Assembly (NCBI RefSeq): GCF_003143515.1
Contig: NZ_CP029343.1
Location: 806,001-870,000 of the forward strand
Direction of reading: 5' to 3'
DNA: 64,000 nucleotides
Source: Massilia oculi
GTDB lineage: Bacteria > Pseudomonadota > Gammaproteobacteria > Burkholderiales > Burkholderiaceae_D
Shown piece after piece: positions 1 to 64,000 of the stretch (position 1 is the first letter of the stretch; each line of letters opens with the position of its first letter). The translations under genes and the position numbers were made by a program. The notes beneath the pieces are model-generated. The model had not been told where the DNA came from. It was given only the letters and a program-made list of their open reading frames with translations, and did no database searches.

Positions 1-1029
1 CAGGCGGATCGTGCCGCCGTTCGGCGAGTAGCGCACCGCGTTCGAGGCCAGGTTGGCGAAGGCGCTGCGCAGTTCTTCCATGCTGCCCATCACGTCGGGG
101 CCGTCGACCGCCACCTCGATCTGGTGCCGGCCGCCCGACAGGGCGCGCGCCTCCGCGGCGATCGATTCGACCAGGCTGCGCACGTCCACCCGCTCGCGCT
201 TGAGCGGATACTCGTCCGACTCCAGCCGCGACAGGGTCAGCATGTCCTGGATCAGGCGCTGCATCCGGTGCGCCTGCTCCGTCATCAGGTTCAGGTGCGC
301 CATCCGCGTGGCGACGTCGATGCCCGGGTCGGACATCGCGATCTCCAGGAAGCCAACGATCACCGTCAGCGGCGTGCGCAGCTCGTGCGAGGCGTTGGCG
401 ATGAAGTCGCGCCGCATCGCCTCGATGCGCTCGGTGTCGGTGGCGTCGTGCGTCACCAGGATCTGGCGCCGGTTCTCGAACGGGATGATGCGGCATTCCA
501 GCTTGCGGCCGCGGAACGACAGCGTCAGCGGCTGCTCGTAGCGCCCCAGCACGATGTAGTCGATGAAGTCCGGATGGCGCACCAGGTTCGTGACGCGCAG
601 GCCCTTGTCGCGCTCCATCGTCAGGCCCAGGTGCTTCTCCGCCGCCGGGTTGCACCACTCCAGGAACAGCACGTCGTCCATGATGGCCACGCCTTCCGGC
701 AGCAGGTGCATCGCCTGGCGGAAGCGCGCCAGCCACTCGGTCAGTTCGGCCTGGTGGCGCTCGTCGTCGCGCCTGAGACGATACAAGCGCGCGAACGCAT
801 CGGTCCAGGCGCCCCAGCCGTCCGGCAGGCGCGTGCTGTGCGGCTCGTCCAGCCACTCGCCCAGCTTGTACAGGTACGACAGTTGCGTGAACACGGCGGC
901 CGCCATGCCGGCCAGGGCCAGCGCCAGTCCGGCCACGGGGCCGAACCACCACCACACCACGCCGGCCGCGGCGAACAACAGCGCCGTGCGCAGCAGCGCC
1001 GGCACCCAGAACAGCAGCTTGGGATTCAT
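1..1029 (-). CDS. phoR: PhoR phosphate-regulon sensor histidine kinase (3' part cut by window edge)
   Basis: Membrane sensor kinase that phosphorylates PhoB when phosphate is scarce. The visible 343 codons read as two hydrophobic segments (about residues 10-27 and 31-49), a linker, a PAS-like domain (about 95-195), and the dimerisation/phosphoacceptor helix with the H-box ANASHELRTP, phospho-acceptor near His215. The N-box of the ATPase domain (SNAVRYSPNGG) lies just before the left edge; the G boxes and C-terminus are outside the window. The ATG follows the phoB stop by 18 nt, so the gene ends the pst-pho operon. No other start gives a better N-terminal membrane anchor. Identity rests on both motifs and position. 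Confidence 0.93.
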   Translation of the reverse strand, partial: MNPKLLFWVPALLRTALLFAAAGVVWWWFGPVAGLALALAGMAAAVFTQLSYLYKLGEWLDEPHSTRLPDGWGAWTDAFARLYRLRRDDERHQAELTEWLARFRQAMHLLPEGVAIMDDVLFLEWCNPAAEKHLGLTMERDKGLRVTNLVRHPDFIDYIVLGRYEQPLTLSFRGRKLECRIIPFENRRQILVTHDATDTERIEAMRRDFIANASHELRTPLTVIVGFLEIAMSDPGIDVATRMAHLNLMTEQAHRMQRLIQDMLTLSRLESDEYPLKRERVDVRSLVESIAAEARALSGGRHQIEVAVDGPDVMGSMEELRSAFANLASNAVRYSPNGGTIRL

Positions 1030-1047
1030 CGCGTCCTTCGACACCGC

Positions 1048-1734
1048 TTATTTCTCGGACAGCATGTAGCCGACGCTGCGCACGGTCCGGATCAAACCGT
1101 CCGCGCTCTTGAGCGCCTTGCGCAGCCGCAGCACGTGCACGTCGACCGTACGCTCCTCGATCACCGCGTGGTCGCCCCACACCTTGTCGAGCAGCTGGGC
1201 GCGCGAGAACACGCGCTCCCGATGCGCCATCAGGTACTTCAGGAGCTTGTACTCCGCATTGCCGATGTCGATCTGCTGGTTCTCGACCGTCACCGTGCAG
1301 CTGTTCGGATCGAGCGTCACCGTGCCGGCGCGCAGCGGCGCCTCGGCCAGGTGCGGCGATTTACGGCGCAGCAGCGCGCGCGAACGCGCCAGCAGCTCGC
1401 GTGGCGAGAACGGCTTGGTGATGTAGTCGTCGGCGCCGTTGTTCAGGCCCGCCAGCTTGTCCTCTTCCATGCTCTTTGCCGTCAGCATGATCACCGGCAG
1501 GTCCTGGAAATCGCGGTCGGCGCGCAGCCGCGACAGCAAGCGCAGGCCGCTCTGGTCGGGCAGCATCCAGTCCAGCAGCAGCAGGTCGGGCTTGCCCCGG
1601 CTGATGCTTTCCCAGGCGCCGGCGGCGGTGTCGGCGGTGCGGATGTCCCACCCTGCCTCGCGCAGCGAATACGTCACCAGCTCGACGATCGCCGGCTCGT
1701 CTTCGACCACCAGGACGGAGGTATTGTCCGCCAT
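1048..1734 (-). CDS. phoB: PhoB phosphate-regulon response regulator
   Basis: OmpR/PhoB-family transcription factor of 228 residues. The receiver domain carries the acidic pair near residues 10-12 (VVEDE), phospho-acceptor Asp55 in LLLLDWMLP, and Lys87 in MLTAKS. The C-terminal winged-helix DNA-binding domain ends with VHVLRLRKAL and TVRSVGYM. An in-frame extension upstream is an artefact because it runs through phoU in another frame; the MADNTSV start, 2 nt after the phoU stop, is the natural one. It lies between phoU and phoR. It is expected to bind the tandem 11-bp Pho boxes found upstream of pstS in this window. Confidence 0.96.
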   Translation of the reverse strand: MADNTSVLVVEDEPAIVELVTYSLREAGWDIRTADTAAGAWESISRGKPDLLLLDWMLPDQSGLRLLSRLRADRDFQDLPVIMLTAKSMEEDKLAGLNNGADDYITKPFSPRELLARSRALLRRKSPHLAEAPLRAGTVTLDPNSCTVTVENQQIDIGNAEYKLLKYLMAHRERVFSRAQLLDKVWGDHAVIEERTVDVHVLRLRKALKSADGLIRTVRSVGYMLSEK

Positions 1735-1736
1735 GC

Positions 1737-2438
1737 TCAAGCCGCCGGCTGGTCGTCGAGGATCACCTTGCTGTGACGGATGTCGCGGCCTTCGACCACG
1801 TAGATCACGTATTCCGCGATGTTCTTGGCGTGGTCGCCGATGCGCTCGATCGCCTTCGCCACCCACAGCGTGTCCAGCGCCGACGAGATCGTGCGCGGGT
1901 CTTCCATCATGTAGGTGACCATGGTGCGCAGGATGGTGCGGAACTCGTGGTCGACCACCTCGTCGCCGGCGATGATCTGCAAGGCCTGCTTGCCGTCCAG
2001 GCGGGCAAACGCGTCCAGCGAATCGTGCAGCAGTTCCGAAGTCGCCTTGGCGATGGTGCGGATCATGTCGTAGTGGGCGAAGCCGGTGGTGCCGCGCTCG
2101 TGCAGGCTTTTCGCGGTGCGCGCGACCTTGGTCGCCTCGTCGCCGATGCGCTCCAGATCGGTGATGACCTTGATGGTGGCCATCACGGTGCGCAGGTCGT
2201 TGGCGGTCGGCTGGCGCTTGACGATCAGGTGGCTGCAGGCGTCGTCGAGCGAGACTTCGAGCTGGTTGACGGCCTGGTCTTCGGCCATCACGCGCTCGGC
2301 GCGCGCGATGTCGCCGATGCGGAAGCACTCGAGCGCTTCCTCGAACTGGGTTTCCACCATGCCGCCCATCAGCAAGACCTGGGAACGGATGCCCTCGAGT
2401 TCCTGGTCGTACTGCTTGGATGAATGCTCGCCTGTCAT
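1737..2438 (-). CDS. phoU: PhoU phosphate signalling protein
   Basis: Peripheral protein of 233 residues that links the Pst transporter to PhoR and keeps the Pho regulon off when phosphate is plentiful. The sequence has two PhoU repeats with the metal-binding E/D-rich helices (for example ERIGDEATKVA and ERIGDHAKNIAEYV), the hallmark of the family. The start MTGEHSSKQYD is chosen because it has a GGAGAAG Shine-Dalgarno directly upstream; a longer frame exists but lacks one. It lies between pstB and phoB in the expected operon order. Confidence 0.96.
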   Translation of the reverse strand: MTGEHSSKQYDQELEGIRSQVLLMGGMVETQFEEALECFRIGDIARAERVMAEDQAVNQLEVSLDDACSHLIVKRQPTANDLRTVMATIKVITDLERIGDEATKVARTAKSLHERGTTGFAHYDMIRTIAKATSELLHDSLDAFARLDGKQALQIIAGDEVVDHEFRTILRTMVTYMMEDPRTISSALDTLWVAKAIERIGDHAKNIAEYVIYVVEGRDIRHSKVILDDQPAA

Positions 2439-2502
2439 AACTTCTCCGTCAAATATTCTTGTGAAGCCGGCCCTGGCCGGCAAAATGATCAACCGGGTGG
2501 AA

Positions 2503-3303
2503 TCAGCCGAAGCGGCCGGTAATATAGTCTTGCGTTTCCTTGCGCGCCGGATTCATGAAGATCTGGTCGGTCTCGCCGAATTCGACCAGCTCGCCAAGAT
2601 ACATGTAGGCAGTGTAATCCGAGCAACGCGCGGCTTGTTGCATATTATGGGTGACGATGGTGATCGTGTAATCCTGCTTCAGCTCGCTGATCAGTTCCTC
2701 GATCTTGGCGGTCGAGATCGGGTCCAGCGCCGAGGTCGGTTCGTCGAGCAGCAACACATCCGGCTTGACCGCCACGCCGCGCGCGATGCACAGACGCTGC
2801 TGCTGGCCGCCCGACAGCGACAGGCCGCTCTTGTTCAACTTGTCCTTGGCTTCTTCCCACAGCGCCGCCTTTTTCAGGGCCCACTCGACGCGCTCGTCCA
2901 TCTCGCCCTTCGACAGGTTTTCGTACAGGCGCACGCCGAAGGCGATGTTGTCGTAGATCGACATCGGGAATGGCGTCGGCTTCTGGAACACCATGCCGAC
3001 CTTGGCGCGCAGCATGTTGACGTCGACACCCGGCTCCAGGATGTTGCGGCCGCGGTATATGATCGAACCCTCTGCGCGCTGGCCCGGGTACAGGTCGTAC
3101 ATCCGGTTCAGAGTGCGCAGCAGGGTCGACTTGCCGCAGCCCGACGGGCCGATGAAGGCCGTCACCTGCTTGGCGTGGATGTCGAGCGACACATTTTTCA
3201 GACTCTGCGTTTTGCCGTAAAAGAAGTTCAGGCCCTGGATTTCGATCGTCTTGGCTTTGGCGGCGGCCGGCGCCGGAGTCGTATTGAGCATGGCTTGGTT
3301 CAT
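2503..3303 (-). CDS. pstB: PstB phosphate ABC transporter ATPase
   Basis: Cytoplasmic ATPase of the high-affinity phosphate importer, 266 residues. It has Walker [10 protein letters not shown] near residues 52-60, the signature LSGGQQQR near 162-170 and Walker B VLLLDEP followed by TSALDP. The short N-terminal Ala/Pro tail before [13 protein letters not shown] is typical of PstB. The ATG start is preferred over an overlapping GTG one codon earlier. It follows the fused pstCA gene with a 23-nt gap and precedes phoU. Confidence 0.96.
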
Positions 3304-3326
3304 CACTTTGTCTTTTATCAGTGGGA

Positions 3327-5225
3327 TTAACGCGGGGTCTTTTGGGCAAACATGGTGCGCGAAATGATGTTCAGCAGCAGCACGGTAGCGGTCACGAGCA
3401 GTGCACCACCCCAGGCCAGCGAACGCCAGTCATCGTAAGGGCTCATCGCGAACTGGTAGATCACGACCGGCAGGTTGGCCAGCGGCGCATTCATGTCGTG
3501 GCTGTAGAACTGGTTGTTCAGCGCGGTGAACAGCAGCGGCGCGGTCTCGCCGGCCACGCGGGCCACGGCCAGCAGCACGCCGGTCACGACGCCGGCCTTC
3601 ACGGCGCGCAGGCGCACCGTCATCGCCACCTTCCAGTGCGGCGCGCCGAGGGCATAGGCCGCTTCCAGCAGGCTCGACGGCACCAGGCGCAGCATATTGT
3701 CGGTGGTGCGCACCACGACCGGCACCGCGATCAGGGACAGCGCGATCGCGCCGGCATAGCCCGAGAAGTGCTGGACGTTGGCGACGTAGATCGCATACAC
3801 GAACAGGCCGATCACGATCGATGGCGCCGACAGCATGATGTCGGTCACGAAGCGGGTCACTTGCGCGAACTTGTTGTTCTCGCCGTACTCGGCCAAATAG
3901 ATGCCGGCCAGGATGCCGATCGGGGTGCTGACCAGGGTCGACAGGCCGACCATCATCAGCGAGCCGACGATGGCGTTACGCAGCCCGCCGCCCGGCGTGC
4001 CCGGGGCCGGGGTGTCGTTCGTGAACAGGGTGCCGGCCAGGGCGCCGAAGCCGTTGTACAGCAGCGTGCCCAGGATCCAGGCCAGGAAGGCCAGGCCGAT
4101 GCCCATGGCCAGCACCGACAGCGTGATGCCGACGCGGTGGGCCAGCAGGCGCTTGCGATAGACGGGGTTCTTAATTGTCGTATTCATTTGCACGGCCTTC
4201 TTATTTGGTGCCTTCGTTACGGACATACCGAGCAGCATCAGCTTCGCCGCCGACAGCACGATGAAGGTGATCGCGAACAGGATCAGCGCCAGGGCGAACA
4301 GGGCCGACGAGTGCAGCGCGGTCGCCGCTTCGGCGAATTCATTGGCCAGGGTCGACGAGATCGAGTTACCGGCCGAGAACAGCGAGGCCGAGATGCCATG
4401 CGAGTTACCGATCACGAAGGTGACAGCCATGGTCTCGCCCAGTGCGCGGCCCAGGCCCAGCATCACGCCGCCGACGACGCCGTTGCGGGTGTACGGCAGC
4501 ACCACCTTGCGCACCACTTCCCACCTGGTGCAGCCCAGGCCGTATGCCGATTCCTTCAGCACGGTCGGCACGATCTCGAACACGTCGCGCATCACCGAGG
4601 CGATGAAGGGGATGATCATGATGGCCAGGATCAGGCCGGCGGTCAGGATGCCGATACCCATGATCGGGCCCTGGAACACCACCCCGATCAGCGGCAGCTG
4701 GCCGAGGGTATCCTTGAGCGCCGGCTGCACGTACTCGGCAAACAGCGGCGCGAACACGAACAGGCCCCACATGCCGTAGATGATCGACGGCACGCCGGCC
4801 AGCAGTTCGACCGCGGTGCCGAGCGGACGGCGCAGCCAGACCGGGCAGATCTCGGTCAGGAACAGCGCGATGCCGAAACTGATCGGGAAGGCCACCGCCA
4901 GCGCAATGATCGAGGTCGCCAGGGTGCCATAGATCGCGATCATGGCGCCATACTGGTCGTTCACCGGATCCCACTCCACCCGGGTGATGAAGCCCAGGCC
5001 GAATTCCTTGAAGGCCGGGGCCGCGCCGATCGCCAGCGAGACGATGATACCGGCCAGCACCGCCAGCACCGAGGCCGCGAACAGCCAGGTGACTTTATGG
5101 AAGAAAAAATCCTGCAGGCGCTGGTTGCGCATGGTATTGCGCAGCGCGGGCGATTCGAAGGTGTCGGCCTGGGCCGCTGCCTTGGCGGGCAGCTCGTTCA
5201 CGGACACGGATGGATGGACGCTCAT
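3327..5225 (-). CDS. pstCA: PstC-PstA fused phosphate permease (single 632-aa frame)
   Basis: Both permeases of the phosphate importer read as one uninterrupted frame. Residues 1 to about 346 are PstC (cytoplasmic tail, six membrane segments, permease motif around [20 protein letters not shown]). From Met347 ([13 protein letters not shown]) the sequence is PstA, with its own six segments and the motif [19 protein letters not shown]. In relatives these are two genes. Here an ATG preceded by GAAGG still sits at the PstA start, and a TAA lies one frame away just before that GAAGG, so the ancestral stop and ribosome site survive. The simplest reading is one lost base near the end of pstC, either real or a sequence error. 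A working fusion is possible because both termini are cytoplasmic. Confidence 0.9.
4185..4203 (-). other. Vestigial pstC stop and pstA ribosome site at the fusion junction
   Basis: On the minus strand the junction holds TAA, then GAAGG, then an ATG 8 nt further on. TAA is out of frame with the upstream PstC reading. Adding one G to the preceding AAGGCACC restores the PstC ending K-G-T-K-stop, with a normal ribosome site for pstA. PstA could therefore still be initiated independently here even if the fusion is real. Confidence 0.6.
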
Positions 5226-5276
5226 GGTATGGTTGACTTCGCTATTAATATCGTTTTGTCAATATCGCTGGCATGC

Positions 5277-5303
5277 GGAAAGACCGGTCGCACCGGCCCT
5301 TCC
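5277..5303 (-). terminator. pstS-pstC intergenic hairpin
   Basis: A 12-bp stem (three G-T pairs in RNA) closed by a 3-nt loop lies in the 96-nt gap between pstS and pstCA. There is no uridine run, so it is probably a processing or 3' stabilising structure, or a partial terminator. Such an element would let the binding protein be made in excess over the permease. Inferred from base pairing only. Confidence 0.5.
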
Positions 5304-5321
5304 GGGTTCAGGAAATGTGGA

Positions 5322-6356
5322 TTACCAGAGCGCCTTGCCGGACGCGTCCTTCAGGTTGGCGCGCCAGGCTTCCTGCACCAGCTTGGTGACTTCGGCCGGC
5401 ATCGGCACGTAGTCCAGCTCGGCGGCCGACGGAGCGCCGTTCTTGTAGGCCCAGTCGAAGAATTTCAGCACTTGCTGGCCCTTGGCTGCGTCCTGGGTCT
5501 TGTGGACCAGGATGTACGAGGCGCCGGTCACGGGCCATGCGCCCTTGCCCGGCTGGTGGGTCAATACCACCGCGAAGCCCGGGGTGCCCTTCCAGTCGGC
5601 GCCGGCGGCGGCGGCCTTGAAGGCGTCGTCCGAAGGCTGCAGCCAGGCGCCGTCGGCGCCTTGCAGCTGGGTGTGCGCCATCTTGTTCTTCTTGGCGTAG
5701 GCCCACTCGACATAGCCGATGCCGCCCTTGATGCGCTGCACGTTGGCGGCCACGCCTTCATTACCCTTGCCGCCCACGCCCACCGCCCACTTGACGGTGG
5801 TGCCGGCGCCGATGGTCGATTTCCAGGTCGGGCTGACCTTGCTCAGGTAGTCGGTCCACAGGAACGAGGTGCCCGAGCTGTCGGCGCGGCGCACGACGGT
5901 GATGTCGGTGGCCGGCAGCTTGACGCCCGGGTTCAGCGCGGCGATCTGCGGCGCGTTCCACTTGACGATCTTGCCCATATAGATGTCGGCGATGACGGCG
6001 CCGCTCAGTTTCATCTGGCCCGGAGCGATGCCATCCAGGTTCACGATCGGCACCACGCCGCCCATGATGGCCGGGAACTGGAACAGGCCGGCCGCATTCA
6101 GTTCGTTCGCCGCCAGCGGCATGTCGGACGCGCCGAAATCGACGGTCTTGGCCTTGATCTGCTTGATGCCGGCGCCCGAACCCACCGACTGGTAGTTCAG
6201 GCCGACACCGGAAGCCGCCTTGTACAGCTCGGCCCACTTGGCATAGATCGGGTATGGGAAGGTCGCGCCGGCGCCGGTGATGTTGACGTTCTGGGCGCTG
6301 GCGGAGAATGCCGTTGCGGCCAGGGCGATCGAGACGAGGAGGTGCTTCATGCGCAT
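5322..6356 (-). CDS. pstS: PstS periplasmic phosphate-binding protein
   Basis: Phosphate-binding protein that feeds the Pst importer, 344 residues. A signal peptide (residues 1 to about 22, ending FSASAQ) precedes the PstS core. That core has the phosphate-contacting loops GAGATFPYPIY near the N-terminus, GSGAGI, DFGASDMPL and the RADSSGTSF helix cap. The start MRMKHL has AAAGGA a few nt upstream; the earlier in-frame starts fall in the Pho promoter and are rejected. First gene of the operon, directly under the double Pho box. Confidence 0.96.
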   Translation of the reverse strand: MRMKHLLVSIALAATAFSASAQNVNITGAGATFPYPIYAKWAELYKAASGVGLNYQSVGSGAGIKQIKAKTVDFGASDMPLAANELNAAGLFQFPAIMGGVVPIVNLDGIAPGQMKLSGAVIADIYMGKIVKWNAPQIAALNPGVKLPATDITVVRRADSSGTSFLWTDYLSKVSPTWKSTIGAGTTVKWAVGVGGKGNEGVAANVQRIKGGIGYVEWAYAKKNKMAHTQLQGADGAWLQPSDDAFKAAAAGADWKGTPGFAVVLTHQPGKGAWPVTGASYILVHKTQDAAKGQQVLKFFDWAYKNGAPSAAELDYVPMPAEVTKLVQEAWRANLKDASGKALW

Positions 6357-6408
6357 ATCGGATCCTTTGGAAGTGACACACGGGATGGTCCCGCTGACGA
6401 TGAGGCGC

Positions 6409-6470
6409 AGTCTAGCGGGCGAATATGACAGGTTCATGACATATTTGGCCAATGTGACATGAACATGACA
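6409..6470 (-). promoter_or_regulatory. pstS promoter with two Pho boxes
   Basis: Reading toward pstS, two pairs of TGTCAT-type repeats each sit 11 bp apart: TGTCAT/TGTCAC (plus-strand 6454-6470) and TGTCAT/TGTCAT (6425-6441). The proximal pair ends 10 nt before a -10-like TAGACT (6409-6414), the usual PhoB class-I layout that replaces the -35 box. The two pairs are centred 29 bp apart, so up to two PhoB dimers could bind. This supports autogenous activation of the whole pst-pho operon by PhoB. Confidence 0.8.
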
Positions 6471-6607
6471 CGCGCGCAAGGATGTCATCGCCGGGCGCGG
6501 CGCGGCGCGCGGATGGAAATCGGCGTCAGCCGAATAATGTCATGTTCCGCATTGTGGACACTTGTAAATACGCCATTGCCTGCTAACCTGAGATAGTAGT
6601 CACGGAA

Positions 6608-6641
6608 TGGAGGGGACGCCGACAGGCGTCTGGTTCATATG
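6608..6641 (+). promoter_or_regulatory. Shine-Dalgarno separated from its ATG by a perfect hairpin
   Basis: GGAGGGG (6608-6614) is followed at once by a hairpin GACGCC-GACA-GGCGTC (6615-6630), then 8 nt, then an ATG. Unfolded, the spacing is too long for initiation; folded, the hairpin is looped out and the spacing becomes about 8 nt. This is the only ribosome site for the 38-codon frame that follows. Confidence 0.4.
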
Positions 6642-6755
6642 TTAGATCTGATGGTGATGGGGATCCTGAGCGGACTGGCCGCCCTCGTGGCGTTCGAGAT
6701 CTACCAGGAGATCCGCGGCAGTTCCAGCGATTTGCACGACCGCTATCACGAATAG
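6639..6755 (+). CDS. putative 38-residue membrane-anchored protein
   Basis: Unrecognised small frame: a hydrophobic N-terminal helix (MLDLMVMGILSGLAALVAF) followed by a charged tail ending HDRYHE. It lies in the gap between divergent pstS and the convergent PilZ gene. A possible promoter is TTGTAA-N16-TAACCT at 6562-6589. The ribosome site is unusual, being separated by a hairpin. Internal ATGs at codons 5 and 7 are alternatives. Codon choice (CTG, GCC, CGC) matches neighbouring genes. It could be chance; conservation would decide. Confidence 0.35.
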   Translation: MLDLMVMGILSGLAALVAFEIYQEIRGSSSDLHDRYHE

Positions 6756-6833
6756 CGAATGGCCCGCTCAGTGGGCCGATACATCAGGCGGCGAGGCCAA
6801 TGGCGCTTGCCGCTTGTCGCATGCGGGGCGGAT

Positions 6834-7154
6834 TCAGCGCATGAAGCGCGCCAGCGCCGTCACCGCCGCCAGGTCGGGTTGCAGGAACTGGAAGCCGACC
6901 TTGAACTCGCCGCTGCTGAAGATGCAGTATGACACCTTGACCCGCGTATTGATGGTCACGAAGCTGCCCTCGACCAGCAGGTCGAAGGACAGTTGCCCGC
7001 CCTGCCCGACCGCCAGCGGATCGGCCAGGCTGACGCTCACGCCGTTGGCGCCGACGTCGGTGGTCTTGCCGCCGACCGGCGGCTGGCCGTCCATGGCGAG
7101 CATGGCCTTGGTGCGGTACACCTTGCGTGGGGATTTCCGTTGGTCTTGAAACAC
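6834..7154 (-). CDS. PilZ-domain protein
   Basis: Small single-domain PilZ protein, a likely c-di-GMP receptor. The N-terminal arginine motif QRKSPRK (RxxxR type) and the later DVGANGVSVSL (D/N-x-S-x-x-G-like) match the ligand-binding signature. I place the start at a GTG just before FQDQRKSPRK, preceded by GGATAA. A longer frame begins at a GTG 60 nt upstream, but a perfect TATAAT lies inside that extension, which suggests it is promoter rather than coding. The window also encodes two GGDEF/EAL proteins and one degenerate GGDEF protein. Downstream partner unknown. Confidence 0.8.
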   Translation of the reverse strand: MFQDQRKSPRKVYRTKAMLAMDGQPPVGGKTTDVGANGVSVSLADPLAVGQGGQLSFDLLVEGSFVTINTRVKVSYCIFSSGEFKVGFQFLQPDLAAVTALARFMR

Positions 7155-7248
7155 GTGTTTATCCGAATACAGTGAACAAGACACAATTATAGAATCTTCC
7201 AGGAAATCCGACACCCCATGCCCCTGGCCGGCAGGGCCGACTTGACCG

Positions 7249-8625
7249 TCAGTCGATCTCGCGCAACTTGCTGAACGCCTCCTCGATGCGTTCGACGGCG
7301 ATGATGCTCATGCCCTCGATCTTCGCCTTCGGTGCGTTCGATTTCGGGATCAGCGCCAGCGAGAAGCCCAGCTTGGCCGCTTCGCGCAGGCGCTCCTGGC
7401 CGCGCGGCGCCGGCCGGATCTCGCCGGCCAGGCCGACCTCGCCGAACACCACCAGCCCGCGCGGCAGCGGCTTGTTGCGCATCGACGAGTTGATCGCCAG
7501 CAACACGGCCAGGTCGGCCGCCGGTTCGGTGATCTTGACGCCGCCGACCGCGTTGATGAACACGTCCTGGTCGAAGGCCGCGATGCCGGCGTGGCGGTGC
7601 AGGACCGCCAGCAGCATCGCCAGGCGGTTCTGTTCCAGGCCGACCGACAGGCGGCGCGCGTTGGGCAGGTGGCTGGCGTCGACCAGCGCCTGAATTTCCA
7701 CCAACAGCGGCCTGGTGCCCTCCTGCGTCACCATCACGCAGGAACCCGGGACCTGGCTGTCGTGCTGCGACAGGAACAGGGCGGAAGGATTCGACACCCC
7801 TTTCAGGCCCTTCTCGGTCATCGCGAACACGCCCAGTTCGTTCACCGCGCCGAAGCGGTTCTTGATTGCCCGCACCAGGCGGTAGCTCGACTGCGTATCG
7901 CCCTCGAAGTACAGCACGGTGTCGACGATGTGCTCCAGCACGCGCGGGCCGGCCAACGCACCTTCCTTGGTGACGTGGCCGACCAGGATGATGGTGACGC
8001 CGGTCTGCTTGGCCACCCGCGTGAGCTGGGCCGCGCATTCGCGCACCTGGGCCACCGAGCCGGGGGCCGAGGTCAGCGCATCCGAATACATGGTCTGGAT
8101 CGAGTCGATCACCACCACGTCCGGCTTGAGGTCGGCGATCGTGCCGAGGATTTTCTCGAGCTGGATCTCGGCCTGCAGTTTCAGGTCTTTCGCATCCACC
8201 GCAAGGCGGCGCGCCCGCAGCGCGATCTGGGCGCCGGATTCCTCGCCGCTCACATAGAGCGTGCTGCGCACCGCGGACAGGCTCGACAGCGCCTGCAGCA
8301 GCAGGGTCGACTTGCCGATGCCGGGGTCGCCGCCGATCAGGACCACGCCGCCGGCCACCAGGCCGCCGCCCAGCACGCGGTCGAATTCCTCGATGCCGGT
8401 GCCGAAGCGCGGCACGTCGATCGCCTCGATGTCGGCCAGCGACAGCACTGGCGCCGTCTGCGCCAGGCTGCGGTGCGGGGTCTGCGACATGCGGTTGACG
8501 CCGGGCGTGTCGACGACGGTCTCGACCATCGTGTTCCAGGCCTTGCAGTCGGCGCACTGGCCGGTCCAGCGGGTGGCGATCGCGCCGCACTCGCTGCAGG
8601 TGTAATTGGTTTTCGCTTTTGCCAT
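7249..8625 (-). CDS. radA: RadA DNA repair ATPase
   Basis: RecA-related branch-migration ATPase of 458 residues. It starts with a C4 zinc finger (Cys10, Cys13, Cys24, Cys27). A RecA-type ATPase core follows with Walker A GGDPGIGKST and Walker B VVVIDSIQTM. The RadA-specific KNRFG motif (AIKNRFGAVNELGVF) and a C-terminal Lon-like domain complete the protein. Length and domain order are standard. On its upstream side TATACA ends 6 nt before the ATG, one of several such close -10 boxes in the window. It lies 33 nt downstream of alr on the same strand, a common arrangement in Burkholderiales. Confidence 0.96.
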   Translation of the reverse strand: MAKAKTNYTCSECGAIATRWTGQCADCKAWNTMVETVVDTPGVNRMSQTPHRSLAQTAPVLSLADIEAIDVPRFGTGIEEFDRVLGGGLVAGGVVLIGGDPGIGKSTLLLQALSSLSAVRSTLYVSGEESGAQIALRARRLAVDAKDLKLQAEIQLEKILGTIADLKPDVVVIDSIQTMYSDALTSAPGSVAQVRECAAQLTRVAKQTGVTIILVGHVTKEGALAGPRVLEHIVDTVLYFEGDTQSSYRLVRAIKNRFGAVNELGVFAMTEKGLKGVSNPSALFLSQHDSQVPGSCVMVTQEGTRPLLVEIQALVDASHLPNARRLSVGLEQNRLAMLLAVLHRHAGIAAFDQDVFINAVGGVKITEPAADLAVLLAINSSMRNKPLPRGLVVFGEVGLAGEIRPAPRGQERLREAAKLGFSLALIPKSNAPKAKIEGMSIIAVERIEEAFSKLREID

Positions 8626-8658
8626 CGTACTTGTATATATGGGTATGGTCGGGCCGCT

Positions 8659-9765
8659 TCAACCGTCGGTGCCGAGACGGCCTTCGGTCACGCGCACGCG
8701 CGGCGCCAGCGCGCACATCAGCTCGTAGCCGATGGTGCCGGCGGCCTGGGCCACGTCGTCGATCGGCAGCCCGTCGCCCCACAAGGTGACCTTGCTGCCG
8801 ATGCGGGCGTTCGGGATGGGCGTCAGGTCGACGGTCATCATGTCCATCGAGACCCGGCCGACGAGCGTCGTGCGCACGCCGTCGACGATCACCGGCGTGC
8901 CGTGCGGCGCGCTGCGCGGGTAGCCGTCGGCATAGCCGCAGGCCACCACGCCGATCGTCATCGGGCCGTCGGCCTCGAAGCGGCTGCCGTAGCCGACCGT
9001 GTCGCCCGGCCCGATATGCTGGATGCCGATCACTTCCGAGCGCAGGGTCATGGTGGGACGCAGGCCGAAATCCTGGGCGCTGCGCCCGCCCGGCGTGCCG
9101 CCGTACAGCATGATGCCGGGCCGGACCCAGTCGTTCGACAGCTGGCCGGCCAGTTCGGCCTGGTGCAGCACGCCGCCGGAATTCGACAGGCTGCGCTCGC
9201 CGGCCAGGCCAGCGGCCCCCAGCTGGAAACGCCGCACCTGCTCGGCGATCGTCAGGCGCGGGTGTTCCAGTTCGTCGGCGTTGGCGAAGTGGGTCATGTG
9301 GGTGATCGAGCGCACGTCGCGGATCGCGCGCAGGCGCTGCCAGGCGGCGGCATACTCGGCGGGCGGAAAGCCCAGGCGGTTCATCCCGGTGTTCATCTTG
9401 AGGTAGACGTCGATCGGGCGGTACAGCTGGGTGTACTCGAGCAGCTTGACCTGCTCGATGCTGTGCACGGCGGTGGCGATATCGTGCTCGGCCAGCATGG
9501 GCACGTCGGCCGCTTCGAAGAATCCCTCTAATAAAAGAATCGGCTTGGTCCAGCCGAGCTGGCGCAGCCGGATCGCGCTTTCCAGCTCGACCAGCGCCAG
9601 GCCGTCGGCGCTGGCGAAGCCGCGCAGCGCGCGCTCCAGGCCATGGCCGTAGGCATCGGCTTTCACGACGGCCCAGATCTTCGCCAGCGGCGCGCAGCTG
9701 CGCGCCTGGGCCAGATTGTGTTGCATGGAATCGAGGTGGATGGTGGCGAAGAGCGGACGCGGCAT
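8659..9765 (-). CDS. alr: Alanine racemase
   Basis: PLP enzyme that makes D-alanine for peptidoglycan, 368 residues. The PLP-binding lysine is Lys35 in VVKADAYGHG. The second catalytic residue is the tyrosine of TVGYGSRF in the C-terminal half. The family sequence HMTHFANAD and the late SMDMMTVDL are also present. It is divergent from lplT and upstream of radA. The 159-nt gap to lplT should carry both promoters. Confidence 0.96.
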   Translation of the reverse strand: MPRPLFATIHLDSMQHNLAQARSCAPLAKIWAVVKADAYGHGLERALRGFASADGLALVELESAIRLRQLGWTKPILLLEGFFEAADVPMLAEHDIATAVHSIEQVKLLEYTQLYRPIDVYLKMNTGMNRLGFPPAEYAAAWQRLRAIRDVRSITHMTHFANADELEHPRLTIAEQVRRFQLGAAGLAGERSLSNSGGVLHQAELAGQLSNDWVRPGIMLYGGTPGGRSAQDFGLRPTMTLRSEVIGIQHIGPGDTVGYGSRFEADGPMTIGVVACGYADGYPRSAPHGTPVIVDGVRTTLVGRVSMDMMTVDLTPIPNARIGSKVTLWGDGLPIDDVAQAAGTIGYELMCALAPRVRVTEGRLGTDG

Positions 9766-9924
9766 GGCAATCTTTTAAGAAAAACGGAGGGAATCCGGTA
9801 TAAAACGTCAAGTGCCTATTTTACCGGAGCGGACCGCGCGCCGCCGCCATGGCACCGTTTCCCGTTTCGCCCGTCTATGCATTCATGGTATAAAGCAACC
9901 CGGACCAGATTTGTGAATTCTCGA

Positions 9925-11184
9925 ATGAACCGTGGTTTCTATACCATCATGGCGGCGCAGTTCTTCTCGTCGCTGGCGGATAACGCGCTCCTGTTTGTCG
10001 CGATCAGCCTGCTCGTCGCCATGGATGCGCCGGCATCGCTGACTCCGTTGCTGAAGCTGTCATTCGTGCTGTTCTACGTCTTGCTCGCCGCTTTCGTGGG
10101 CGCCTTCGCCGATGCCCTGCCGAAGGGGCGCGTGATGTTCATCGCCAACATCATCAAGGTCGCCGGCTGCGCCTTGATGTTCTTTACCGTCCACCCCCTG
10201 CTCTCGTATGCCGTGGTCGGCTTCGGCGCGGCCGTGTATTCGCCCGCCAAGTACGGCATCCTGACCGAATTGCTGCCGCCCGAGAAACTCGTGCCCGCCA
10301 ATGGCTGGATCGAGGGGTTGACCGTGATGTCGATCATCCTCGGCACCGTCCTCGGGGGCACCCTGGTGAGCGAGCGCGGCGCGAACTTCCTGTTGTCGTT
10401 CGACGCCTTCGCGGGCCTGGGCATCACGACCGGCGCCGAAGCCGCGATGGCGGTCGTGGTCGGCATCTACATGCTGGCCGCGCTGTTCAACCTGCGCATT
10501 CCGGACACCGGCGCGCGCTACGAACACCAGGAACGCAACCCCATCAAGCTGATCACCGACTTCGCCAACTGCTCGGCCACCTTGTGGCGCGACAAGCTGG
10601 GCCAGATCTCGCTGGCCGTGACGACCCTGTTCTGGGGCGCCGGCGCCACCCTGCAGTTCATCGTGCTGAAATGGGCCGAGCGCTCGCTCGGCCTGCCGCT
10701 GGACAAGGCCACGAACCTGATCGGCGTGGTCGCGATCGGCGTGGCGCTGGGCGCGGCCATGGCGGCGCGCATGATTCCGTTGCGCAAGTCGCTGACCGTG
10801 ATTCCGATGGGCATCATCATGGGCCTGGTCGTGACCGTGATGGTGTTCGTCACCTCGGTATCGGTGGCCTACCCGCTGCTGGCGCTGATCGGTTTCCTGT
10901 CGGGCTTCTTCGTGGTGCCGATGAACGCGCTGCTGCAGCACCGCGGCCATGTGCTGATGAGCGCCGGCCACTCGATCGCGGTACAGAACTTCAACGAGAA
11001 CCTGTCGATCCTGGTGATGCTGGCCGCCTACGCGATCATGATCACCCTGAACCTCGACCTGGACATCATCATCGTCATCTTCGGCCTGTCGGTCGCCGGC
11101 ATCATGCTGCTGATCCAGCGCCGCCACACGCTCAATCAGCGCGAACACGATTCGCTCGGGCTGATCGGCGAAGGCAAGCACTGA
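9925..11184 (+). CDS. lplT: LplT lysophospholipid transporter
   Basis: Inner-membrane MFS flippase that returns lysophospholipids to the inner leaflet for re-acylation, 419 residues. About twelve hydrophobic segments start at once with FYTIMAAQFFSSLADNALLFVAIS, typical of LplT. Internal hallmarks are AVYSPAKYGILTELLPPEKLV and the late FFVVPMNALLQHRG. The start MNRGF is chosen by homology; the frame is open further upstream but those residues look non-coding. No acyltransferase (aas) gene follows here. Confidence 0.9.
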   Translation: MNRGFYTIMAAQFFSSLADNALLFVAISLLVAMDAPASLTPLLKLSFVLFYVLLAAFVGAFADALPKGRVMFIANIIKVAGCALMFFTVHPLLSYAVVGFGAAVYSPAKYGILTELLPPEKLVPANGWIEGLTVMSIILGTVLGGTLVSERGANFLLSFDAFAGLGITTGAEAAMAVVVGIYMLAALFNLRIPDTGARYEHQERNPIKLITDFANCSATLWRDKLGQISLAVTTLFWGAGATLQFIVLKWAERSLGLPLDKATNLIGVVAIGVALGAAMAARMIPLRKSLTVIPMGIIMGLVVTVMVFVTSVSVAYPLLALIGFLSGFFVVPMNALLQHRGHVLMSAGHSIAVQNFNENLSILVMLAAYAIMITLNLDLDIIIVIFGLSVAGIMLLIQRRHTLNQREHDSLGLIGEGKH

Positions 11185-11250
11185 CCGACCTTCCGTTCTT
11201 TTCGATCCCGCTGTAACACTCGCTTACATCGGTCAAGCGCGGCCTGTTCC

Positions 11251-11256
11251 TATAAT
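11251..11256 (+). promoter_or_regulatory. -10 box 7 nt before the DUF1800 start
   Basis: A perfect TATAAT ends 7 nt before the ATG at 11264, placing the predicted transcription start at or next to the A of the start codon. No good -35 is seen at 16-18 bp. Same geometry as at 16906, 46925 and 50903. Confidence 0.5.
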
Positions 11257-11263
11257 GGGCCGC

Positions 11264-12610
11264 ATGAATACCGACGCCATTGCAAGAAACCGTTTCGGCC
11301 TTGGCGCGCGACCGGACGAGGAGGCGCCGTCCGACCCGCGCGGCTGGCTGCTGGCCCAGCTGGACAGCTTCGAGCCGCTGCCCGCGCCATGGCGCGCCGT
11401 CGAGCGCACCCCGGCCCGGACCCGCGCCTGGATCGCGCAGCAGCGCGCCCAGCGCCAGGCGCCGCAGGCCGAGCGCGCCGACGTCCGTGCCGCCTGGCAG
11501 CGCAAGGCCCGGGAAGCCTACCGCGCGGCGGTGGCCGCCCGCACCGCCAGCGCCCTGTGCAGCCCCACACCCTTCGTCGAACGGCTGGTCCACTTCTGGT
11601 CGAATCACTTCGCGGTATCGGTGGAGAAGCAGCCGGTGCTGGGACTGGCCGGCAGCTTCGAGGCCGACGCCATCCGGCCGCACGTGCTGGGCCGCTTCGA
11701 AGACCTGCTGCTGGCCGCGGTGCGGCATCCGGCGATGCTGCTCTACCTCGACCAGGCCGGATCCACCGGCCCGGACAGCGTGGCGGCGCGGCGCGCCCAG
11801 GGACGCCGGGTCCCGGGCCTCAACGAAAACCTGGCGCGCGAGATCCTCGAGCTGCACACCCTCGGTGTGCGCGGCGGCTACGCGCAGGGCGACGTGACGC
11901 AATTCGCGCGCGCGCTGACCGGCTGGACGCTGCCCGGCCCGGACGGCGCCGACACGTTCCGCTTCGCGCCTGCGCTGCACGAACCGGGCGCCCGCAACGT
12001 GCTGGGACGACGCTACGCGCCGGCGGGAGAAGAACAGGCGCGCGCCATCCTGCATGACCTCGCGGTCTCCCCCGCCACCGCGCGCCACGTCGGCGCCAAG
12101 CTCGCGCGCCACTTCGTCGCCGACGATCCGCCGGCGGCGCTGGTGGAACGGCTGGCGCGCAGCTTCGAACGCAGCGGCGGCGACCTGCCCAGCCTGTACC
12201 GCGAACTGGTGGCCGCGCCCGAGTCCTGGCAACCCGGCCCCGCCAAGTTCAAGTCGCCCTGGGACTGGGCGCTGTCCGGCATGCGCGCCCTGGGCCGGCG
12301 CGAGATGCCGGCGGCGCAGCTCGTTAACCTGATGAACCAGCTCGGACAGCCCGTATGGCGGCCGGGCGCGCCGGCCGGCTTCGGCGACGTCGCCGACACC
12401 TGGGCCGCGCCCGACGCGCTGCTGCGCCGTGTCGAGGCCGCGCAGCGGCTGGCGATGCAGGCCGGCGACGCGTTCGATGCGCGCGCGCTCGCGCCGCGGG
12501 TGCTGCCGGGCTCCCTGAGCCCGGCCACGGCGAAGGCGATCGCCTCGTCCGACAGTCCCGGCACCGCGCTGGCCCTGATGCTGGCGGCGCCCGAATTCCT
12601 GAGGAGATGA
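11264..12610 (+). CDS. DUF1800 family protein
   Basis: 448 residues of the DUF1800 family, function unproven. Recognisable parts are the opening RNRFGLGARPDE, the central HFWSNHFAVSV and PGLNENLAREILELHTLGV, and the region VTQFARALTGWTL. No signal peptide is evident at this start, although an ATG 9 nt earlier is also in frame. It is immediately followed by a DUF1501 gene. These two families are habitually paired and are proposed to act together on the cell envelope. The -10 box lies 7 nt before the ATG, so the mRNA may be leaderless. Confidence 0.87.
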   Translation: MNTDAIARNRFGLGARPDEEAPSDPRGWLLAQLDSFEPLPAPWRAVERTPARTRAWIAQQRAQRQAPQAERADVRAAWQRKAREAYRAAVAARTASALCSPTPFVERLVHFWSNHFAVSVEKQPVLGLAGSFEADAIRPHVLGRFEDLLLAAVRHPAMLLYLDQAGSTGPDSVAARRAQGRRVPGLNENLAREILELHTLGVRGGYAQGDVTQFARALTGWTLPGPDGADTFRFAPALHEPGARNVLGRRYAPAGEEQARAILHDLAVSPATARHVGAKLARHFVADDPPAALVERLARSFERSGGDLPSLYRELVAAPESWQPGPAKFKSPWDWALSGMRALGRREMPAAQLVNLMNQLGQPVWRPGAPAGFGDVADTWAAPDALLRRVEAAQRLAMQAGDAFDARALAPRVLPGSLSPATAKAIASSDSPGTALALMLAAPEFLRR

Positions 12611-12611
12611 C

Positions 12612-13766
12612 ATGCTGCTGAACCGACGTGCTTTTCTCTCGGCCGCCGCGGCCCTGTGCGCGGCGCCGCGGATCGTGTTCGCGGGGGCCGACACCGCGCA
12701 CCGCTTCGTCTTCATCATCCAGCGCGGCGCGGCCGACGGCCTGCATACGGTGGTGCCGTATGCCGATCCCGCCTATGCCCGCCTGCGCGGCGCGCTGGCC
12801 GTCGATCCAACCGGCGCGCACAAGCTCGACGGCAGCTTCGCGCTGCACCCCGCATTGGGCGGCATCGCAAAGCTGTATGAGGCCGGCCAGGCCAGCATGT
12901 TCCACGCGGTGGCCTCGCCCTACCGCGACCGCTCCCATTTCGACGGCCAGAACGTGCTCGAAAGCGGCGGCAACGCGCCCTACCGGGTCAAGGACGGCTG
13001 GATGAACCGGCTGGTGGGCTTGCTGCCGCGCGCCGGGTCCCAGGCCGACGCGATCGCCTTCGCGCCGACCGTGCCGCTGGCCCTGCGCGGCGCGGCCGGG
13101 GCCACGTCGTTCGCCCCGTCTTCGCTGCCCCAGGCGAACGAAGACCTGCTGCTGCGCGTGCGCCGGCTGTACGAAGGCGACGCCCAGTTGCACGCGCTGT
13201 GGTCCTCGGCGCTCCAGGCGCAGGCGATGGCCGGCGGCGCCGGGGACGCCAGACACCGCCAGCCGCCGGGCGAACTTGGCCGGATGGCGGCGGGTTTCCT
13301 GGCGCGGCCCGACGGTCCGCGCATCGCCATGATCGAGACCGGCGGCTGGGACACGCACAGCGCCCAGAACGGACGGCTGGCCAAGCAGCTGCGCGACCTC
13401 GACCGCCTGGTCGACGGTTTGCGCGAGGGCCTGGGCGACGCCTGGCGCCAGACCACGATCCTGGTCGCGACGGAGTTCGGCCGGACTGCGGCGGCCAACG
13501 GCACCGGCGGCACCGACCACGGCACCGGGTCCGCCGCCATGCTGGTCGGCGGCGCGGTGCAAGGCGGGCGCATCGTCGCGGACTGGCCGGGGCTGGCCCC
13601 CGCCGACCTGCTCGACGGGCGCGATCTCAGGCCCACGCTCGCGCTGGACGCGCTGGTGGCGCAAGCCTGCGCCGAGGCGTTCGGGCTCGATCCCGAGCGC
13701 ACGGCCCGGGTGCTGTTTCCGGACGGCGCGCGCGCCCGGCCGCTGCCACGGCTGCTGCGCGGATGA
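12612..13766 (+). CDS. DUF1501 family exported protein
   Basis: 384 residues, DUF1501 (alkaline-phosphatase-like fold). The N-terminus NRRAFLSAAAALCAAP is a twin-arginine-type export signal ending near residue 25. Conserved blocks are RGAADGLHTVVPYADP, the HFDGQNVLESG motif, the IETGGWDTHSAQNGRL metal-site region and the late ATEFGRTAAANGTGGTDHG. It starts 1 nt after the DUF1800 stop with AGGAG just upstream, so the pair is one operon. The stop abuts the stop of the convergent DUF1853 gene. Confidence 0.9.
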   Translation: MLLNRRAFLSAAAALCAAPRIVFAGADTAHRFVFIIQRGAADGLHTVVPYADPAYARLRGALAVDPTGAHKLDGSFALHPALGGIAKLYEAGQASMFHAVASPYRDRSHFDGQNVLESGGNAPYRVKDGWMNRLVGLLPRAGSQADAIAFAPTVPLALRGAAGATSFAPSSLPQANEDLLLRVRRLYEGDAQLHALWSSALQAQAMAGGAGDARHRQPPGELGRMAAGFLARPDGPRIAMIETGGWDTHSAQNGRLAKQLRDLDRLVDGLREGLGDAWRQTTILVATEFGRTAAANGTGGTDHGTGSAAMLVGGAVQGGRIVADWPGLAPADLLDGRDLRPTLALDALVAQACAEAFGLDPERTARVLFPDGARARPLPRLLRG

Positions 13767-14723
13767 TCAGGCGACCGGCTTCGCCATCCGCGCCGCGGCC
13801 GCCCGCCCGCGCCAATCGCCCGGCACGACGAAACCGCGCTCGATTTCCTCGACGAAACCGTCGTGCCGGCGTACGCTGGCCACCAGGACCGGCGTGCCGG
13901 AAGCCGTGAATTGCCGGGCCAGCACGGCGGCGAGCTCGACCCGGTCCATCGTCGCGGTCGCCGCCGGCGCGCGCAGCGGCGCCAGCCACTCCAGCTTGGG
14001 CAAGACCAGGAACGCCTCGCCGGCGACCTCATCGAGTTCCGCCAGCGCGCACCAGAAGCCGCGGCAATGCCCGGCCGTGATGCCGCGCATCGCCGGCCAG
14101 CTGCCGGATGGGTAGAACAGCCAGCCCTTGACCAGCGCCTGCGCCAGGGTAACGGGCCGCGGCAGCAGCGCCTGCGCCGCCGGGTGCTCGCCCAGCGCAA
14201 GCTGGCGCTCGAACACCTTGCGCATCTTGCGGCCCAGGCTGTCGGCCAGGTTGGGGCCGACCAGCGCGTCGAATTCGCTCGATCCGCCGCCATCGAGCAG
14301 GTAGAACTTGGTGGCGAACTCGATGTGGGTCAGTGCATCCGGTCCGCGCTCGAGCAAAAAATCGAATTCGCCCACCGTGTCGTTGCGGCTGGCGCGCACC
14401 TGCAGGCCGTGGCGCACCAGGCGGCCCTGTTCGGCGAAATAGAAGGCCATCAGCTTTTCGGCGTATAGCCCGAGCCGCGTATACGTCTTGCCGCCGAGGG
14501 CGGCGTCGAGCGCCGTGGGGTCGAGGTCGAGCCGCGCCAGCCAGTCGGCCACCCCTGCTGTGACCGGGCCGAGCGTGGCGATGCGGCCCGCCCATTCGGG
14601 CGCGTCGGCGTCGAGCAGGTCGGGAGAATCGAGCAGCCAGGCCAGCGCGCGCACCGGGGCCCGCCGCAGGTGGCCCCAGCGGCGGTGGAAGGCCGCCTGA
14701 TAGCTGCTAGTCGCGTGGTCCAA
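13767..14723 (-). CDS. DUF1853 family protein
   Basis: 318 residues, DUF1853 (function unknown; PD-(D/E)XK nuclease-like fold has been suggested for the family). Hallmarks are LGLYAEKLMAFYFAEQ, VGEFDFLLERG, THIEFATKFYLL and PNLADSLGRKM. The D/E-rich ExDFLL and the later E-x-K pattern are compatible with a nuclease active site. The start appears to be TTG, overlapping the end of the UDG-like gene by 17 nt with no clear ribosome site, so translation is probably coupled. Last gene of the tsaB-rimI-udg operon. Confidence 0.82.
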   Translation of the reverse strand: MDHATSSYQAAFHRRWGHLRRAPVRALAWLLDSPDLLDADAPEWAGRIATLGPVTAGVADWLARLDLDPTALDAALGGKTYTRLGLYAEKLMAFYFAEQGRLVRHGLQVRASRNDTVGEFDFLLERGPDALTHIEFATKFYLLDGGGSSEFDALVGPNLADSLGRKMRKVFERQLALGEHPAAQALLPRPVTLAQALVKGWLFYPSGSWPAMRGITAGHCRGFWCALAELDEVAGEAFLVLPKLEWLAPLRAPAATATMDRVELAAVLARQFTASGTPVLVASVRRHDGFVEEIERGFVVPGDWRGRAAAARMAKPVA

Positions 14724-15636
14724 GGGAACGCGCCCGGCACAGGTCGGCCCAGGCCAGCGCCTTGTTTTCGCCGCGCAGCAGCAGTTCGCCCGGATGCAGG
14801 GTCGGCACCAGCGGCGTCTCGCCCAGGCGATGTACCTCGCCGCGGGCGCCGGCCAGCGGCTCCTGCAGCGCGCGGCCCAGCAGGCCGTTGGTCGCGACCT
14901 GGCCCAGGGTCAGCACGGTCGTGGCTCCGGTGAGCGCCAGTTCGCGTTCCACGAAGGGACGGCAGGCGGCGATCTCGCCGGGGGTCGGCGCGCGGTCGCC
15001 GCCCTTCGCGTTCAGCGGCCGGCACTTGACCAGCGGCGTGACGTAGGCATCGCGCTCGCGCGACAGCCCGACCGCGTGCAGCATATTGTCGAGCAGCTTG
15101 CCGGGGTCGCCCGTGAGCGGCTGGCCGGCCTCGTCGTCGAGCGCGCTCGGCGTGCCGGCGACGATCAGCCAGCGCGCCTGGCGCGGGCCGGCGCCGTGGA
15201 CGGGCTTGCGGCCTGCGCCGCAGGCGCAATCCTTGCATGCGGCAATCGCCTGGCGCAGCCCGGCCCAGTCCATGGTCGCGACATCGGGCGTCGCCGGTTC
15301 GGGCGCGACGCTGTCGTCCCAGGCCGATGCGTCTTCCACGGGCGGCGGATTGCGGTAAGGCGGCGCCGACAGCGGCGTGTGGACGCGTGCGGCAGGCGCC
15401 GGCTCCGGTGCAGCCGCAGGCGCAGAAACCGGCGCCGCTGCGGGCGCGGCGGCTTCCGGCGCCGCCTCGGCGACGGCCGCTTCGGCCGCCGGATCGCTCA
15501 TCGCATCGATCACCGCATCGGTCACCGCATCGGTCAACACCGCGGCCCCGGACTGCGGCGCATCTCGCAGCTGCCACAGCGGGCCGATGCCCATCTCGGC
15601 CAGGAACAGCGCGTCGCGCTGGCTCGTGTTCTTCAT
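14707..15636 (-). CDS. family-4-type uracil-DNA glycosylase-like protein, divergent motif
   Basis: 309 residues. A short N-terminal segment is followed by about 70 residues rich in Ala and Pro. The C-terminal 170 residues are a family-4/5-type UDG domain. The iron-sulfur cysteines appear intact (CKDC, then KCRPL and a fourth Cys 16 residues later). The C-terminal LHPGELLLRGENKALAWADL matches the HP motif. The first active-site motif, normally GEAPG, reads AGTPSALDD, so the usual Glu is lost and activity is uncertain. The start overlaps the rimI stop as ATGA. Confidence 0.8.
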   Translation of the reverse strand: MKNTSQRDALFLAEMGIGPLWQLRDAPQSGAAVLTDAVTDAVIDAMSDPAAEAAVAEAAPEAAAPAAAPVSAPAAAPEPAPAARVHTPLSAPPYRNPPPVEDASAWDDSVAPEPATPDVATMDWAGLRQAIAACKDCACGAGRKPVHGAGPRQARWLIVAGTPSALDDEAGQPLTGDPGKLLDNMLHAVGLSRERDAYVTPLVKCRPLNAKGGDRAPTPGEIAACRPFVERELALTGATTVLTLGQVATNGLLGRALQEPLAGARGEVHRLGETPLVPTLHPGELLLRGENKALAWADLCRARSLGPRD

Positions 15637-16112
15637 AAATCCAGCCTCATCACGATCGCATCCTCGCGGCCCGCCTGGCCGGCCGGGTAATAGCCCTTGC
15701 GGCGGCCGATCTGGACATAGCCATGGCGGCGATACACTTCCAGCGCCCGCTCGTTCGACGGCCGGACCTCGAGCAGGATCGATGCCATGCCCTGGCCGAG
15801 GGCGCGCGCGCCGATCTGGTAAAGCAGGCGCCGGCCCAGGCCCTGGCGCTGGCGCTTGCCGGCCACCGCGACGTCGAGCAGGTGCGCCTCGTCGAGCGCG
15901 TACATCAACAGATAATATCCGGCCAGCTCGCCGTCGGCTTCTCCCCCGACCTCGCGGACGGTCCAGCAATCGTAGCCGCTGGCCAGCGCGTCGACGAAGT
16001 TACCGCGGCTCCAGGGATAAGGAAAGACGCTGCATTCGAGCGCCCACACCTCGTCCACGTCGGCCGCCGTCATCGGGGCCAGGCGCAAGTCGGTATCCTG
16101 CAACCGGGTCAT
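15633..16112 (-). CDS. rimI: RimI ribosomal protein N-acetyltransferase
   Basis: GNAT acetyltransferase of 159 residues that modifies the N-terminus of ribosomal protein S18. The acetyl-CoA binding loop is RQRQGLGRRLL (Q/R-x-x-G-x-G/A), the preceding strand is HLLDVAVA and the late motif is NERALEVYRRHGYVQIGRRKGYY, as in RimI. The N-terminal FPYPWSRGNFVDAL is also RimI-specific. It starts on ATGA overlapping the tsaB stop and ends on ATGA overlapping the UDG-like start. The tsaB-rimI pairing is widespread. Confidence 0.94.
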   Translation of the reverse strand: MTRLQDTDLRLAPMTAADVDEVWALECSVFPYPWSRGNFVDALASGYDCWTVREVGGEADGELAGYYLLMYALDEAHLLDVAVAGKRQRQGLGRRLLYQIGARALGQGMASILLEVRPSNERALEVYRRHGYVQIGRRKGYYPAGQAGREDAIVMRLDL

Positions 16113-16819
16113 GCGCCGGCCTTGGCCTGGTTGATCGCCTGGCGCTCGGCGCTGGTATAGGCGACCTTGTTGCGCAGGTACAGCGGCTGGGCCTGGGCCG
16201 CGGGCACGCCCTGCCCGGCCGCCAGCGCGCCGCGCGCCAGCAGCGCCAGCTCGCGCGCATGCGGCACGATGTCGGGCAGCGCGCCCTGGGCGAACGGCTG
16301 GCCGGCGAAGGCGCCGGCATACTCGGCAAAGCCGTTGCCGCAGGCCCTCAGGCCTTCTGCCGCTGTCGGCGCCACGTCCTGCGGCGCCGACAGCGCCGGC
16401 GCCACCACCTCGGTCCATTTGCCGCCGTCGAAGCGGTACTGGGCCCAGTACACCTCGCCCATGCGCGCATCCAGCACGGCCAGCACGTCGCTGGCGCCGG
16501 TGGCGGCGCGGCAGGCCTCGGCCATCGCTTCGAGCGTCACCAGCGGCAGCACCGGCAGCCCGGCGCCATAGGCCAGGCCCTGGGCCACGCCGCAGGCGGT
16601 GCGCACGCCGGTGAAGGAGCCGGGACCGGCGCCGAAGGCGACGGCGTCGCAGTCGGCCAGCGCGATGCCGGCCTCGTTCAACAGCTCCTGCACCATGGGC
16701 AGGACCGATTGCGAGTGGCTGCGCACGCCAGGCGTCGAACGGACAGTGACAATTTCGCCGGCCAGCAGCGCGCAGGACGCCAGCTCGGCCGAGGTTTCGA
16801 TAGCAAGGATGGTAGACAT
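16109..16819 (-). CDS. tsaB: TsaB, tRNA t6A37 modification subunit
   Basis: Non-catalytic partner of TsaD in making threonylcarbamoyl-adenosine at tRNA position 37, 236 residues. The ASKHA-fold N-terminus LAIETSAELASCALL, then HSQSVLPMVQELL and FGAGPGSFTGVRTACGVAQGLA, are diagnostic. First gene of an overlapping four-gene operon (tsaB, rimI, UDG-like, DUF1853). TAAAAT ends 6 nt before the ATG, so the transcript may be leaderless. Confidence 0.95.
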   Translation of the reverse strand: MSTILAIETSAELASCALLAGEIVTVRSTPGVRSHSQSVLPMVQELLNEAGIALADCDAVAFGAGPGSFTGVRTACGVAQGLAYGAGLPVLPLVTLEAMAEACRAATGASDVLAVLDARMGEVYWAQYRFDGGKWTEVVAPALSAPQDVAPTAAEGLRACGNGFAEYAGAFAGQPFAQGALPDIVPHARELALLARGALAAGQGVPAAQAQPLYLRNKVAYTSAERQAINQAKAGA

Positions 16820-16831
16820 GCCGCTATTTTA
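16814..16831 (-). promoter_or_regulatory. close -10 box of tsaB
   Basis: On the minus strand TAAAAT is followed by AGCGGC and the tsaB ATG, leaving 6 nt between the hexamer and the start codon. This predicts transcription beginning at the ATG. No Shine-Dalgarno fits in that space. Confidence 0.4.
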
Positions 16832-16905
16832 ACCTCTCGGCCCGGCGCCTTCCATGGCGGCGGCGCGAATCGCCATTGCGCTGCAACACGATCCGGAAGT
16901 CGCTG

Positions 16906-16911
16906 TACAAT
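16906..16911 (+). promoter_or_regulatory. -10 box next to the thioredoxin-fold start
   Basis: TACAAT followed by 7 nt and ATG. It overlaps the alternative upstream ATG, which argues for the downstream start and for a leaderless message. Confidence 0.4.
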
Positions 16912-16918
16912 GCCGCAC

Positions 16919-17344
16919 ATGCAGAGCCTGACCCTCGATTCCACGACCCGCGGCGCGGTCGCCGCCGCCGTCAACGGCGACGGCTGGACCGTCGCCTGCC
17001 TGTGCGCCGCCTGGTGCGGCACCTGCGCGACCTACCGCGCCACCTTCGAAGAACTGGCGCTGCGCCATCCCGACAAGCACTTCGTCTGGATCGACATCGA
17101 AGACCAGGCCGACCTAGTGGGCGACCTCGACGTCGACAATTTCCCGACCCTGCTGCTGCAGCGCGGCGACACGGTCGCCTTCTTCGGCACCATGGTGCCC
17201 GACGGCGGCGTGGCCGACCGGCTGATCCAGGCCCAGGCCGGACAGAGCGACGAAGAACTGGCACGCCTGGCGCAGTCGAGCCAGGAGCGGCGCGACTGGC
17301 AAGAAGAATGCAATCTGCGCGTGCTGTTCGGCGCGCCGGATTGA
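16919..17344 (+). CDS. thioredoxin-fold protein
   Basis: 141-residue thioredoxin-like protein with the redox motif WCGTC in LCAAWCGTCATYRATFEEL. The cis-proline region is DVDNFPTLLLQRG. A C-terminal acidic helix (QSSQERRDWQEEC) extends past the fold. No signal peptide, so it is cytoplasmic. The start is set at MQSLTLD because TACAAT ends 7 nt before it; an in-frame ATG 9 nt earlier (MPHMQS) with GGAAG 11 nt upstream is the alternative. It runs divergently from tsaB and converges on the molybdenum hydroxylase gene. Confidence 0.82.
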   Translation: MQSLTLDSTTRGAVAAAVNGDGWTVACLCAAWCGTCATYRATFEELALRHPDKHFVWIDIEDQADLVGDLDVDNFPTLLLQRGDTVAFFGTMVPDGGVADRLIQAQAGQSDEELARLAQSSQERRDWQEECNLRVLFGAPD

Positions 17345-17484
17345 CCCTGCGCTAAACCTTTGCTCTACGGCCCCGGCAAGCAATGACCGGCGGGCGGCTT
17401 CCCCGCGAAGCATCCGCCGTCTTCGCCGGCGACAGCCAGGTGCTCAACCCAACTTCAAGGGCAGGCTGCGCAAACGCTGCCCGG

Positions 17485-19707
17485 TCAGCGTGAACACCGC
17501 CGCCGCCACCGCCGGCGCCACCGGGGCACGGCCGGCTCGCCCACGCCTTCCGGATGCGCGCTGCTGGGCACCACAATGGTTTCCACCCGCGGCGCCTGGC
17601 CGATGCGCAGCAGCGGATAGTCGCCAAAGTTGGACTGCCGGATCTTGCCTGCCTCGATCGTGATCTCGCCGGCCAGCGCCGCCGACAAGCCGAACACCAC
17701 GCCCGACTCGACCTGCTGGGCCACGATATTCGGATTGACCGCCAGGCCGCAATCGATCGCGCACACCACGCGGTGCACGCGGATCGCGCCGTCCTCGACC
17801 GAGACCTCGGCCACCTGGGCCACCGTGCTGCCGAACGAGCGATGCAGCGCCACGCCGTGCGCGCGTCCGTCGGGCGCACGGCCGGCGGCAGCCACTGCCG
17901 CATCCAGCACCGCCAGCGCGCGCGGCTGCCCCGCCAGCAGGGTGCGCCGCAAGGCCACCGGATCCTGCCCGCCGGCGTGCGCCACCTCGTCCAGGAACGA
18001 CTCCTTGAAGAAGGCATTGTGGGAATGTCCAACCGAGCGCCAGTAGCCGATCGGCACCTGGCTGTCCACGATCACGTGCGCCACGCGCTGGTTCGGGATC
18101 GCATATTGATGGTCGTACTCGCCTTCGGCGGTGGTCTTGTCCGGTCCCACGCCCGGCAGGCCCAGGCTGCGTTCGACGTACTGGTGGCCGATGGCGCCGC
18201 TCGCCGACTTGTTGTCCCAGGCCAGGATGTTCCCGCCTTCGTCCAGCTGCGCCGTGAAGCGCGCCAGCGCCGCCGGCCGGTAGACGTCGTGCATCGTGTC
18301 CTGCTCGCGGGTCCAGATCAGTTGCACCGGCTGGCCGCCGGTGGCCATGGCGACGGCCACCGCCTGCGCCACCATGTCGACTTCGAGCCGGCGCCCGAAG
18401 CCGCCGCCCAGCAGCATGACCTCGATCGCCACGTCCTCGCGCGCCACCCCGGCCACGCGCGCGGCGCAGTCGACCGCGATGCTCGGCACCTGGGTCGAGG
18501 CCCACAGCCGCACTTTGCCGTTCGCGACCTGGGCGGTGCAGTTGACCGGTTCCAGCGCCGCATGCGCCAGGAACGGCGCGCGGTACTCGGCGCGCAGCGT
18601 GCGCACGGCGCCCTCGACCTCCTGTGCACCGGTCTCGTGATAGACGTAACCGCGCTCCTCGTCGAGCGCGCGCGCCAGGCCGGCCAGGACCGAAGCGCTC
18701 GACAGCGCCACACCCTCGCCCGGCTGCCAGGTGACCGGCAAGGCCTGGGCCGCCTGGCGCGCCTGCCACCAGGTCGAGGCCACCACCGCCACGCCGGCCC
18801 CGGCGCCGGTGCGCCCTTCGAGCGCGGACGAGACGTCGACCACGGCCAGCACGCCCGGCATCCGGCGCACCGCGTCGGCGTCGAAACCCGCCACCGTGGC
18901 GCCGAGCGTCGGCGCCATCGTCAAGGCCGCGTAGACCATCCCGGCCGGCCGCGCATCGATGCCGAAGCGCGCGCTGCCGTCGGACTTGGCGCGACTGTCG
19001 AGGCGCGGCAAAGGCTTGCCGATCAGGCGGAAATCCTTCGCTTCCTTCAGGCGCACGTCGCGCGCGGTGAGGCCGGCGCCAGCCTGCGCCGCCAGCCCGG
19101 CCAGCGCGCCATAGCCGGCGCTGCGGCCGTCGACGTGTATCACGAAGCCGTCTTCGGTGCGGCAATCCTCCGCACGCGCCCCCCACTCCTGCGCAGCCGC
19201 CTTCACCAGCATCGCCCGCGCCACCGCGCCCGCTTCGCGCATTGGCAGCCAGGCATCGCGCACGCTGCTGGAGCCGCCGGTGAACATGATGCCCAGTTCG
19301 CGGCCGATCTTCGCCATCAGCCACTGGGCGCCCTGGGCCGTGCGGCCGGCGTCGTCCGGGTGGAACGGCAGGTTCTCGCGCAGCACCGTGACGTTGGCAT
19401 AGATCTTGTCGATCGGCGGCTGGATGACGCGCACCGCGTCCAGGCCGACGTCGAGCTCCTCGGCCACCAGCATCGGCAGCGCCGTGTGCACGCCCTGCCC
19501 CATCTCGCTGCGCGGCACCACCACCGACACCGTGCCATCGAGCGCGAGCGCAACCCAGCCATTGAGCGCGACCTCGCCATCATCCAGCGCCAGCGGTCGC
19601 GACGGATGCAGGCGCTGGCGCGGCGGTTGCGCGCCCCAGCCGATCAGCAGCGCGCCGCCGGCGGCCAGGCCGGCCAGCAGGAAGTTGCGGCGACCCTGCT
19701 TACGCAT
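17485..19707 (-). CDS. molybdopterin-binding subunit of an aldehyde/isoquinoline-type oxidoreductase, C-terminus frameshifted
   Basis: Large subunit of a xanthine-dehydrogenase-family hydroxylase, about 740 residues as read. It starts with a Tat signal (GRRNFLLAGLAAGGALL), followed by the family blocks VVPRSEMGQGVHTALPMLVAEEL, PMREAGAVARAMLV, GGGFGRRLE and YWRSVGHSHNAFFKESFLDE. Near the end EGVGEPAV is followed by an Arg-rich run and a stop. Adding one C to the CCCC at 17523-17526 gives the normal family ending (PPVAPAVAAAVFTLTGQRLR) and a stop at 17444. No 2Fe-2S small-subunit gene is adjacent. The start overlaps the stop of the upstream GGDEF/EAL gene. Confidence 0.82.
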   Translation of the reverse strand: MRKQGRRNFLLAGLAAGGALLIGWGAQPPRQRLHPSRPLALDDGEVALNGWVALALDGTVSVVVPRSEMGQGVHTALPMLVAEELDVGLDAVRVIQPPIDKIYANVTVLRENLPFHPDDAGRTAQGAQWLMAKIGRELGIMFTGGSSSVRDAWLPMREAGAVARAMLVKAAAQEWGARAEDCRTEDGFVIHVDGRSAGYGALAGLAAQAGAGLTARDVRLKEAKDFRLIGKPLPRLDSRAKSDGSARFGIDARPAGMVYAALTMAPTLGATVAGFDADAVRRMPGVLAVVDVSSALEGRTGAGAGVAVVASTWWQARQAAQALPVTWQPGEGVALSSASVLAGLARALDEERGYVYHETGAQEVEGAVRTLRAEYRAPFLAHAALEPVNCTAQVANGKVRLWASTQVPSIAVDCAARVAGVAREDVAIEVMLLGGGFGRRLEVDMVAQAVAVAMATGGQPVQLIWTREQDTMHDVYRPAALARFTAQLDEGGNILAWDNKSASGAIGHQYVERSLGLPGVGPDKTTAEGEYDHQYAIPNQRVAHVIVDSQVPIGYWRSVGHSHNAFFKESFLDEVAHAGGQDPVALRRTLLAGQPRALAVLDAAVAAAGRAPDGRAHGVALHRSFGSTVAQVAEVSVEDGAIRVHRVVCAIDCGLAVNPNIVAQQVESGVVFGLSAALAGEITIEAGKIRQSNFGDYPLLRIGQAPRVETIVVPSSAHPEGVGEPAVPRWRRRWRRRCSR

Positions 19708-22561
19708 GATGCCTGGCTCCCCAGCGCGCCAGGATCTCGTCGTGCGCGAGCGGCTTGCCATACAAATAGCCCTGGGCCAGGTTGCAGCCGTGGCGCAGCA
19801 GGAAGGCCGCCTGGTCCTCCCGCTCGACGCCTTCCGCGATCACCGACAGGTTCATGCTCTTGCCGAGCTGGATGATGGCGATCGCGATCGCCTCGTCGTC
19901 CGGATCCTGCGGGATGTCCTTGATGAAGCTGCGGTCGATCTTCAGGGTCCGCACCGGCAACTGCTTCAGGTAGGCCAGCGACGAGTAACCGGTGCCGAAG
20001 TCGTCGATCGCCAGGCAGACGCCGATCGCATGCAGGTCGTTCACGTACTGCAGCGCGTCGCCCGTGTTCATGATCACCGATTCCGTCACCTCGAGCTGCA
20101 GGCGCTGCGGCGCCAGGCCGGCGCCCTGGAGCACCTCGGCCACGGCGGCGGCCATGCCGCCGCGCTCGAACTGGCGCGCCGACAGGTTGACGGCGATCTT
20201 CGGCACCGCCAGGCCGTCCGCCTCCCACGCCACCATCTGGCGGCAGGCTTCCTGCAGCACCCACTGGCCCAGCTGGCCGATGAAGCCGGTGTCCTCGGCC
20301 AGCGGGATGAAGCGGCTCGGCGCCACCTCCCCCAGCTCGGGACTGTTCCAGCGCAGCAGGGCCTCGACCCCGACCAGGCGGCCGCTGTCGATCTCGACCT
20401 GCGGCTGGTAGGCCAGATGAATCTCGCGCTTGTCGATCGCGCGCCGCAACAGCGCCTCCATGCGCAGGCGCAGGTCGCCGTCGCCGCTCATCGCCGGCGC
20501 GTAGAACCGGTAGCCGTTGCGGCCGCGCGCCTTGGCCTGGTACATCGCCACGTCGGCATTGCGGATCAGGAGGTGCATATCGTTCCCGTCCTGCGGATAC
20601 AGGCTGATGCCGATGCTGCCGGTGACGAACAGCTCGTAGCCCGAGACGTCGAAGGGCTGCTCGAACATCGCCATCAGCTTGTCGGCCACGCGCGTGGCGC
20701 CATGCACGCCGTCGACGTCTTCCAGCAGCACGATGAACTCGTCGCCGCCCAGGCGCGCCAGGGTGTCGCCCTCGCGCAGGCAGCGCGACAGCGCCAGCGC
20801 CGCCTGCTTGAGCAGCTCGTCGCCCACCTGGTGGCCAAGCGTGTCGTTGACGTTCTTGAAGCGGTCGAGGTCGATGAACATCACCGCCAGCTGCTCGCCG
20901 TCGCGCTCGGCGCGCGCCATCGCGTGGCGCAGGCGGTCGTGGTACAGCAGGCGGTTGGGCAGCGCGGTCAGCGCGTCGTGGTGGGCCAGGTGGTCGAGCT
21001 GGATCTGCGATTCGCGCTCGCGCGTGATGTCGCTGAACACGCACACATAGTGGGTGGTGGCGCCATCGTCGTCGCGCACCGCCGACACCGTGAGCGCTTC
21101 CAGGTAGGCGTCGCCGCCCTTGCGCGTGTCCCAGATCTCGCCGCGCCAGAAGCCGGATGCGCCGAGCTCGCGCCACAGTTCCTGGTGCAGGGCGGGATCG
21201 TTGCGGGTGCCCGACTGGTCGTGCGAAGACAGGCTCGATGCGCGCCCCACGGCCTCATGCTCTGCATAGCCGGTGATGCGGGTGAAGGCGGGATTGGTGG
21301 CCACGATCCGGCCATGCACGTCGAGCACCATCACGCCGTCGGCGATGTGTTCCAGGACGTTGGCCGACAGGCGCAGCTTTTCCTCGGCCAGCTTGCGTTC
21401 GGTGATGTCGGCGAACACCCAGATGCTGCCCTCGTCGGCGCGGTTCGGTTCGAGCGCGCAGCCGCTCATCAGGCACCAGAACAGGCTGCCGTCGCGATGG
21501 CGCAGCTGGCGCTCCTCGCCCAGGTCCATGCCTTTCTCGAGCAGCGGATACTGCTCGACGCCGGCGCGTTCGTAGTCCTCGTGATTGGGATACAGGATCG
21601 CGGTCGAACGTCCCACCATCTCGCCCTCGCCGTAGCCGAACAGCTCTTCGCAGCGGCGGTTGCTGGAGACGATGCGGCGCTGGCGCACGAACAGCACGCC
21701 GAACATGACGTTGTCCAGGATCGCGGCCTGCTCGGCCAGCAGCGCTTCGATGCGCATCTCGTCGTGGCGGCGCTCGCTGATGTCCGAGATGATGCCGTCC
21801 ACCCGCACCCCATCCGGCCCATGCAGCGCCGGATCCCAGGCGCCCTGCGGCTGCCCATGCTCCTGCACCCAGCGCTCGATGCCGTGGGCGTCGACGATCC
21901 GGTACTCCATCTCATAGGCGTTTCCTGACAAGGCCGCGTTGCGCACGGTGCGGTGGTAGACGCGCCGGTCTTCCGGATGGACGATGGCGGCCCAATCCTC
22001 GGTGGTGGCGCACATGAAGCGCGCCGAGGGGTAGCCGGTGATCTTCTCGATCTCGTCGCTGACGAATTCGATCGGGCCACCGGCGCGCACGCGGTAGACC
22101 GCGCCCGGGACCTGGGTCACGATGGTGCGGAACTGTTCCTCGCTACGTGCGACGTCGGCGAACAGGTCGCGGATCGCCAGGCGCATGCGCTCCATCTGCT
22201 CGCCCAGCCGTCCCAGCTCGTCCTGGGCCGCCAGCCCCAGCGGGGTCTCGAAATCGCCGCGCGCCAGGCGATCCGAAAAGCGCGTCAGCTTGCGCAGGGG
22301 CGACAGCAGGCGCCGCCGCAGCAGCAGCGCGATCAGCAGCAGCGACACCGCCAGCTGCAGCACCAGCACCAGCGCATAATCGCCCTGCAACGTGTCATTC
22401 GGATTGGCGCCCGCGCGCTGATGCAGGTCGACCAGCAGGTAGCCGCCGACCACGGCGGGGGCCAGCAAGCCGGCGAACACGACCAGCAGCAGCGCACCGT
22501 AAAGCGAACGGCCGTACAGCGAGCGCAGGCGGGACGGGGTGCGGGCGGCGGGACTCGACAT
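19700..22561 (-). CDS. membrane PAS-GGDEF-EAL c-di-GMP enzyme
   Basis: 953 residues. Two membrane segments (about 22-44 and 66-82) are followed by a HAMP-like linker (about 83-135). Three PAS-type domains follow (about 145-515, with conserved ends such as FADITERK and FSDITRERE). A GGDEF domain has the intact active loop RLGGDEFIVLLED. An EAL domain has VEALLRW, TESVIMNTGDA, the DDFGTGYSSLAYL loop and KIDRSFIKDI. Both cyclase and phosphodiesterase motifs look intact, so the net activity cannot be told. It is followed by the molybdenum hydroxylase gene with an 8-nt overlap. Confidence 0.93.
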   Translation of the reverse strand: MSSPAARTPSRLRSLYGRSLYGALLLVVFAGLLAPAVVGGYLLVDLHQRAGANPNDTLQGDYALVLVLQLAVSLLLIALLLRRRLLSPLRKLTRFSDRLARGDFETPLGLAAQDELGRLGEQMERMRLAIRDLFADVARSEEQFRTIVTQVPGAVYRVRAGGPIEFVSDEIEKITGYPSARFMCATTEDWAAIVHPEDRRVYHRTVRNAALSGNAYEMEYRIVDAHGIERWVQEHGQPQGAWDPALHGPDGVRVDGIISDISERRHDEMRIEALLAEQAAILDNVMFGVLFVRQRRIVSSNRRCEELFGYGEGEMVGRSTAILYPNHEDYERAGVEQYPLLEKGMDLGEERQLRHRDGSLFWCLMSGCALEPNRADEGSIWVFADITERKLAEEKLRLSANVLEHIADGVMVLDVHGRIVATNPAFTRITGYAEHEAVGRASSLSSHDQSGTRNDPALHQELWRELGASGFWRGEIWDTRKGGDAYLEALTVSAVRDDDGATTHYVCVFSDITRERESQIQLDHLAHHDALTALPNRLLYHDRLRHAMARAERDGEQLAVMFIDLDRFKNVNDTLGHQVGDELLKQAALALSRCLREGDTLARLGGDEFIVLLEDVDGVHGATRVADKLMAMFEQPFDVSGYELFVTGSIGISLYPQDGNDMHLLIRNADVAMYQAKARGRNGYRFYAPAMSGDGDLRLRMEALLRRAIDKREIHLAYQPQVEIDSGRLVGVEALLRWNSPELGEVAPSRFIPLAEDTGFIGQLGQWVLQEACRQMVAWEADGLAVPKIAVNLSARQFERGGMAAAVAEVLQGAGLAPQRLQLEVTESVIMNTGDALQYVNDLHAIGVCLAIDDFGTGYSSLAYLKQLPVRTLKIDRSFIKDIPQDPDDEAIAIAIIQLGKSMNLSVIAEGVEREDQAAFLLRHGCNLAQGYLYGKPLAHDEILARWGARHHA

Positions 22562-22712
22562 GGATGCTGGACTGGGTCGGGCGAGCCCGATGCATGGAGG
22601 ATGGCCAGATTATGCACAGTTGCTTGCCGGGAGTCACTAGCTGTCAACGAGGCGCGACAAGTCTTGCTATGATCGGGATGCTGTAGGACCAACTATTTAG
22701 GAGAAAGACCAC

Positions 22713-23222
22713 ATGAGCCATTCCCTGTATGCCGCCTCGGTGCCGGTGTTCCGCCAGCTGCTGGGCAGCCTGGCCGCGGTGCTCGAAAAAGCCGAGGCCC
22801 ACGCCCAGGAACGCCGCATCGAGCCGGACGCCCTGCTGCAGGCCCGCCTGTATCCCGATATGTTCCCGCTGGCCATGCAAGTCCAGATCGCCACTGACTT
22901 CGCCAAGGGCGCGAGCGCGCGCCTGGCCGGGGTCGAGCCGCCGCGCTACGAGGATGGCGAGCGCACCTTCGCCGAACTGCAGCAGCGCATCAGCAAGACG
23001 CTGGGCTTCATCGACAGCCTGAAACAGGCGGACGTGGAAGCCGGCGCCACCCGCCCCATCACCCACGGCAGCGGCGAGCGGGCGCGCCATTTCGACGACG
23101 GTGCGCGCTACCTGACGCACTTCGCGCTGCCGCAGTTCTTCTTCCACGTGACCACGGCGTACGCGATCCTGCGTCACAACGGCGTCCCGATCGGCAAGAA
23201 GGATTTCATCGGGGCGTATTGA
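22713..23222 (+). CDS. DUF1993 family protein
   Basis: 169-residue helical protein of the DUF1993 family (DinB-like four-helix fold proposed), function unknown. Recognisable sequences are the opening LYAASVPVFRQLLGSL, RLYPDMFPLAMQVQIATDFAKG and the end FFFHVTTAYAILRHNGVPIGKKDFIG. The ATG has AGGAGAAAGACCAC directly upstream. It stands alone on the plus strand and converges on the DUF1289 gene with a 9-nt gap. Confidence 0.88.
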   Translation: MSHSLYAASVPVFRQLLGSLAAVLEKAEAHAQERRIEPDALLQARLYPDMFPLAMQVQIATDFAKGASARLAGVEPPRYEDGERTFAELQQRISKTLGFIDSLKQADVEAGATRPITHGSGERARHFDDGARYLTHFALPQFFFHVTTAYAILRHNGVPIGKKDFIGAY

Positions 23223-23231
23223 GCCCCGCGC

Positions 23232-23447
23232 TTAACTGTTGCGGCGCGGATAACCCTGCGCCAGGATGCGCTGCCACACGACTTCCTTCGCGGCAGCGTC
23301 CATCGACACCCAGTTGGCGACTTCGGCGACGGTGCGGCCACAGCCGCGGCACACCTCGTCGAAGGTGGTCGAGCACACCGCCACGCACGGGGTATCGGGA
23401 CGTTCGGGCGCCGCGGCGGCGCCGTCTGTTTCAGGCCGGGCCGACAT
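23232..23447 (-). CDS. DUF1289 family small cysteine protein
   Basis: 71 residues with the DUF1289 cysteine pattern: CVAVCSTTFDEVCRGCGRTVAEVANW (C-x3-C, then C-x2-C), probably a metal-binding knuckle. The later VWQRILAQGYPRR is typical of the family. The start overlaps the end of the DUF1415 gene by 17 nt, so the two are translated together. Function unknown. Confidence 0.85.
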   Translation of the reverse strand: MSARPETDGAAAAPERPDTPCVAVCSTTFDEVCRGCGRTVAEVANWVSMDAAAKEVVWQRILAQGYPRRNS

Positions 23448-23997
23448 CGAGCTTGTCCCAGCCTTCGTGGCCGAGCTTTTCCATGGTGGCGATATTCTTT
23501 TCGAAGATCTCTTCCGCTTCCGGGAAGGCCTCCACCGCGCGCGCGATGCTGTCCTCGCGCAGCAGGTGCAGGATCGGGTACGGGGCGCGGTTGGTGTAGT
23601 TCGAGATGTCGTTCGCGTCGCTGTCCGCGAACTGGTAATCCGGGTGGAAGGAAGCCACCTGCAACTCGCCGTCGAGCTGCATGTCCTCGACCGCGACGTC
23701 GGCCACGTCCAGGAATTCGTTGTAATCCTCGAAATCGTTCAGCACGAAGGGATGGATCAGCAAGGTCGTGTCGACCTGCTCGGGGCTGGTGTCGGACAGG
23801 CGCTGCAACTCGTCCATCAAGGTTTCAAGCAATTGCTCAGGCGTCGTGGCGTTCGACACGACGTAGCGCACCTGCTCCTTGACATGGACCGACTTGGCGA
23901 AGGGACAGAGATTGAGGCCGATGACGGCCCGCTCCAGCCACTTGCGGGTGGCGGCGACGATGGCGTCATCGTCGGCGTTCAGATTGGGGGTGCTCAT
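23431..23997 (-). CDS. DUF1415 family protein
   Basis: 188 residues, DUF1415, no known biochemical role. The family signature is VIGLNLCPFAKSVHVKEQVRYVVS near residues 26-50, with LLIHPFVLNDFEDYNEFLD in the middle and YTNRAPYPILHLLREDSIARAV near the end. The conserved Cys in NLCPFAK suggests a redox or metal role. The start MSTPNLNAD is preferred over a long upstream extension lacking family similarity. Cotranscribed with DUF1289. Confidence 0.87.
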   Translation of the reverse strand: MSTPNLNADDDAIVAATRKWLERAVIGLNLCPFAKSVHVKEQVRYVVSNATTPEQLLETLMDELQRLSDTSPEQVDTTLLIHPFVLNDFEDYNEFLDVADVAVEDMQLDGELQVASFHPDYQFADSDANDISNYTNRAPYPILHLLREDSIARAVEAFPEAEEIFEKNIATMEKLGHEGWDKLDVGPA

Positions 23998-24319
23998 GGT
24001 GAAGCTTTCGAAAGGCGAACGGCAAAGCCTGGATTGTACGCACTCTTTGCGGCCACGCACAATTCGACCCCGCCACGGCGCTAAGGTTTGCCAGACGCGG
24101 CCGTTATTCGCGGCGGGTCGGGCAAGCAGCGTCCCGCTCATCAATATTCATGATACGTGCGGCATCTTCCGTTTTCATGATGCCAACGGATGACATTTAT
24201 CGCGCGGCCTGAATTGTAACGACAGCGACTTAATTCTTGACTGACTCGACAATTGATACGTACACTGCCCTCTTGTCCTGTCCTTTCGTTCCTGGACGCA
24301 ACATTGGAAACGCCTCACC
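23998..24319. promoter_or_regulatory. divergent intergenic region with mltD promoter
   Basis: No gene seen in these 322 nt. On the plus strand TTGACT (24237-24242), 18 nt and TACACT (24261-24266) form a good sigma-70-type promoter, giving mltD a leader of about 50 nt. The left part should hold the promoter for the DUF1415-DUF1289 pair; I do not see a convincing -10 there. Confidence 0.5.
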
Positions 24320-25651
24320 ATGAAGCCTATGCACGACACGAAACGCTCCATTCTCACCCTGGCTGCGCTGGCCCTCCTGGCGGCAGCACCGCTGAGCCAG
24401 GCGATGGACGCGGCCCCGGCTTCCGGCGCCCTCGCCGCTTCCAGCCTCGAGCGTTCGGCGCAGTTGCCGTCGGTGATGAAACTCGATGCCGACGAGTACC
24501 GCGAGACCGACGTCTGGGGCCGGATCCGCAGCGGCTATGCGATTCCCGACCTGAACAATGCCCTGGTGACGCGCCACGCCCAGGCCTATGCCGCCCACCC
24601 GGGAAACCTGTCGCGCATTTCCGGGCGCGCCTCGCCCTATCTGTACCACGTCGTGTCGGAACTGGAAAAGCGCGGCATGCCGACCGAGCTGGCCCTGCTG
24701 CCGGTGATCGAATCGGCCTTCAATCCGCAGGCCATGTCGAGCGCCAACGCCGCCGGCCTGTGGCAATTCGTGCCGGGCACCGGCAAGGACTTCGACCTGC
24801 GCCAGAACATGTTCAAGGACGAGCGGCGCGGCGTGATCGCCTCGACCGACGCCGCCCTGACCTATCTGCAGCGCCTGTACACGATGTTCGGCGACTGGCC
24901 GCTGGCCCTGGCGGCGTATAACTGGGGCGAAGGCAATGTCCAGCGCGCCATCAAGAAAAACCAGGAACTGGGCAAGCCGACCGACTTCGACAGCCTGGCC
25001 GAGCTGATGCCGGCCGAGACCCGCAACTACGTGCCCAAGCTGCAAGCCGTCAAGAACGTGGTGGCCAATCCATCGCAGTACGGCGTCACCCTGCCGGCGA
25101 TCGACAACCAGCCCTATTTCACCACGGTCGACAAGACCAGCGACATCGACCTGGCCATCGCGGCGCAACTGGCCGAAATGTCGCTGGACGAATTCAAGGC
25201 GCTCAATCCGCAATTCAAGAAGCCGGTCATCATTGGCGGCGAGCGGACCAAGATCCTGCTGCCGACCGAGAACGCCGAGAAATTCCACATCAACCTGGCG
25301 CAATGGGGCCATGCGTTGTCGACCTGGACCACGCACAAGATCACCGGCGCCCGCGTGACCATCGCCCAGCTGGCCTCGAAGTTCGGCACCACGCCCGAGG
25401 TCATTCGCCAGGCCAACAACATCCCGCCGCAGTCGCGCCTGAAAGCCGGATCGACGATCCTGGTGCCGAAAACCTCGGCCTCGAGCCATGGCGACATCGC
25501 CGAGAACATCATCGAGAACGCCGTCGTCGCCTTCGAGGCCGACCGCGGCAAGGCCAAGCGCAATGCCTCGCGCTTCAAGGCCAAGGCCGCAGGCAGCAAG
25601 ACCGGCAAGCGCATCGCCCGCAATACCTCGTCGGCGCGCAAGCAGCGCTGA
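24320..25651 (+). CDS. mltD: MltD-like membrane-bound lytic transglycosylase
   Basis: Cleaves peptidoglycan glycan strands; 443 residues. Signal peptide residues 1 to about 28 (LTLAALALLAAAPLSQA), without an obvious lipobox. The SLT domain has the catalytic Glu in LLPVIESAFNPQAMSSANAAGLWQFVPGTG and the family sequence YNWGEGNVQRA. A LysM-like segment (KITGARVTIAQLASKFG, then VIRQANNIPPQSRLKAGSTILVP) lies near residue 345-395. The Lys/Arg-rich C-terminal tail may contact the anionic wall. The ATG has GGAAA 9 nt upstream; a second in-frame ATG follows two codons later. Confidence 0.92.
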   Translation: MKPMHDTKRSILTLAALALLAAAPLSQAMDAAPASGALAASSLERSAQLPSVMKLDADEYRETDVWGRIRSGYAIPDLNNALVTRHAQAYAAHPGNLSRISGRASPYLYHVVSELEKRGMPTELALLPVIESAFNPQAMSSANAAGLWQFVPGTGKDFDLRQNMFKDERRGVIASTDAALTYLQRLYTMFGDWPLALAAYNWGEGNVQRAIKKNQELGKPTDFDSLAELMPAETRNYVPKLQAVKNVVANPSQYGVTLPAIDNQPYFTTVDKTSDIDLAIAAQLAEMSLDEFKALNPQFKKPVIIGGERTKILLPTENAEKFHINLAQWGHALSTWTTHKITGARVTIAQLASKFGTTPEVIRQANNIPPQSRLKAGSTILVPKTSASSHGDIAENIIENAVVAFEADRGKAKRNASRFKAKAAGSKTGKRIARNTSSARKQR

Positions 25652-26018
25652 TGTTGCTGCGCAGCATTAGCTATGCGGTTTTACGCGCTGTCGTGCAAAG
25701 AACCGGAAAAACCTGTATAGTTCGGTTTGTGCGCTGCGACATCGCGTCCGCTCGATACGATCTCCAGGAGATTCGATGAGCCGGCAGCAACAGCGTTAGC
25801 AGTACAACAAGCAGCTACGCAAACCCCAGGCAGCTCGATGCAGAGCGCCTTTCCAAAGCCTCCCGCCTTGCGTGTCGTTTCCAGACACCGTCCCGGCGCA
25901 AAGCTTTTGTGCCGAAATTTCTTTCATTACTGAGTCATTTCGTTTGTCGGTTCGCGTTGCATTTTTACGTTCGCGCCCCATGTGCGAGCGCATGATTTAT
26001 TCTGAAAGTAAAGAACAC
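25652..26018 (+). promoter_or_regulatory. long leader region of the RhlE-like helicase gene
   Basis: No convincing protein-coding gene in 367 nt. TATAGT at 25716-25721 is a possible -10 and would give a leader of about 290 nt. Within it AGGAG (25766-25770) is set 5 nt before a 7-codon frame, ATG to TAG (25776-25799, MSRQQQR). Long leaders are common on cold-responsive DEAD-box helicase genes; no specific RNA fold was recognised here. Confidence 0.4.
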
Positions 26019-27602
26019 ATGAGTTTTGAAGCCCTAGGCCTGCACGCGTCCATCGTCCAGGCTGTCGCCGACACCGGCTACACCACCCCGACCCCGGTCC
26101 AGGCGCAAGCCATTCCCGCGGCCATCGCCCGCCGCGACCTGCTGGTTTCGTCGCAAACCGGTTCGGGCAAGACCGCGGCCTTCATGCTGCCAGCCCTGCA
26201 CCACCTGGCGAACGCCGAGCCCCTGCCAGCCGGCAAGACCCCTGCGCAAGAAGCGCAGGCTGCCCGCGCACGTGGCGAGCGCGTCCGTTTCAAGCCGGCC
26301 CAGCCGAAGATGCTGGTCCTGACCCCGACCCGCGAACTGGCGCTGCAAGTGACCAGCAACACCGACAAGTACACGGCCCATATGCGCCGCGTGCGCTGCG
26401 TCTCGATCCTGGGCGGCATGCCGTATCCAAAGCAGATGCAATTGCTGGCAAAAAATCCTGAAATCCTCGTCGCCACCCCTGGCCGCCTGATCGACCATAT
26501 GGAATCGGGCAAGATCGACTTCTCGCAGCTCGAGATCCTGGTGCTGGACGAAGCCGACCGCATGCTCGACATGGGCTTCATCGACGACATCGAGAAGATC
26601 GTCGCCGCCACGCCATCGACCCGCCAGACCATGCTGTTCTCGGCGACGCTGGACGGCGTCGTGGGCAATATGGCGCGCCGCATCACGACCGACCCGATGA
26701 CGATCCAGATCGCCAGCGCCTCGAACCGCCACGAGAACATCGTGCAGCGCGTGCACTTTGTCGACGACCTGTCGCACAAGAACCGCCTGCTCGACCACCT
26801 GCTGCGCGACGAGACGCTGGACCAGGCCGTGGTGTTCACCGCCACCAAGCGCGACGCCGACATGATCGCCGACCGCCTGAACATCGCCGGCTTCGCCGCC
26901 GCCGCGCTGCATGGCGACATGCACCAGGGCGCCCGCAACCGCACGCTCGACGGCATGCGCCGCGGCAGCGTCCGGGTGCTGGTCGCGACCGACGTCGCCG
27001 CGCGCGGCATCGACGTCCCGACCATCACCCACGTGGTGAACTACGACCTGCCGAAGTTCCCCGAGGACTACGTGCACCGCATCGGCCGCACCGGCCGCGC
27101 CGGCCGCAACGGTGTCGCGATCTCGCTGGTCAACCACGCCGAGAACATGAACATCCGCCGCATCGAGCGCTTCACGCGCCAGCCGATCCCGGTCAACGTC
27201 ATCGAAGGCTTCGAACCGAAGCGCGCGGCGGCGCCGCGTTCGGCAGCGCGTCCGGGCTGGAAGCCGGGCGACGGCCGCAATGCCGGCAAGCCGGCACAGC
27301 GCGGCTTCGGCAAGCCGACCGGCCCGCGTGAAGGCGGCTATGCCGACCGCGCACCGCGCGAAGGCTACGCGGCGCGTCCGCAGGGCGACCGCCCGGCCGG
27401 CGAGAGCCGTTACGCAGACCGTGGCCCGCGTGAAGGTTACGCGCCGCGTCCGCAAGGCGACCGTCCGGCCGCCGACCGCGCGCCACGCGACGGCAACCGC
27501 TTCGGCGGCCCGCGCGAAGGCCAGGGCCAGCGCCGCGAAGGCGGCTACAAGGGCGCCCACCCGCGCTCGATGGACGGCGCCCGCCGTTCGTTCGGCGAAT
27601 AA
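26019..27602 (+). CDS. rhlE: RhlE-like DEAD-box RNA helicase
   Basis: 527-residue ATP-dependent RNA helicase. The Q motif and F upstream (MSFEALGLHASIVQAV, then TPTPVQAQAIP) precede motif I SQTGSGKT, Ia PTRELALQV, II VLDEADRMLDMGF, III SATLD, IV-V region VFTATKRD and ATDVAARGIDVPTI, and VI HRIGRTGRAGR. The C-terminus (from about 400) is low-complexity, with repeated units of the type PREGYAxRPQGDRPA rich in Arg and Gly, as in RNA-binding tails. The start at MSFEALG is set by homology, with GAAAG/AAAGAA upstream. The long leader suggests post-transcriptional control. Confidence 0.93.
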   Translation: MSFEALGLHASIVQAVADTGYTTPTPVQAQAIPAAIARRDLLVSSQTGSGKTAAFMLPALHHLANAEPLPAGKTPAQEAQAARARGERVRFKPAQPKMLVLTPTRELALQVTSNTDKYTAHMRRVRCVSILGGMPYPKQMQLLAKNPEILVATPGRLIDHMESGKIDFSQLEILVLDEADRMLDMGFIDDIEKIVAATPSTRQTMLFSATLDGVVGNMARRITTDPMTIQIASASNRHENIVQRVHFVDDLSHKNRLLDHLLRDETLDQAVVFTATKRDADMIADRLNIAGFAAAALHGDMHQGARNRTLDGMRRGSVRVLVATDVAARGIDVPTITHVVNYDLPKFPEDYVHRIGRTGRAGRNGVAISLVNHAENMNIRRIERFTRQPIPVNVIEGFEPKRAAAPRSAARPGWKPGDGRNAGKPAQRGFGKPTGPREGGYADRAPREGYAARPQGDRPAGESRYADRGPREGYAPRPQGDRPAADRAPRDGNRFGGPREGQGQRREGGYKGAHPRSMDGARRSFGE

Positions 27603-27646
27603 GCATGGCCCGCGCAGGCGGGACTCCTGACCTAGCGTCTGAAAAG

Positions 27647-27672
27647 AACGGCTGCCATTCGGCGGCCGTTCC
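27647..27672 (+). terminator. hairpin after the helicase gene
   Basis: 11-bp stem (GAACGGCTGCC with GGCGGCCGTTC, one G-U pair in RNA) and loop ATTC, 45 nt after the stop codon. It is preceded by GAAAA, and only a short ATTT lies downstream. Likely an intrinsic terminator of weak tail type, separating the helicase from selD. Confidence 0.6.
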
Positions 27673-27758
27673 TGCATTTGGGGCGGCCATCGAGCGCCAC
27701 CGCGCGACATGGGAGATAATGACCGTTACGTCCCTTTCAACGACTTCCGGATAACCTC

Positions 27759-28814
27759 ATGAGCACCACCGACCAACCCATCAAACTCACCTCGTTCTCG
27801 CACGGCGGCGGCTGCGGCTGCAAGATCGCGCCCGGCGTGCTGGCCGAGATCCTCAAGTCGTCGGGCGGCTTCCCGCTGCCGAAGGAGCTGATGGTCGGCA
27901 TCGAGACCTCGGACGACGCCGCGGTCTACCAGCTCAACGACGAGCAGGCGCTGGTCGCCACCACCGATTTCTTCATGCCGATCGTCGACGACCCGTTCGA
28001 CTTCGGCCGCATCGCCGCCACCAATGCGGTCTCGGACGTGTACGCGATGGGCGGCACCCCGATCATGGCGCTGGCCCTGGTCGGCATGCCGATCAACAAG
28101 CTGCCGCTCGAGACCATCGGCCAGATCCTGGAAGGCGGCGCCGCCATCTGCCGCGAAGCCGGCATCCCGATCGCCGGCGGCCATACGATCGATTCCGTCG
28201 AGCCGATCTATGGCCTGGTGGTGATGGGTCTGGTGCACCCGGCAAAGGTCAAGAAGAACAGCGCCGCCCGCGCCGGCGACGTGCTGGTGCTGGGCAAGCC
28301 CCTCGGCGTGGGCGTGCTGTCGGCCGCGCTCAAGAAGGGCGTACTGGGCGAGGACGGCTATGCGGCCATGATCGCCAACACCACCAGATTGAACAAGCCG
28401 GGCCGCCTGCTGGCCGACATGCCCGGCGTGCACGCCATGACCGACGTCACCGGCTTCGGCCTGCTGGGCCACCTGCTCGAACTCGCGCGCGGGGCCCAGC
28501 TGCATGCGCAGCTCGACATGGCGACGATCCCGCTGCTGCCCGGCGTGCTGCAACTGGCGCACGACGGCTTCTTCACCGGCGCGTCAGGCCGCAACTGGGA
28601 TGCCTACGGCAAGGACGTGCAGCTCGACGAGGCCTTGAGCCCGGCCCAGCGCGCGCTGCTGACCGATCCGCAAACCTCGGGCGGCCTGCTGGTGGCCTGC
28701 GATCCGGCTTCGGTCGAGGACGTGCTGGCCCTGTTCGCGCGCGAAGGATTCCCTGACGCGGCAGTGGTCGGCCGCGTCGACGCCGGCGCCGCCGGCATCA
28801 CCGTCCGCGCCTGA
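27759..28814 (+). CDS. selD: SelD selenophosphate synthetase
   Basis: Makes selenophosphate from selenide and ATP; 351 residues. The catalytic loop reads HGGGCGCK, with Cys19 and Lys22 matching the essential Cys and Lys of the family; it is a cysteine, not a UGA selenocysteine, form. The later DDAAVY, TTDFFMPIVDDPFDFGRIAATNAVSDVYAMGG and GGHTIDSVEPIYG are diagnostic. No selA, selB, selU or selenoprotein gene is adjacent, so the use of selenium (selenocysteine or selenouridine) cannot be told from this window. Confidence 0.96.
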   Translation: MSTTDQPIKLTSFSHGGGCGCKIAPGVLAEILKSSGGFPLPKELMVGIETSDDAAVYQLNDEQALVATTDFFMPIVDDPFDFGRIAATNAVSDVYAMGGTPIMALALVGMPINKLPLETIGQILEGGAAICREAGIPIAGGHTIDSVEPIYGLVVMGLVHPAKVKKNSAARAGDVLVLGKPLGVGVLSAALKKGVLGEDGYAAMIANTTRLNKPGRLLADMPGVHAMTDVTGFGLLGHLLELARGAQLHAQLDMATIPLLPGVLQLAHDGFFTGASGRNWDAYGKDVQLDEALSPAQRALLTDPQTSGGLLVACDPASVEDVLALFAREGFPDAAVVGRVDAGAAGITVRA

Positions 28815-28973
28815 AGCGACACCACGGGGAGCTCGGCGGCGCCCCACCCCGCCGGCCGGCATCGAGATCAGTCAGCTCAGTGCGCCCAGGCCACGGTCGA
28901 CCGGGCCCGCACACCGTCTCCCGGTCAGTTTCGCCGTTTCCGACTTGTTTCCGGGAAGAACTTAACGTGCCAC

Positions 28974-29915
28974 TCAGGGCGTCGCTTCGGACTGACTGTG
29001 CGCAACAGCGCCGTCTCCCCGCGCAAACAGCTTGTCGCGCGCCAGCCTGCTGATCGCCACGGTGGCCGGATGGCTCATGCGGCGCTCGGTCGTGATCGCA
29101 TACACCTGCTCGACCACCGACTCGACCTGCCCCAGCGCGACCAGCCCGTACTGGCTGCCGACCTGGGCTGCGATCACGCTGGGCGCGAAGAACACGCCGG
29201 CGCCCGAACGGCCGAACGCCTGGATCATGGCGCTGTCGTCGAACTCCCCCACCACGCGCGGATGCACGTCGCAGCGCTCGAGCCAGCGCAGCAGGCGCTG
29301 GTGGATCGCGAAATCCTCGCCCGGCAGCAGCAGCGGCGCATTGTGCAGGCAGGCCGGGAACGGCCGGTCGAATGCGGCCGCCAGCGCTTCGGTGCAGAAT
29401 GCCGTCATCGGGCTCTCGCCCAGCAAGTGATTGTAGGCGCGCACGCTGAAATGGCCCGGGATCGGGCGGTCGGCGATCACCAGGTCGAGCCGGTGCACGG
29501 CCAGGTCGGCGATCAGGCTGTCCAGGCGTCCTTCGCGGCAGATCAGCTTGACGGGTTCCTCGAGCTTGAGCGCCGGCTCGACCAGGTCGAAGGCGATCAG
29601 CTTGGAGACCGAGTCCGCGCAGCCCACGCGGTAGGAGGTGGCGACGAAGGCGTGGTCGCGCACCACTTCGAGCAGCTCGTCGCCGGTATTGAAGATGTCT
29701 TCGGCATAGCTCACGATGCGGCGCCCGGTATCGGTCAGTTCGAGCTTGCGCCCGACCCGGCGAAACAGCTCCACGCCCAGGCTGTCGGCGAATTCGGACA
29801 GCTGGCCCGAAATCGAGTGCGGGGTCAGGTGCAGCTGCTCGGCCGCCCTGGCGATGCTGCCGGTCTTGGCCACCATCCAGAAGTAGCGCAGGTGCTTGTA
29901 GTTGAGTGTCGACAT
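28974..29915 (-). CDS. nhaR: NhaR-type LysR regulator
   Basis: 313-residue LysR-family activator. The N-terminal HTH (NYKHLRYFWMVAKTGSIARAAEQLHLTPHSISGQLSEF) matches NhaR, which senses sodium and alkaline stress and activates the nhaA antiporter in E. coli. The effector domain follows (residues about 90-300). No nhaA is beside it; instead it is divergent from a TerC/Alx-type gene. A perfect 8-bp-arm palindrome lies 16 nt upstream of its start codon, a likely autoregulatory and target site. Confidence 0.9.
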   Translation of the reverse strand: MSTLNYKHLRYFWMVAKTGSIARAAEQLHLTPHSISGQLSEFADSLGVELFRRVGRKLELTDTGRRIVSYAEDIFNTGDELLEVVRDHAFVATSYRVGCADSVSKLIAFDLVEPALKLEEPVKLICREGRLDSLIADLAVHRLDLVIADRPIPGHFSVRAYNHLLGESPMTAFCTEALAAAFDRPFPACLHNAPLLLPGEDFAIHQRLLRWLERCDVHPRVVGEFDDSAMIQAFGRSGAGVFFAPSVIAAQVGSQYGLVALGQVESVVEQVYAITTERRMSHPATVAISRLARDKLFARGDGAVAHSQSEATP

Positions 29916-29930
29916 GGCGCGCGTTCGTAA

Positions 29931-29949
29931 ACATCGAAAAATTCGATGT
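29931..29949. promoter_or_regulatory. palindrome between nhaR and terC, candidate NhaR operator
   Basis: Perfect inverted repeat ACATCGAA-AAA-TTCGATGT. A further GATTCGAT follows at 29962-29969, directly before the terC -35 box. LysR regulators bind such dyads between divergent genes. Assignment to NhaR is inferred from position. Confidence 0.5.
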
Positions 29950-29969
29950 TACATCAAATAAGATTCGAT

Positions 29970-29998
29970 TTGTGCGAGGTATCGGCGCATCCTATAGT
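29970..29998 (+). promoter_or_regulatory. terC promoter
   Basis: TTGTGC (29970-29975), 17 nt and TATAGT (29993-29998). It is followed at once by a GGGG-TTTTA-CCCC hairpin (29999-30011) at the predicted transcript start. Confidence 0.5.
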
Positions 29999-30026
29999 GG
30001 GGTTTTACCCCCATTGGAGGATTGTC

Positions 30027-30068
30027 ATGCCCCCTCGTTCCACTGTCTTTACAAGGAGTGCCCGATGA
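30027..30068 (+). CDS. 13-residue leader peptide coupled to terC
   Basis: ATG with a perfect GGAGG (30016-30020) 6 nt upstream, reading MPPRSTVFTRSAR, then TGA. The TGA overlaps the terC ATG as ATGA. The frame covers the terC ribosome site AAGGAG, so ribosomes on the leader would control access to it. This looks like a coupling or attenuation leader. Too short for homology; the support is the strong ribosome site and the exact overlap. Confidence 0.5.
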   Translation: MPPRSTVFTRSAR

Positions 30069-31030
30069 ACGGACTGGAAACCATCGCAAGCCCCATGATG
30101 TGGGCCGGCTTCGTCGGCTTCGTGCTGGTCATGCTCGCGCTCGACCTGTTCGTTTTCGGCGGTAACAAGGCGCACAAGGTCAGCGTCAAGGAAGCCGGCA
30201 TCTGGTCGCTGGTCTGGGTCAGCATGGCGTTGATCTTCAACGCCGGCCTGTACTACTACCTGAAGGACACCGCCGGCGCCGAGATCGCGAGCCAGAAGTC
30301 GCTCGAATTCTTCTCGGGCTACCTGATCGAGAAAGCGCTGTCGGTCGACAACGTATTCGTGTTCCTGCTGATCTTCACCGCCTTCCAGGTGCCGCAGCAA
30401 TACCAGCGCCGCGTCCTGATCTATGGCGTGCTGGGTGCGATCATCATGCGCGCCATCATGATCAGCGCCGGCGCCTGGGTCGTGAGCGAATTCAGCTGGG
30501 TACTGTACCTGTTCGGCGCCTTCCTGCTGTTCACCGGTATCCGCATGCTGGTGGCGGTCGACGAAGAGCCGGACGTGGCCAACAACCCGATCCTCAAGTT
30601 GGCGCGCAAGCACCTGCGCGTGGCCGAGGGCGACCACGGCGAGAAGTTCTTCGTGCGCAAGGACGGCCTGCGTTACGTGACGCCGCTGTTCCTGGTCCTG
30701 ATCCTGATCGAGGTGACCGACCTGATCTTCGCGGTGGACTCGATCCCGGCGATCTTCGCGATCACGACCGACCCGTTCATCGTGTTCACGTCGAACATGT
30801 TCGCGATCCTGGGCTTGCGTGCGCTGTACTTCCTGCTGGTCGACGTGGCTGACCGCTTCCACCTGCTCAAGTATGGCCTGGCCATGGTGCTGACCTTCAT
30901 CGGCGTCAAGATGCTGATCATGCCGTGGTACCACGTGCCGGTGCAGGCTTCGCTGACCGTCGTGGCAGTCCTGATCGCTGGCAGCTGCATCGCCAGCCTG
31001 ATGATCAAGCCAAAAGGCGAAGGAAAATAA
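30065..31030 (+). CDS. TerC/Alx-family integral membrane protein
   Basis: 321 residues, about nine membrane segments, TerC family, which includes Alx (pH- and manganese-linked) and tellurium-resistance TerC. Diagnostic acidic intramembrane motifs are EKALSVDNVFVFLLIF and LVLILIEVTDLIFAVDSIPAIFAIT. Length equals that of E. coli Alx, and metal ion (Mn) export is the likely role. Its own ribosome site AAGGAG is 6 nt upstream and lies inside the leader frame. No yybP-ykoY riboswitch could be recognised upstream. Confidence 0.9.
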   Translation: MNGLETIASPMMWAGFVGFVLVMLALDLFVFGGNKAHKVSVKEAGIWSLVWVSMALIFNAGLYYYLKDTAGAEIASQKSLEFFSGYLIEKALSVDNVFVFLLIFTAFQVPQQYQRRVLIYGVLGAIIMRAIMISAGAWVVSEFSWVLYLFGAFLLFTGIRMLVAVDEEPDVANNPILKLARKHLRVAEGDHGEKFFVRKDGLRYVTPLFLVLILIEVTDLIFAVDSIPAIFAITTDPFIVFTSNMFAILGLRALYFLLVDVADRFHLLKYGLAMVLTFIGVKMLIMPWYHVPVQASLTVVAVLIAGSCIASLMIKPKGEGK

Positions 31031-31045
31031 TCGGCATCACCTCGT

Positions 31046-31074
31046 GCGCGGGGCTGACAACGTCAGCCCCGCGC
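31046..31074. terminator. bidirectional terminator between terC and yihY
   Basis: Perfect 13-bp GC-rich stem with 3-nt loop AAC, placed between the convergent terC and yihY genes. The right arm contains the last codons and stop of yihY. There is no strong T run on the terC side; on the minus side the downstream sequence includes TTATTTTC. Confidence 0.75.
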
Positions 31075-32010
31075 AAGTGGCGGAGTATCGCCAGTCGGCT
31101 GCGCCGGCGGCTCCCCGTCGCCGGCCTGCCCCACCCGCTCATACTCGGCGATCACCTGGGCGCCCAGCAGCAGCAGGGTGGCGGCGATCTCCAGCGAGAA
31201 CATCACCACGATCGCCGTCGTCATCGAGCCATACACCAGGTTCACCTGCGACAAGGTCGAGAAATACCAGACCAGCACGTGGCGCGCGATTTCCCACAGC
31301 AGCGCCGCCGTCGCACCGCCGACGAAGCCGTGCCAGATCGACAGCCGCCCCACCGGCATCACCAGGTAGATCGAGGTCAGCACCAGGATCTCGCCCGCCA
31401 GTCCCAGCAGATACAGCAAGGCCCCCGACACCCCGCCCAGCGACCACTTGTAGTTGAACAGCCACACGCTCTCGGACCCCATCACCTGCAGGGCGCCGGC
31501 GACCAGGGTCACTACCATGATGCCGATGCCCAGCGCCAGGATGTAGCAATACGGCAACACGGCCGAGACCAGAAAATGGCGCCGCCGCACCGCGACCCGG
31601 TGCACGAAGATCACGCTCATCGCATTCTCCAGCACGGTAAACGCAAGCGAGCTGAAGAACAGCATGGTGAGCGCCAGCACCCAGGTCAGCAACTGGCGGT
31701 CCTGCAGGAAGTTGGCGACCTCGGTCACGAGCGGGCGCGACTGGCCCGGCACCAGCAGTTCGAGATAGCGGCGCAAGGTGTCGAGCAGCTCGACCGGGTC
31801 GATGAAGTGCGACAGCGCCACCACCACCAGCATCAGGAAGGGCACGATCGACAGCAGCGCGTAATAGGCGACGGCGCCGGCCAGCAGCAGGCCCTGGTTG
31901 GCGCGAAAGCCCCTCAGCACCTGCAGGGTGAACTTGAGGGGGTGCTGCAGGATGTAGATATTGGCGCGCTGGTCTTTCAGGCGCGCGCGCCAGTCACGCC
32001 GGCGACTCAT
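31063..32010 (-). CDS. yihY: YihY/BrkB family membrane protein
   Basis: 315 residues with six predicted membrane segments, UPF0761/YihY family (older name BrkB). Family landmarks are [36 protein letters not shown], and [25 protein letters not shown] with [32 protein letters not shown]. Function is not established. The start codon overlaps the egtB stop as ATGA, making it the third gene of the ergothioneine operon. An in-frame extension upstream lies within egtB and is rejected. Confidence 0.9.
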
Positions 32011-33233
32011 CTTGCCAGCCGGATGCCGGTGAACTGCCAGCGCGCGCCGGACGGGAAGAAGTTGCGGTAGCTGGCGCGCGCATGACCCTCGGGCGTGGCG
32101 CAGGACGAGCCGCGCAGCACGTACTGGTTGATCATGAACTTGCCGTTGTATTCGCCGATGGCGCCCGGCGCCGGCGCATAGCCGGGGTAAGGCGCGTAGC
32201 TGCTGCTGGTCCACTGCCAGCAGGCGCCGAACATCTGCTGCAGGCCGGCGCCGCTGGCCGCCGCCGGATGGTGCACCGGCAGTGCGCCCAGGCTGGCTTG
32301 GCGCGCCGCGAACTCCCATTCCGCCTCGGTGGGCAGGCGTGCCCCGCGCCAGCGCGCATAGGCGTCGGCTTCATACAATGAGACGTGGGTGACGGGACGC
32401 TCGGGGTCGAGCGGCTGCACGCCGTGCAGCGTGAACTCGTGCCAGCCGTCGTCCCGTTCGATCCAGTACAGCGGCCGGGTGATCTCGCCCGAGCAGACCC
32501 GGTCCCAGCCCTCGGCCAGCCATAGCGCCGGGTCGCGGTAGCCGCCGGCCTCGATGAACTCGCGGTACTCGCCATTGGTGACGAGGCGCGAGGCCAGCGC
32601 GAACGGCGCCACATAGGTGCGGTGGCGCGGCAGCTCGTTGTCGAAGCAAAAGCCCGTGCCCTTGTGGCCGATCTCGGCCAGGCCGCCTTCGAACGGCAGC
32701 CAGCCTAGCTGCGGCGCCGGCCGGGACGCCTCCAGCGGATCGCTTGCATAGGCCGGAAACAGGGGACTTTGCGCCAGCAGGTGCTTGACGTCGGTGAGCA
32801 TCAATTCCTGGTGCTGCTGCTCGTGCTGCAGGCCCAGTTCGACCAGGGCCGCCAGTTCGCCATCGATGCCGCGCGCCAGCAGGGCGTCCATGCGGCGGTC
32901 GACGTCGTGGCGGTAGGCTTTCACCTGACTGAGCGCCGGCCGCGTGAGCAGGCCGCGCTGCGGACGCGGATGCTTGTCGCCGACGCCGTTGTAGTAGGAA
33001 TTGAAAATGACGCGAAACGCCGGGTGGAACGGCGCGAAGCCCGGCTCGCGCGGCTCGAGGATGAAGGTCTCGAAGAACCAGGTGGTGTGCGCCAGGTGCC
33101 ACTTGATCGGGCTGGCGTCGGGCATCGACTGCGCGCAGCAGTCTTCGTCGGACAGCGCCTCGGCCAGGTGCAGCGAATGGCCGCGCACCCGGGCGAAGGT
33201 GCGCGGCAGGCCCTCGTCGCGCAGCATGTTCAT
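32007..33233 (-). CDS. egtB: EgtB ergothioneine sulfoxide synthase
   Basis: Non-haem iron enzyme that joins a thiol donor to the C2 of trimethylhistidine with oxygen; 408 residues. The DinB-like N-terminal domain has the iron ligands in [14 protein letters not shown] and [12 protein letters not shown] (H...HxxxH-type triad). The C-terminal sulfatase-modifying-factor domain has [26 protein letters not shown] and [22 protein letters not shown]. Because no egtA or egtC lies nearby, cysteine rather than gamma-glutamylcysteine may be the donor; this is inference. The start overlaps the egtD stop as ATGA. Confidence 0.94.
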
Positions 33234-34210
33234 ACGGAGATGGCCTGTGCGTGGATCACCGCGAACCAGCGCTGGGGATCGGTCCAGACGCGGGTCGCCT
33301 CGAAGCCGGAACGCTCCAGCAGCCCGATGGCGTCGGCCTGCTGGTATTTATAGCTGTTCTCGGTGTGAATGCAGTCGCCGGCCTCGAAGCGGCGCGCGCC
33401 GCCGCGCCAGTGCACGTCCTGCGCCGTGCGCGCCTCGAGGTGCATCTCGATGCGTCCGCGCGCGGCGTTGTAGAAGCCGTGGTGGCGCCACTGGCGGATG
33501 TCGAAGTCCGCGTCGACCAGCCGGTTCACGTGGCGCAGGATGTTCAGGTTGAAGGCGGCGGTCACGCCCAGCGCGTCGTCATAGGCGGCGTCGAGCGTGG
33601 CCTTGTCCTTGGCCAGGTCGATGCCGATCAGGATGCCGCCATCCGGCCCGCACTGCGCGCGCAGGCGCGCCAGGAAGGCCTGCGCGTCCTCGGGCGTGAA
33701 ATTGCCGAGCGACGAGCCCGGATAGAAGAACAGGCGGCGCTCGGCGCGCACCAGGTCGGGCAGCTCGAAGCGGCTCGAGAAATCCATGCCCAGCGCTTCC
33801 ATCGCGATCTGCGGGAAACGCTGGCGCAGGCGCGCCAGGGCGTCATGCGTGAATTCGCTGGAGATGTCGACCGCCACGTACTGCGCAGGCTGCAGCAGCG
33901 GGAACAGCCTGGCGGCCTTGGCGCAATTGCCGGCGCCGAGGTCGATCAGCGTCGTCCCGAGGCCGGCCACGCGCGCGATCTCGGCGCCATGGCGCTCGAA
34001 GATGGCTGCTTCGGTACGGGTCGGGTAGTACTCGGGCAACTCGCAGATGGCCTCGAACAGCTTGGAGCCGAGCGCGTCGTACAGGAACTTGGGCGAGATG
34101 CAGACGTCTGGCGCGCCGAGGCCCGCATGCAGGTCTTGTGCGTCATGGGCGTTGGCAACGGCGGCCTGGCGCTCGTCGGATGTGCAGGTTGTCAGCATAA
34201 GGTTTATCAT
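33230..34210 (-). CDS. egtD: EgtD L-histidine N-alpha-methyltransferase
   Basis: Adds three methyl groups to histidine, the first step to ergothioneine; 326 residues from the chosen ATG (MINLMLTTC) or 322 from the next in-frame ATG. The SAM-binding loop is [16 protein letters not shown]. Family-specific parts are [42 protein letters not shown] and the late [14 protein letters not shown]. First gene of egtD-egtB-yihY, with stop-start overlaps throughout. The final EgtE lyase step is not encoded here. Confidence 0.94.
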
Positions 34211-34362
34211 TCGTGCCGCCACACCGCACCATGCGAGATGGCATATGAGATTTACTTCCATCGTTGCTGTTTTTGCCATCATAGCGGATTCCCTCGAATC
34301 GCCGGCGCGCGGCAATGCAAGCGTGCAGGGCCGGCTGCCCTGCGATCTTTCTAAAGTGGAAT

Positions 34363-34977
34363 ATGGACCAGCGACTTCATTGGGAGACCGTGTACCGCAC
34401 CAGGGCGCCGGATGCGGTGAGCTGGTACGCCCCGCACCTGGACACCTCGCTCGCCCTGATCGAGCGCAGCGCAGGGGCACTCTCGGCGGCGATCATCGAC
34501 GTCGGCGGCGGCGAAGCGACGCTGGTGGACGACCTGCTGGCGCGCGGCTACACCGACGTGTCCGTGCTGGACATCTCGGCCGAGGCGATCCGCGTCGCCC
34601 GCGCGCGCCTGGGCGCCCAGGCCGGCCGGGCCCGGTGGCTGGTGGGAGACATCACGCAGGCCGAGCTGCCGGAGCGGCGCTACGACGTCTGGCACGACCG
34701 CGCCGTGTTCCATTTCCTGCTCGAACCCGCCCAGCGGGCCGCCTACGTACGCCAGGTGGCCCGCGCCATGCGTCCGGGCGGCAGCGTGATCGTCGCCACC
34801 TTCGGCCCCGAAGGGCCCACCAAATGCAGCGGCCTGGACATCGTGCGCTATGACGCCGAGGGCTTGCACGACCAGTTCGGCCCGGCCTTCCGCCTGGTCG
34901 AAAGCCGCACCGAACTGCACCGGACACCGTTCGGCACGACCCAGCAATTCGTCTATTGTTTTTGCCGAGTGGAATGA
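34363..34977 (+). CDS. class I SAM-dependent methyltransferase
   Basis: 204 residues with the methyltransferase core IIDVGGGEATLVDDLL (motif I), SVLDISAEAIRVARARL and the post-II strand YDVWHDRAVFHFLLEPAQRAAYV. The opening HWETVYRTRAPDAVSWYAPHLDTSLALIER is typical of a bacterial family annotated only as class I methyltransferase. The substrate is unknown. It lies between divergent egtD and the phosphonate-type ABC operon; its last codons carry the phnD -35 element. Confidence 0.85.
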   Translation: MDQRLHWETVYRTRAPDAVSWYAPHLDTSLALIERSAGALSAAIIDVGGGEATLVDDLLARGYTDVSVLDISAEAIRVARARLGAQAGRARWLVGDITQAELPERRYDVWHDRAVFHFLLEPAQRAAYVRQVARAMRPGGSVIVATFGPEGPTKCSGLDIVRYDAEGLHDQFGPAFRLVESRTELHRTPFGTTQQFVYCFCRVE

Positions 34978-34991
34978 TGGGCATTTATAAT
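34962..34991 (+). promoter_or_regulatory. promoter of the phosphonate-type ABC operon
   Basis: TTGCCG, 18 nt, then a perfect TATAAT at 34986-34991, about 40 nt before the binding-protein ATG. No TGTCAT repeats of the Pho-box type are visible, unlike pstS. Confidence 0.5.
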
Positions 34992-35030
34992 TCGTATTCC
35001 ATCACGATTAACCATCACTAAGAAGCCACC

Positions 35031-35909
35031 ATGACCATGTCCATTCGCCGTCACGTCCTGAAAACCCTGTGCGCAGCCGTTGCTGGCACGATGCTGATCG
35101 CAGGCTCGGCCGCAGCCCAGAGCAATGGCGTGCTGCGCGTCTCGGCCATCCCCGACGAATCGCCGACCGAACTGCAGCGCAAGTTCAAGCCGCTGGGCGA
35201 ATACCTGGCCAAGGCCACCGGCCTGAAGGTCGAGTTCACCCCGGTGACCGACTACGCCGCCTCGGTCGAAGGCCTGATCAACCGCAAGATCGACATGGTC
35301 TGGTTCGGCGGCTTCACCTTCGTGCAGGCCAATGTGCGCAGCAAGGGCCAGGTCACCCCGCTGGTGCAGCGCGAGGAAGACGAGAAATTCCGCTCGGTCT
35401 TCATCACCACCGTGCCGGGCATCACCAAGCTGGAAGACCTGAAGGGCAAGACCCTGGCCTTCGGTTCGGAATCGTCGACCTCGGGCCACCTGATGCCGCG
35501 CTCGTTCCTGCTGCAAGCCAAGATCAATCCGGACACCGACCTGAAGCGCATCGCTTTCTCGGGCGCGCATGACGCCACCGTGGCGGCCGTGGCCGGCGGC
35601 AAGGTCGATGCCGGCGCGCTGAACATCTCGGTCTGGGAGAAGCTGGTCGAGAGCAAGAAGGTCGACCCGAAGCAGGTGCGCGTGTTCTACACCACCCCGG
35701 GCTACTTCGACTACAACTGGACCGTGCGTACCGACATGGATCCGGCGCTGAAGAAGAAAATCACCGACGCCTTCCTGGCGCTGGACGGCTCGACCGCCGA
35801 AGGCAAGCAGATCCTCGACCTGCAGCGCGCGACGAAATTCGTGCCGACCAAGACCGCCAACTATGGCGCGATCGAAGCCGCCGCACGCAATGCGGGCCTG
35901 CTGAAGTAA
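35031..35909 (+). CDS. phnD: PhnD-type phosphate/phosphite/phosphonate-binding protein
   Basis: Periplasmic binding protein of 292 residues. Signal peptide residues 1 to about 30 (LCAAVAGTMLIAGSAAAQ), then the PhnD fold: LRVSAIPDESPTELQRKFKPLGEYLAK, INRKIDMVWFGGFTFVQA, the ligand loop FGSESSTSGHLMPRSFLL and FSGAHDATVAAVAGGKVDAGALN. The actual ligand (phosphonate, phosphite, methylphosphonate or another oxyanion) cannot be read from sequence. First gene of a five-gene transport operon. No C-P lyase or phosphonatase gene is nearby. Confidence 0.88.
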   Translation: MTMSIRRHVLKTLCAAVAGTMLIAGSAAAQSNGVLRVSAIPDESPTELQRKFKPLGEYLAKATGLKVEFTPVTDYAASVEGLINRKIDMVWFGGFTFVQANVRSKGQVTPLVQREEDEKFRSVFITTVPGITKLEDLKGKTLAFGSESSTSGHLMPRSFLLQAKINPDTDLKRIAFSGAHDATVAAVAGGKVDAGALNISVWEKLVESKKVDPKQVRVFYTTPGYFDYNWTVRTDMDPALKKKITDAFLALDGSTAEGKQILDLQRATKFVPTKTANYGAIEAAARNAGLLK

Positions 35910-35928
35910 TATCGGAAGGCGATTCACC

Positions 35929-36744
35929 ATGGCGACCTACCGCCTGCGCGGCCTGACCGTGCGCCACCTGGCCGGCAGCCGCGCGCCGGCCCTGCACGCG
36001 CTCGACCTCACGATCCGCGCCGGCGAGCAGGTCGCCCTGATCGGTCCTTCCGGGGCCGGCAAGACCACCCTGCTGTCCACCCTCGCCTGCGCCCACCGGC
36101 CGGCCGAGGGCACGCTCGAGATCTTCGGCCAGGATGCCTGGCAGTTGAACGGGGCCGAGCGCCACCACCTGCGTGCGCGCCTGTTCCTGGCGCCGCAGGC
36201 GCCGCCGCTGCCGGCGCGCCAGCGCGTGGTGACGGCGGTGCTGGCCGCGCGCCTGCCGCACTGGTCGCTATGGCAGGCCCTGGCCTCGCTGGTGCGCCCG
36301 CAGGATCCCGCCGCCGCCCACGCCGCGCTGGCGCGCTTTTCGCTGGGCGACAAGCTGTATGCCCGGGTCGACCGCCTGTCGGGCGGCGAACGCCAGCGCT
36401 GCGGCCTGGCGCGCCTGCTGCTCTCCGACGCCGAAGCGCTGCTGGTCGACGAGCCGATCTCGGCGCTCGACCCGGCGCTGGCGCGCCACACCCTGGCCAC
36501 CTTGCGCCAGGAAGCACAGGGGCGCAATGCGACCCTGGTGTGCAGTCTGCACCAGGTCGACCTGGCGCGCGAGCAGTTCGGGCGCCTGATCGGCCTGCGC
36601 GACGGCCGCATCGTGTTCGATGCGTTGCGCGAAGAGGTCAGCGACGCCATGATCGCCGAGCTGTACGCCAATGAAGCGGTCGAGCCGGCACCCGCCACCC
36701 TGCACGAGACACCCGGCCAGATCGCCGTCGGCGCCTGCTTCTGA
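35929..36744 (+). CDS. phnC: PhnC-type ABC transporter ATPase
   Basis: 271-residue ATPase. Walker A GPSGAGKTTLL near residues 38-48, signature LSGGERQRCGLARLLL, Walker B ALLVDEPISALDP and switch His in CSLHQVD. The long C-terminal tail ends GQIAVGACF. It follows phnD by 19 nt and overlaps the next permease by 1 nt (TGATG). Confidence 0.88.
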   Translation: MATYRLRGLTVRHLAGSRAPALHALDLTIRAGEQVALIGPSGAGKTTLLSTLACAHRPAEGTLEIFGQDAWQLNGAERHHLRARLFLAPQAPPLPARQRVVTAVLAARLPHWSLWQALASLVRPQDPAAAHAALARFSLGDKLYARVDRLSGGERQRCGLARLLLSDAEALLVDEPISALDPALARHTLATLRQEAQGRNATLVCSLHQVDLAREQFGRLIGLRDGRIVFDALREEVSDAMIAELYANEAVEPAPATLHETPGQIAVGACF

Positions 36745-37574
36745 TGAGCGCCGCTGCAGTTCTTCACCGCGATCCCGCGTGGCGCACGCGCGTCACCTGG
36801 GCCGCGATTCTCCTCGTCCTGCTGTATCCGCTGCTGGCGGGCGCCGAATTCAAGCCCTGGCTGCTGTTCGACGCGCAAAGCCTGCGCGCGGCCGGGATGT
36901 TCCTGTCCGATTTCCTGGTCCCGGCGCATGACGCCGAATTCCTGGCCATGGTGCTGCGCGAAACCTGGCAGACGGTGGCGATCGCCACCGCCGGCCTCAC
37001 GCTGGCCTTGCTGGTGGCGATTCCCGCCACCTTCGTCATCACCGAACGCCTGTCGATCTCACGCCTGGGCACCGGCCGCATTCATCCGTTCGCGGCGCTC
37101 GTGCGCCAGGGCCTGCGCTGGATCCTGATGGTCCTGCGTTCGGTGCCCGAACTCGTGTGGGCGCTGCTGTTCGTGCGCATCGTCGGCCTGGGGCCGACCG
37201 CCGGCGTGCTGGCGATCGCCCTGTCGTACAGCGGCATGCTGGCCAAGGTATATGCCGAGATCCTCGAGTCGAGCGACGCCCATGCCACCGACGTCCTGCT
37301 CGCCAATGGCGCGGGCCGCCTGCCGGCGCTGCTGTACGGCGCCCTGCCCGACTCGAGCGCCGAACTGGTGTCGTATACCGTCTATCGCTGGGAGTGCGCG
37401 ATCCGCGGCTCGGCGGTGATGGGCTTCGTCGGCGCCGGCGGCCTGGGCCAGCGCCTGGACGAATCGACCAAGATGATGGCCGGCGGCGAAGTCGCCACCA
37501 TGCTGATCGTGTTCGTGCTGCTGGTGGCGGCGGCCGACCTGGTGTCGAAGATGCTGCGCCGGAGGCTGGGATGA
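36744..37574 (+). CDS. phnE: PhnE-type ABC permease, first copy
   Basis: 276 residues, about six membrane segments. The permease EAA-type loop is around ESSDAHATDVLLANGAGRLPALLYGALPD, and the late YTVYRWECAIRGSAVMGFVGAGGLG is a PhnE hallmark. An N-terminal region with a long periplasmic segment follows the first helix. It probably pairs with the second permease as a heterodimer. Confidence 0.88.
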   Translation: MSAAAVLHRDPAWRTRVTWAAILLVLLYPLLAGAEFKPWLLFDAQSLRAAGMFLSDFLVPAHDAEFLAMVLRETWQTVAIATAGLTLALLVAIPATFVITERLSISRLGTGRIHPFAALVRQGLRWILMVLRSVPELVWALLFVRIVGLGPTAGVLAIALSYSGMLAKVYAEILESSDAHATDVLLANGAGRLPALLYGALPDSSAELVSYTVYRWECAIRGSAVMGFVGAGGLGQRLDESTKMMAGGEVATMLIVFVLLVAAADLVSKMLRRRLG

Positions 37575-38377
37575 AGCGATCCACGCAGTTGCAGGCAGTG
37601 CCGCCGGCGCCGCCGCGCGACATCGGGACCTGGCTGATCCTGCTTGGCTTGCTGGCCCTGGTCGTGGCCAGCTTCGCCTCGCTGCCGTTGCAGTGGAGCG
37701 CCTTCTTCACCGCCGAGGCGGTCGATTCGGCGCGCGAATTCCTGGCCGGCTTCGCGCCGCCTGAGACCGGCACGCCCTTCCTGGTCAAAACGCTGGGCGC
37801 GCTGTGGGAGACGCTGGCCATGTCGGCCATCGGCACCCTGCTCGCCGCCATCGTCGGCCTGCCGCTGGCGCTGGCCGGCGCCGGACGCCTGGGCCGCGTG
37901 GCGCGCGCCGTCACGCGCCTGGTGCTCAATGTGCTGCGCTCGATTCCCGAGCTGGTGTGGGCCGCGGTGCTGCTGGTGCTGGCCGGCCTGGGACCCATGG
38001 CCGGCACCATGGCGCTGGCCGCGCACACGGCCGGGGTGCTGGGGCGGCTGTTCGCCGACGCCCTCGAAAACGTCGAGCCGCATGCCGAGCAGACCCTGCG
38101 CACCAACGGCGCGCGGCCGCTAGCAGCCTTCCTGTACGCTACGCTGCCCCAGGCGCTGCCGCAGATGCTGTCGTACACGCTGTACCGCTGGGAAAACAAT
38201 ATTCGCGCGGCGGCGGTGCTGGGCGTGGTCGGGGCCGGGGGCCTGGGCCAGATGCTGAAGTACCACCTGTCGCTGTTCCAGATGCCCAGCGCGGCCACCG
38301 TGGTGATCGCGATGCTGGTGCTGGTGGCCCTGGTCGATGCGGCCAGCTCCATCCTCCGGCGTTCCCTGACCCGATAG
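37571..38377 (+). CDS. phnE: PhnE-type ABC permease, second copy
   Basis: 268 residues, similar in plan to the preceding permease: first helix near residues 20-40, core from LWETLAMSAIGTLLAAIVGLPLALAGAG, coupling loop DALENVEPHAEQTLRTNGARPLAAFLYATLPQALPQ, then YTLYRWENNIRAAAVLGVVGAGGLGQML. The start overlaps the first permease stop as ATGA. Two unequal PhnE genes together suggest a heterodimeric channel. Confidence 0.88.
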   Translation: MKRSTQLQAVPPAPPRDIGTWLILLGLLALVVASFASLPLQWSAFFTAEAVDSAREFLAGFAPPETGTPFLVKTLGALWETLAMSAIGTLLAAIVGLPLALAGAGRLGRVARAVTRLVLNVLRSIPELVWAAVLLVLAGLGPMAGTMALAAHTAGVLGRLFADALENVEPHAEQTLRTNGARPLAAFLYATLPQALPQMLSYTLYRWENNIRAAAVLGVVGAGGLGQMLKYHLSLFQMPSAATVVIAMLVLVALVDAASSILRRSLTR

Positions 38378-38392
38378 GCCCATCTCATCCAC

Positions 38393-39049
38393 ATGCTCGA
38401 ACTCGACCAGCTCACCAAATCCTACGGCGGCCGCACGGTGCTCGCGCAGCTGTCGCATGTGTTCGAGGCCGGCGAGTTCGTGGCGATCATGGGTGAATCG
38501 GGCGTCGGCAAATCCACCCTGCTCAACCTCATCGCAGGGCTCGACACACCCGACGCCGGCCAGGTGATCGTGGACGGCGCGCCGATGTCCAGCCTCGACG
38601 ACGATGCCGCCACCCGCCTGCGGCGCACCCGCATGGGCTTCATCTTCCAGGCCTTCCACGTGCTGCCGCACCTGACCCTGCGCCAGAACGTGGCGTTGCC
38701 GCTGCTGCTCACCAACATGCCCGCGGGACCCGCGGCCGCGCGCGTGGCCGCGATGCTGGAAGCGGTCGGCCTGGGAGGACGGGGCGACGATTTCCCGCGC
38801 CAGCTGTCGGGCGGCGAACTGCAGCGGGTGGCGATCGCGCGCGCCCTGGTGCACCGTCCGGCCCTGCTGCTGGCGGACGAGCCGACCGGCAACCTCGATC
38901 CGGAAACGGCCGACGTCATTCTCCAGCTGTTGCGCCGCGAGACCCGCACCCACGGCGCCGGCGCCATCATGGTCACCCACTCCCACGCCGCGGCCGCCAT
39001 GGCCGACAAGGTGTTGCTCCTCTCGCATTCCGGGCTGAAATTAGCATAA
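38393..39049 (+). CDS. LolD/MacB-type ABC ATPase at the end of the phn operon
   Basis: 218-residue ATPase of the LolD/MacB/FtsE class: Walker A GESGVGKSTLLNLIAGLD, Q-loop FIFQAFHVLPHLTLRQNVALPLLL, signature LSGGELQRVAIARALVHRPALLLADEPTGNLD, switch His MVTHSHA. Its class normally serves FtsX-fold exporters, not PhnE importers, and no FtsX-type permease gene follows. It is 16 nt after the second phnE, so cotranscribed. It could serve the same importer or a distant permease. Confidence 0.85.
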   Translation: MLELDQLTKSYGGRTVLAQLSHVFEAGEFVAIMGESGVGKSTLLNLIAGLDTPDAGQVIVDGAPMSSLDDDAATRLRRTRMGFIFQAFHVLPHLTLRQNVALPLLLTNMPAGPAAARVAAMLEAVGLGGRGDDFPRQLSGGELQRVAIARALVHRPALLLADEPTGNLDPETADVILQLLRRETRTHGAGAIMVTHSHAAAAMADKVLLLSHSGLKLA

Positions 39050-39224
39050 GTTCCTGGAAGAAACGCGCAATTGCAGCATTTTTAGTTAAATTTCGCGAAG
39101 CGTGCGCAACATAATCGTAGTATTATCACAACGACCCGCCGCAACAAGCCATTACAACAGGCCGGGCTACTTTTCCAGAACGGTCGATCTGTCTTGAATC
39201 ATGTTTTCATATTGGAGAATCGAC
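39050..39224. promoter_or_regulatory. AT-rich spacer before the small HTH gene
   Basis: 175 nt, visibly more AT-rich than its surroundings, with no gene seen. A TATTAT at 39121-39126 could be a -10 box for the HTH gene. GGAG before the ATG is the ribosome site. Confidence 0.35.
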
Positions 39225-39515
39225 ATGAGCGTACGACAGAAAAAACAGGAAATGCTCGAGGCCATGCATCGAGCGCGGGCGCTAGAGCCCTCGAGTTTCG
39301 TGCCCAACAAACTGCTCGACACCCTGATCGAGCGCCTGCAGCTGAAGAACGACGCGGAGCTGTGCCGCGTGCTCGAAGTGCAGCCGCCGATCATCAGCAA
39401 GATCCGCCACCGCAAACTCAACGTCGGCGCCACAATCCTGCTGCGCATGCACGAGAAATCGAATATCCCGATCCGCGAACTCAAGGAGTTGACGAGCGCG
39501 TCGGCAATCCACTAA
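39225..39515 (+). CDS. small XRE-like helix-turn-helix protein
   Basis: 96 residues. The central part LIERLQLKNDAELCRVLEVQPPIISKIRHRKLNVGATILLRMHEKS has the spacing of a Cro/C1-type HTH (helix, short turn, recognition helix SKIRHRK). The basic N-terminus SVRQKKQE may contact DNA. Probably a small regulator or nucleoid-linked protein; targets unknown. GGAGAATCGAC precedes the ATG. It converges on the H1-like gene. Confidence 0.7.
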   Translation: MSVRQKKQEMLEAMHRARALEPSSFVPNKLLDTLIERLQLKNDAELCRVLEVQPPIISKIRHRKLNVGATILLRMHEKSNIPIRELKELTSASAIH

Positions 39516-39532
39516 GGGGTTCGGCCCGACCT

Positions 39533-40048
39533 TCAGCTTTGCGGCGGACGCCCGGTCTTGAGCTGGGGCAGCGCCGCCAGCACGCCCTGCAAGGCGGCCA
39601 CGTCGAGCTGGCCCAGCAGGGCCACACCGATGCGCAGCAGTTCGCTCTTCTTGACGTCGATGCCGGCCCGCAGGCAGGCCTGCTTGACTTCGAGCAGCAC
39701 CGCGTATTCCCCCTCGGGCATGGTGAAGCTGTCGCGCACCAGTACCGGACGCGCATCCTGGACGGGAGCGCGTTCCACGGCCTTCGCCGCCGGCCTGGCG
39801 ACGGCCTTCCTGGCCGGCGCAGTCGCGAGCGCCCTGGCGGCCGACTTGACCGCCGTCCTGAGTCCGCCCTTCGCCGTCGCGGCCCTGGTGACCCTGGCGG
39901 CCGGCTTTGCGGCCGGCTTTGCGGCCGGCTTGGCCGCGGCTTTCGTCACCGTCCTGGCCGCAGGTGTTGGACTGGCGCTCTTCGCCCTGAGGCGCGCCGC
40001 GCGCGCTGGTGCTGCTGGTTCGGGCGCGGTCGCCGGCTTGCGTGGCAT
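39533..40048 (-). CDS. histone-H1-like Ala/Lys/Pro-rich DNA-binding protein
   Basis: 171 residues in two parts. Residues 1 to about 110 are low-complexity and very basic (Ala, Lys, Arg, Pro), including three tandem AAKP units, like bacterial histone-H1/AlgP tails. From about 110, VRDSFTMPEGEYAVLLEVKQACLRAGIDVKKSELLRIGVALL is an ordered domain with a possible HTH. Probably nucleoid-associated. Start MPRKPAT has GGAG upstream; a TATACT at 40078-40083 (minus strand) is a good -10. Lengths of the repeat tail likely vary between strains. Confidence 0.7.
   Translation of the reverse strand: MPRKPATAPEPAAPARAARLRAKSASPTPAARTVTKAAAKPAAKPAAKPAARVTRAATAKGGLRTAVKSAARALATAPARKAVARPAAKAVERAPVQDARPVLVRDSFTMPEGEYAVLLEVKQACLRAGIDVKKSELLRIGVALLGQLDVAALQGVLAALPQLKTGRPPQS
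39897..39932. repeat. three tandem 12-bp units in the H1-like gene
   Basis: GCGGCCGGCTTT repeated twice exactly and a third time with the last base changed. It encodes AAKP repeats on the minus strand. Replication slippage would add or remove four residues without a frameshift. Confidence 0.8.
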
Positions 40049-40160
40049 GGTGCTGCTCCATCGTTGCGAGGGCAAATAGTATAAACGATTTATTCGCTTC
40101 CCGCAGGCTGCCGTACATACCGCGCGCTTGCTGCCGCCGGCGCCGATCGGTGTCACAATA

Positions 40161-40184
40161 CGATCTTCATAGCGATCTTCATAG
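40161..40184. repeat. 12-bp tandem duplication upstream of the H1-like gene
   Basis: CGATCTTCATAG occurs twice in direct tandem in the 287-nt gap between the H1-like and AI-2E transporter genes. CTGTAAACTC also recurs at 40217 and 40277. The rest of the gap shows only the H1-like -10 box and no gene. Confidence 0.7.
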
Positions 40185-40335
40185 CGGCGGCTTTCTGTTT
40201 TTCGGAAGTATTCATTCTGTAAACTCCGCTTTTATGGGAATGCATCCTGTATTATTCTTTCGAGCGGACAACTCTGCTGTAAACTCTGCACGACGTGGAA
40301 ACTATTGAGGAAAACGTGATTCAACCCGGGCCAGT

Positions 40336-41424
40336 ATGCGCAACAAAGCTCATTTGATCCTGCCGGTGCTGTTCGCCATCGCCCTGGCCTTCCTGTTGCA
40401 ACATTTTCTTGGCTCGATCGCCTGGGCCGGCCTGCTGGCGGTGATCACCTGGCCGTTGCACCAGCGCCTGCTGCGGCGCGGCTGGGCGCCGCTGGCCAGC
40501 GCCAGCTCCATGCTGCTGCTCCTGATCGTCAGCTTCGTCGGGCCGTCGGTGCTGCTGTTCCACACCCTCACCTACGAGTTGGCCAGCCTGCAGCGCATGC
40601 TCATCAGCTTCAACCAGACCGGGGTGCCGGTCCCAAGCTGGCTGGCCAACCTGCCGCTGGTGGCCGAACCCGCCGTCAAGTGGTGGCTCGAGCACCTCGC
40701 CGTGCCGGGCGGACTCAACGCGCTGGTGCGCACCACGGTGGGCGACTTCATGCCGCACCTGACGGATACCGCGCGCGTCTGGGGTTCCACGATCCTGGCC
40801 AACGCCCTGTACCTGTTTCTCACCCTGCTCACGCTGTTCGTGCTGTACGTGCACGGCAACAGCGTCATGCACTACATCGACCGCGCCGGCGCGCGCCTGC
40901 TGCCCGACCAGTACACCAAGCTGCGGCGCGTGCTGCCGCTGTCGGTGCGCGGCACCGCGCTGGGGCTGGGATCGATCGCGATCCTGGAAGGCATCGTGCT
41001 GGGCGTGGCCTACTGGGTGGCCGGCGCGCCGGCCCCGGTGCTGCTGGGCGTGATCACCGGCTACCTGGCCCTGATCCCGGGCGGCGCGCCGCTGTCGTTC
41101 ACGATGGTGTCGCTGCTGCTGTTCGGCCAGGGCCACTCGGCCGAGGCGCTGGGCCTGTTCACCTGGGGCGCGGTCGAGCTGTTCCTGGTCGATAAATTCA
41201 TCCGCCCGAAACTGATCGGGCAGCGCGTCAACCTGCCCTTCCTGGCGGTGCTGTTCGGCCTGCTGGGCGGCGTCTCGACGCTGGGCGTGATCGGCCTGTT
41301 CGTCGGCCCGCTGATGATGGCGATCCTGTTCGGCTGGCTGCGCGACGAGCCGCCGGGCACGGCGCATCTGGTGGCGCCACCCGTCCCGGCGGCCGAATCA
41401 GGCGACGCCGAGCGGATTCGCTAG
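40336..41424 (+). CDS. AI-2E family transporter (TqsA/PerM-type)
   Basis: 362-residue membrane protein of the AI-2E exporter-like family, whose members export autoinducer-2 or other small molecules or act as Na/Li antiporters. Hydrophobic segments begin at once (LILPVLFAIALAFLLQHFLG). The hallmark second half has GITGYLALIPGG-like VITGYLALIPGGAPLSFTMV, then VDKFIRPKLIGQRVNLPFLAVLFGLLGGV. The nearest strong ribosome site (GAGG, 40307-40310) fits an out-of-frame GTG at 40316 better than this ATG. The 3' end overlaps the convergent ppx-like gene by 27 nt. Confidence 0.87.
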   Translation: MRNKAHLILPVLFAIALAFLLQHFLGSIAWAGLLAVITWPLHQRLLRRGWAPLASASSMLLLLIVSFVGPSVLLFHTLTYELASLQRMLISFNQTGVPVPSWLANLPLVAEPAVKWWLEHLAVPGGLNALVRTTVGDFMPHLTDTARVWGSTILANALYLFLTLLTLFVLYVHGNSVMHYIDRAGARLLPDQYTKLRRVLPLSVRGTALGLGSIAILEGIVLGVAYWVAGAPAPVLLGVITGYLALIPGGAPLSFTMVSLLLFGQGHSAEALGLFTWGAVELFLVDKFIRPKLIGQRVNLPFLAVLFGLLGGVSTLGVIGLFVGPLMMAILFGWLRDEPPGTAHLVAPPVPAAESGDAERIR

Positions 41425-42360
41425 CGAGTTCACCGCCACGGCGCGCTGGTGCAGGTCCCACAGCGCGCCCACGCGCAGGCCGGCCTGCACCGCCGCCAGT
41501 TCGGCGATGTCGAGTTCTTCCATCAATCCGATCAGGATCGCCAATCCTCCCGGCAGGTGCGAAACGCGTTCGGCCGGCGCATAGGCCTGGCGCACCCGCG
41601 ACACGTGGCCAAGCGCGATGAAGTCGGCGCGCAGTCTCTCGAGGCCGGATCTGGTCAGTATGCCTTCCGGCTCGCCCCTTGATTGGGCGATCTCGGCCAG
41701 CGCACGTACCGGGTTGCAGGCGCCGTAGACGCGCTGCCAGCGCTGGGCGCCCAGTCTGGCCTCGGCGAAGCGGCTGCGACTCGAGCGCACCGCGGCGTCG
41801 AAAGCGGCGCCGTCCAGACACCCATCGGCGAAGAAGGTCAGGCTCTGGCGCACGGCGCCAATGGCAAACGATTCGATACGCCGGATCGCGGCGCCTTGCC
41901 CCAGCACCAGCTCGGTCGCGCCACTGCCGACATCCACCACCAGCCGCTGCGTGGCGTCGTGTGCGCCGAGGGTGGTCGCCACCCCCAGGTACACCAGGCG
42001 CCCGACCTCGTCGCCGGCGATCAGCTCGATCGGCCGGCCCAGCGCCTTGCCGGCGGCGGGCAGGAACAGCGCGGCGTTGCGCGCCATCCGCAGGGCCGAA
42101 GTCGCCACCACGCGCACAGCCTGTGGGCGCCAGGCATCGAGCGCGCCGCGGAAAGCCTCGAGGCAGTCCAGCGCACGCCGCATGGCGGCCGTGGACAGCA
42201 TGCCGTCCTCGTCGAGCGTCGCGGCCAGCCGGACCGGCTCGGCCATGGTGGCGACCAGGCGCAGCACGCCTTCCTCGACATGTCCGATGTGCAGGCGGAA
42301 ACTGTCCGAGCCCAGCTCGACGGCGGCGTAGATTGGTGATTCGCTATGTGATGCTTGCAT
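41398..42360 (-). CDS. Ppx/GppA-family phosphatase
   Basis: 320 residues, exopolyphosphatase/pppGpp phosphatase N-terminal family. The ASKHA phosphate loops are AAVELGSDSFRLHIGHVEEG near residues 12-31 and VVDVGSGATELVLGQG near 145; between them is VVATSALRMARN. It lacks the C-terminal helical domain of full-length Ppx (about 500 residues), as in short Ppx/GppA homologues. AAAGGA precedes the ATG. Which substrate (polyphosphate or pppGpp) cannot be told. Confidence 0.87.
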   Translation of the reverse strand: MQASHSESPIYAAVELGSDSFRLHIGHVEEGVLRLVATMAEPVRLAATLDEDGMLSTAAMRRALDCLEAFRGALDAWRPQAVRVVATSALRMARNAALFLPAAGKALGRPIELIAGDEVGRLVYLGVATTLGAHDATQRLVVDVGSGATELVLGQGAAIRRIESFAIGAVRQSLTFFADGCLDGAAFDAAVRSSRSRFAEARLGAQRWQRVYGACNPVRALAEIAQSRGEPEGILTRSGLERLRADFIALGHVSRVRQAYAPAERVSHLPGGLAILIGLMEELDIAELAAVQAGLRVGALWDLHQRAVAVNSLANPLGVA

Positions 42361-42449
42361 GGCATGTCCTTTGAACAGGCCGCAGGATATGCCGCGTCCG
42401 TGACATGCGCGTGACGGCGCCGCGCGCTCACTCTCTCAAGAGAGGCCGC

Positions 42450-43634
42450 TCATACCTCGGCCAGGGTCTCGCCGGCCAGCTCCACCCGGTTGCGCCCCGC
42501 CTGCCGCGCCCGCTGCAAGGCCTCGTCGGCGCGCTGGAACAGGGTCGTGGTGCTGTCCTCGGGGCGGATGGTGGTGACGCCGAAGCTGGCCGTGAGCTTG
42601 ATCATCGCGCGCTCGCCCTTGAACGGGGTCGACTCGATCGCGGCGCGGATGCGCTCGGCCACCAGCGCGGCTTCCGCCACATTGGTGCGCGGCAACAGCA
42701 GCGCGAATTCCACGCCGACCACGCGCCCCAGCTGATCGCTGTCGCGCAACTGGCGCCGGCAGACGTCGACCAGCTGGCGCAGCACGACGTCCCCGGCCGG
42801 ATGGCCATAGCTGTCGTTGACGCGCTTGAAGCCATCCGGATCGAACACCACCAGCGCGGTCGGCTGGCCCGGACGGCGCGCCAGCGCCATCCACGGCGCC
42901 AGCAGCTGGAAGAAGCCGCGCCGGTTCGGCGCATCGGTCAGCGGATCGATCACTTCGGCGCGTTCGAGCGCGTCCTGCAGGCGTTCGCGCGTCAGGAGCA
43001 GCACGCCGAAGGCATTGCCGAGCATGAGCAGGTACAGGGCGCCGCTGGACAGCTGGCCCAGCAGCTCGCTCGTCAGCCAGCCCCAGCCGCCCGGCAACAA
43101 CAGCACCGACAGGCCGCGCGAGGCCACCACCAGGGCCAGCGCCATGCTGGCCAGGGCCAGGAAGCGCTGCAGCAGGCTGACATCACGCCAGCGCCATGCC
43201 AGGGCCAGCGCGCCCGAGAAATAGAAGCCGCCCAGCAGCAGCGAGGCCGCCACGGCGCGCAGGGCGTCCTCGTCGATCAGGTAGCACAGGAAGAAAGCCA
43301 GGATCGCGAGGCCGCCGACGATCATGGTCGGCGTGCGCCAGGCGCGCCGGCGCGCGGCCTCCCACGAGGCGCCGCCCTCGACGGCCACGCCGGCGAACAG
43401 CAAGGCATAGCCGCCCGGCACCGCGATCGGAGCCGGCACCACGCCGGCGTCGCCCAGGGCCAGCAGTAGCCAGGCGCCGCCCTGGATCTGTTTCGACAGG
43501 CTCCACAGCACCAGCGCCGGCGAGCGGGTCGGTCCGTGATTGAAGAAGGTCAGCAGCGCGCACAGGGTCAGGTTGCCCAATGCCAGTACCAGGACCATGG
43601 TCGACGCGTCCAGCATCATTGTGTCAGTACTCAT
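42450..43634 (-). CDS. membrane GGDEF-domain protein with degenerate active site (VGVEF)
   Basis: 394 residues. Six or seven membrane segments fill residues 10 to about 215; a short coiled linker (LLLTRERLQDALERAEVIDPLT) leads to the GGDEF domain. The substrate-side VVFDPDGFKRVNDSYGHPAGD is conserved, but the signature loop reads VGVEF instead of GG(D/E)EF, losing the first Gly and the catalytic acid. The inhibitory-site RxxD (RDSD) five residues before is kept. It may therefore be a c-di-GMP receptor, not a cyclase. The start overlaps the end of the 91-residue gene by 11 nt. Confidence 0.88.
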   Translation of the reverse strand: MSTDTMMLDASTMVLVLALGNLTLCALLTFFNHGPTRSPALVLWSLSKQIQGGAWLLLALGDAGVVPAPIAVPGGYALLFAGVAVEGGASWEAARRRAWRTPTMIVGGLAILAFFLCYLIDEDALRAVAASLLLGGFYFSGALALAWRWRDVSLLQRFLALASMALALVVASRGLSVLLLPGGWGWLTSELLGQLSSGALYLLMLGNAFGVLLLTRERLQDALERAEVIDPLTDAPNRRGFFQLLAPWMALARRPGQPTALVVFDPDGFKRVNDSYGHPAGDVVLRQLVDVCRRQLRDSDQLGRVVGVEFALLLPRTNVAEAALVAERIRAAIESTPFKGERAMIKLTASFGVTTIRPEDSTTTLFQRADEALQRARQAGRNRVELAGETLAEV

Positions 43635-43899
43635 GTTCGACGTTCAGGGTGCCGTCGCCGACCTTGCTGGCCCAGGCGCGGGTGAAATAGTCCCGCTCCG
43701 CTTCCAGGGGCGGTTCGTGCCAGAACACGATCAGGGTGCCCTTGTGATCGTGCAACTGGGTGACTTTATCGACGAAGCCGCCATCGCCCGCCACATCGGC
43801 CAGCGCTGCGGCGTAGCCATACACGCGCTGCAGCCGCTCGAGGCGGTCCGGCTCGGCCACGGCATCGGTCGCGGTCATGGTGGGATGGTCCAGGAACAT
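43624..43899 (-). CDS. conserved-type hypothetical protein, 91 residues, partner of the degenerate GGDEF gene
   Basis: Not recognised. Soluble, acidic, with HDHKGTLIVFWHEPPLEAERDYFTRAWASK in the second half. GGAGAGCCC lies just before the ATG, giving a standard start. It overlaps the start of the GGDEF-type gene by 11 nt, so the two are translationally coupled. A soluble partner or sensor for the membrane receptor is a reasonable guess only. Confidence 0.65.
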   Translation of the reverse strand: MFLDHPTMTATDAVAEPDRLERLQRVYGYAAALADVAGDGGFVDKVTQLHDHKGTLIVFWHEPPLEAERDYFTRAWASKVGDGTLNVEHEY

Positions 43900-44002
43900 G
43901 GGCTCTCCGTCGAAGCGGCCAGCTTATCAGAAGAAGATGCTTTCCAACAAGCCAACTCTTCCGCCTCGACGTTGCTTCTGGACATCAACAAGCGTGCCAG
44001 GT

Positions 44003-44635
44003 TCAGCCGGCGAAGCGGTTGAACACCTCGCGCGCGGCCAGGCCGCCGCCGCCGATCAATACACTGAAATACAGGATCGTCACGACATTGCTGACATGGC
44101 CCAGCAGGATGCACAGGCCATCGCGCTGCAGCAGGCCGATGGCCAGGAACAGGATGGCCACCGCCGGGAAGGTATTGCTGAACGGAATCAGGCCGAAGGG
44201 CATCATCAGCAGTACGGCGCCCAGGATGAGGGCCGCATTGTTGAAGAAGGCGACCGGGCCGGCGGCCACCAGCCACTGGATGCGGTTCGGACGGCTGACG
44301 CGCTCGAGCTTCTTGAGCCAGGACAGCGCCTTGCGCAGCAGCGGGCGCAGCTTGCGGGTGCCGATCACGCGGTGCGACAGCTTCGACGGGATCCACAGGT
44401 CGCGTCCGGACAGGCGGCTGACGCTGATGAGCAGGATGGCCGCGCCGAACACGGTGCTCACGCCCGGGATCGAGATCGGGATCAGGAACACCAGGGTCAG
44501 CAGGGTGACCAGGATCAGCAGGCCGTCGTTGCCGACGCGGTGGATCAATTCGCTGAGCGTGATGCCGGTGCGCGGCATGTCGCGAACCAGGGCGCGCAGG
44601 CGCTGGGAAACCGGTTCACCATACATTGTATTCAT
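44003..44635 (-). CDS. ExoD-family exopolysaccharide synthesis protein
   Basis: 210 residues, ExoD family of membrane proteins linked to exopolysaccharide production in rhizobia. The N-terminal helix LRDMPRTGITLSELIHRVGNDGLLILVTLLTLVFLIPISIPGVSTVFGA-like region is typical, followed by LSGRDLWIPSKL and three further hydrophobic segments. The start MNTMYGEPVSQ is set by homology. TATACT on the minus strand at 44699-44704 is a likely -10. Confidence 0.85.
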   Translation of the reverse strand: MNTMYGEPVSQRLRALVRDMPRTGITLSELIHRVGNDGLLILVTLLTLVFLIPISIPGVSTVFGAAILLISVSRLSGRDLWIPSKLSHRVIGTRKLRPLLRKALSWLKKLERVSRPNRIQWLVAAGPVAFFNNAALILGAVLLMMPFGLIPFSNTFPAVAILFLAIGLLQRDGLCILLGHVSNVVTILYFSVLIGGGGLAAREVFNRFAG

Positions 44636-44724
44636 GTCGTCCTGAAATCTTGGGTTGTGCGGGGCGACGCCTGGTCCGGGCCAGCGCGTCCGAGCGACAG
44701 TATAGCCGGGCCTGACCCTGGCGG

Positions 44725-45705
44725 CTAACGTTCGCGCAAGAGCTTGAACTGGCGCGCCTGGCGGTGGTGGCCGGCGACCGACTGCCTGATATACCGCGTC
44801 AGCGCGTCGCCGGTGAGCGAGAATGGATACAGGCCGGCCCGGGCCTGCTTTTCGGCGAATCCGGGGCTGGCCTCCATGTTGGCAAAAGCCTGCACCCAGC
44901 GCCGGTAGTCGGCCTCGCGCACGTCCGGCCCCATCCATACGCCGCGGATCACGGGCCAGACCACGTCGTAGCCCTGCTCGCGCGCGGTCTTCACATTTGA
45001 CAGCGCACCCGGCAGCCGCTGTTCGGACAGCACCGCCAGCACCCTCACCCGGCCAGCGCCGGTGTGGAGCAAGGCCTCGGAGGTGTCGCCCGACACCGCC
45101 TGCACGTGGTTTTCCTGCATCGCGATGAACTGCTCGCCGCCGCCCTCGAGGGCGACGAAGCGCATCTTGCGCGGATCGATGCCGGCCATCTGCGCCAGCA
45201 GCGCCATCTTGATCCAGTCCTGGCTGCCGACCGTGCCGGACATGCCGATCAGGACTTTCTTGGGATCGCGCTTCAGGGCGTTCAGCAAATCGTCGAGCGA
45301 CTGCCAGGGCGAATCGGCGCGCACCGCGATCATGCCATAGTCGGCGCCGAAGGCCGCCACCCAGCGCACATCGTCGACGTCGGCGTCGCCGAATTTCCCC
45401 AGCGCGAGATTGAGCACCGAACCGCCGGAAAAGGTGACGAGGGTATTCGCTTCGGCCCGGCGCTGCGACACGATGGTGTGCCAGGCCACGGCGCCCACGC
45501 CACCCGGCAGGTAGCTCAGCTGCAGCTCGGGCGCGCCGGGCTGGCCGTGCAGGGCTTTCTGGGCCAGCTTGCAGGTCAGGTCCATGCCGCCGCCGGGTTT
45601 GGACGGTATCAGGCATTCGGCCTCGCGCGGCTGGGCGCCGCCGGGCGCGGCCAGCGCCAGGGCCAGGATGGCGAGGAAGGTGTGCACGAATCTCATGGGA
45701 CGCAT
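44725..45705 (-). CDS. tctC: TctC-family periplasmic tricarboxylate-binding protein
   Basis: Extracytoplasmic receptor of the Bug/TctC family, 326 residues, signal peptide to about residue 25 (LAILALALAAPGGAQ). It has the family dicarboxylate-binding loops IPSKPGGGMDLTCKLAQKAL and LPGGVGAVAWHTIV, and the later KVLIGMSGTVGSQDWIKMALL. No TctA/TctB membrane genes are present, so it lacks its usual transporter. It is the second gene after the porin (34-nt gap) under a TctD-box promoter, and may work with CitMHS or as a sensor for TctE. Confidence 0.88.
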   Translation of the reverse strand: MRPMRFVHTFLAILALALAAPGGAQPREAECLIPSKPGGGMDLTCKLAQKALHGQPGAPELQLSYLPGGVGAVAWHTIVSQRRAEANTLVTFSGGSVLNLALGKFGDADVDDVRWVAAFGADYGMIAVRADSPWQSLDDLLNALKRDPKKVLIGMSGTVGSQDWIKMALLAQMAGIDPRKMRFVALEGGGEQFIAMQENHVQAVSGDTSEALLHTGAGRVRVLAVLSEQRLPGALSNVKTAREQGYDVVWPVIRGVWMGPDVREADYRRWVQAFANMEASPGFAEKQARAGLYPFSLTGDALTRYIRQSVAGHHRQARQFKLLRER

Positions 45706-45739
45706 GATAGCGCCATGCCGGCGGCGGTGGCGGACCGGC

Positions 45740-46813
45740 TCAGAAACGATGCTGCATGCCGGCCGTGATGCCGGTCTGGTTCGAACCGAAACCGGGGTCG
45801 TCGCGCGACAGCCCGACGAGCTGGCCATGCTCGGCCTTCGCATGCGCGGCCGACAGGTAGAGCGTGGTCCGCTTGGACAGCGCCAGCATGCCGCGCACGA
45901 CGAACATCGTCGGGTCGGCGTCTTCCAGCGCCGGGACGTCCTTCGTGTTGACATGATAAATGGCGCCGGTCAGGGTCACGTCATCGATCGTGCGCGAAAT
46001 GCCGCCCCAGTACGTGTCGGCGCGCAGGTCGGCGCTGGCGCGCGCAGCGTCAAGCTTGTAGCCGCGCATGCCGGCGGTATATCGCCACTTGCCGGTCTGA
46101 TAATCGGCCGCCAGATGGTAGGCGGTGGTCTCGTCGCGCGCGGGCACGCCGGCGACGGCGTTGCCATTGATCCGCTCATACGAGGCCATCAGTCCCAGGC
46201 CGCCCTCGCCGAACCACGAGCCGCCCATTGCCAGCTTGCGGCCTTCGGCCAGGCTGCCCGAGCGCTCGCCCAGGCCGATCGTGGCGCCGTAGGTGAAGCC
46301 GCCGCTTTTTCCCGTGTACTTGACCAGGTTGTCGAACTGGGTCGTCATGCCATACTTCGACGGCCCGGTGGCGCTGGCGCCGGTGGCCCAGGAATAATGG
46401 GGGGCGAAGCCCAGCGGATCGAACTTGATCACCAGTTCATAGGTCGTGGTAAACGAGCGGCCGATGACGAGGCGACCGAGCGAACCGTCCAGGCCGACCC
46501 AGGCCTGCCGCTTGAATACGTGGCCGTCGCTTTCGCCGGTATCCATCAGGATGCCGCCTTCGAGCTGCCAGATCGCCTTCAGGCCGCCGCCGAGGTCTTC
46601 GCTGCCGCGAAAGCCCCAGCGCGAGGTGTTCTTGCCGCCCGAAATCACGCGCACGAGGTTGCCACCACCTTTGCCGCCGTCTTCGGCGGCATGGTTGACG
46701 TACTCGACGCCGGCATCGATCAGGCCATAGACCTGCACGTTGCTCTGGGCGTGGGCGGAATGGTTCAGGGAAAGCGCTGCCAGGACGGCGAGCGCGAGGG
46801 CCGACTGCTTCAT
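45740..46813 (-). CDS. outer-membrane porin (Gram-negative porin family)
   Basis: 357-residue general porin of the betaproteobacterial type: signal peptide to about residue 22 (LALAVLAALSLNHSAHA), then QSNVQVYGLIDAGVEYVNHA, SRWGFRGSEDLGGGLKAIWQLE, RQAWVGLDGSLGRLVIGR and the terminal aromatic motif ending in Phe (GMQHRF) needed for assembly. Placed first in an operon with tctC, so it probably admits citrate or related tricarboxylates. GGAGACACC is the ribosome site. Divergent from tctD and controlled through the box at 46857-46890. Confidence 0.93.
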   Translation of the reverse strand: MKQSALALAVLAALSLNHSAHAQSNVQVYGLIDAGVEYVNHAAEDGGKGGGNLVRVISGGKNTSRWGFRGSEDLGGGLKAIWQLEGGILMDTGESDGHVFKRQAWVGLDGSLGRLVIGRSFTTTYELVIKFDPLGFAPHYSWATGASATGPSKYGMTTQFDNLVKYTGKSGGFTYGATIGLGERSGSLAEGRKLAMGGSWFGEGGLGLMASYERINGNAVAGVPARDETTAYHLAADYQTGKWRYTAGMRGYKLDAARASADLRADTYWGGISRTIDDVTLTGAIYHVNTKDVPALEDADPTMFVVRGMLALSKRTTLYLSAAHAKAEHGQLVGLSRDDPGFGSNQTGITAGMQHRF

Positions 46814-46856
46814 GGTGTCTCCGGATTTTGTTATGGTTGTGCTGCTTTATCGCCCG

Positions 46857-46890
46857 ACTATATGCGCGGCCAGCTTTCAGTTAGCTTTCA
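46857..46890 (-). promoter_or_regulatory. TctD-box promoter of the porin-tctC operon
   Basis: Reading toward the porin: TGAAAGCT, AAC, TGAAAGCT, 9 nt, TATAGT. The 8-mers are exact and 11 bp apart, the usual tandem-repeat geometry for OmpR-class regulators, and they stand where a -35 would be. The identical layout occurs before citMHS. TctD, encoded next door, is the obvious candidate binder. Confidence 0.75.
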
Positions 46891-46924
46891 ACGCCCGCCC
46901 TTTCCACCGCCCCGGGATTGCGCT

Positions 46925-46930
46925 TACACT
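46925..46930 (+). promoter_or_regulatory. -10 box next to the tctD start
   Basis: TACACT followed by 6 nt and the tctD ATG; no ribosome site fits between. Suggests a leaderless tctDE message. Confidence 0.4.
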
Positions 46931-46936
46931 GGCGCG

Positions 46937-47623
46937 ATGAGAATCCTGCTAGTTGAAGACCACGTCGAGCTGTCGCACTGGGTGTCGAAGGCGCTGCGCG
47001 ACGCCCATCTGACCGTCGAATGCGCGAGCACCGGCGCCGATGCCGACGCCCTGCTGCACACCCAGGACTACGCGCTGGTGATCCTCGACCTGACCCTGCC
47101 GCGCATGGACGGCCTGGACGTGCTGCGCCGCCTGCGCGCCCGCGGCGGCGCGCGCGCAAACACGCCGGTGCTGATCCTGACCGCACGCGGCGGCCTGGAA
47201 GACAAGGTGCAGGGACTGAACCTGGGCGCCGACGACTACCTGCCCAAGCCGTTCGAGCTGGCCGAACTCGAAGCGCGCGTCAAGGCGCTGCTGCGCCGGC
47301 GCAGCGGCAACGAGGCGCTGGTGCACCGCTGCGGCCAGCTCGCCTTCGACACGGTCTCGCGCATGTTCTCCTATTGCGGCGAGCCGCTGGCGCTGACGCC
47401 GCGCGAGCACGCGGTGCTCGAGGCGCTGATCGCCAGACCGGGCCGCGCGCTGTCGAAGGAAAAGCTGTTCCAGGAAGTGTTCGCCCTGAGCGACGACGCC
47501 AATCTCGACGCCATCGAGCTGTACATCCACCGCATCCGCAAGAAGCTCGAGCGCCCGGGCGGCGACGCCGCCATCGTCACCCTGCGCGGCATCGGCTACC
47601 TGATGCAGGAAAAAGCCGGTTAA
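46937..47623 (+). CDS. tctD: TctD response regulator
   Basis: OmpR-class regulator of 228 residues. Receiver: acidic pair in LLVEDHVEL, phospho-acceptor Asp51 (LVILDLTLPRMDG), Lys in ILTARGGLEDKVQGLNLGADDYLPKPF. C-terminal winged helix: LTPREHAVLEALIARPGRALSKEKLF, then AIELYIHRIRKKLE and TLRGIGYLM. The partner kinase starts 4 nt after the stop. Named by its context with tctE, tctC, porin and citMHS, a known arrangement for tricarboxylate control. Probably starts from a -10 box only 6 nt upstream. Confidence 0.93.
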   Translation: MRILLVEDHVELSHWVSKALRDAHLTVECASTGADADALLHTQDYALVILDLTLPRMDGLDVLRRLRARGGARANTPVLILTARGGLEDKVQGLNLGADDYLPKPFELAELEARVKALLRRRSGNEALVHRCGQLAFDTVSRMFSYCGEPLALTPREHAVLEALIARPGRALSKEKLFQEVFALSDDANLDAIELYIHRIRKKLERPGGDAAIVTLRGIGYLMQEKAG

Positions 47624-47627
47624 GGCC

Positions 47628-49055
47628 ATGGAGCGCGAGTCCACGCCGCTCGGCAGCCTGCGCCAGCAGCTGCTGCGCTGGCTGATCCTGCCGCTGGTGG
47701 CGCTGGTCGCGCTCAATGCCGTGTCGCTGTACCGCGACGCGCTGGAAGCGGCCGACGTGGCCTACGACCGCTCGCTGCTGTCGTCCACGCGCGCGCTGGC
47801 CGAGCGCGTGACAGTCAGGGACGGCAAGGTGGTCGCCAACGTCCCATATGTGGCGCTGGACAGTTTCGAGACCGATACGCTGGGCCGCATCTACTACAAG
47901 GTCACCGGCCTCGAAGGCGAGACCGTCAGCGGCTATGACGACCTGCCGCCGGTCCCGGCCGACGTGCCGCGCAGCGACCTGTATCCGGCCCTGGTGCGCT
48001 TCTACCACGCCAGCTACAACGGCGAACCGGTGCGCATCGCGGCCCTGCTGCAGCCGGTCTACGACGATTCGATGCGCGGCATCGCCCTGATCCAGGTCGG
48101 CGAGACGCTCGACGCCCGCAACGCCCTGTCGCGCGACATCCTGCTCAACACCCTGTGGCGCCAGGCCTTGCTGGTGCTGGCGGTGGCGGCGCTGGTGTGG
48201 TTCGCGGTGCGCCTGGTGCTGCGCCCCCTGATGCGCCTGAAGAACGAGGTCGAGACGCGCCCGCTGTCCGACCTGTCGACCATCGACCAGGCCCTGGTGC
48301 ACAAGGAAGTGCGGCCGCTGGTGGCGGCCATGAACGGCACCATGGCGCGCATGCAGGACCTGATCGCCAGCCAGCGCCGCTTCATCGCCGACGCCTCGCA
48401 CCAGCTGCGCACCCCGCTCGCGGTGCTCAAGACCCAGGCCGCGCTGGCCCTGCGCGAAGACGATCCGGCGGCAATGCGCGCCATCGTCGCCTCGATTGCC
48501 GGCACCACCGACTCGGCCATCCACCTGGCCAACCGCCTGCTGGTGCTGGCGCGCATCGAGCATGGCGGCGGCGGCGAAGCGGCGCAGCCGGTGGCGCTGG
48601 CAACCATTGCGCGCCAGGTGGGCCTGGAACTGGCCCTGCCTGCGGTGCAGAACGGCATCGACCTGGCGCTCGAAGCCGAGGCCGACGCCGACACCACCGT
48701 CGTCGGCCGGGAGTTGCTGCTGCACGAACTGGTGGCGAACCTGGTCGACAACGCGATCCGCTACACCCCGGCGGGCGGCAGCGTGCTGCTGTGGGTGGGG
48801 CGGCGCGACGCTCGTGTCGTGCTGGCGGTGAGCGATAGCGGCCCCGGCATCCAGGACGCCGAGATCGACAAGGTGGTCATGCCCTTCTACCGCGCCCAGG
48901 CCACGCTGGAAGCCAATCCCGGCGGCACCGGACTGGGACTGGCGATCGTGCGCGACATCGCCACGCTGCATGGCGCCGCCCTGGCGCTCGGGCGGGCGGA
49001 TGCCGGCGGCCTGGAAGTCCAGGTCAGCTTCGATGCGCCGCGCGCTGAAAGCTGA
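47628..49055 (+). CDS. tctE: TctE sensor histidine kinase
   Basis: 475 residues. First membrane segment at about 20-36 (LLRWLILPLVALVALNAVSLY), a periplasmic sensor (about 40-160, DUF/2CSK_N type), second segment near 175-195 (ALLVLAVAALVWFAVRLVL). Then a HAMP-like linker and the H-box FIADASHQLRTPLAVLKTQ, N-box VDNAIRYTPAGG and G-boxes DSGPGIQ and GGTGLGLAIVRDI. Citrate or another tricarboxylate is the likely signal, by family. Paired with TctD. Confidence 0.93.
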   Translation: MERESTPLGSLRQQLLRWLILPLVALVALNAVSLYRDALEAADVAYDRSLLSSTRALAERVTVRDGKVVANVPYVALDSFETDTLGRIYYKVTGLEGETVSGYDDLPPVPADVPRSDLYPALVRFYHASYNGEPVRIAALLQPVYDDSMRGIALIQVGETLDARNALSRDILLNTLWRQALLVLAVAALVWFAVRLVLRPLMRLKNEVETRPLSDLSTIDQALVHKEVRPLVAAMNGTMARMQDLIASQRRFIADASHQLRTPLAVLKTQAALALREDDPAAMRAIVASIAGTTDSAIHLANRLLVLARIEHGGGGEAAQPVALATIARQVGLELALPAVQNGIDLALEAEADADTTVVGRELLLHELVANLVDNAIRYTPAGGSVLLWVGRRDARVVLAVSDSGPGIQDAEIDKVVMPFYRAQATLEANPGGTGLGLAIVRDIATLHGAALALGRADAGGLEVQVSFDAPRAES

Positions 49056-49079
49056 TTGAAAGCTAGCGCGGCCTATAGT
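49046..49079 (+). promoter_or_regulatory. TctD-box promoter upstream of citMHS
   Basis: TGAAAGCT, GAT, TGAAAGCT, 9 nt, TATAGT: the same 8-mers, 11-bp pitch and 9-nt gap to the -10 as before the porin gene. The first repeat overlaps the last codons of tctE. Predicts activation of citMHS by TctD. Confidence 0.75.
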
Positions 49080-49117
49080 TGGCGAAAACGGGGAACCACC
49101 CCATTCACGACAACGAT

Positions 49118-49205
49118 CGGAGACATCATGAAGCAGCCGGCTTTCGCGCGCGCCGCGCAGTCATACCTTCCTGCCACGCCATTCCCTACCTATAGCGGAG
49201 CATGA
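49118..49205 (+). pseudogene. short leader frame before citMHS, apparent 5' remnant of a porin gene
   Basis: A 25-residue frame (ATG 49128, TGA 49203-49205) with CGGAG just upstream. From the ribosome site through codon 9 it matches the start of the porin gene at about 32 of 37 bases by my hand alignment (both begin MKQ, then Ala/Phe/Leu-rich). After that the similarity stops. It ends 1 nt before the citMHS ATG. It may be a porin remnant now serving as a translated leader. Confidence 0.6.
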
Positions 49206-49206
49206 C

Positions 49207-50721
49207 ATGCTGACCATCCTCGCCTATTCGATGGTCGTCGTCTTCATGTTCCTGATCATGACCAAGCGCCTGCCGGCGCTGGTCGCGCTGATCGTCGTGC
49301 CGATCGTCTTCGGCCTGATCGGCGGCTTCGGCGCCGGCCTCGGACCGATGATGCTGGAAGGGATCCGCTCGCTGGCCCCGACCGGCGTCATGCTGATGTT
49401 CGCCATCCTGTATTTCGGCATCATGATCGATGCCGGCCTGTTCGACCCGATCGTGCGGATCATCCTGAAACTGGTGCAGGGCGACCCGATGAAGATCGTG
49501 GTCGGCACTGCGGCGCTGGCGATGTTCATCTCGCTCGACGGCGACGGCGCCACCACTTATATGATCACCGTGTCGGCCATGCTGCCGCTGTACATGCGCC
49601 TGGGGATGAGCCGCCTGACGATGGCCTGCGTGATCATGCTGGCCGGCGGCGTGATGAACATCCTGCCCTGGGGCGGCCCGACGGCGCGCGCCGCCACTGC
49701 GCTCGGCGTGGACGTGAGCGACATCTTCGTGCCGATGATCCCGGCGATGGCGGTGACCGCCGCGTGGGTGATGTTCGTGGCCTGGGTACTGGGCATGCGC
49801 GAACGCAAGCGCCTGGGCACCGTGAGCCTGCCGGGACAGTCAAGCGTCAAGAAAATGGCCCCGGTGGCCAGTCTGCAGCCGGCCTTTCCGGAACTCGCGG
49901 TGGCCGGCGCCATGAACGGCACCACCGGCCAGTGGAGCGCCGCGCCGGCCGCCGCTGCGCACGGAGGCAATGTGCGCGCCTTCGCCGCCGGCCGTATCGA
50001 AGCGGATGCCGGCACCGCGGCCACGGTCGGATCGGGCGGTTCGGGCGGTGGCGACGAACCACCGGCCGGCGTGTCCTCGCCGGATACCGCGCGCCCCGGG
50101 CTGATCTGGGTGAACTTCCTGCTGACCGTCACGCTGCTGGTGCTGCTGGTGCTGGGCGCCCTGCCGCTGCCGGTGCTGTTCATGATCTTCTTCGCGATCG
50201 CCATCACCGTGAACTATCCGGGCCTGGAAGCGCAAAAGGCGCGCATCGAGGCGCATGCGGCGAATGTGCTGCCGGTGGTGTCGCTGATCTTCGCGGCCGG
50301 CATCTTCGTCGGCATCCTGCAGGGCACGAAAATGGTCGACGCCATCGCCCTGAGCGTGATCGCGGCGGTGCCGGAATGGATGGGCCCCTATCTCGCGATC
50401 GTCACCGGCCTGCTGAGCATCCCGTTCACCTTCTTCATCTCCAACGACGCCTTTTATTTCGGCGTGGTGCCGGTGCTGGCCAAGGCGGCCGAGGTGTATG
50501 GCATCACGGCGGCGGAGATCGGCCGCGCCTCGGTCATCGGGCAGCCGGTCCACCTGCTCAGCCCCCTGGTCGCCTCGACTTACCTGCTGGTCGGCATGTG
50601 CAAGGTCGAGTTCGGCGACCACCAGCGCTACACCCTGATCTGGTCGATCTCGGCCTCGCTGGTGATGCTGGTCGCGGCCGTGATCTTCGGCGTGGTGCCG
50701 CTGATGGGGTCAGGCGCCTGA
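49207..50721 (+). CDS. citMHS: CitMHS-family citrate transporter
   Basis: Secondary transporter for metal-citrate or citrate with protons, 504 residues. About eleven membrane segments. Hallmarks are PTGVMLMFAILYFGIMIDAGLFDP, ISLDGDGATTYMIT, and the second-half IPFTFFISNDAFYFGVVPVLAKAAEVYGI with IGQPVHLLSPLVASTYLLVG. A central loop (about residues 205-295) is long, Ala/Gly/Ser-rich and probably disordered. GGAG 6 nt upstream supports this ATG. It follows tctE in the same direction and has its own TctD-type promoter. Confidence 0.92.
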   Translation: MLTILAYSMVVVFMFLIMTKRLPALVALIVVPIVFGLIGGFGAGLGPMMLEGIRSLAPTGVMLMFAILYFGIMIDAGLFDPIVRIILKLVQGDPMKIVVGTAALAMFISLDGDGATTYMITVSAMLPLYMRLGMSRLTMACVIMLAGGVMNILPWGGPTARAATALGVDVSDIFVPMIPAMAVTAAWVMFVAWVLGMRERKRLGTVSLPGQSSVKKMAPVASLQPAFPELAVAGAMNGTTGQWSAAPAAAAHGGNVRAFAAGRIEADAGTAATVGSGGSGGGDEPPAGVSSPDTARPGLIWVNFLLTVTLLVLLVLGALPLPVLFMIFFAIAITVNYPGLEAQKARIEAHAANVLPVVSLIFAAGIFVGILQGTKMVDAIALSVIAAVPEWMGPYLAIVTGLLSIPFTFFISNDAFYFGVVPVLAKAAEVYGITAAEIGRASVIGQPVHLLSPLVASTYLLVGMCKVEFGDHQRYTLIWSISASLVMLVAAVIFGVVPLMGSGA

Positions 50722-50902
50722 TGTCATTTTCCGACATGGATGCGATGGCGACTGTGCCCGGCCAGGCGACGTCGCGTGCATCCTCGACACAGGGGCGACG
50801 CTGTTGCCTGTTGTTGGCTGCATACGCTCAGCGACGAGCCGATCAATGCAAGGCCGCCCCCGAAGGAGTGGATCTTTAGGACGCCGAGGCGCACCGCTCG
50901 CA

Positions 50903-50908
50903 TATACT
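50903..50908 (+). promoter_or_regulatory. -10 box next to the spermidine-synthase-like start
   Basis: TATACT ends 6 nt before the ATG at 50915. The preceding 180 nt back to citMHS hold no gene that I can support. Confidence 0.4.
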
Positions 50909-50914
50909 CCACCC

Positions 50915-51691
50915 ATGCCGGCTCGCCTCGACCACCCCGCCACCGACGACACCCGCCCGCCCCTGGTCCGCACCGAGGGCGACCGCCGCACCCTCGAATT
51001 CACGCCCGGCGAGGTCCAGAGCGAGATGCTGGTCTCGCGGCCCAACGCGCTGGTGCTGGAATACACGCGCGCCATGATGTGCTTCGCGCTGTTCGCGCCC
51101 GATCCGCGCCACATCGTGATGGTCGGCCTGGGCGGCGGCTCGCTGGCCAAATTCTGCCACCGCCACTTCCCGCGCGCCCGCATCACCGTGCTCGAAATCC
51201 GGGATGACGTGATCGCCCTGCGCGACCAGTTCTGCCTGCCGCCCGACGACGCCCGCCTGCGCATCCTGCACTGCGACGCGGCCGACTACCTGGCGCGCAT
51301 GCCGGGCTGCTGCGACGTGCTCATGGTCGACGGCTTCGACAGCCAGGGCCTGCCTTCCACCCTGACGGACGGCGCCTTCTACGCCGCCTGCCGGCGCGCA
51401 CTGCACCCGGGCGGCGTGCTGGTGGCCAACATATTTACTTACGATCCCCAGTATGCGGGCGCGCTGCAGCGCCTGCGCGCCGCCTTCGACGGCCGCCTTG
51501 GCTGGTTCGCGCGCATCGCCGGCAATAACCGGATCCTGTTCGCGGTCCGCCCCAGCCAACCGGGCGCGGCGCCTGGCCGCGCCGAACGGCTGCTTGTCCG
51601 CATGGCGTCCAGGGAGGGCCGCGGCTTCGGCTGGAGCAATCGCCTGCTGGCGCGCCTGCTGGTGATCTGGCTGGCATGGCGCCGGGCCTGA
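50915..51691 (+). CDS. spermidine-synthase-like methyltransferase-fold protein
   Basis: 258 residues of the SpeE-like fold. The nucleotide loop is IVMVGLGGGSLAKFCHRHFPRARITVLEIRDDVI; next is LHCDAADYLARMPGCCDVLMVDGFD, with the active-site Asp region, and then LHPGGVLVANIF. It lacks the N-terminal beta-barrel of full SpeE, and the polyamine-binding residues are not clear, so the substrate is unknown. The C-terminus ends in a hydrophobic helix (LLARLLVIWLAWRRA). Start chosen after the close -10 box. Confidence 0.8.
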   Translation: MPARLDHPATDDTRPPLVRTEGDRRTLEFTPGEVQSEMLVSRPNALVLEYTRAMMCFALFAPDPRHIVMVGLGGGSLAKFCHRHFPRARITVLEIRDDVIALRDQFCLPPDDARLRILHCDAADYLARMPGCCDVLMVDGFDSQGLPSTLTDGAFYAACRRALHPGGVLVANIFTYDPQYAGALQRLRAAFDGRLGWFARIAGNNRILFAVRPSQPGAAPGRAERLLVRMASREGRGFGWSNRLLARLLVIWLAWRRA

Positions 51692-51837
51692 ACATGTGGC
51701 CGAATTGTCTCGCACGACAGGATTCGTTTGCGAGCCCATCGCGTTTATGACACACTTGCGCGGATTAATGCCCACCGGCAAGCAGTTTTCCGTCAACACA
51801 CGCACATAGCCAGACCATAGTCCAGGAATACGACCCG

Positions 51838-54669
51838 ATGCCGCGCCGACCGATCCGTTCACTAACACTCGCGGCGGCCCTCACCCTGGGGGGCGGCCTG
51901 GCCGCTTCCCTCGGCCTGTTCATGGGCGTCAGCCACCTCGAGTACGACAATATGGCGCTCGCATTCGCCCAGCGCGCCGACGAGCGGGTGGCGGCGGTGC
52001 GCCAGGGGATGGACGGGGCGATCGAGGTGCTGGCGGTGACCAACCAGCTGTTCTCGAACGGCGAGCCGGTCAGCCGCGAACGCTTCGCCGACTTCACCTC
52101 GCGCCTGCTGGAACGGCACCGCTTCATCCAGGCCTTCCATTACCACCGGGTGGTGCCGGCCCATGAACGCGCGGCGGTCGAGGCCGAACTGCAGCGCGTG
52201 CGGCCGGGCGCCGTCGTGACCGAGAAGACACCGAACGGTCTGGCGCCGGCGCCGGCGCGCGCCCGCTATCACGTGATCGAGTACGTCGAACCGATGCTTG
52301 GCAACGAAGGCGCGTTCGGCCTGGACCTGGGCCGCGATGCATCGCTCATGAGCGCGCTCGACGAAGCGAAGAACAGCGGCCAGCCCACCGCGACCAGCCT
52401 GTTCACGCTGGTGCGGACCGGCGCCACCGCCTTCGATCTGGTCATGCCGGTATTGGGCAAGCGCGGCGAGCTGCTCGGCAATACCGCGGCCGTCGTGCGG
52501 GGCAAGGAACTGGTGCACCAGTCGCTGCTCGAAGCCGGCCTGCTGGACCGGGCCGACATCTTCGTGTCGGTGTATGCCGGCGAACGGGCCGACCCGGCGG
52601 CGCTGCTGATGTCGACCGGCCCCACCGCGCCCCGTGCGCGCCCGGCGCTCATCGGCTGGCTGCGGCCGGACCATGGCGCCCGCGCTACCGTGCTGCAGGC
52701 GGGCGGACGCCCATGGCGGGTCGAGGTCGCCGCCGCGCCACGCCCCTTCCTGCCCGACCACATGGCCTCGGTGGCGCTGCTGGTGGGCGGCATCCTGGTG
52801 ACCCTGCTTGGCACCGCCTTCGTCCAGTCGGCGGGGATGCGTGCGCGCAAGGTGCAGCAACTGGTGCGCCAGCGCACGTCGGACCTGCGCCGCAGCAACC
52901 GCCGCCTGATCGAGGACATGGCCGCGCGCGAGCGCGCCGAAAAGGCGCTGCTGCAAAGCGAGCAGCGCTTCCGCCATCTGGTCGCGATGTCGTCCGACTG
53001 GTACTGGGAGCAGGACCAGGATTTCCGCTTCACGATGATCACCGGCGGCTTCACCGAAAAGTCGGGCGTCGCGGTCCAGGGCCTGCTCGGCAAGACGCGT
53101 TGGGAGTACGTGCCGGGCCTGCTCGACAACGAGAGCGGACGCGAGCACCTGGCCAAGATGCAGGCGCATGAGGCCTTCGCCAACCTCGAATACCAGGTGG
53201 TCGACGACCACGGCGACACCCGCTGGTTCTGCGTGAACGGCCAGCCCGTCTTCGACGACGAAGGCGTGTTGCAGGGTTACCGCGGCACCGGCAGCGACAT
53301 CACCGAACGCAAGCTGACCGAACAGCGCGTGCACCACGTGGCCCAGCACGACGTGCTGACCGGCCTGCCCAACCGCTCGCTGCTGCAGGACCGCCTGGGC
53401 CAGGCGATCGCCTACGCCAACCGCAGCGGCCGTCCGGTCTGGGTGATGCTGATCGATCTCGACCGCTTCAAGTTCGTCAACGACAGCATGGGCCACAAGG
53501 CCGGCGACGTGCTGCTGGTGACGGTGGCGGCGCGCCTGCGCTCGTCGCTGCGCGATGCCGACACCGTGGCGCGCCTGTCCGGCGACGAATTCGTGGCGAT
53601 CCTCAACGAGCACGCCGACGAGCTGCTCGATCCGGCCATCGTGCAGCGGGTGATGGATGCGGTGGCCCAGCCGGTCATGCTCGGCAACAAGGAGTTCTTC
53701 GTCACCTGCTCGATCGGCGTGGCGGTGTATCCAAGCGCAGGCACGTCGAGCGACAACCTGATCGAACATGCCGACATCGCCATGTACCGCGCCAAGAAGC
53801 TGGGCCGGAACAACTTCCAGTTCTATACCCCGGCGATGAACGAAGAGTCTCAGGAGCGGGTGCGCATCGAGAGCGCGCTGAGGAATGCCCTCGAACGCAA
53901 TGAATTCGTGCTGCACTACCAGCCACAGGTCGACCTCAAGAGCGGCCAGATCGTGGGCATGGAAGCGCTGATCCGCTGGAACCATCCGGAGCTGGGCATG
54001 GTGCCGCCGAGCCGCTTCGTCGGCGTGGCCGAGGAGACCGGCCTGATCGTCCAGATCGGGGCCTGGGTGATGCGCACCGCCTGCGCCCAGAACAAGTCCT
54101 GGCAGGACGCGGGCTTGCCGCGCCTGCGGGTGGCGGTGAACCTGTCGGCGCGCCAGTTCGGCGCGCCCGACCTGCTGGAAAGCCTGGAGTCGACGCTGAA
54201 CGATACCGGCCTGGACCCGGCCTGCCTGGAGATCGAGCTGACCGAAAGCCTGTTCATGAGCGACGTCACGCCGGCGGTGGAACTGCTGCACCGGATGAAG
54301 GCGCTTGGGGTGAACCTGTCCATCGACGACTTCGGCACCGGCTACTCGAGCTTCTCCTACCTGTCGCGCTTCCCGATCGACGTGCTCAAGATCGACCGCT
54401 CCTTCGTGGCCGACATCACGCACGACGCCAACGACGCCGCGATCGTGACCTCGATCATCGCGCTGGCCCACAACCTGAAGCTGGCGGTGATCGCCGAGGG
54501 CGTGGAAACGCCGGAACAGCTCGACTACCTGCGCAGCCACGGCTGCGACGAGATGCAGGGCTATTACTTCAGCAAGCCGCTGGCGGCCCCTGAATTCGAG
54601 CAGCTGCTGCGCCAGCGCCGTGCGCTGCCGGCGCCGGCGCTCGAACAGGAAGCGCCGCTGCCCGCCTGA
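51838..54669 (+). CDS. CHASE-PAS-GGDEF-EAL membrane c-di-GMP protein
   Basis: 943 residues. N-terminal membrane helix (8-30), periplasmic CHASE domain (about 75-230, with FIQAFHYHRVVPAHER), second helix (about 308-328), short coiled coil, then PAS (about 375-495). The GGDEF domain reads RLSGDEFVAIL (SGDEF, a common variant, activity uncertain). The EAL domain has MEALIRW, TESLFMSD, DDFGTGYSSFSYL and KIDRSFVADI and looks catalytic. Likely a membrane sensor whose ligand reaches the CHASE domain. AGGAAT precedes the ATG. Confidence 0.93.
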   Translation: MPRRPIRSLTLAAALTLGGGLAASLGLFMGVSHLEYDNMALAFAQRADERVAAVRQGMDGAIEVLAVTNQLFSNGEPVSRERFADFTSRLLERHRFIQAFHYHRVVPAHERAAVEAELQRVRPGAVVTEKTPNGLAPAPARARYHVIEYVEPMLGNEGAFGLDLGRDASLMSALDEAKNSGQPTATSLFTLVRTGATAFDLVMPVLGKRGELLGNTAAVVRGKELVHQSLLEAGLLDRADIFVSVYAGERADPAALLMSTGPTAPRARPALIGWLRPDHGARATVLQAGGRPWRVEVAAAPRPFLPDHMASVALLVGGILVTLLGTAFVQSAGMRARKVQQLVRQRTSDLRRSNRRLIEDMAARERAEKALLQSEQRFRHLVAMSSDWYWEQDQDFRFTMITGGFTEKSGVAVQGLLGKTRWEYVPGLLDNESGREHLAKMQAHEAFANLEYQVVDDHGDTRWFCVNGQPVFDDEGVLQGYRGTGSDITERKLTEQRVHHVAQHDVLTGLPNRSLLQDRLGQAIAYANRSGRPVWVMLIDLDRFKFVNDSMGHKAGDVLLVTVAARLRSSLRDADTVARLSGDEFVAILNEHADELLDPAIVQRVMDAVAQPVMLGNKEFFVTCSIGVAVYPSAGTSSDNLIEHADIAMYRAKKLGRNNFQFYTPAMNEESQERVRIESALRNALERNEFVLHYQPQVDLKSGQIVGMEALIRWNHPELGMVPPSRFVGVAEETGLIVQIGAWVMRTACAQNKSWQDAGLPRLRVAVNLSARQFGAPDLLESLESTLNDTGLDPACLEIELTESLFMSDVTPAVELLHRMKALGVNLSIDDFGTGYSSFSYLSRFPIDVLKIDRSFVADITHDANDAAIVTSIIALAHNLKLAVIAEGVETPEQLDYLRSHGCDEMQGYYFSKPLAAPEFEQLLRQRRALPAPALEQEAPLPA

Positions 54670-54807
54670 AACCGTCGCCGGGGCCACGTCGCGCCGACCC
54701 TATCCGGGAAGCATGAAAATTGCCTTCTCGAAAACATTTCCATAGCCATTTGCATATCGGCGGACGTCCAATACCCGTGCCAATTTTGCACTGACGGAGA
54801 ACGAACC

Positions 54808-55029
54808 ATGATGATCGACGAGACGCCTGACGCGGCAAGCGCGGCCGGCGTGCAGGCGGGCCACAGCCAGCGCGTGGACGGTCGCACCCGCGACCTGGTG
54901 AACCAGGCGATAGCCTCGATCCCGACGCTCGGCCTGGTACGCGCGGCGGAGTTCCTGGCCACGATGAACGTGCCGGCCGAGGTGGCGGTGCGGGCGCTGG
55001 TCTATCCGAAGCTGCGGCGCGCGAGCTAG
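54808..55029 (+). CDS. hypothetical protein, 73 residues
   Basis: Not recognised. Hydrophilic N-terminus, then VNQAIASIPTLGLVRAAEFLATMNVPAEVAVRALVYPKLRRAS, which looks like two short helices with conserved spacing. GGAGAACGAACC before the ATG is a good ribosome site. Flanked by the CHASE protein and a convergent small gene. Confidence 0.6.
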   Translation: MMIDETPDAASAAGVQAGHSQRVDGRTRDLVNQAIASIPTLGLVRAAEFLATMNVPAEVAVRALVYPKLRRAS

Positions 55030-55051
55030 GCGCCGGCGCCACCGCTGGAGA

Positions 55052-55423
55052 TCAGCGGCGTTCTTCCTGCTGGTCGATGTCGGCCAGCGATTCGCGTCCG
55101 CGCTCACTGAGCGCATGGCCACCCGCCTCGAGCGGCAGGATATGCGATTTGCGGCCCAAAAAGCGCAGCACGTCTTCGTCGACCGCCGCCATCGGGTCTT
55201 GCGCCAGCGCGCGCAGGCCCAGCACGCAGCGGCGCAGGAACAGCACTTCTTCGCCCTTTTCGGTGAGGGCCAGCCGCTTGTCGCGGCCGAGGGACATCAG
55301 CTTGATGCCGCACAGGCGCTTGGTGTTGCGCCCGACGCAGGCCGTGGCCAGGTTCTGCTTGCCACCACGGCGCACCAGTTCCAGCGCGTCGTACTCGTCC
55401 GTCGTCAGCTTTTCGTTTTTCAT
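55052..55423 (-). CDS. hypothetical protein with possible winged-helix fold, 123 residues
   Basis: Not recognised as a named family. LTTDEYDALELVRRG, then LGRDKRLALTEKGEEVLFLRR, has the strand pattern of a winged-helix (LTEKG wing), and the second half repeats the theme with LEAGGHALSERG. Two Cys residues occur in the middle. The ATG start is used; a TTG four codons upstream is the alternative. Could be a small transcription regulator. Confidence 0.6.
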   Translation of the reverse strand: MKNEKLTTDEYDALELVRRGGKQNLATACVGRNTKRLCGIKLMSLGRDKRLALTEKGEEVLFLRRCVLGLRALAQDPMAAVDEDVLRFLGRKSHILPLEAGGHALSERGRESLADIDQQEERR

Positions 55424-55482
55424 TACCGCATTCAATTAAGCAAAGGGCGCATGGTACGCGCCCCGGCCCGTCGCGGCAACCT

Positions 55483-55620
55483 TCAGCGCAGCGACCGCAG
55501 CGCGTACCAGCCGATCCCGGCCCCGGCAATCACCCCCAGCACCAGCGCCAGCCGGCCATGGGCGGATCCCAGCAGCGGGCGGCGGCCCAGGTAAATCTTG
55601 TTGTACAAGGTCGAACCCAT
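55483..55620 (-). CDS. 45-residue single-span membrane protein
   Basis: Short gene with a very strong ribosome site (AGGAGGAGACG directly before ATG). Sequence begins MGSTLYNKIYLGRRPLLG, then a membrane helix LALVLGVIAGAGIGWYALRSLR. The positive residues flanking the helix suggest a single-pass inner-membrane protein with the N-terminus in the cytoplasm. No family recognised. It is the best-supported of the very short genes in this window. Confidence 0.65.
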   Translation of the reverse strand: MGSTLYNKIYLGRRPLLGSAHGRLALVLGVIAGAGIGWYALRSLR

Positions 55621-55808
55621 CGTCTCCTCCTGCTTTTTATAGTTACAAGCTCATTATAGAAAGCGCACCGTTGCCGCTGTGTGACAGCGAGCACACCCGC
55701 GTTTCGGGCGACGAAAAAGCAACACCATAGGCGGCTTCCTGCCGCGCGCCGGGACTGCGGGCTGCCTGTTAGGATCGTACGACATTGACAACTTTAGCGG
55801 AGCACAGC
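55621..55808. other. 188-nt spacer between divergent small genes
   Basis: No gene seen. The region holds the ribosome site of the 45-residue gene on the minus strand and GGAG for the plus-strand gene at its right end. It is AT-richer around 55630-55660. Promoters for both genes must lie here, but no hexamer pair stands out. Confidence 0.4.
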
Positions 55809-56054
55809 ATGAACCACCCGACGCCCAGTATCGATCCCAAGAACAAGGGCCGCGTGATGTACGACGAAGCGGACATCGGGAGCGGCGAACGTTCTCCGGG
55901 ACAGCATGAAACCGATGAGATGATTCGCGGCATCCCATCCCTGCCCCCGTCGAACCGCCAGTCCGACGAGGACGCGCCGCATGGCGGCAAGGAAGGTAAT
56001 GAAGGCGGCGGCGGTGCGCCGGAAGGCAACCGCCAGGGGACGCCCGGCCTGTAA
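55809..56054 (+). CDS. hydrophilic, disordered hypothetical protein, 81 residues
   Basis: Not recognised. The sequence is rich in Gly, Glu, Asp, Pro and Asn (MYDEADIGSGERSPGQHETDEMIRG, then GGKEGNEGGGGAPEGNRQG), with no hydrophobic core, resembling small stress or hydrophilin-type proteins. GGAG lies 6-7 nt before the ATG. It is convergent with the Pro-rich small gene; the two stops are 15 nt apart. Confidence 0.6.
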   Translation: MNHPTPSIDPKNKGRVMYDEADIGSGERSPGQHETDEMIRGIPSLPPSNRQSDEDAPHGGKEGNEGGGGAPEGNRQGTPGL

Positions 56055-56069
56055 GCCGGGACGAAGCGC

Positions 56070-56276
56070 CTAACTGGCGCGGATCGGCGGTTCGGGCAGG
56101 CGGGGTTCCTCGACCGGGGCGTTGACCGGGTCGGGGACGTCGTCCGGTACCGGCGGCTGCGCTGGCGGTGGCGGCGGTTCTCCCGGAAATTCCGGATCGG
56201 GCGTGGAATGGAAGTGCTGGCCAACGCGGTCGCGTTGGCGCGCTTGCCTGGATTCGTACGACTGTCGTTCGCTCAT
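56070..56276 (-). CDS. proline-rich hypothetical protein, 68 residues
   Basis: Not recognised. Basic, Arg/Gln-rich first third (SERQSYESRQARQRDRV) followed by a Pro-rich stretch (PPPPPAQPPVPDDVPDP). Probably disordered. GAGAGG before the ATG is a fair ribosome site. Lies in the cluster of small orphan genes. Confidence 0.55.
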   Translation of the reverse strand: MSERQSYESRQARQRDRVGQHFHSTPDPEFPGEPPPPPAQPPVPDDVPDPVNAPVEEPRLPEPPIRAS

Positions 56277-56449
56277 ATGGGCCTCTCAGCTTGGACGCGC
56301 GCCGCGGCGATGCCGGCCGGCGCGCGATGACATGGAAGGCAACGCGGTTGCCTGTAGTGCATTCGTGCGCAGACTAGCACGGATGGAGCAGCCAGGTTTT
56401 TCGATTGGTCCACCACCAGTGCAATGTCCCGCAGCAAGAACATCTCGGC

Positions 56450-56455
56450 TATAGT
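56450..56455 (+). promoter_or_regulatory. candidate -10 box of the esterase-kelch operon
   Basis: TATAGT 30 nt before the esterase ATG; the matching -35 is weak. The remainder of the 209-nt gap from the Pro-rich gene shows nothing further. Confidence 0.35.
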
Positions 56456-56485
56456 GGCGTTTTATCCACTTCGGCAACACTTGCC

Positions 56486-57379
56486 ATGCGCCTGTCCAGC
56501 CTGCTTCCAGTCCTCCTGCTCGGCGCGCTCCTGAACGCCCACGCCGCCCCCATGAAACTCGACGACTACCTGGCCCTGAGCGGCCCCGCTCCGAGCGCCA
56601 AGCTCGCCTACGGCCCCGCTCCCTCGCAATACGCCGAACTGTTCGTGCCGCAGGGCGCCGGACCGTTCCCGGTGGCGGTGCTGGTGCATGGCGGCTGCTG
56701 GACCAGCAAGTTCGGCGGCATCACGCAGTTCCGCAACATGGCCGGCGCCCTGGCCGCGCGCGGCATCGCCGTCTGGAACGTCGAATACCGGCGTGTCGAC
56801 GAGGAAGGCGGCGGCTATCCCGGCATGTACCTCGACATGCACGCGGCGCTCGACCTGCTCGCCGCCAATGCCCCGGCGCACAAGCTGGACCTGGGGCGCA
56901 TCGTCGCGGTCGGCCATTCGGCCGGCGGCCAGCTGGTGCAGTGGATCGCGGGCCGGTCGCGCATCCCCGCCGGCAGCCCCCTCTACCACCCCGATGGCCT
57001 GAAGGTCGACCGCATCGTCAGCCTGGGCGGCCTGGCCGACCTGCGCCACGAGGCGGCGCTGATCAAGTCCAGCTGCGACCGCGACATCGCGCAACTGGCC
57101 GGCACGCCGAGCCCCGAACGGACGGACGTGCTGGCCGACACCAATGCCGCCGACCTGATGCCCAACGGCAGCCGCACCTGGCTCGTGACGGGCGCGCTCG
57201 ACACGATTTCTCCGCCGCGCGTGGCCCACGACTACGCGGCGCGGGCAACAGCGGCCGGAGACAAGGCCGAGGTCGTGATCTTGCCGGACGCCAGCCACTA
57301 CGACGAAGTGGCGGCGACCTCGCCCGCCTGGCCGCAAGTGCTGCGGGTGATCGAACAGGCGCTCGCCATCCAACGATGA
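56486..57379 (+). CDS. exported alpha/beta hydrolase
   Basis: 297 residues with signal peptide to about residue 21 (LPVLLLGALLNAHA). The oxyanion loop is VLVHGGCW, the nucleophile Ser is in VGHSAGGQLV, the acid is probably Asp in VTGALDTISPP and the His is in DASHYDE. The HGG loop and size fit the BD-FAE/carboxylesterase group. The substrate is unknown. The stop overlaps the kelch start as ATGA, so both periplasmic proteins are made together. Confidence 0.85.
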   Translation: MRLSSLLPVLLLGALLNAHAAPMKLDDYLALSGPAPSAKLAYGPAPSQYAELFVPQGAGPFPVAVLVHGGCWTSKFGGITQFRNMAGALAARGIAVWNVEYRRVDEEGGGYPGMYLDMHAALDLLAANAPAHKLDLGRIVAVGHSAGGQLVQWIAGRSRIPAGSPLYHPDGLKVDRIVSLGGLADLRHEAALIKSSCDRDIAQLAGTPSPERTDVLADTNAADLMPNGSRTWLVTGALDTISPPRVAHDYAARATAAGDKAEVVILPDASHYDEVAATSPAWPQVLRVIEQALAIQR

Positions 57380-58404
57380 TCCAGGGAGTCCCCATCTTGA
57401 AACCGATCGTGCCGGCACTGCTGGCGATGGGCATGCTCGCCGCTTCCCATGCCGTCCTGGCGCAGTCCTGGTCGCGCGTGGCCGACGCCTCGCTGGCGCG
57501 CCAGGAAATCTATCCGACTGTCCTGGACGACAAGATCTACGTGGCCGGCGGCATCCTGAGTGCGGCGCCGGGCTTGTCCGATCTCTTCGAAAGCTATGAC
57601 GCGCAAGCGAACCGCTGGATCAAGCTGGCGCCGCTGCCCGAAGCCCGCCACCACATCGCCCTGGCCGCGGCCGGCGGCAGGATCTACGGCATCGGCGGCT
57701 TCTCCGGCGCGATTCCGGACTGGCGCGCCCACGCCTCGGTGTTCGTCTACGATCCGAAAACCGACCGCTGGTCGAGCGGCCCGTCGCTGCCGCAAGCGCG
57801 GGCGGAAGGCGTGGTCGCAAGCGTGGAAGGCAAGATCTATTTCATCGGCGGCCGCATCCCGACCAGCCCGGAAGCAAGCCACATCAGCGAACACGCCGAC
57901 ACCAATCGGGCCGAGGCCCTGGACCCACGCACGGGCCTCTGGTCCCGCATCGCCGACGCCCCCAGCGCGCGCAATAGCGCGGCCGGCGCCGTGATCGACA
58001 ACAGGATCTACGTCGTGGGCGGGCGCCGGATGGTCGCGCAGGCCGACGGCAGGTCGCGGCCGGTCAATGTGGCGACCCTGGAGGTGTATGACCCGGCCAG
58101 CGACCGCTGGGAAACCCGCTCGCCCATGCCGCTGGCCCAGGGCGGCCTGGCGGCGGCCGCCCACGGTGGAAAACTGTATGTGTTCGGCGGCGAGCAGTTC
58201 GTCCCGCACGCCAAGGTGTTCGCCGAATCCTGGGTCTACGACCCGGCAAGCGACCGCTGGTCGGCACTGCCGGCCATGCCGACGCCGCGTCATGGCCACG
58301 GTGCGGCGGTGGTCGGCAACCGCGTCTATCTGATGGGTGGCGGAGAAAAGGTCGGGGTCGCGGCCAGCGCCGCGCACGAAGCGCTGGCGCTGCCGGCCGA
58401 CTGA
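57376..58404 (+). CDS. secreted kelch-repeat protein
   Basis: 342 residues: signal peptide, then five or six kelch blades of about 50 residues, each with the GG-pair and the distant Tyr/Trp (for example KIYVAGGIL, RIYGIGGFSG, KIYFIGGR, RIYVVGGRR, KLYVFGGE, RVYLMGGGE). It forms a beta-propeller in the periplasm or outside the cell; relatives include sialate mutarotase and galactose-oxidase-like proteins, but catalytic residues are not evident. The ATG overlaps the esterase stop; a TTG 21 nt on, after GGGAG, is an alternative and gives a tidier signal peptide. Confidence 0.83.
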   Translation: MIQGVPILKPIVPALLAMGMLAASHAVLAQSWSRVADASLARQEIYPTVLDDKIYVAGGILSAAPGLSDLFESYDAQANRWIKLAPLPEARHHIALAAAGGRIYGIGGFSGAIPDWRAHASVFVYDPKTDRWSSGPSLPQARAEGVVASVEGKIYFIGGRIPTSPEASHISEHADTNRAEALDPRTGLWSRIADAPSARNSAAGAVIDNRIYVVGGRRMVAQADGRSRPVNVATLEVYDPASDRWETRSPMPLAQGGLAAAAHGGKLYVFGGEQFVPHAKVFAESWVYDPASDRWSALPAMPTPRHGHGAAVVGNRVYLMGGGEKVGVAASAAHEALALPAD

Positions 58405-58414
58405 TCCGCGTTCG

Positions 58415-59521
58415 TCAGTAAAGCACCACCGAGCGGATCGATTCGCCGCTCTTCATCAGGTCGAAGCCTTCATTGATGCGTTCGAGCGGCATGCGGTGGG
58501 TGATCAGGTCGTCGATGTTCAACTTGCCCTCCATGTACCAGTCGACGATCTTCGGCACGTCGGTGCGGCCGCGGGCGCCGCCGAAGGCCGAGCCCTTCCA
58601 TTCGCGCCCGGTCACCAGCTGGAACGGGCGGGTGGAAATCTCCTGGCCGGCGGCGGCCACGCCGATGATGAAGGACTGGCCCCAGCCTTTGTGGGTGCAT
58701 TCGAGCGCCTGGCGCATCAGCGTGGTGTTGCCGACGCATTCGAAGCTGTAGTCGGCGCCGCCGTCGGTCAGCTGCACTATTTGGTCCACCACGTTGGCGA
58801 CCTCGTTCGGATTGATGAAATCGGTCATGCCGAACTTGCGCGCCATGGCTTCGCGGGCCGGATTGATGTCGACGCCGATGATCTTGTCGGCGCCGACCAT
58901 CTTCGCGGCCTGGATCACGTTCAGGCCGATGCCGCCAAGCCCGAACACGACCACATTGGCGCCGGCTTCCACCTTGGCCGAGAACAGCACCGCGCCGACG
59001 CCGGTGGTGACGCCGCAGCCGATGTAGCAGACCTTGTCGAACGGCGCGTCGCTGCGGATCTTCGCCAGCGCGATTTCGGGCACCACGATGTAGTTCGAGA
59101 AGGTCGACGTCCCCATGTAGTGAAACAGCGGCTTGCCGTCCAGCGAGAAGCGCGAGGTGGCGTCGGGCATCAGGCCGCGTCCCTGGGTGGAGCGGATCGC
59201 CTGGCACAGATTGGTCTTGCGCGACAGGCAGAACTTGCACTGGCGGCACTCCGGCGTGTACAGCGGAATGACGTGGTCGTCCTTCTTCAGGGTGGTCACG
59301 CCCGGGCCGACGTCGACCACGACGCCAGCGCCCTCGTGGCCCAGGATGGCCGGGAACAGGCCCTCGGGATCGGCGCCCGACAGCGTGTAGTAATCGGTGT
59401 GGCAGATGCCGGTGGCCTTCAGCTCGACCAGCACCTCGCCTTCGCGCGGGCCTTGCAGGTCCACTTCCTCGATCGTCAGCGGCTGGCCCGCCTGCCATGC
59501 GACGGCTGCTTTGGTTTTCAT
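58415..59521 (-). CDS. frmA: FrmA S-(hydroxymethyl)glutathione dehydrogenase
   Basis: Class III alcohol dehydrogenase for formaldehyde detoxification, 368 residues. Catalytic zinc site in GICHTDYYTLSG and GHEGAGVV; structural zinc cysteines in PECRQCKFCLSRKTNLC; NAD loop VFGLGGIGLNVIQ. The class-III features TQGRGLMPD and FGGARGRTDVP are present. AAGGATCACC precedes the ATG. No frmB esterase or frmR is adjacent; instead a GlxA-type regulator is divergent and may respond to the same stress. Confidence 0.95.
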   Translation of the reverse strand: MKTKAAVAWQAGQPLTIEEVDLQGPREGEVLVELKATGICHTDYYTLSGADPEGLFPAILGHEGAGVVVDVGPGVTTLKKDDHVIPLYTPECRQCKFCLSRKTNLCQAIRSTQGRGLMPDATSRFSLDGKPLFHYMGTSTFSNYIVVPEIALAKIRSDAPFDKVCYIGCGVTTGVGAVLFSAKVEAGANVVVFGLGGIGLNVIQAAKMVGADKIIGVDINPAREAMARKFGMTDFINPNEVANVVDQIVQLTDGGADYSFECVGNTTLMRQALECTHKGWGQSFIIGVAAAGQEISTRPFQLVTGREWKGSAFGGARGRTDVPKIVDWYMEGKLNIDDLITHRMPLERINEGFDLMKSGESIRSVVLY

Positions 59522-59670
59522 GGTGATCCTTGCTTGCGTTAATAAGATTGGATGTGATCTGCCCGCAGTATGCGCCCTCCGTCCCCCACCATGGATGGAG
59601 GGGCAAGAAATTGGCAGGAATTTGCTGCATGAAGACTGGATTTTGCCGGCCGCGGCGGCGACAATGGCGC

Positions 59671-60702
59671 ATGAGCAGCACGACCCCACCCGCCATCGAG
59701 GCCAGCACAGAACGCACCCGAACCGTCGACATCGTGGTTTACCCCGGCTTCAAGGCGATGGAGGCGATCGGGCCGATGTCGGTGTTCGAGTACGCCAACC
59801 TGCATCTCGCGCGGCATGGCCACCCGCCCGGCTACGACGTGCGCATCGCGGCAAGCCGCTCCGGTCCCGTGCGGTCGGACACCCTGATGTCGCTCGAGGC
59901 GACCAAGGTACTGAACACGCTGGCCCTGCCCGACAGCGCGATCGTGGTCGGCGCGCGCCACATCGATGCCGCGCTGGCGGACGGCGCCGCGATCGTCGAC
60001 TGGGTGGCGGCGGCCTGCCCCCGCATCGAACGCCTGGCGTCGCTGTGCTCGGGCGCCTTCTTCCTCGCCGCCGCCGGGGTGCTCGACGGCAAGCGCGCCA
60101 CCACCCACTGGAGCGTGGCCGATCGCCTGCAGGCCGACTATCCCGCCATCGCGGTCGAGGCCGATGCGATCTTCATCCGCGACGGCAAGCTGTGGACCTC
60201 GGCCGGCGTCACCGCCGGCATGGACCTGGCGCTGGCCCTGGTCGAGGAAGATTTCGGCCGCGACCTGGCACTCGAGGTGGCCACCGAGATGGTGGTCTAC
60301 CTGAAACGCCCCGGCGGCCAGTCGCAGTTCAGTTCCTACCTCAAGAGCGAACGCACTGCGCGGCCGAACATCCGCGAACTGCAGAACTGGATCCTGGACA
60401 ACCTGCACCAACGCTTTACGACGGCGCAACTGGCCGCCCGGGCGATGATGAGCGAGCGCCACTTCGCCCGGGTGTTCCAGCAAGAGGTCGGCCTGAGCGC
60501 CCAGGAGTTCATCGAGGCCAGCCGCTTCGAGCGGGCCACCCACCTGCTGGCCGACATTGCGCTGCCAGTCAAGACCGTGGCGGCGCGCGCCTGCTTCAGC
60601 GACGAGGCGCATATGCGGCGGGTGTTCATGAAGAAACTCGGCATCGCACCGAAAGTATATCGCGAGCGTTTCGCCACAACCGGCCTGGACGGCGTAGCCT
60701 GA
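59671..60702 (+). CDS. GlxA-family regulator (DJ-1/PfpI domain plus AraC HTH)
   Basis: 343 residues. The N-terminal DJ-1/PfpI domain (about 20-200) has the nucleophile-elbow Cys in LASLCSGAFFLAAAGVLDGKRATTHW. The C-terminal AraC domain (about 235-335) has NIRELQNWILDNLHQRFTTAQLAARAMMSERHFARVFQQEVG and the second HTH TVAARACFSDEAHMRRVFMKKLG. Divergent from frmA, with GACAAT only 5 nt before its ATG. An AAATT-N6-AATTT dyad in the gap near 59609-59624 is a possible operator. The ligand is unknown. Confidence 0.9.
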   Translation: MSSTTPPAIEASTERTRTVDIVVYPGFKAMEAIGPMSVFEYANLHLARHGHPPGYDVRIAASRSGPVRSDTLMSLEATKVLNTLALPDSAIVVGARHIDAALADGAAIVDWVAAACPRIERLASLCSGAFFLAAAGVLDGKRATTHWSVADRLQADYPAIAVEADAIFIRDGKLWTSAGVTAGMDLALALVEEDFGRDLALEVATEMVVYLKRPGGQSQFSSYLKSERTARPNIRELQNWILDNLHQRFTTAQLAARAMMSERHFARVFQQEVGLSAQEFIEASRFERATHLLADIALPVKTVAARACFSDEAHMRRVFMKKLGIAPKVYRERFATTGLDGVA

Positions 60703-60707
60703 CGGGC

Positions 60708-61010
60708 TCAATCGAATTGCACGCGCCGGGCCAGTGGCATGTCAACCACCAGATCGCTGCGCGCCAGCGCCACACAAGGCAAAATATACCCTTCGCGTTG
60801 TTCGTCGAAGGACAGGCCGGGCCATTCGATGGCATAGGCCACCGTGCCTGCCTGCAGTCGGCAAATACAGGTGCGGCAAGTGCCATTACGGCATGAGCTG
60901 GGCGCATCGAGCCCGGCTGCCTCCAGCGCCTGCAGCAGGGTCGCATCTTTTTGCACAGAAAAACTGGCGTCGAGGGGCACGACGGTGACGGTATGAATGA
61001 TTGTCGGCAT
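60708..61010 (-). CDS. plant-type 2Fe-2S ferredoxin
   Basis: 100 residues with the cluster motif SSCRNGTCRTCICRL (C-x4-C-x2-C) and the fourth Cys in YILPCVA, as in ferredoxins of the beta-grasp type. A small electron carrier; the partner is unknown. The start MPTIIHTV is used; an upstream extension in frame is not family-like. TACAAT on the minus strand ends 9 nt before the ATG, so the message has almost no leader. Convergent with the GlxA-type regulator. Confidence 0.88.
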   Translation of the reverse strand: MPTIIHTVTVVPLDASFSVQKDATLLQALEAAGLDAPSSCRNGTCRTCICRLQAGTVAYAIEWPGLSFDEQREGYILPCVALARSDLVVDMPLARRVQFD

Positions 61011-61133
61011 GGTGGGTCGATTGTAGCGCCGGGCGGAACAAACCGGACAAGATTGAAGAGTTCGTTCACGCACAGACCCGGTTGATTCATGTCATTACGC
61101 TAAGGTTTCCAGAAGCAACTTGCAGGAGACCGT

Positions 61134-62141
61134 ATGAAGAAAGCCACCGCACTGACCCTGATCGTCGCCCTTGGAGGCGTGCTCCCTTATGCCTTCGCGC
61201 AACAGCCGGTCGGCCAGCCAGCTCCTGTACAGCAGCCGCTGCAGCAGCAAACCGCGGCGCCAGGCGCGATGCAGGATCCGGCCATCGCCGAACAGGCCGA
61301 ATTCGAGCGCCTGCTGCGGGCCCAGGTGCTGCTCGAGCGCCAATACCTGTCCCCCGGCGAGATCGACGGCGCCTATGGCTCGAACATGCGCCAGGCCCTG
61401 AACACCTTCCAGGCCCGGCGCGACCTTCCCGTCACCGGCAAGCTTGACGAAGCCACCTGGAACGCGCTGAACACCGATCCCAGCCCGACCCTGGCCGAAT
61501 ACACGATCGCGGCGGAAGACGTGGCCGGCCCCTTCCTGCCGATCCCGGACACGATGATGGGCAAGGCCAAGCTGCCCGCCCTCGGCTATGCCACGGCGCT
61601 CGAAGGCCTGGGCGAAAAATTCCATGCCAGCCCGGCCCTGCTGCAGCGCCTCAATCCCGGCAAGTCCCTGTCCCAGGCCGGCGAACGGATCGTGGTCCCC
61701 CACGTGAGCGGCAAGCAGCCGCTGGCGCCGGCAGCCAGGGTCGTGGTGCGCGATTCGACCAAGACCCTGCAACTGTATGACGCCGGCGGCCAGTTGCTGG
61801 CCCAATATCCGGTCTCGACCGGCAGCAGCCGCGATCCACTGCCGATCGGCAACTGGAAGATCAATGGCGTGCACGCTAATCCGGTCTACCACTACAACCC
61901 GAAACTGTTCTGGGACGCCAAGCCGGGCGACAGCAAGACCCAGATCAAGCCGGGCCCGAACAATCCGGTCGGGGTGATGTGGATCGATCTCTCGAAGCCG
62001 CACTACGGCATCCACGGCACCCCGGTGCCGGGCCACGTGGGCAAGACCGAGTCGCATGGCTGCATCCGCCTGACCAACTGGAGCGCCGCCGAAGTGGGCG
62101 CGGTGGTCAGTGACGGCACCGACGTCGAACTGGTCAAGTAA
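61134..62141 (+). CDS. exported L,D-transpeptidase with peptidoglycan-binding domain
   Basis: 335 residues. Signal peptide to about residue 23, a Gln/Pro-rich spacer, a PG_binding_1 domain (LERQYLSPGEIDGAYGSNMRQALNTFQARRDLPVTGKLDEATW, about 66-112), a LysM-like linker (about 155-190) and the YkuD catalytic domain. The active site is HYGIHGTP followed by ESHGCIRLTNW, with catalytic Cys in SHGC. It forms 3-3 cross-links or attaches lipoproteins in the cell wall. GGAGACC precedes the ATG. An M23 peptidase follows on the same strand. Confidence 0.92.
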   Translation: MKKATALTLIVALGGVLPYAFAQQPVGQPAPVQQPLQQQTAAPGAMQDPAIAEQAEFERLLRAQVLLERQYLSPGEIDGAYGSNMRQALNTFQARRDLPVTGKLDEATWNALNTDPSPTLAEYTIAAEDVAGPFLPIPDTMMGKAKLPALGYATALEGLGEKFHASPALLQRLNPGKSLSQAGERIVVPHVSGKQPLAPAARVVVRDSTKTLQLYDAGGQLLAQYPVSTGSSRDPLPIGNWKINGVHANPVYHYNPKLFWDAKPGDSKTQIKPGPNNPVGVMWIDLSKPHYGIHGTPVPGHVGKTESHGCIRLTNWSAAEVGAVVSDGTDVELVK

Positions 62142-62203
62142 TGATCACATACGCTTTTACAACAACCTGCTAGCGGCGCAGAAGGCGCCGGACGGAGAAC
62201 GCG

Positions 62204-62899
62204 ATGAAATGGCTGATGACCTTGATCGTTGGCGCGCTGCTGGGCGCCGGGATATTGTTCGTGTTGCTGAGCGACCGATCCAGGTCGCCGGCGCCCGAGG
62301 TCGTTGCCACCGCGCCGCCGGCCTCGAACCCGGCCGGCGTGCCCGCAGCGCAGATCGAGGGCCAGCTGCCGCCCGCGCCGGTGGTCGAGCCGAACCTGCT
62401 CGACGCCGACCTGCCGCTGCGGCCTGAACTGGCCGAAGGCGCCGCGCCCATGGCCCCTGCCACCGTTCCCGGCAAGCTGCTGGTGCCGGTCCGGGGCGTC
62501 AAGTCGGACCAGCTGACCGACACCTTCTACCAGCCGCGCGGCGAGCAGCGCCAGCACGAGGCGCTCGACATCATGGCGCCGACCGGCACGCCGGTACTCG
62601 CGGCGGCCGACGGCAAGGTGGTCAAGCTGTTCCAGAGCAAACCGGGCGGGCTGACGGTCTACCAGTTCGATCCGAACGAGCAGTACGCCTATTATTACGC
62701 CCACCTCGACCGCTATGCCGACGGCATCAAGGAAGGCATGATTGTGAAGCGCGGCGACGTCGTCGGCTACGTCGGCGCGACCGGCAATGCCGATCCGGGC
62801 GCGCCGCACCTGCACTTCGCCGTCGTCGCGCTGACGCCCGAAAAGCAGTGGTGGAAAGGCACGCCGCTCAATCCGTTTCCACTAATGTCCGACCAGTAA
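62204..62899 (+). CDS. M23 (LytM-type) metallopeptidase, membrane-anchored
   Basis: 231 residues. An N-terminal membrane helix (LMTLIVGALLGAGILFVLLS) and a Pro/Ala-rich stalk to about residue 95 are followed by the peptidase domain. Zinc ligands: His and Asp in QRQHEALDIMAPTGTPV (HxxxD) and HxH in GAPHLHFAV. All four appear present, so it is probably an active endopeptidase on peptidoglycan cross-links. It lies 62 nt after the L,D-transpeptidase. The 3' end overlaps the convergent M4 protease gene by 32 nt. Confidence 0.9.
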   Translation: MKWLMTLIVGALLGAGILFVLLSDRSRSPAPEVVATAPPASNPAGVPAAQIEGQLPPAPVVEPNLLDADLPLRPELAEGAAPMAPATVPGKLLVPVRGVKSDQLTDTFYQPRGEQRQHEALDIMAPTGTPVLAAADGKVVKLFQSKPGGLTVYQFDPNEQYAYYYAHLDRYADGIKEGMIVKRGDVVGYVGATGNADPGAPHLHFAVVALTPEKQWWKGTPLNPFPLMSDQ

Positions 62900-64000
62900 C
62901 GGGCGCACTCGACGGCTCGGCCACCGGTTCGTCGACGTCCGCACCGACATTGATCGCGGCATAGGCGCGCTGCACCGCGATCGCCTCGCGTCCACCCGCG
63001 CCATACAGCTCGCCGGCCGCCTCGATCATCCTGGCGCGCGCGTCGGCGTAATTGGTCGAGGACGTGAACTTGGTCGTGTTGGCGCGGAACCAGATGCGGA
63101 AGGCCTTGTCGATCCCGATGCCCGTCATTGCCAGCGGCTGCTTCACCAGGTAGCGGCTCCAGGCATCGTTGCCGGCATCGGGATTCGATCCGCGCGCCAG
63201 GAAATAGAACATGCGGTTGTTCGGGCCGCTGCTGTAATGGACGTCCAGCCGGCGCAGGCCCGTGCTCCAGGCGTCGTGACTATTGCCATCCCTGCTCGGC
63301 TTGATCATCCAGCGCAGCGGCGTGCCGGTGCGGCTGATCTCGCTGCCCAGCATCCAGTCGTTGCCGCTCTCGGGGATCACGTCGCCGGTGCCGCCACCGC
63401 GCGCATAGGCTTCGACCACCTCGCCCGCGATGTCCGAACTCGATTCGTTCAGGCCGCCCGGCTCGCCCGAGTACACCAGGTTCGAGGTGGCGGCCGTGAT
63501 GCCGTGGCCCATCTCGTGGCCGACCACGTCGATCGACGCCAGGTTGGTGAAATACGTGCCGTCGCCGATGAACATGCAGCGGCAGGTGTCGCTGTAATAG
63601 GCGTTGTCGTAGCCGCGGTTGACGTGCACCGCGATGTGGGTGGCCGTGTCCTGGCCGTCCAGCGCCAGCCAGCCGAGCACGTTCTTGTGCATGTCATAGG
63701 TGTTCTTCAGACCCCACATGGCGTTGACGGCGGCGGTCTGGCCATTCGGCCCCGTGGTGCTGCCGCCCTCGACGAACTGCTTGCCGTCGCCCCAGGTGTT
63801 GACGGTGCTGGTGTAGACCCGGCCGCTCGACGTGCCGTGGCTGGCGTTGGTGATCGCCATCGCGCCGAACGATCCACCCTTGCCGCGCTCGGGATCGAGC
63901 ATCTGGTAAATGTTGTTGGCGAAGGTGGTGCTCAAGGGAACCTCGCCGTTGTACTGGCTCTTGCCGATGCCCTCCACCGTCTGCAGCATGTTCCAGCGGT
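62868..64000 (-). CDS. M4 family (thermolysin-like) secreted metalloprotease, N-terminus outside window
   Basis: 377 or more residues visible, C-terminal part. Zinc site VVGHEMGHGITAATSNLVY (HExxH) and the third ligand Glu in GGLNESSSDIAGEVV; the catalytic His region is RRLDVHYSSGPNNRMFYFLARG. A normal M4 prepropeptide with FTP and PepSY domains must lie to the right. The C-terminal end after GADVDEPVAEPSS is a short acidic tail without an extra domain. Probably an exported neutral protease. Confidence 0.92.
   Translation of the reverse strand, partial: RWNMLQTVEGIGKSQYNGEVPLSTTFANNIYQMLDPERGKGGSFGAMAITNASHGTSSGRVYTSTVNTWGDGKQFVEGGSTTGPNGQTAAVNAMWGLKNTYDMHKNVLGWLALDGQDTATHIAVHVNRGYDNAYYSDTCRCMFIGDGTYFTNLASIDVVGHEMGHGITAATSNLVYSGEPGGLNESSSDIAGEVVEAYARGGGTGDVIPESGNDWMLGSEISRTGTPLRWMIKPSRDGNSHDAWSTGLRRLDVHYSSGPNNRMFYFLARGSNPDAGNDAWSRYLVKQPLAMTGIGIDKAFRIWFRANTTKFTSSTNYADARARMIEAAGELYGAGGREAIAVQRAYAAINVGADVDEPVAEPSSAPVTGRTLVETD

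Follow-up and report, generated by a model that had tools for sequence, protein, structure and literature searches.

Massilia oculi DNA carries a tctD-tctE two-component system between two transport units on opposite strands, and the same pair of short direct repeats stands ahead of both units. Does a single regulator, TctD, read the two sites, and where did the second one come from? We analysed a stretch of 64,000 nucleotides, referred to below as the window, and compared it with related genomes. We consider it highly probable that the TGAAAG pair is the TctD operator, that citrate is sensed by TctE, probably together with TctC, that the porin, TctC and CitMHS are induced together, and that the citMHS box was copied from the porin promoter.

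Gene content and two predicted TctD sites

The minus strand of the locus carries a gene for an outer-membrane porin (45740..46813; Pfam Porin_4, 1e-42), the first of a porin-tctC unit, and a gene for a tctC-type (Bug) periplasmic tricarboxylate receptor (44725..45681; Pfam TctC, 1e-15). The plus strand carries tctD (46937..47623), encoding an OmpR/PhoB-type response regulator with Response_reg and Trans_reg_C domains, tctE (47628..49055), encoding a sensor kinase with 2CSK_N, HisKA and HATPase_c domains, and citMHS (49207..50721), encoding a citrate:proton symporter. The last is assigned to CitMHS by a TIGR00784 score of 599 bits, above the cut-off of 260; the match is split in two, and the middle of the protein (window 49840-50110) is a long Ala/Gly/Pro-rich stretch. 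The assignment to TctD-TctE is based on an OmpR-type regulator and a 2CSK_N kinase encoded beside tctC, as at 37 of 37 loci of the genus, and on an operator in common with the founding tctC-tctD spacer of Salmonella. TctD is the best NCBIfam model for the regulator, although its score of 279 bits does not reach the curated equivalog cut-off of 337 bits.

Two features of related systems were not found here. A search by TctA revealed no tctA accompanying tctC at the locus, as a TctABC (TTT) transporter would require, the only TctA of the genome being located 4.8 Mb away (G000:C1:5686672-5687928). OpdH belongs to the OprD family, and the porin in the window matches Porin_4 and Porin_1 only, and so does not indicate an OpdH-type operon.

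Both 34-nt sites of the sequence-only reading were recovered with zero mismatches, at 46857..46890 on the minus strand before the porin and at 49046..49079 on the plus strand before citMHS. Each predicted TctD site comprises two copies of TGAAAGCT (46883-46890 and 46872-46879 on the porin side; 49046-49053 and 49057-49064 on the citMHS side; half-sites rechecked) and a TATAGT -10 box (46857-46862 and 49074-49079, respectively), and both tctD and tctE are located between them, as had been noted. The last 10 nt of tctE, including the stop codon, are overlapped by the first repeat of the citMHS-side site. The whole-genome search that the same reading had proposed returned these two sites as the sole matches with up to three mismatches in 5,844,653 bases; the reversed pattern gave 0 matches. 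In 100 dinucleotide shuffles, the chance expectation for the sites was 0, even allowing three mismatches. The half-sites alone, with up to three mismatches, gave 13 matches in the genome versus 9 for the reversed control, so that half-site matches other than the two in the window look like background.

Placing the -10 box at -12 to -7 puts the repeats at about -40 to -22. That they replace the -35 box is borne out by a promoter scan, which predicted 0 sigma-70-like promoters in 46780-49300, and by the lack of a usable -35, the best TTGACA match at a spacing of 15-19 nt being 3/6. The two direct repeats at an 11-bp pitch, the fixed distance to the -10 box and the missing -35 correspond to an activator site of the PhoB/OmpR type. 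The pho box of PhoB also consists of two head-to-tail half-sites with an 11-bp pitch, which replace the -35 box and end about 10 nt before the -10; the layout is the same, whereas the pho half-site is TGTCA and that found here is TGAAAG. As a control on the distance to the -10 box, the pattern with one base added to the last spacer matched in 0 of 62 Massilia genomes and in 2 of 392 genomes of the family (G270 and G339), the G270 match being a genuine box with altered spacing. Other -10 forms or distances are present in some other genera.

We propose that phosphorylated TctD binds the two half-sites head to tail in place of the -35 box and assists RNA polymerase at the TATAGT -10, in the manner of PhoB at the pho box. 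TctE would sense citrate, probably via the citrate-loaded periplasmic receptor TctC, and activation of both promoters by TctD would result in joint induction of outer-membrane entry (porin), the receptor (TctC) and inner-membrane uptake (CitMHS).

Activation of a porin-tctCBA operon by TctD is already known, according to the available parts of PMC4513871 and PMC10865840; the former describes TctD as an activator of opdH-tctCBA in P. aeruginosa. That regulon, as far as the accessible text describes it (PMC4513871), likewise combines a two-component system with an activated porin-tct operon and is small, while the locus studied here has a Porin_4-type porin, no TctA and citMHS as the transporter. 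In Salmonella, tctCBA requires tctD, according to an excerpt of a review (PMC5812351). Its tctD and tctC are likewise divergent, with TGAAAG-N5-TGAAAG between them, but the system serves a TTT transporter, AACAAT occupies the position of the -10, and TctD is 52% identical. In the literature searched, no paper combining TctD with CitMHS was found, nor one combining Massilia, citrate and TctE. The TGAAAG box was not found in print by this search of text, and the TctD logo published as Fig. 3B may display these repeats as well; PMC3266929 was rejected as a source of a printed box, the strings there being primers and strain names. With this motif, any genome can be scanned for a candidate TctD operator, and citMHS is a predicted TctD target.

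Conservation in Massilia and the role of TctC

TctE orthologues (at least 76% identity, next-best matches at most 41%) were found in 37 of 62 Massilia genomes, and CitMHS in 18 of them. A scan with up to 4 mismatches of 16, limited to the spacer upstream of tctD and to regions upstream of citMHS, revealed TGAAAG-N5-TGAAAG ahead of the porin or tctC at 37/37 tctDE loci and ahead of 18/18 citMHS genes. The expectation that the motif precedes transport genes in relatives was thus confirmed, and its absence from orthologous porin and citMHS genes, named beforehand as evidence against a regulon, was not observed within the genus. The boxes point at the transport gene, and in these 37 spacers and 18 citMHS regions the best or equal-best site has TGAAAG twice with an 11-bp pitch. 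At the one locus without a porin (G042), the box points at tctC. Three of the 18 citMHS genes (in G016, G034 and G019) are located away from tctDE and yet carry the box.

The -10 box in the genus is mostly TATAGT, and otherwise TATCCT, TATGCT or TACACT. The spacers and the bases 3' of the second TGAAAG vary among sites, and the 40 bases upstream of the box are hardly conserved, averaging 0.16 bits per column in 48 distinct sites, a measure that is partly set by the search pattern and was used for the flanks only. The exact motif has seven matches in a collection of 84,980 species, which may omit records very close to the window's genome; all are in Massilia, three before a porin and four before citMHS. 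One of these records, M. timonae CCUG 45783, encodes TctD and CitMHS 99% and 94% identical to those of the window. An exact half-site pair in G044 was rejected, since it had no -10 at the right distance and none of the five proteins of the window was matched nearby. Altogether, a predicted TctD operator common to porin-tctC and citMHS is well supported by these comparisons.

The gene content of the 37 loci varies in the transporter. TctC is encoded at all 37 and a porin at 36, and a TctA match was found at none of them. An ABC set (binding protein, permease and ATPase, 76-88% identical to a domain-checked set of a relative from another genus) is present at 21 loci and citMHS at 15, none having both; the G019 locus has neither within the stretch that its contig allows. 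The two parts of citrate uptake appear to evolve differently: the sensing set (TctD, TctE, TctC and the box) is retained, whereas the membrane transporter is exchanged, being TctAB in Salmonella and Serratia and elsewhere the ABC system or CitMHS.

What does TctC do at loci without TctA? Among the 21 ABC-type genomes, 17 have tctC without TctA (E 1e-30), and in them TctC therefore travels with TctDE rather than with TctA. In Bordetella, the response to citrate through BctDE depends on citrate-bound BctC, according to the available part of a review (PMC5812351); the same text describes bctDE/bctCBA as likewise having a TctC-type receptor near the two-component system, and a complete TTT transporter distinguishes it from the locus in the window. 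The retention of TctC in ABC-type genomes and the Bordetella finding lead us to prefer, with some confidence, a role for TctC as a co-sensor with TctE. Alternatively, TctC could be no co-sensor but the receptor of a TctAB encoded elsewhere, the porin-tctC unit being half of a split TTT transporter. Such an arrangement would agree with the single TctA of the window's genome, at 5.69 Mb, and with the presence of TctA in 15/15 citMHS-type genomes. We regard it as possible but rather unlikely, since no TctD box within three mismatches was found near that TctA and since most ABC-type genomes keep tctC without TctA.

Besides the preferred co-sensing role, an association of TctC with CitMHS should be mentioned: in G016 (L079) and G034 (L083), a divergent tctC-type gene adjoins the unlinked citMHS, showing that CitMHS and TctC can be paired away from tctDE.

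Co-occurrence of the box with TctE beyond the genus

The pattern TGAAAG-N5-TGAAAG-N11-TATNNT was found in 174 of 392 genomes of the family, in 14 of 44 genera, and one match to the reversed control was seen (G367). With TctE counted as present at E 1e-100 or better, 172 genomes have both the box with its -10 and TctE, 2 the box only (G062 and G376), 47 TctE only and 171 neither. At 14 of the 47 TctE-only loci that were examined, the half-site pair is exact in 11 and has one mismatch in 2, while one (G224) has none within one mismatch; the 13 boxes escaped the pattern owing to a different -10, a different distance to it or a single changed base. A single genus, g26, accounts for 26 of the other 33 TctE-only genomes; TctE matches there at E 1e-170 or better, no genome matched the box pattern, and this genus may rely on a different box or a different -10.

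Fifty family sites were inspected, comprising 30 from the search and 20 chosen by hand and rich in second sites; of these 50, 41 lie ahead of tctC or porin-tctC, 6 ahead of citMHS and 3 ahead of neither. Sites in G085 (before a Peripla_BP_6 protein) and in G062 were judged to be background. A box-like site with TATCCT before a methyl-accepting chemotaxis protein in G228 (L135) is a single case and probably background as well. In G366, a second TGAAAG-N5-TGAAAG pair was observed between the porin and tctC (L136:9215-9248, plus strand), which is perhaps an older tctC promoter kept after insertion of the porin.

Outside the family, the pair is present in the tctC-tctD spacers of Salmonella (TGAAAGGGAATTGAAAGG) and Serratia (TGAAAGGTAAATGAAAGG). 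A class-wide TctE search at 1e-90 retrieved 2 of 369 genomes, the window's own and G542, a member of another family, which also has the pair between tctC and tctD. In a comparison of recognition helices, the G542 TctD departs at the H of IELYIHR, and the box is still present. The pair is absent from the tctC-tctD spacer of Cupriavidus metallidurans (megaplasmid L167), whose TctD relative is 50% identical. In its place, CGACAGC repeats with an 11-bp pitch are visible by eye, which suggests a diverged operator.

The box could in principle be read by an OmpR-class regulator other than TctD. The genome offers many response regulators, with 133 matches to the TctD model when receiver-only ones are counted. 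Nevertheless, the box tracks TctE across the 392 genomes and, in genomes ranging from Salmonella to Massilia, lies in the gap separating tctD from the adjacent gene, and we consider another reader improbable.

Origin of the citMHS promoter

The sequence-only reading had taken identical 8-mers with different spacers as a sign of separately selected sites. This was half right: the half-sites are indeed kept, but the second site arose by promoter duplication. A blastn comparison, box included, aligned a minus-strand segment at 46786..46897, comprising the box, -10, leader, Shine-Dalgarno sequence and first nine porin codons, with 49039..49155 on the plus strand (71% identity over 118 bp, E 2e-12). 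As the porin-side promoter is the ancestor of the citMHS-side copy, the two sites in the window do not count as two independent samples.

The similarity extends beyond the regulatory elements. The citMHS leader (49080-49206), with the box and -10 excluded, has the porin leader as its sole significant non-self match in the 64 kb (E 7.7e-8, followed by a match at 0.25). Of 230 ORF starts in the window scored against this leader, leaving aside that of citMHS, the porin start reaches 65 and the runner-up 36. In the loci compared, matches at E 1e-3 or better are porin-side or citMHS-side leaders and a G019 copy, as far as they could be placed. Outside the box, the porin and citMHS leaders are more alike than in any of 300 dinucleotide shuffles for 15 of 17 testable genomes, with narrow margins in G003 (34 versus 33) and G049 (43 versus 37); for G016 and G034 this is not so, and G042 has no porin to compare. 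The alignment takes in the box in 9 of 11 genomes, where it begins 0-9 nt ahead of the box, and is confined to the leader in L048 and L050. The flanks upstream of the two copies have no clear similarity, the score of the window's genome being reached by 10 of 300 shuffles. By sequence comparison, the citMHS promoter (box, -10, leader and first codons) is a descendant of the porin promoter. A copy of about 115 bp, which begins about 7 bp ahead of the box and reaches into the first nine codons of the porin, would have landed between tctE and citMHS, and a small ORF ending beside the citMHS start would be what is left of the porin start.

Such an ORF, a fossil of the porin start, is present at 49128..49205 on the plus strand; it has 25 codons, GGAG ahead of its ATG and a stop codon separated by 1 nt from the citMHS start. 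The porin N-terminal sequence is MKQSALALAVLAAL, and the predicted leader ORF product is MKQPAFARAVLATP in near relatives, MKQPAFARAAQSYLP in the window and MKKSALALAVLAALFPE in G019. In 5/5 of the closest genomes, including the window's, the ORF has 21-25 codons, GGAG is kept and the stop lies 1 nt before the citMHS start; the 12 additional nucleotides in the window's ORF are in frame. In the G008 group, the ORF stops 156-157 nt ahead of citMHS, and no leader ORF of at least 12 codons remains in G042 and G003.

Three copies of the promoter occur in G019, one at the porin, one after tctE and one before the unlinked citMHS, and they are mutually 80-85% identical over 159-238 bp. In the copy after tctE (L057:9320-10075), the porin start continues in frame into a second TctC-family receptor (Pfam 3e-15), inside which the contig ends. 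We tentatively suggest that the porin promoter segment, from the left edge of the box, is a portable cassette copied more than once, which would have recruited citMHS, and in G019 also the second TctC-type receptor, into one citrate circuit, with the leftover porin start becoming a leader ORF whose translation might be coupled to that of citMHS.

The two sites could instead have evolved separately for TctD, the likeness of the leaders being the common look of a Shine-Dalgarno sequence and signal-peptide-like codons. The half-sites are kept while the spacers differ, as this would predict, and a clear porin-like leader is missing from the box-bearing citMHS promoters of G016, G034, G369, G176, G366 and G395, so that another origin of the citMHS box does occur elsewhere. 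For the window, separate evolution seems very unlikely in view of the leader match that persists without the box and -10, the isolated score of the porin start and the 80-85% identity among the G019 copies.

Duplication thus being preferred for the window, it may not have been the event that first brought citMHS into the regulon. Outside the genus, the box-bearing citMHS promoters of G369, G176, G366 and G395 lack a clear copy of the porin leader of the same genome, and the citMHS leaders of G016 and G366 are alike across genera (score 125, 0/300 shuffles). Their resemblance indicates that an older box-bearing citMHS promoter exists, which the window's copy may have replaced. That the citMHS-side site is incidental to the end of tctE, by chance or coding constraint, is suggested by the overlap of the first repeat with the tctE stop and can be practically dismissed, as the tctE match elsewhere (e.g., in G049, G008 and G003) ends before the box begins and unlinked citMHS genes carry the box.

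In the Cit+ lineage of the E. coli long-term experiment, a duplication brings a promoter to citT and the transporter gains expression, according to the available part of PMC4718724. The locus studied here looks like a natural counterpart of this laboratory promoter capture, a citrate transporter likewise having gained a promoter by duplication and been wired into an existing circuit; it differs in being natural and genus-wide, in the predicted TctD (citrate-response) box of the promoter and in the fossil ORF.

In a CitMHS tree of linked and unlinked copies, 6 of 21 inner branches are open. The unlinked citMHS of G395 (L128) lies beside a tctC 73% identical to the window's, while the tctC of its own tct locus is 63% identical, and transfer of a tctC-citMHS unit is possible.
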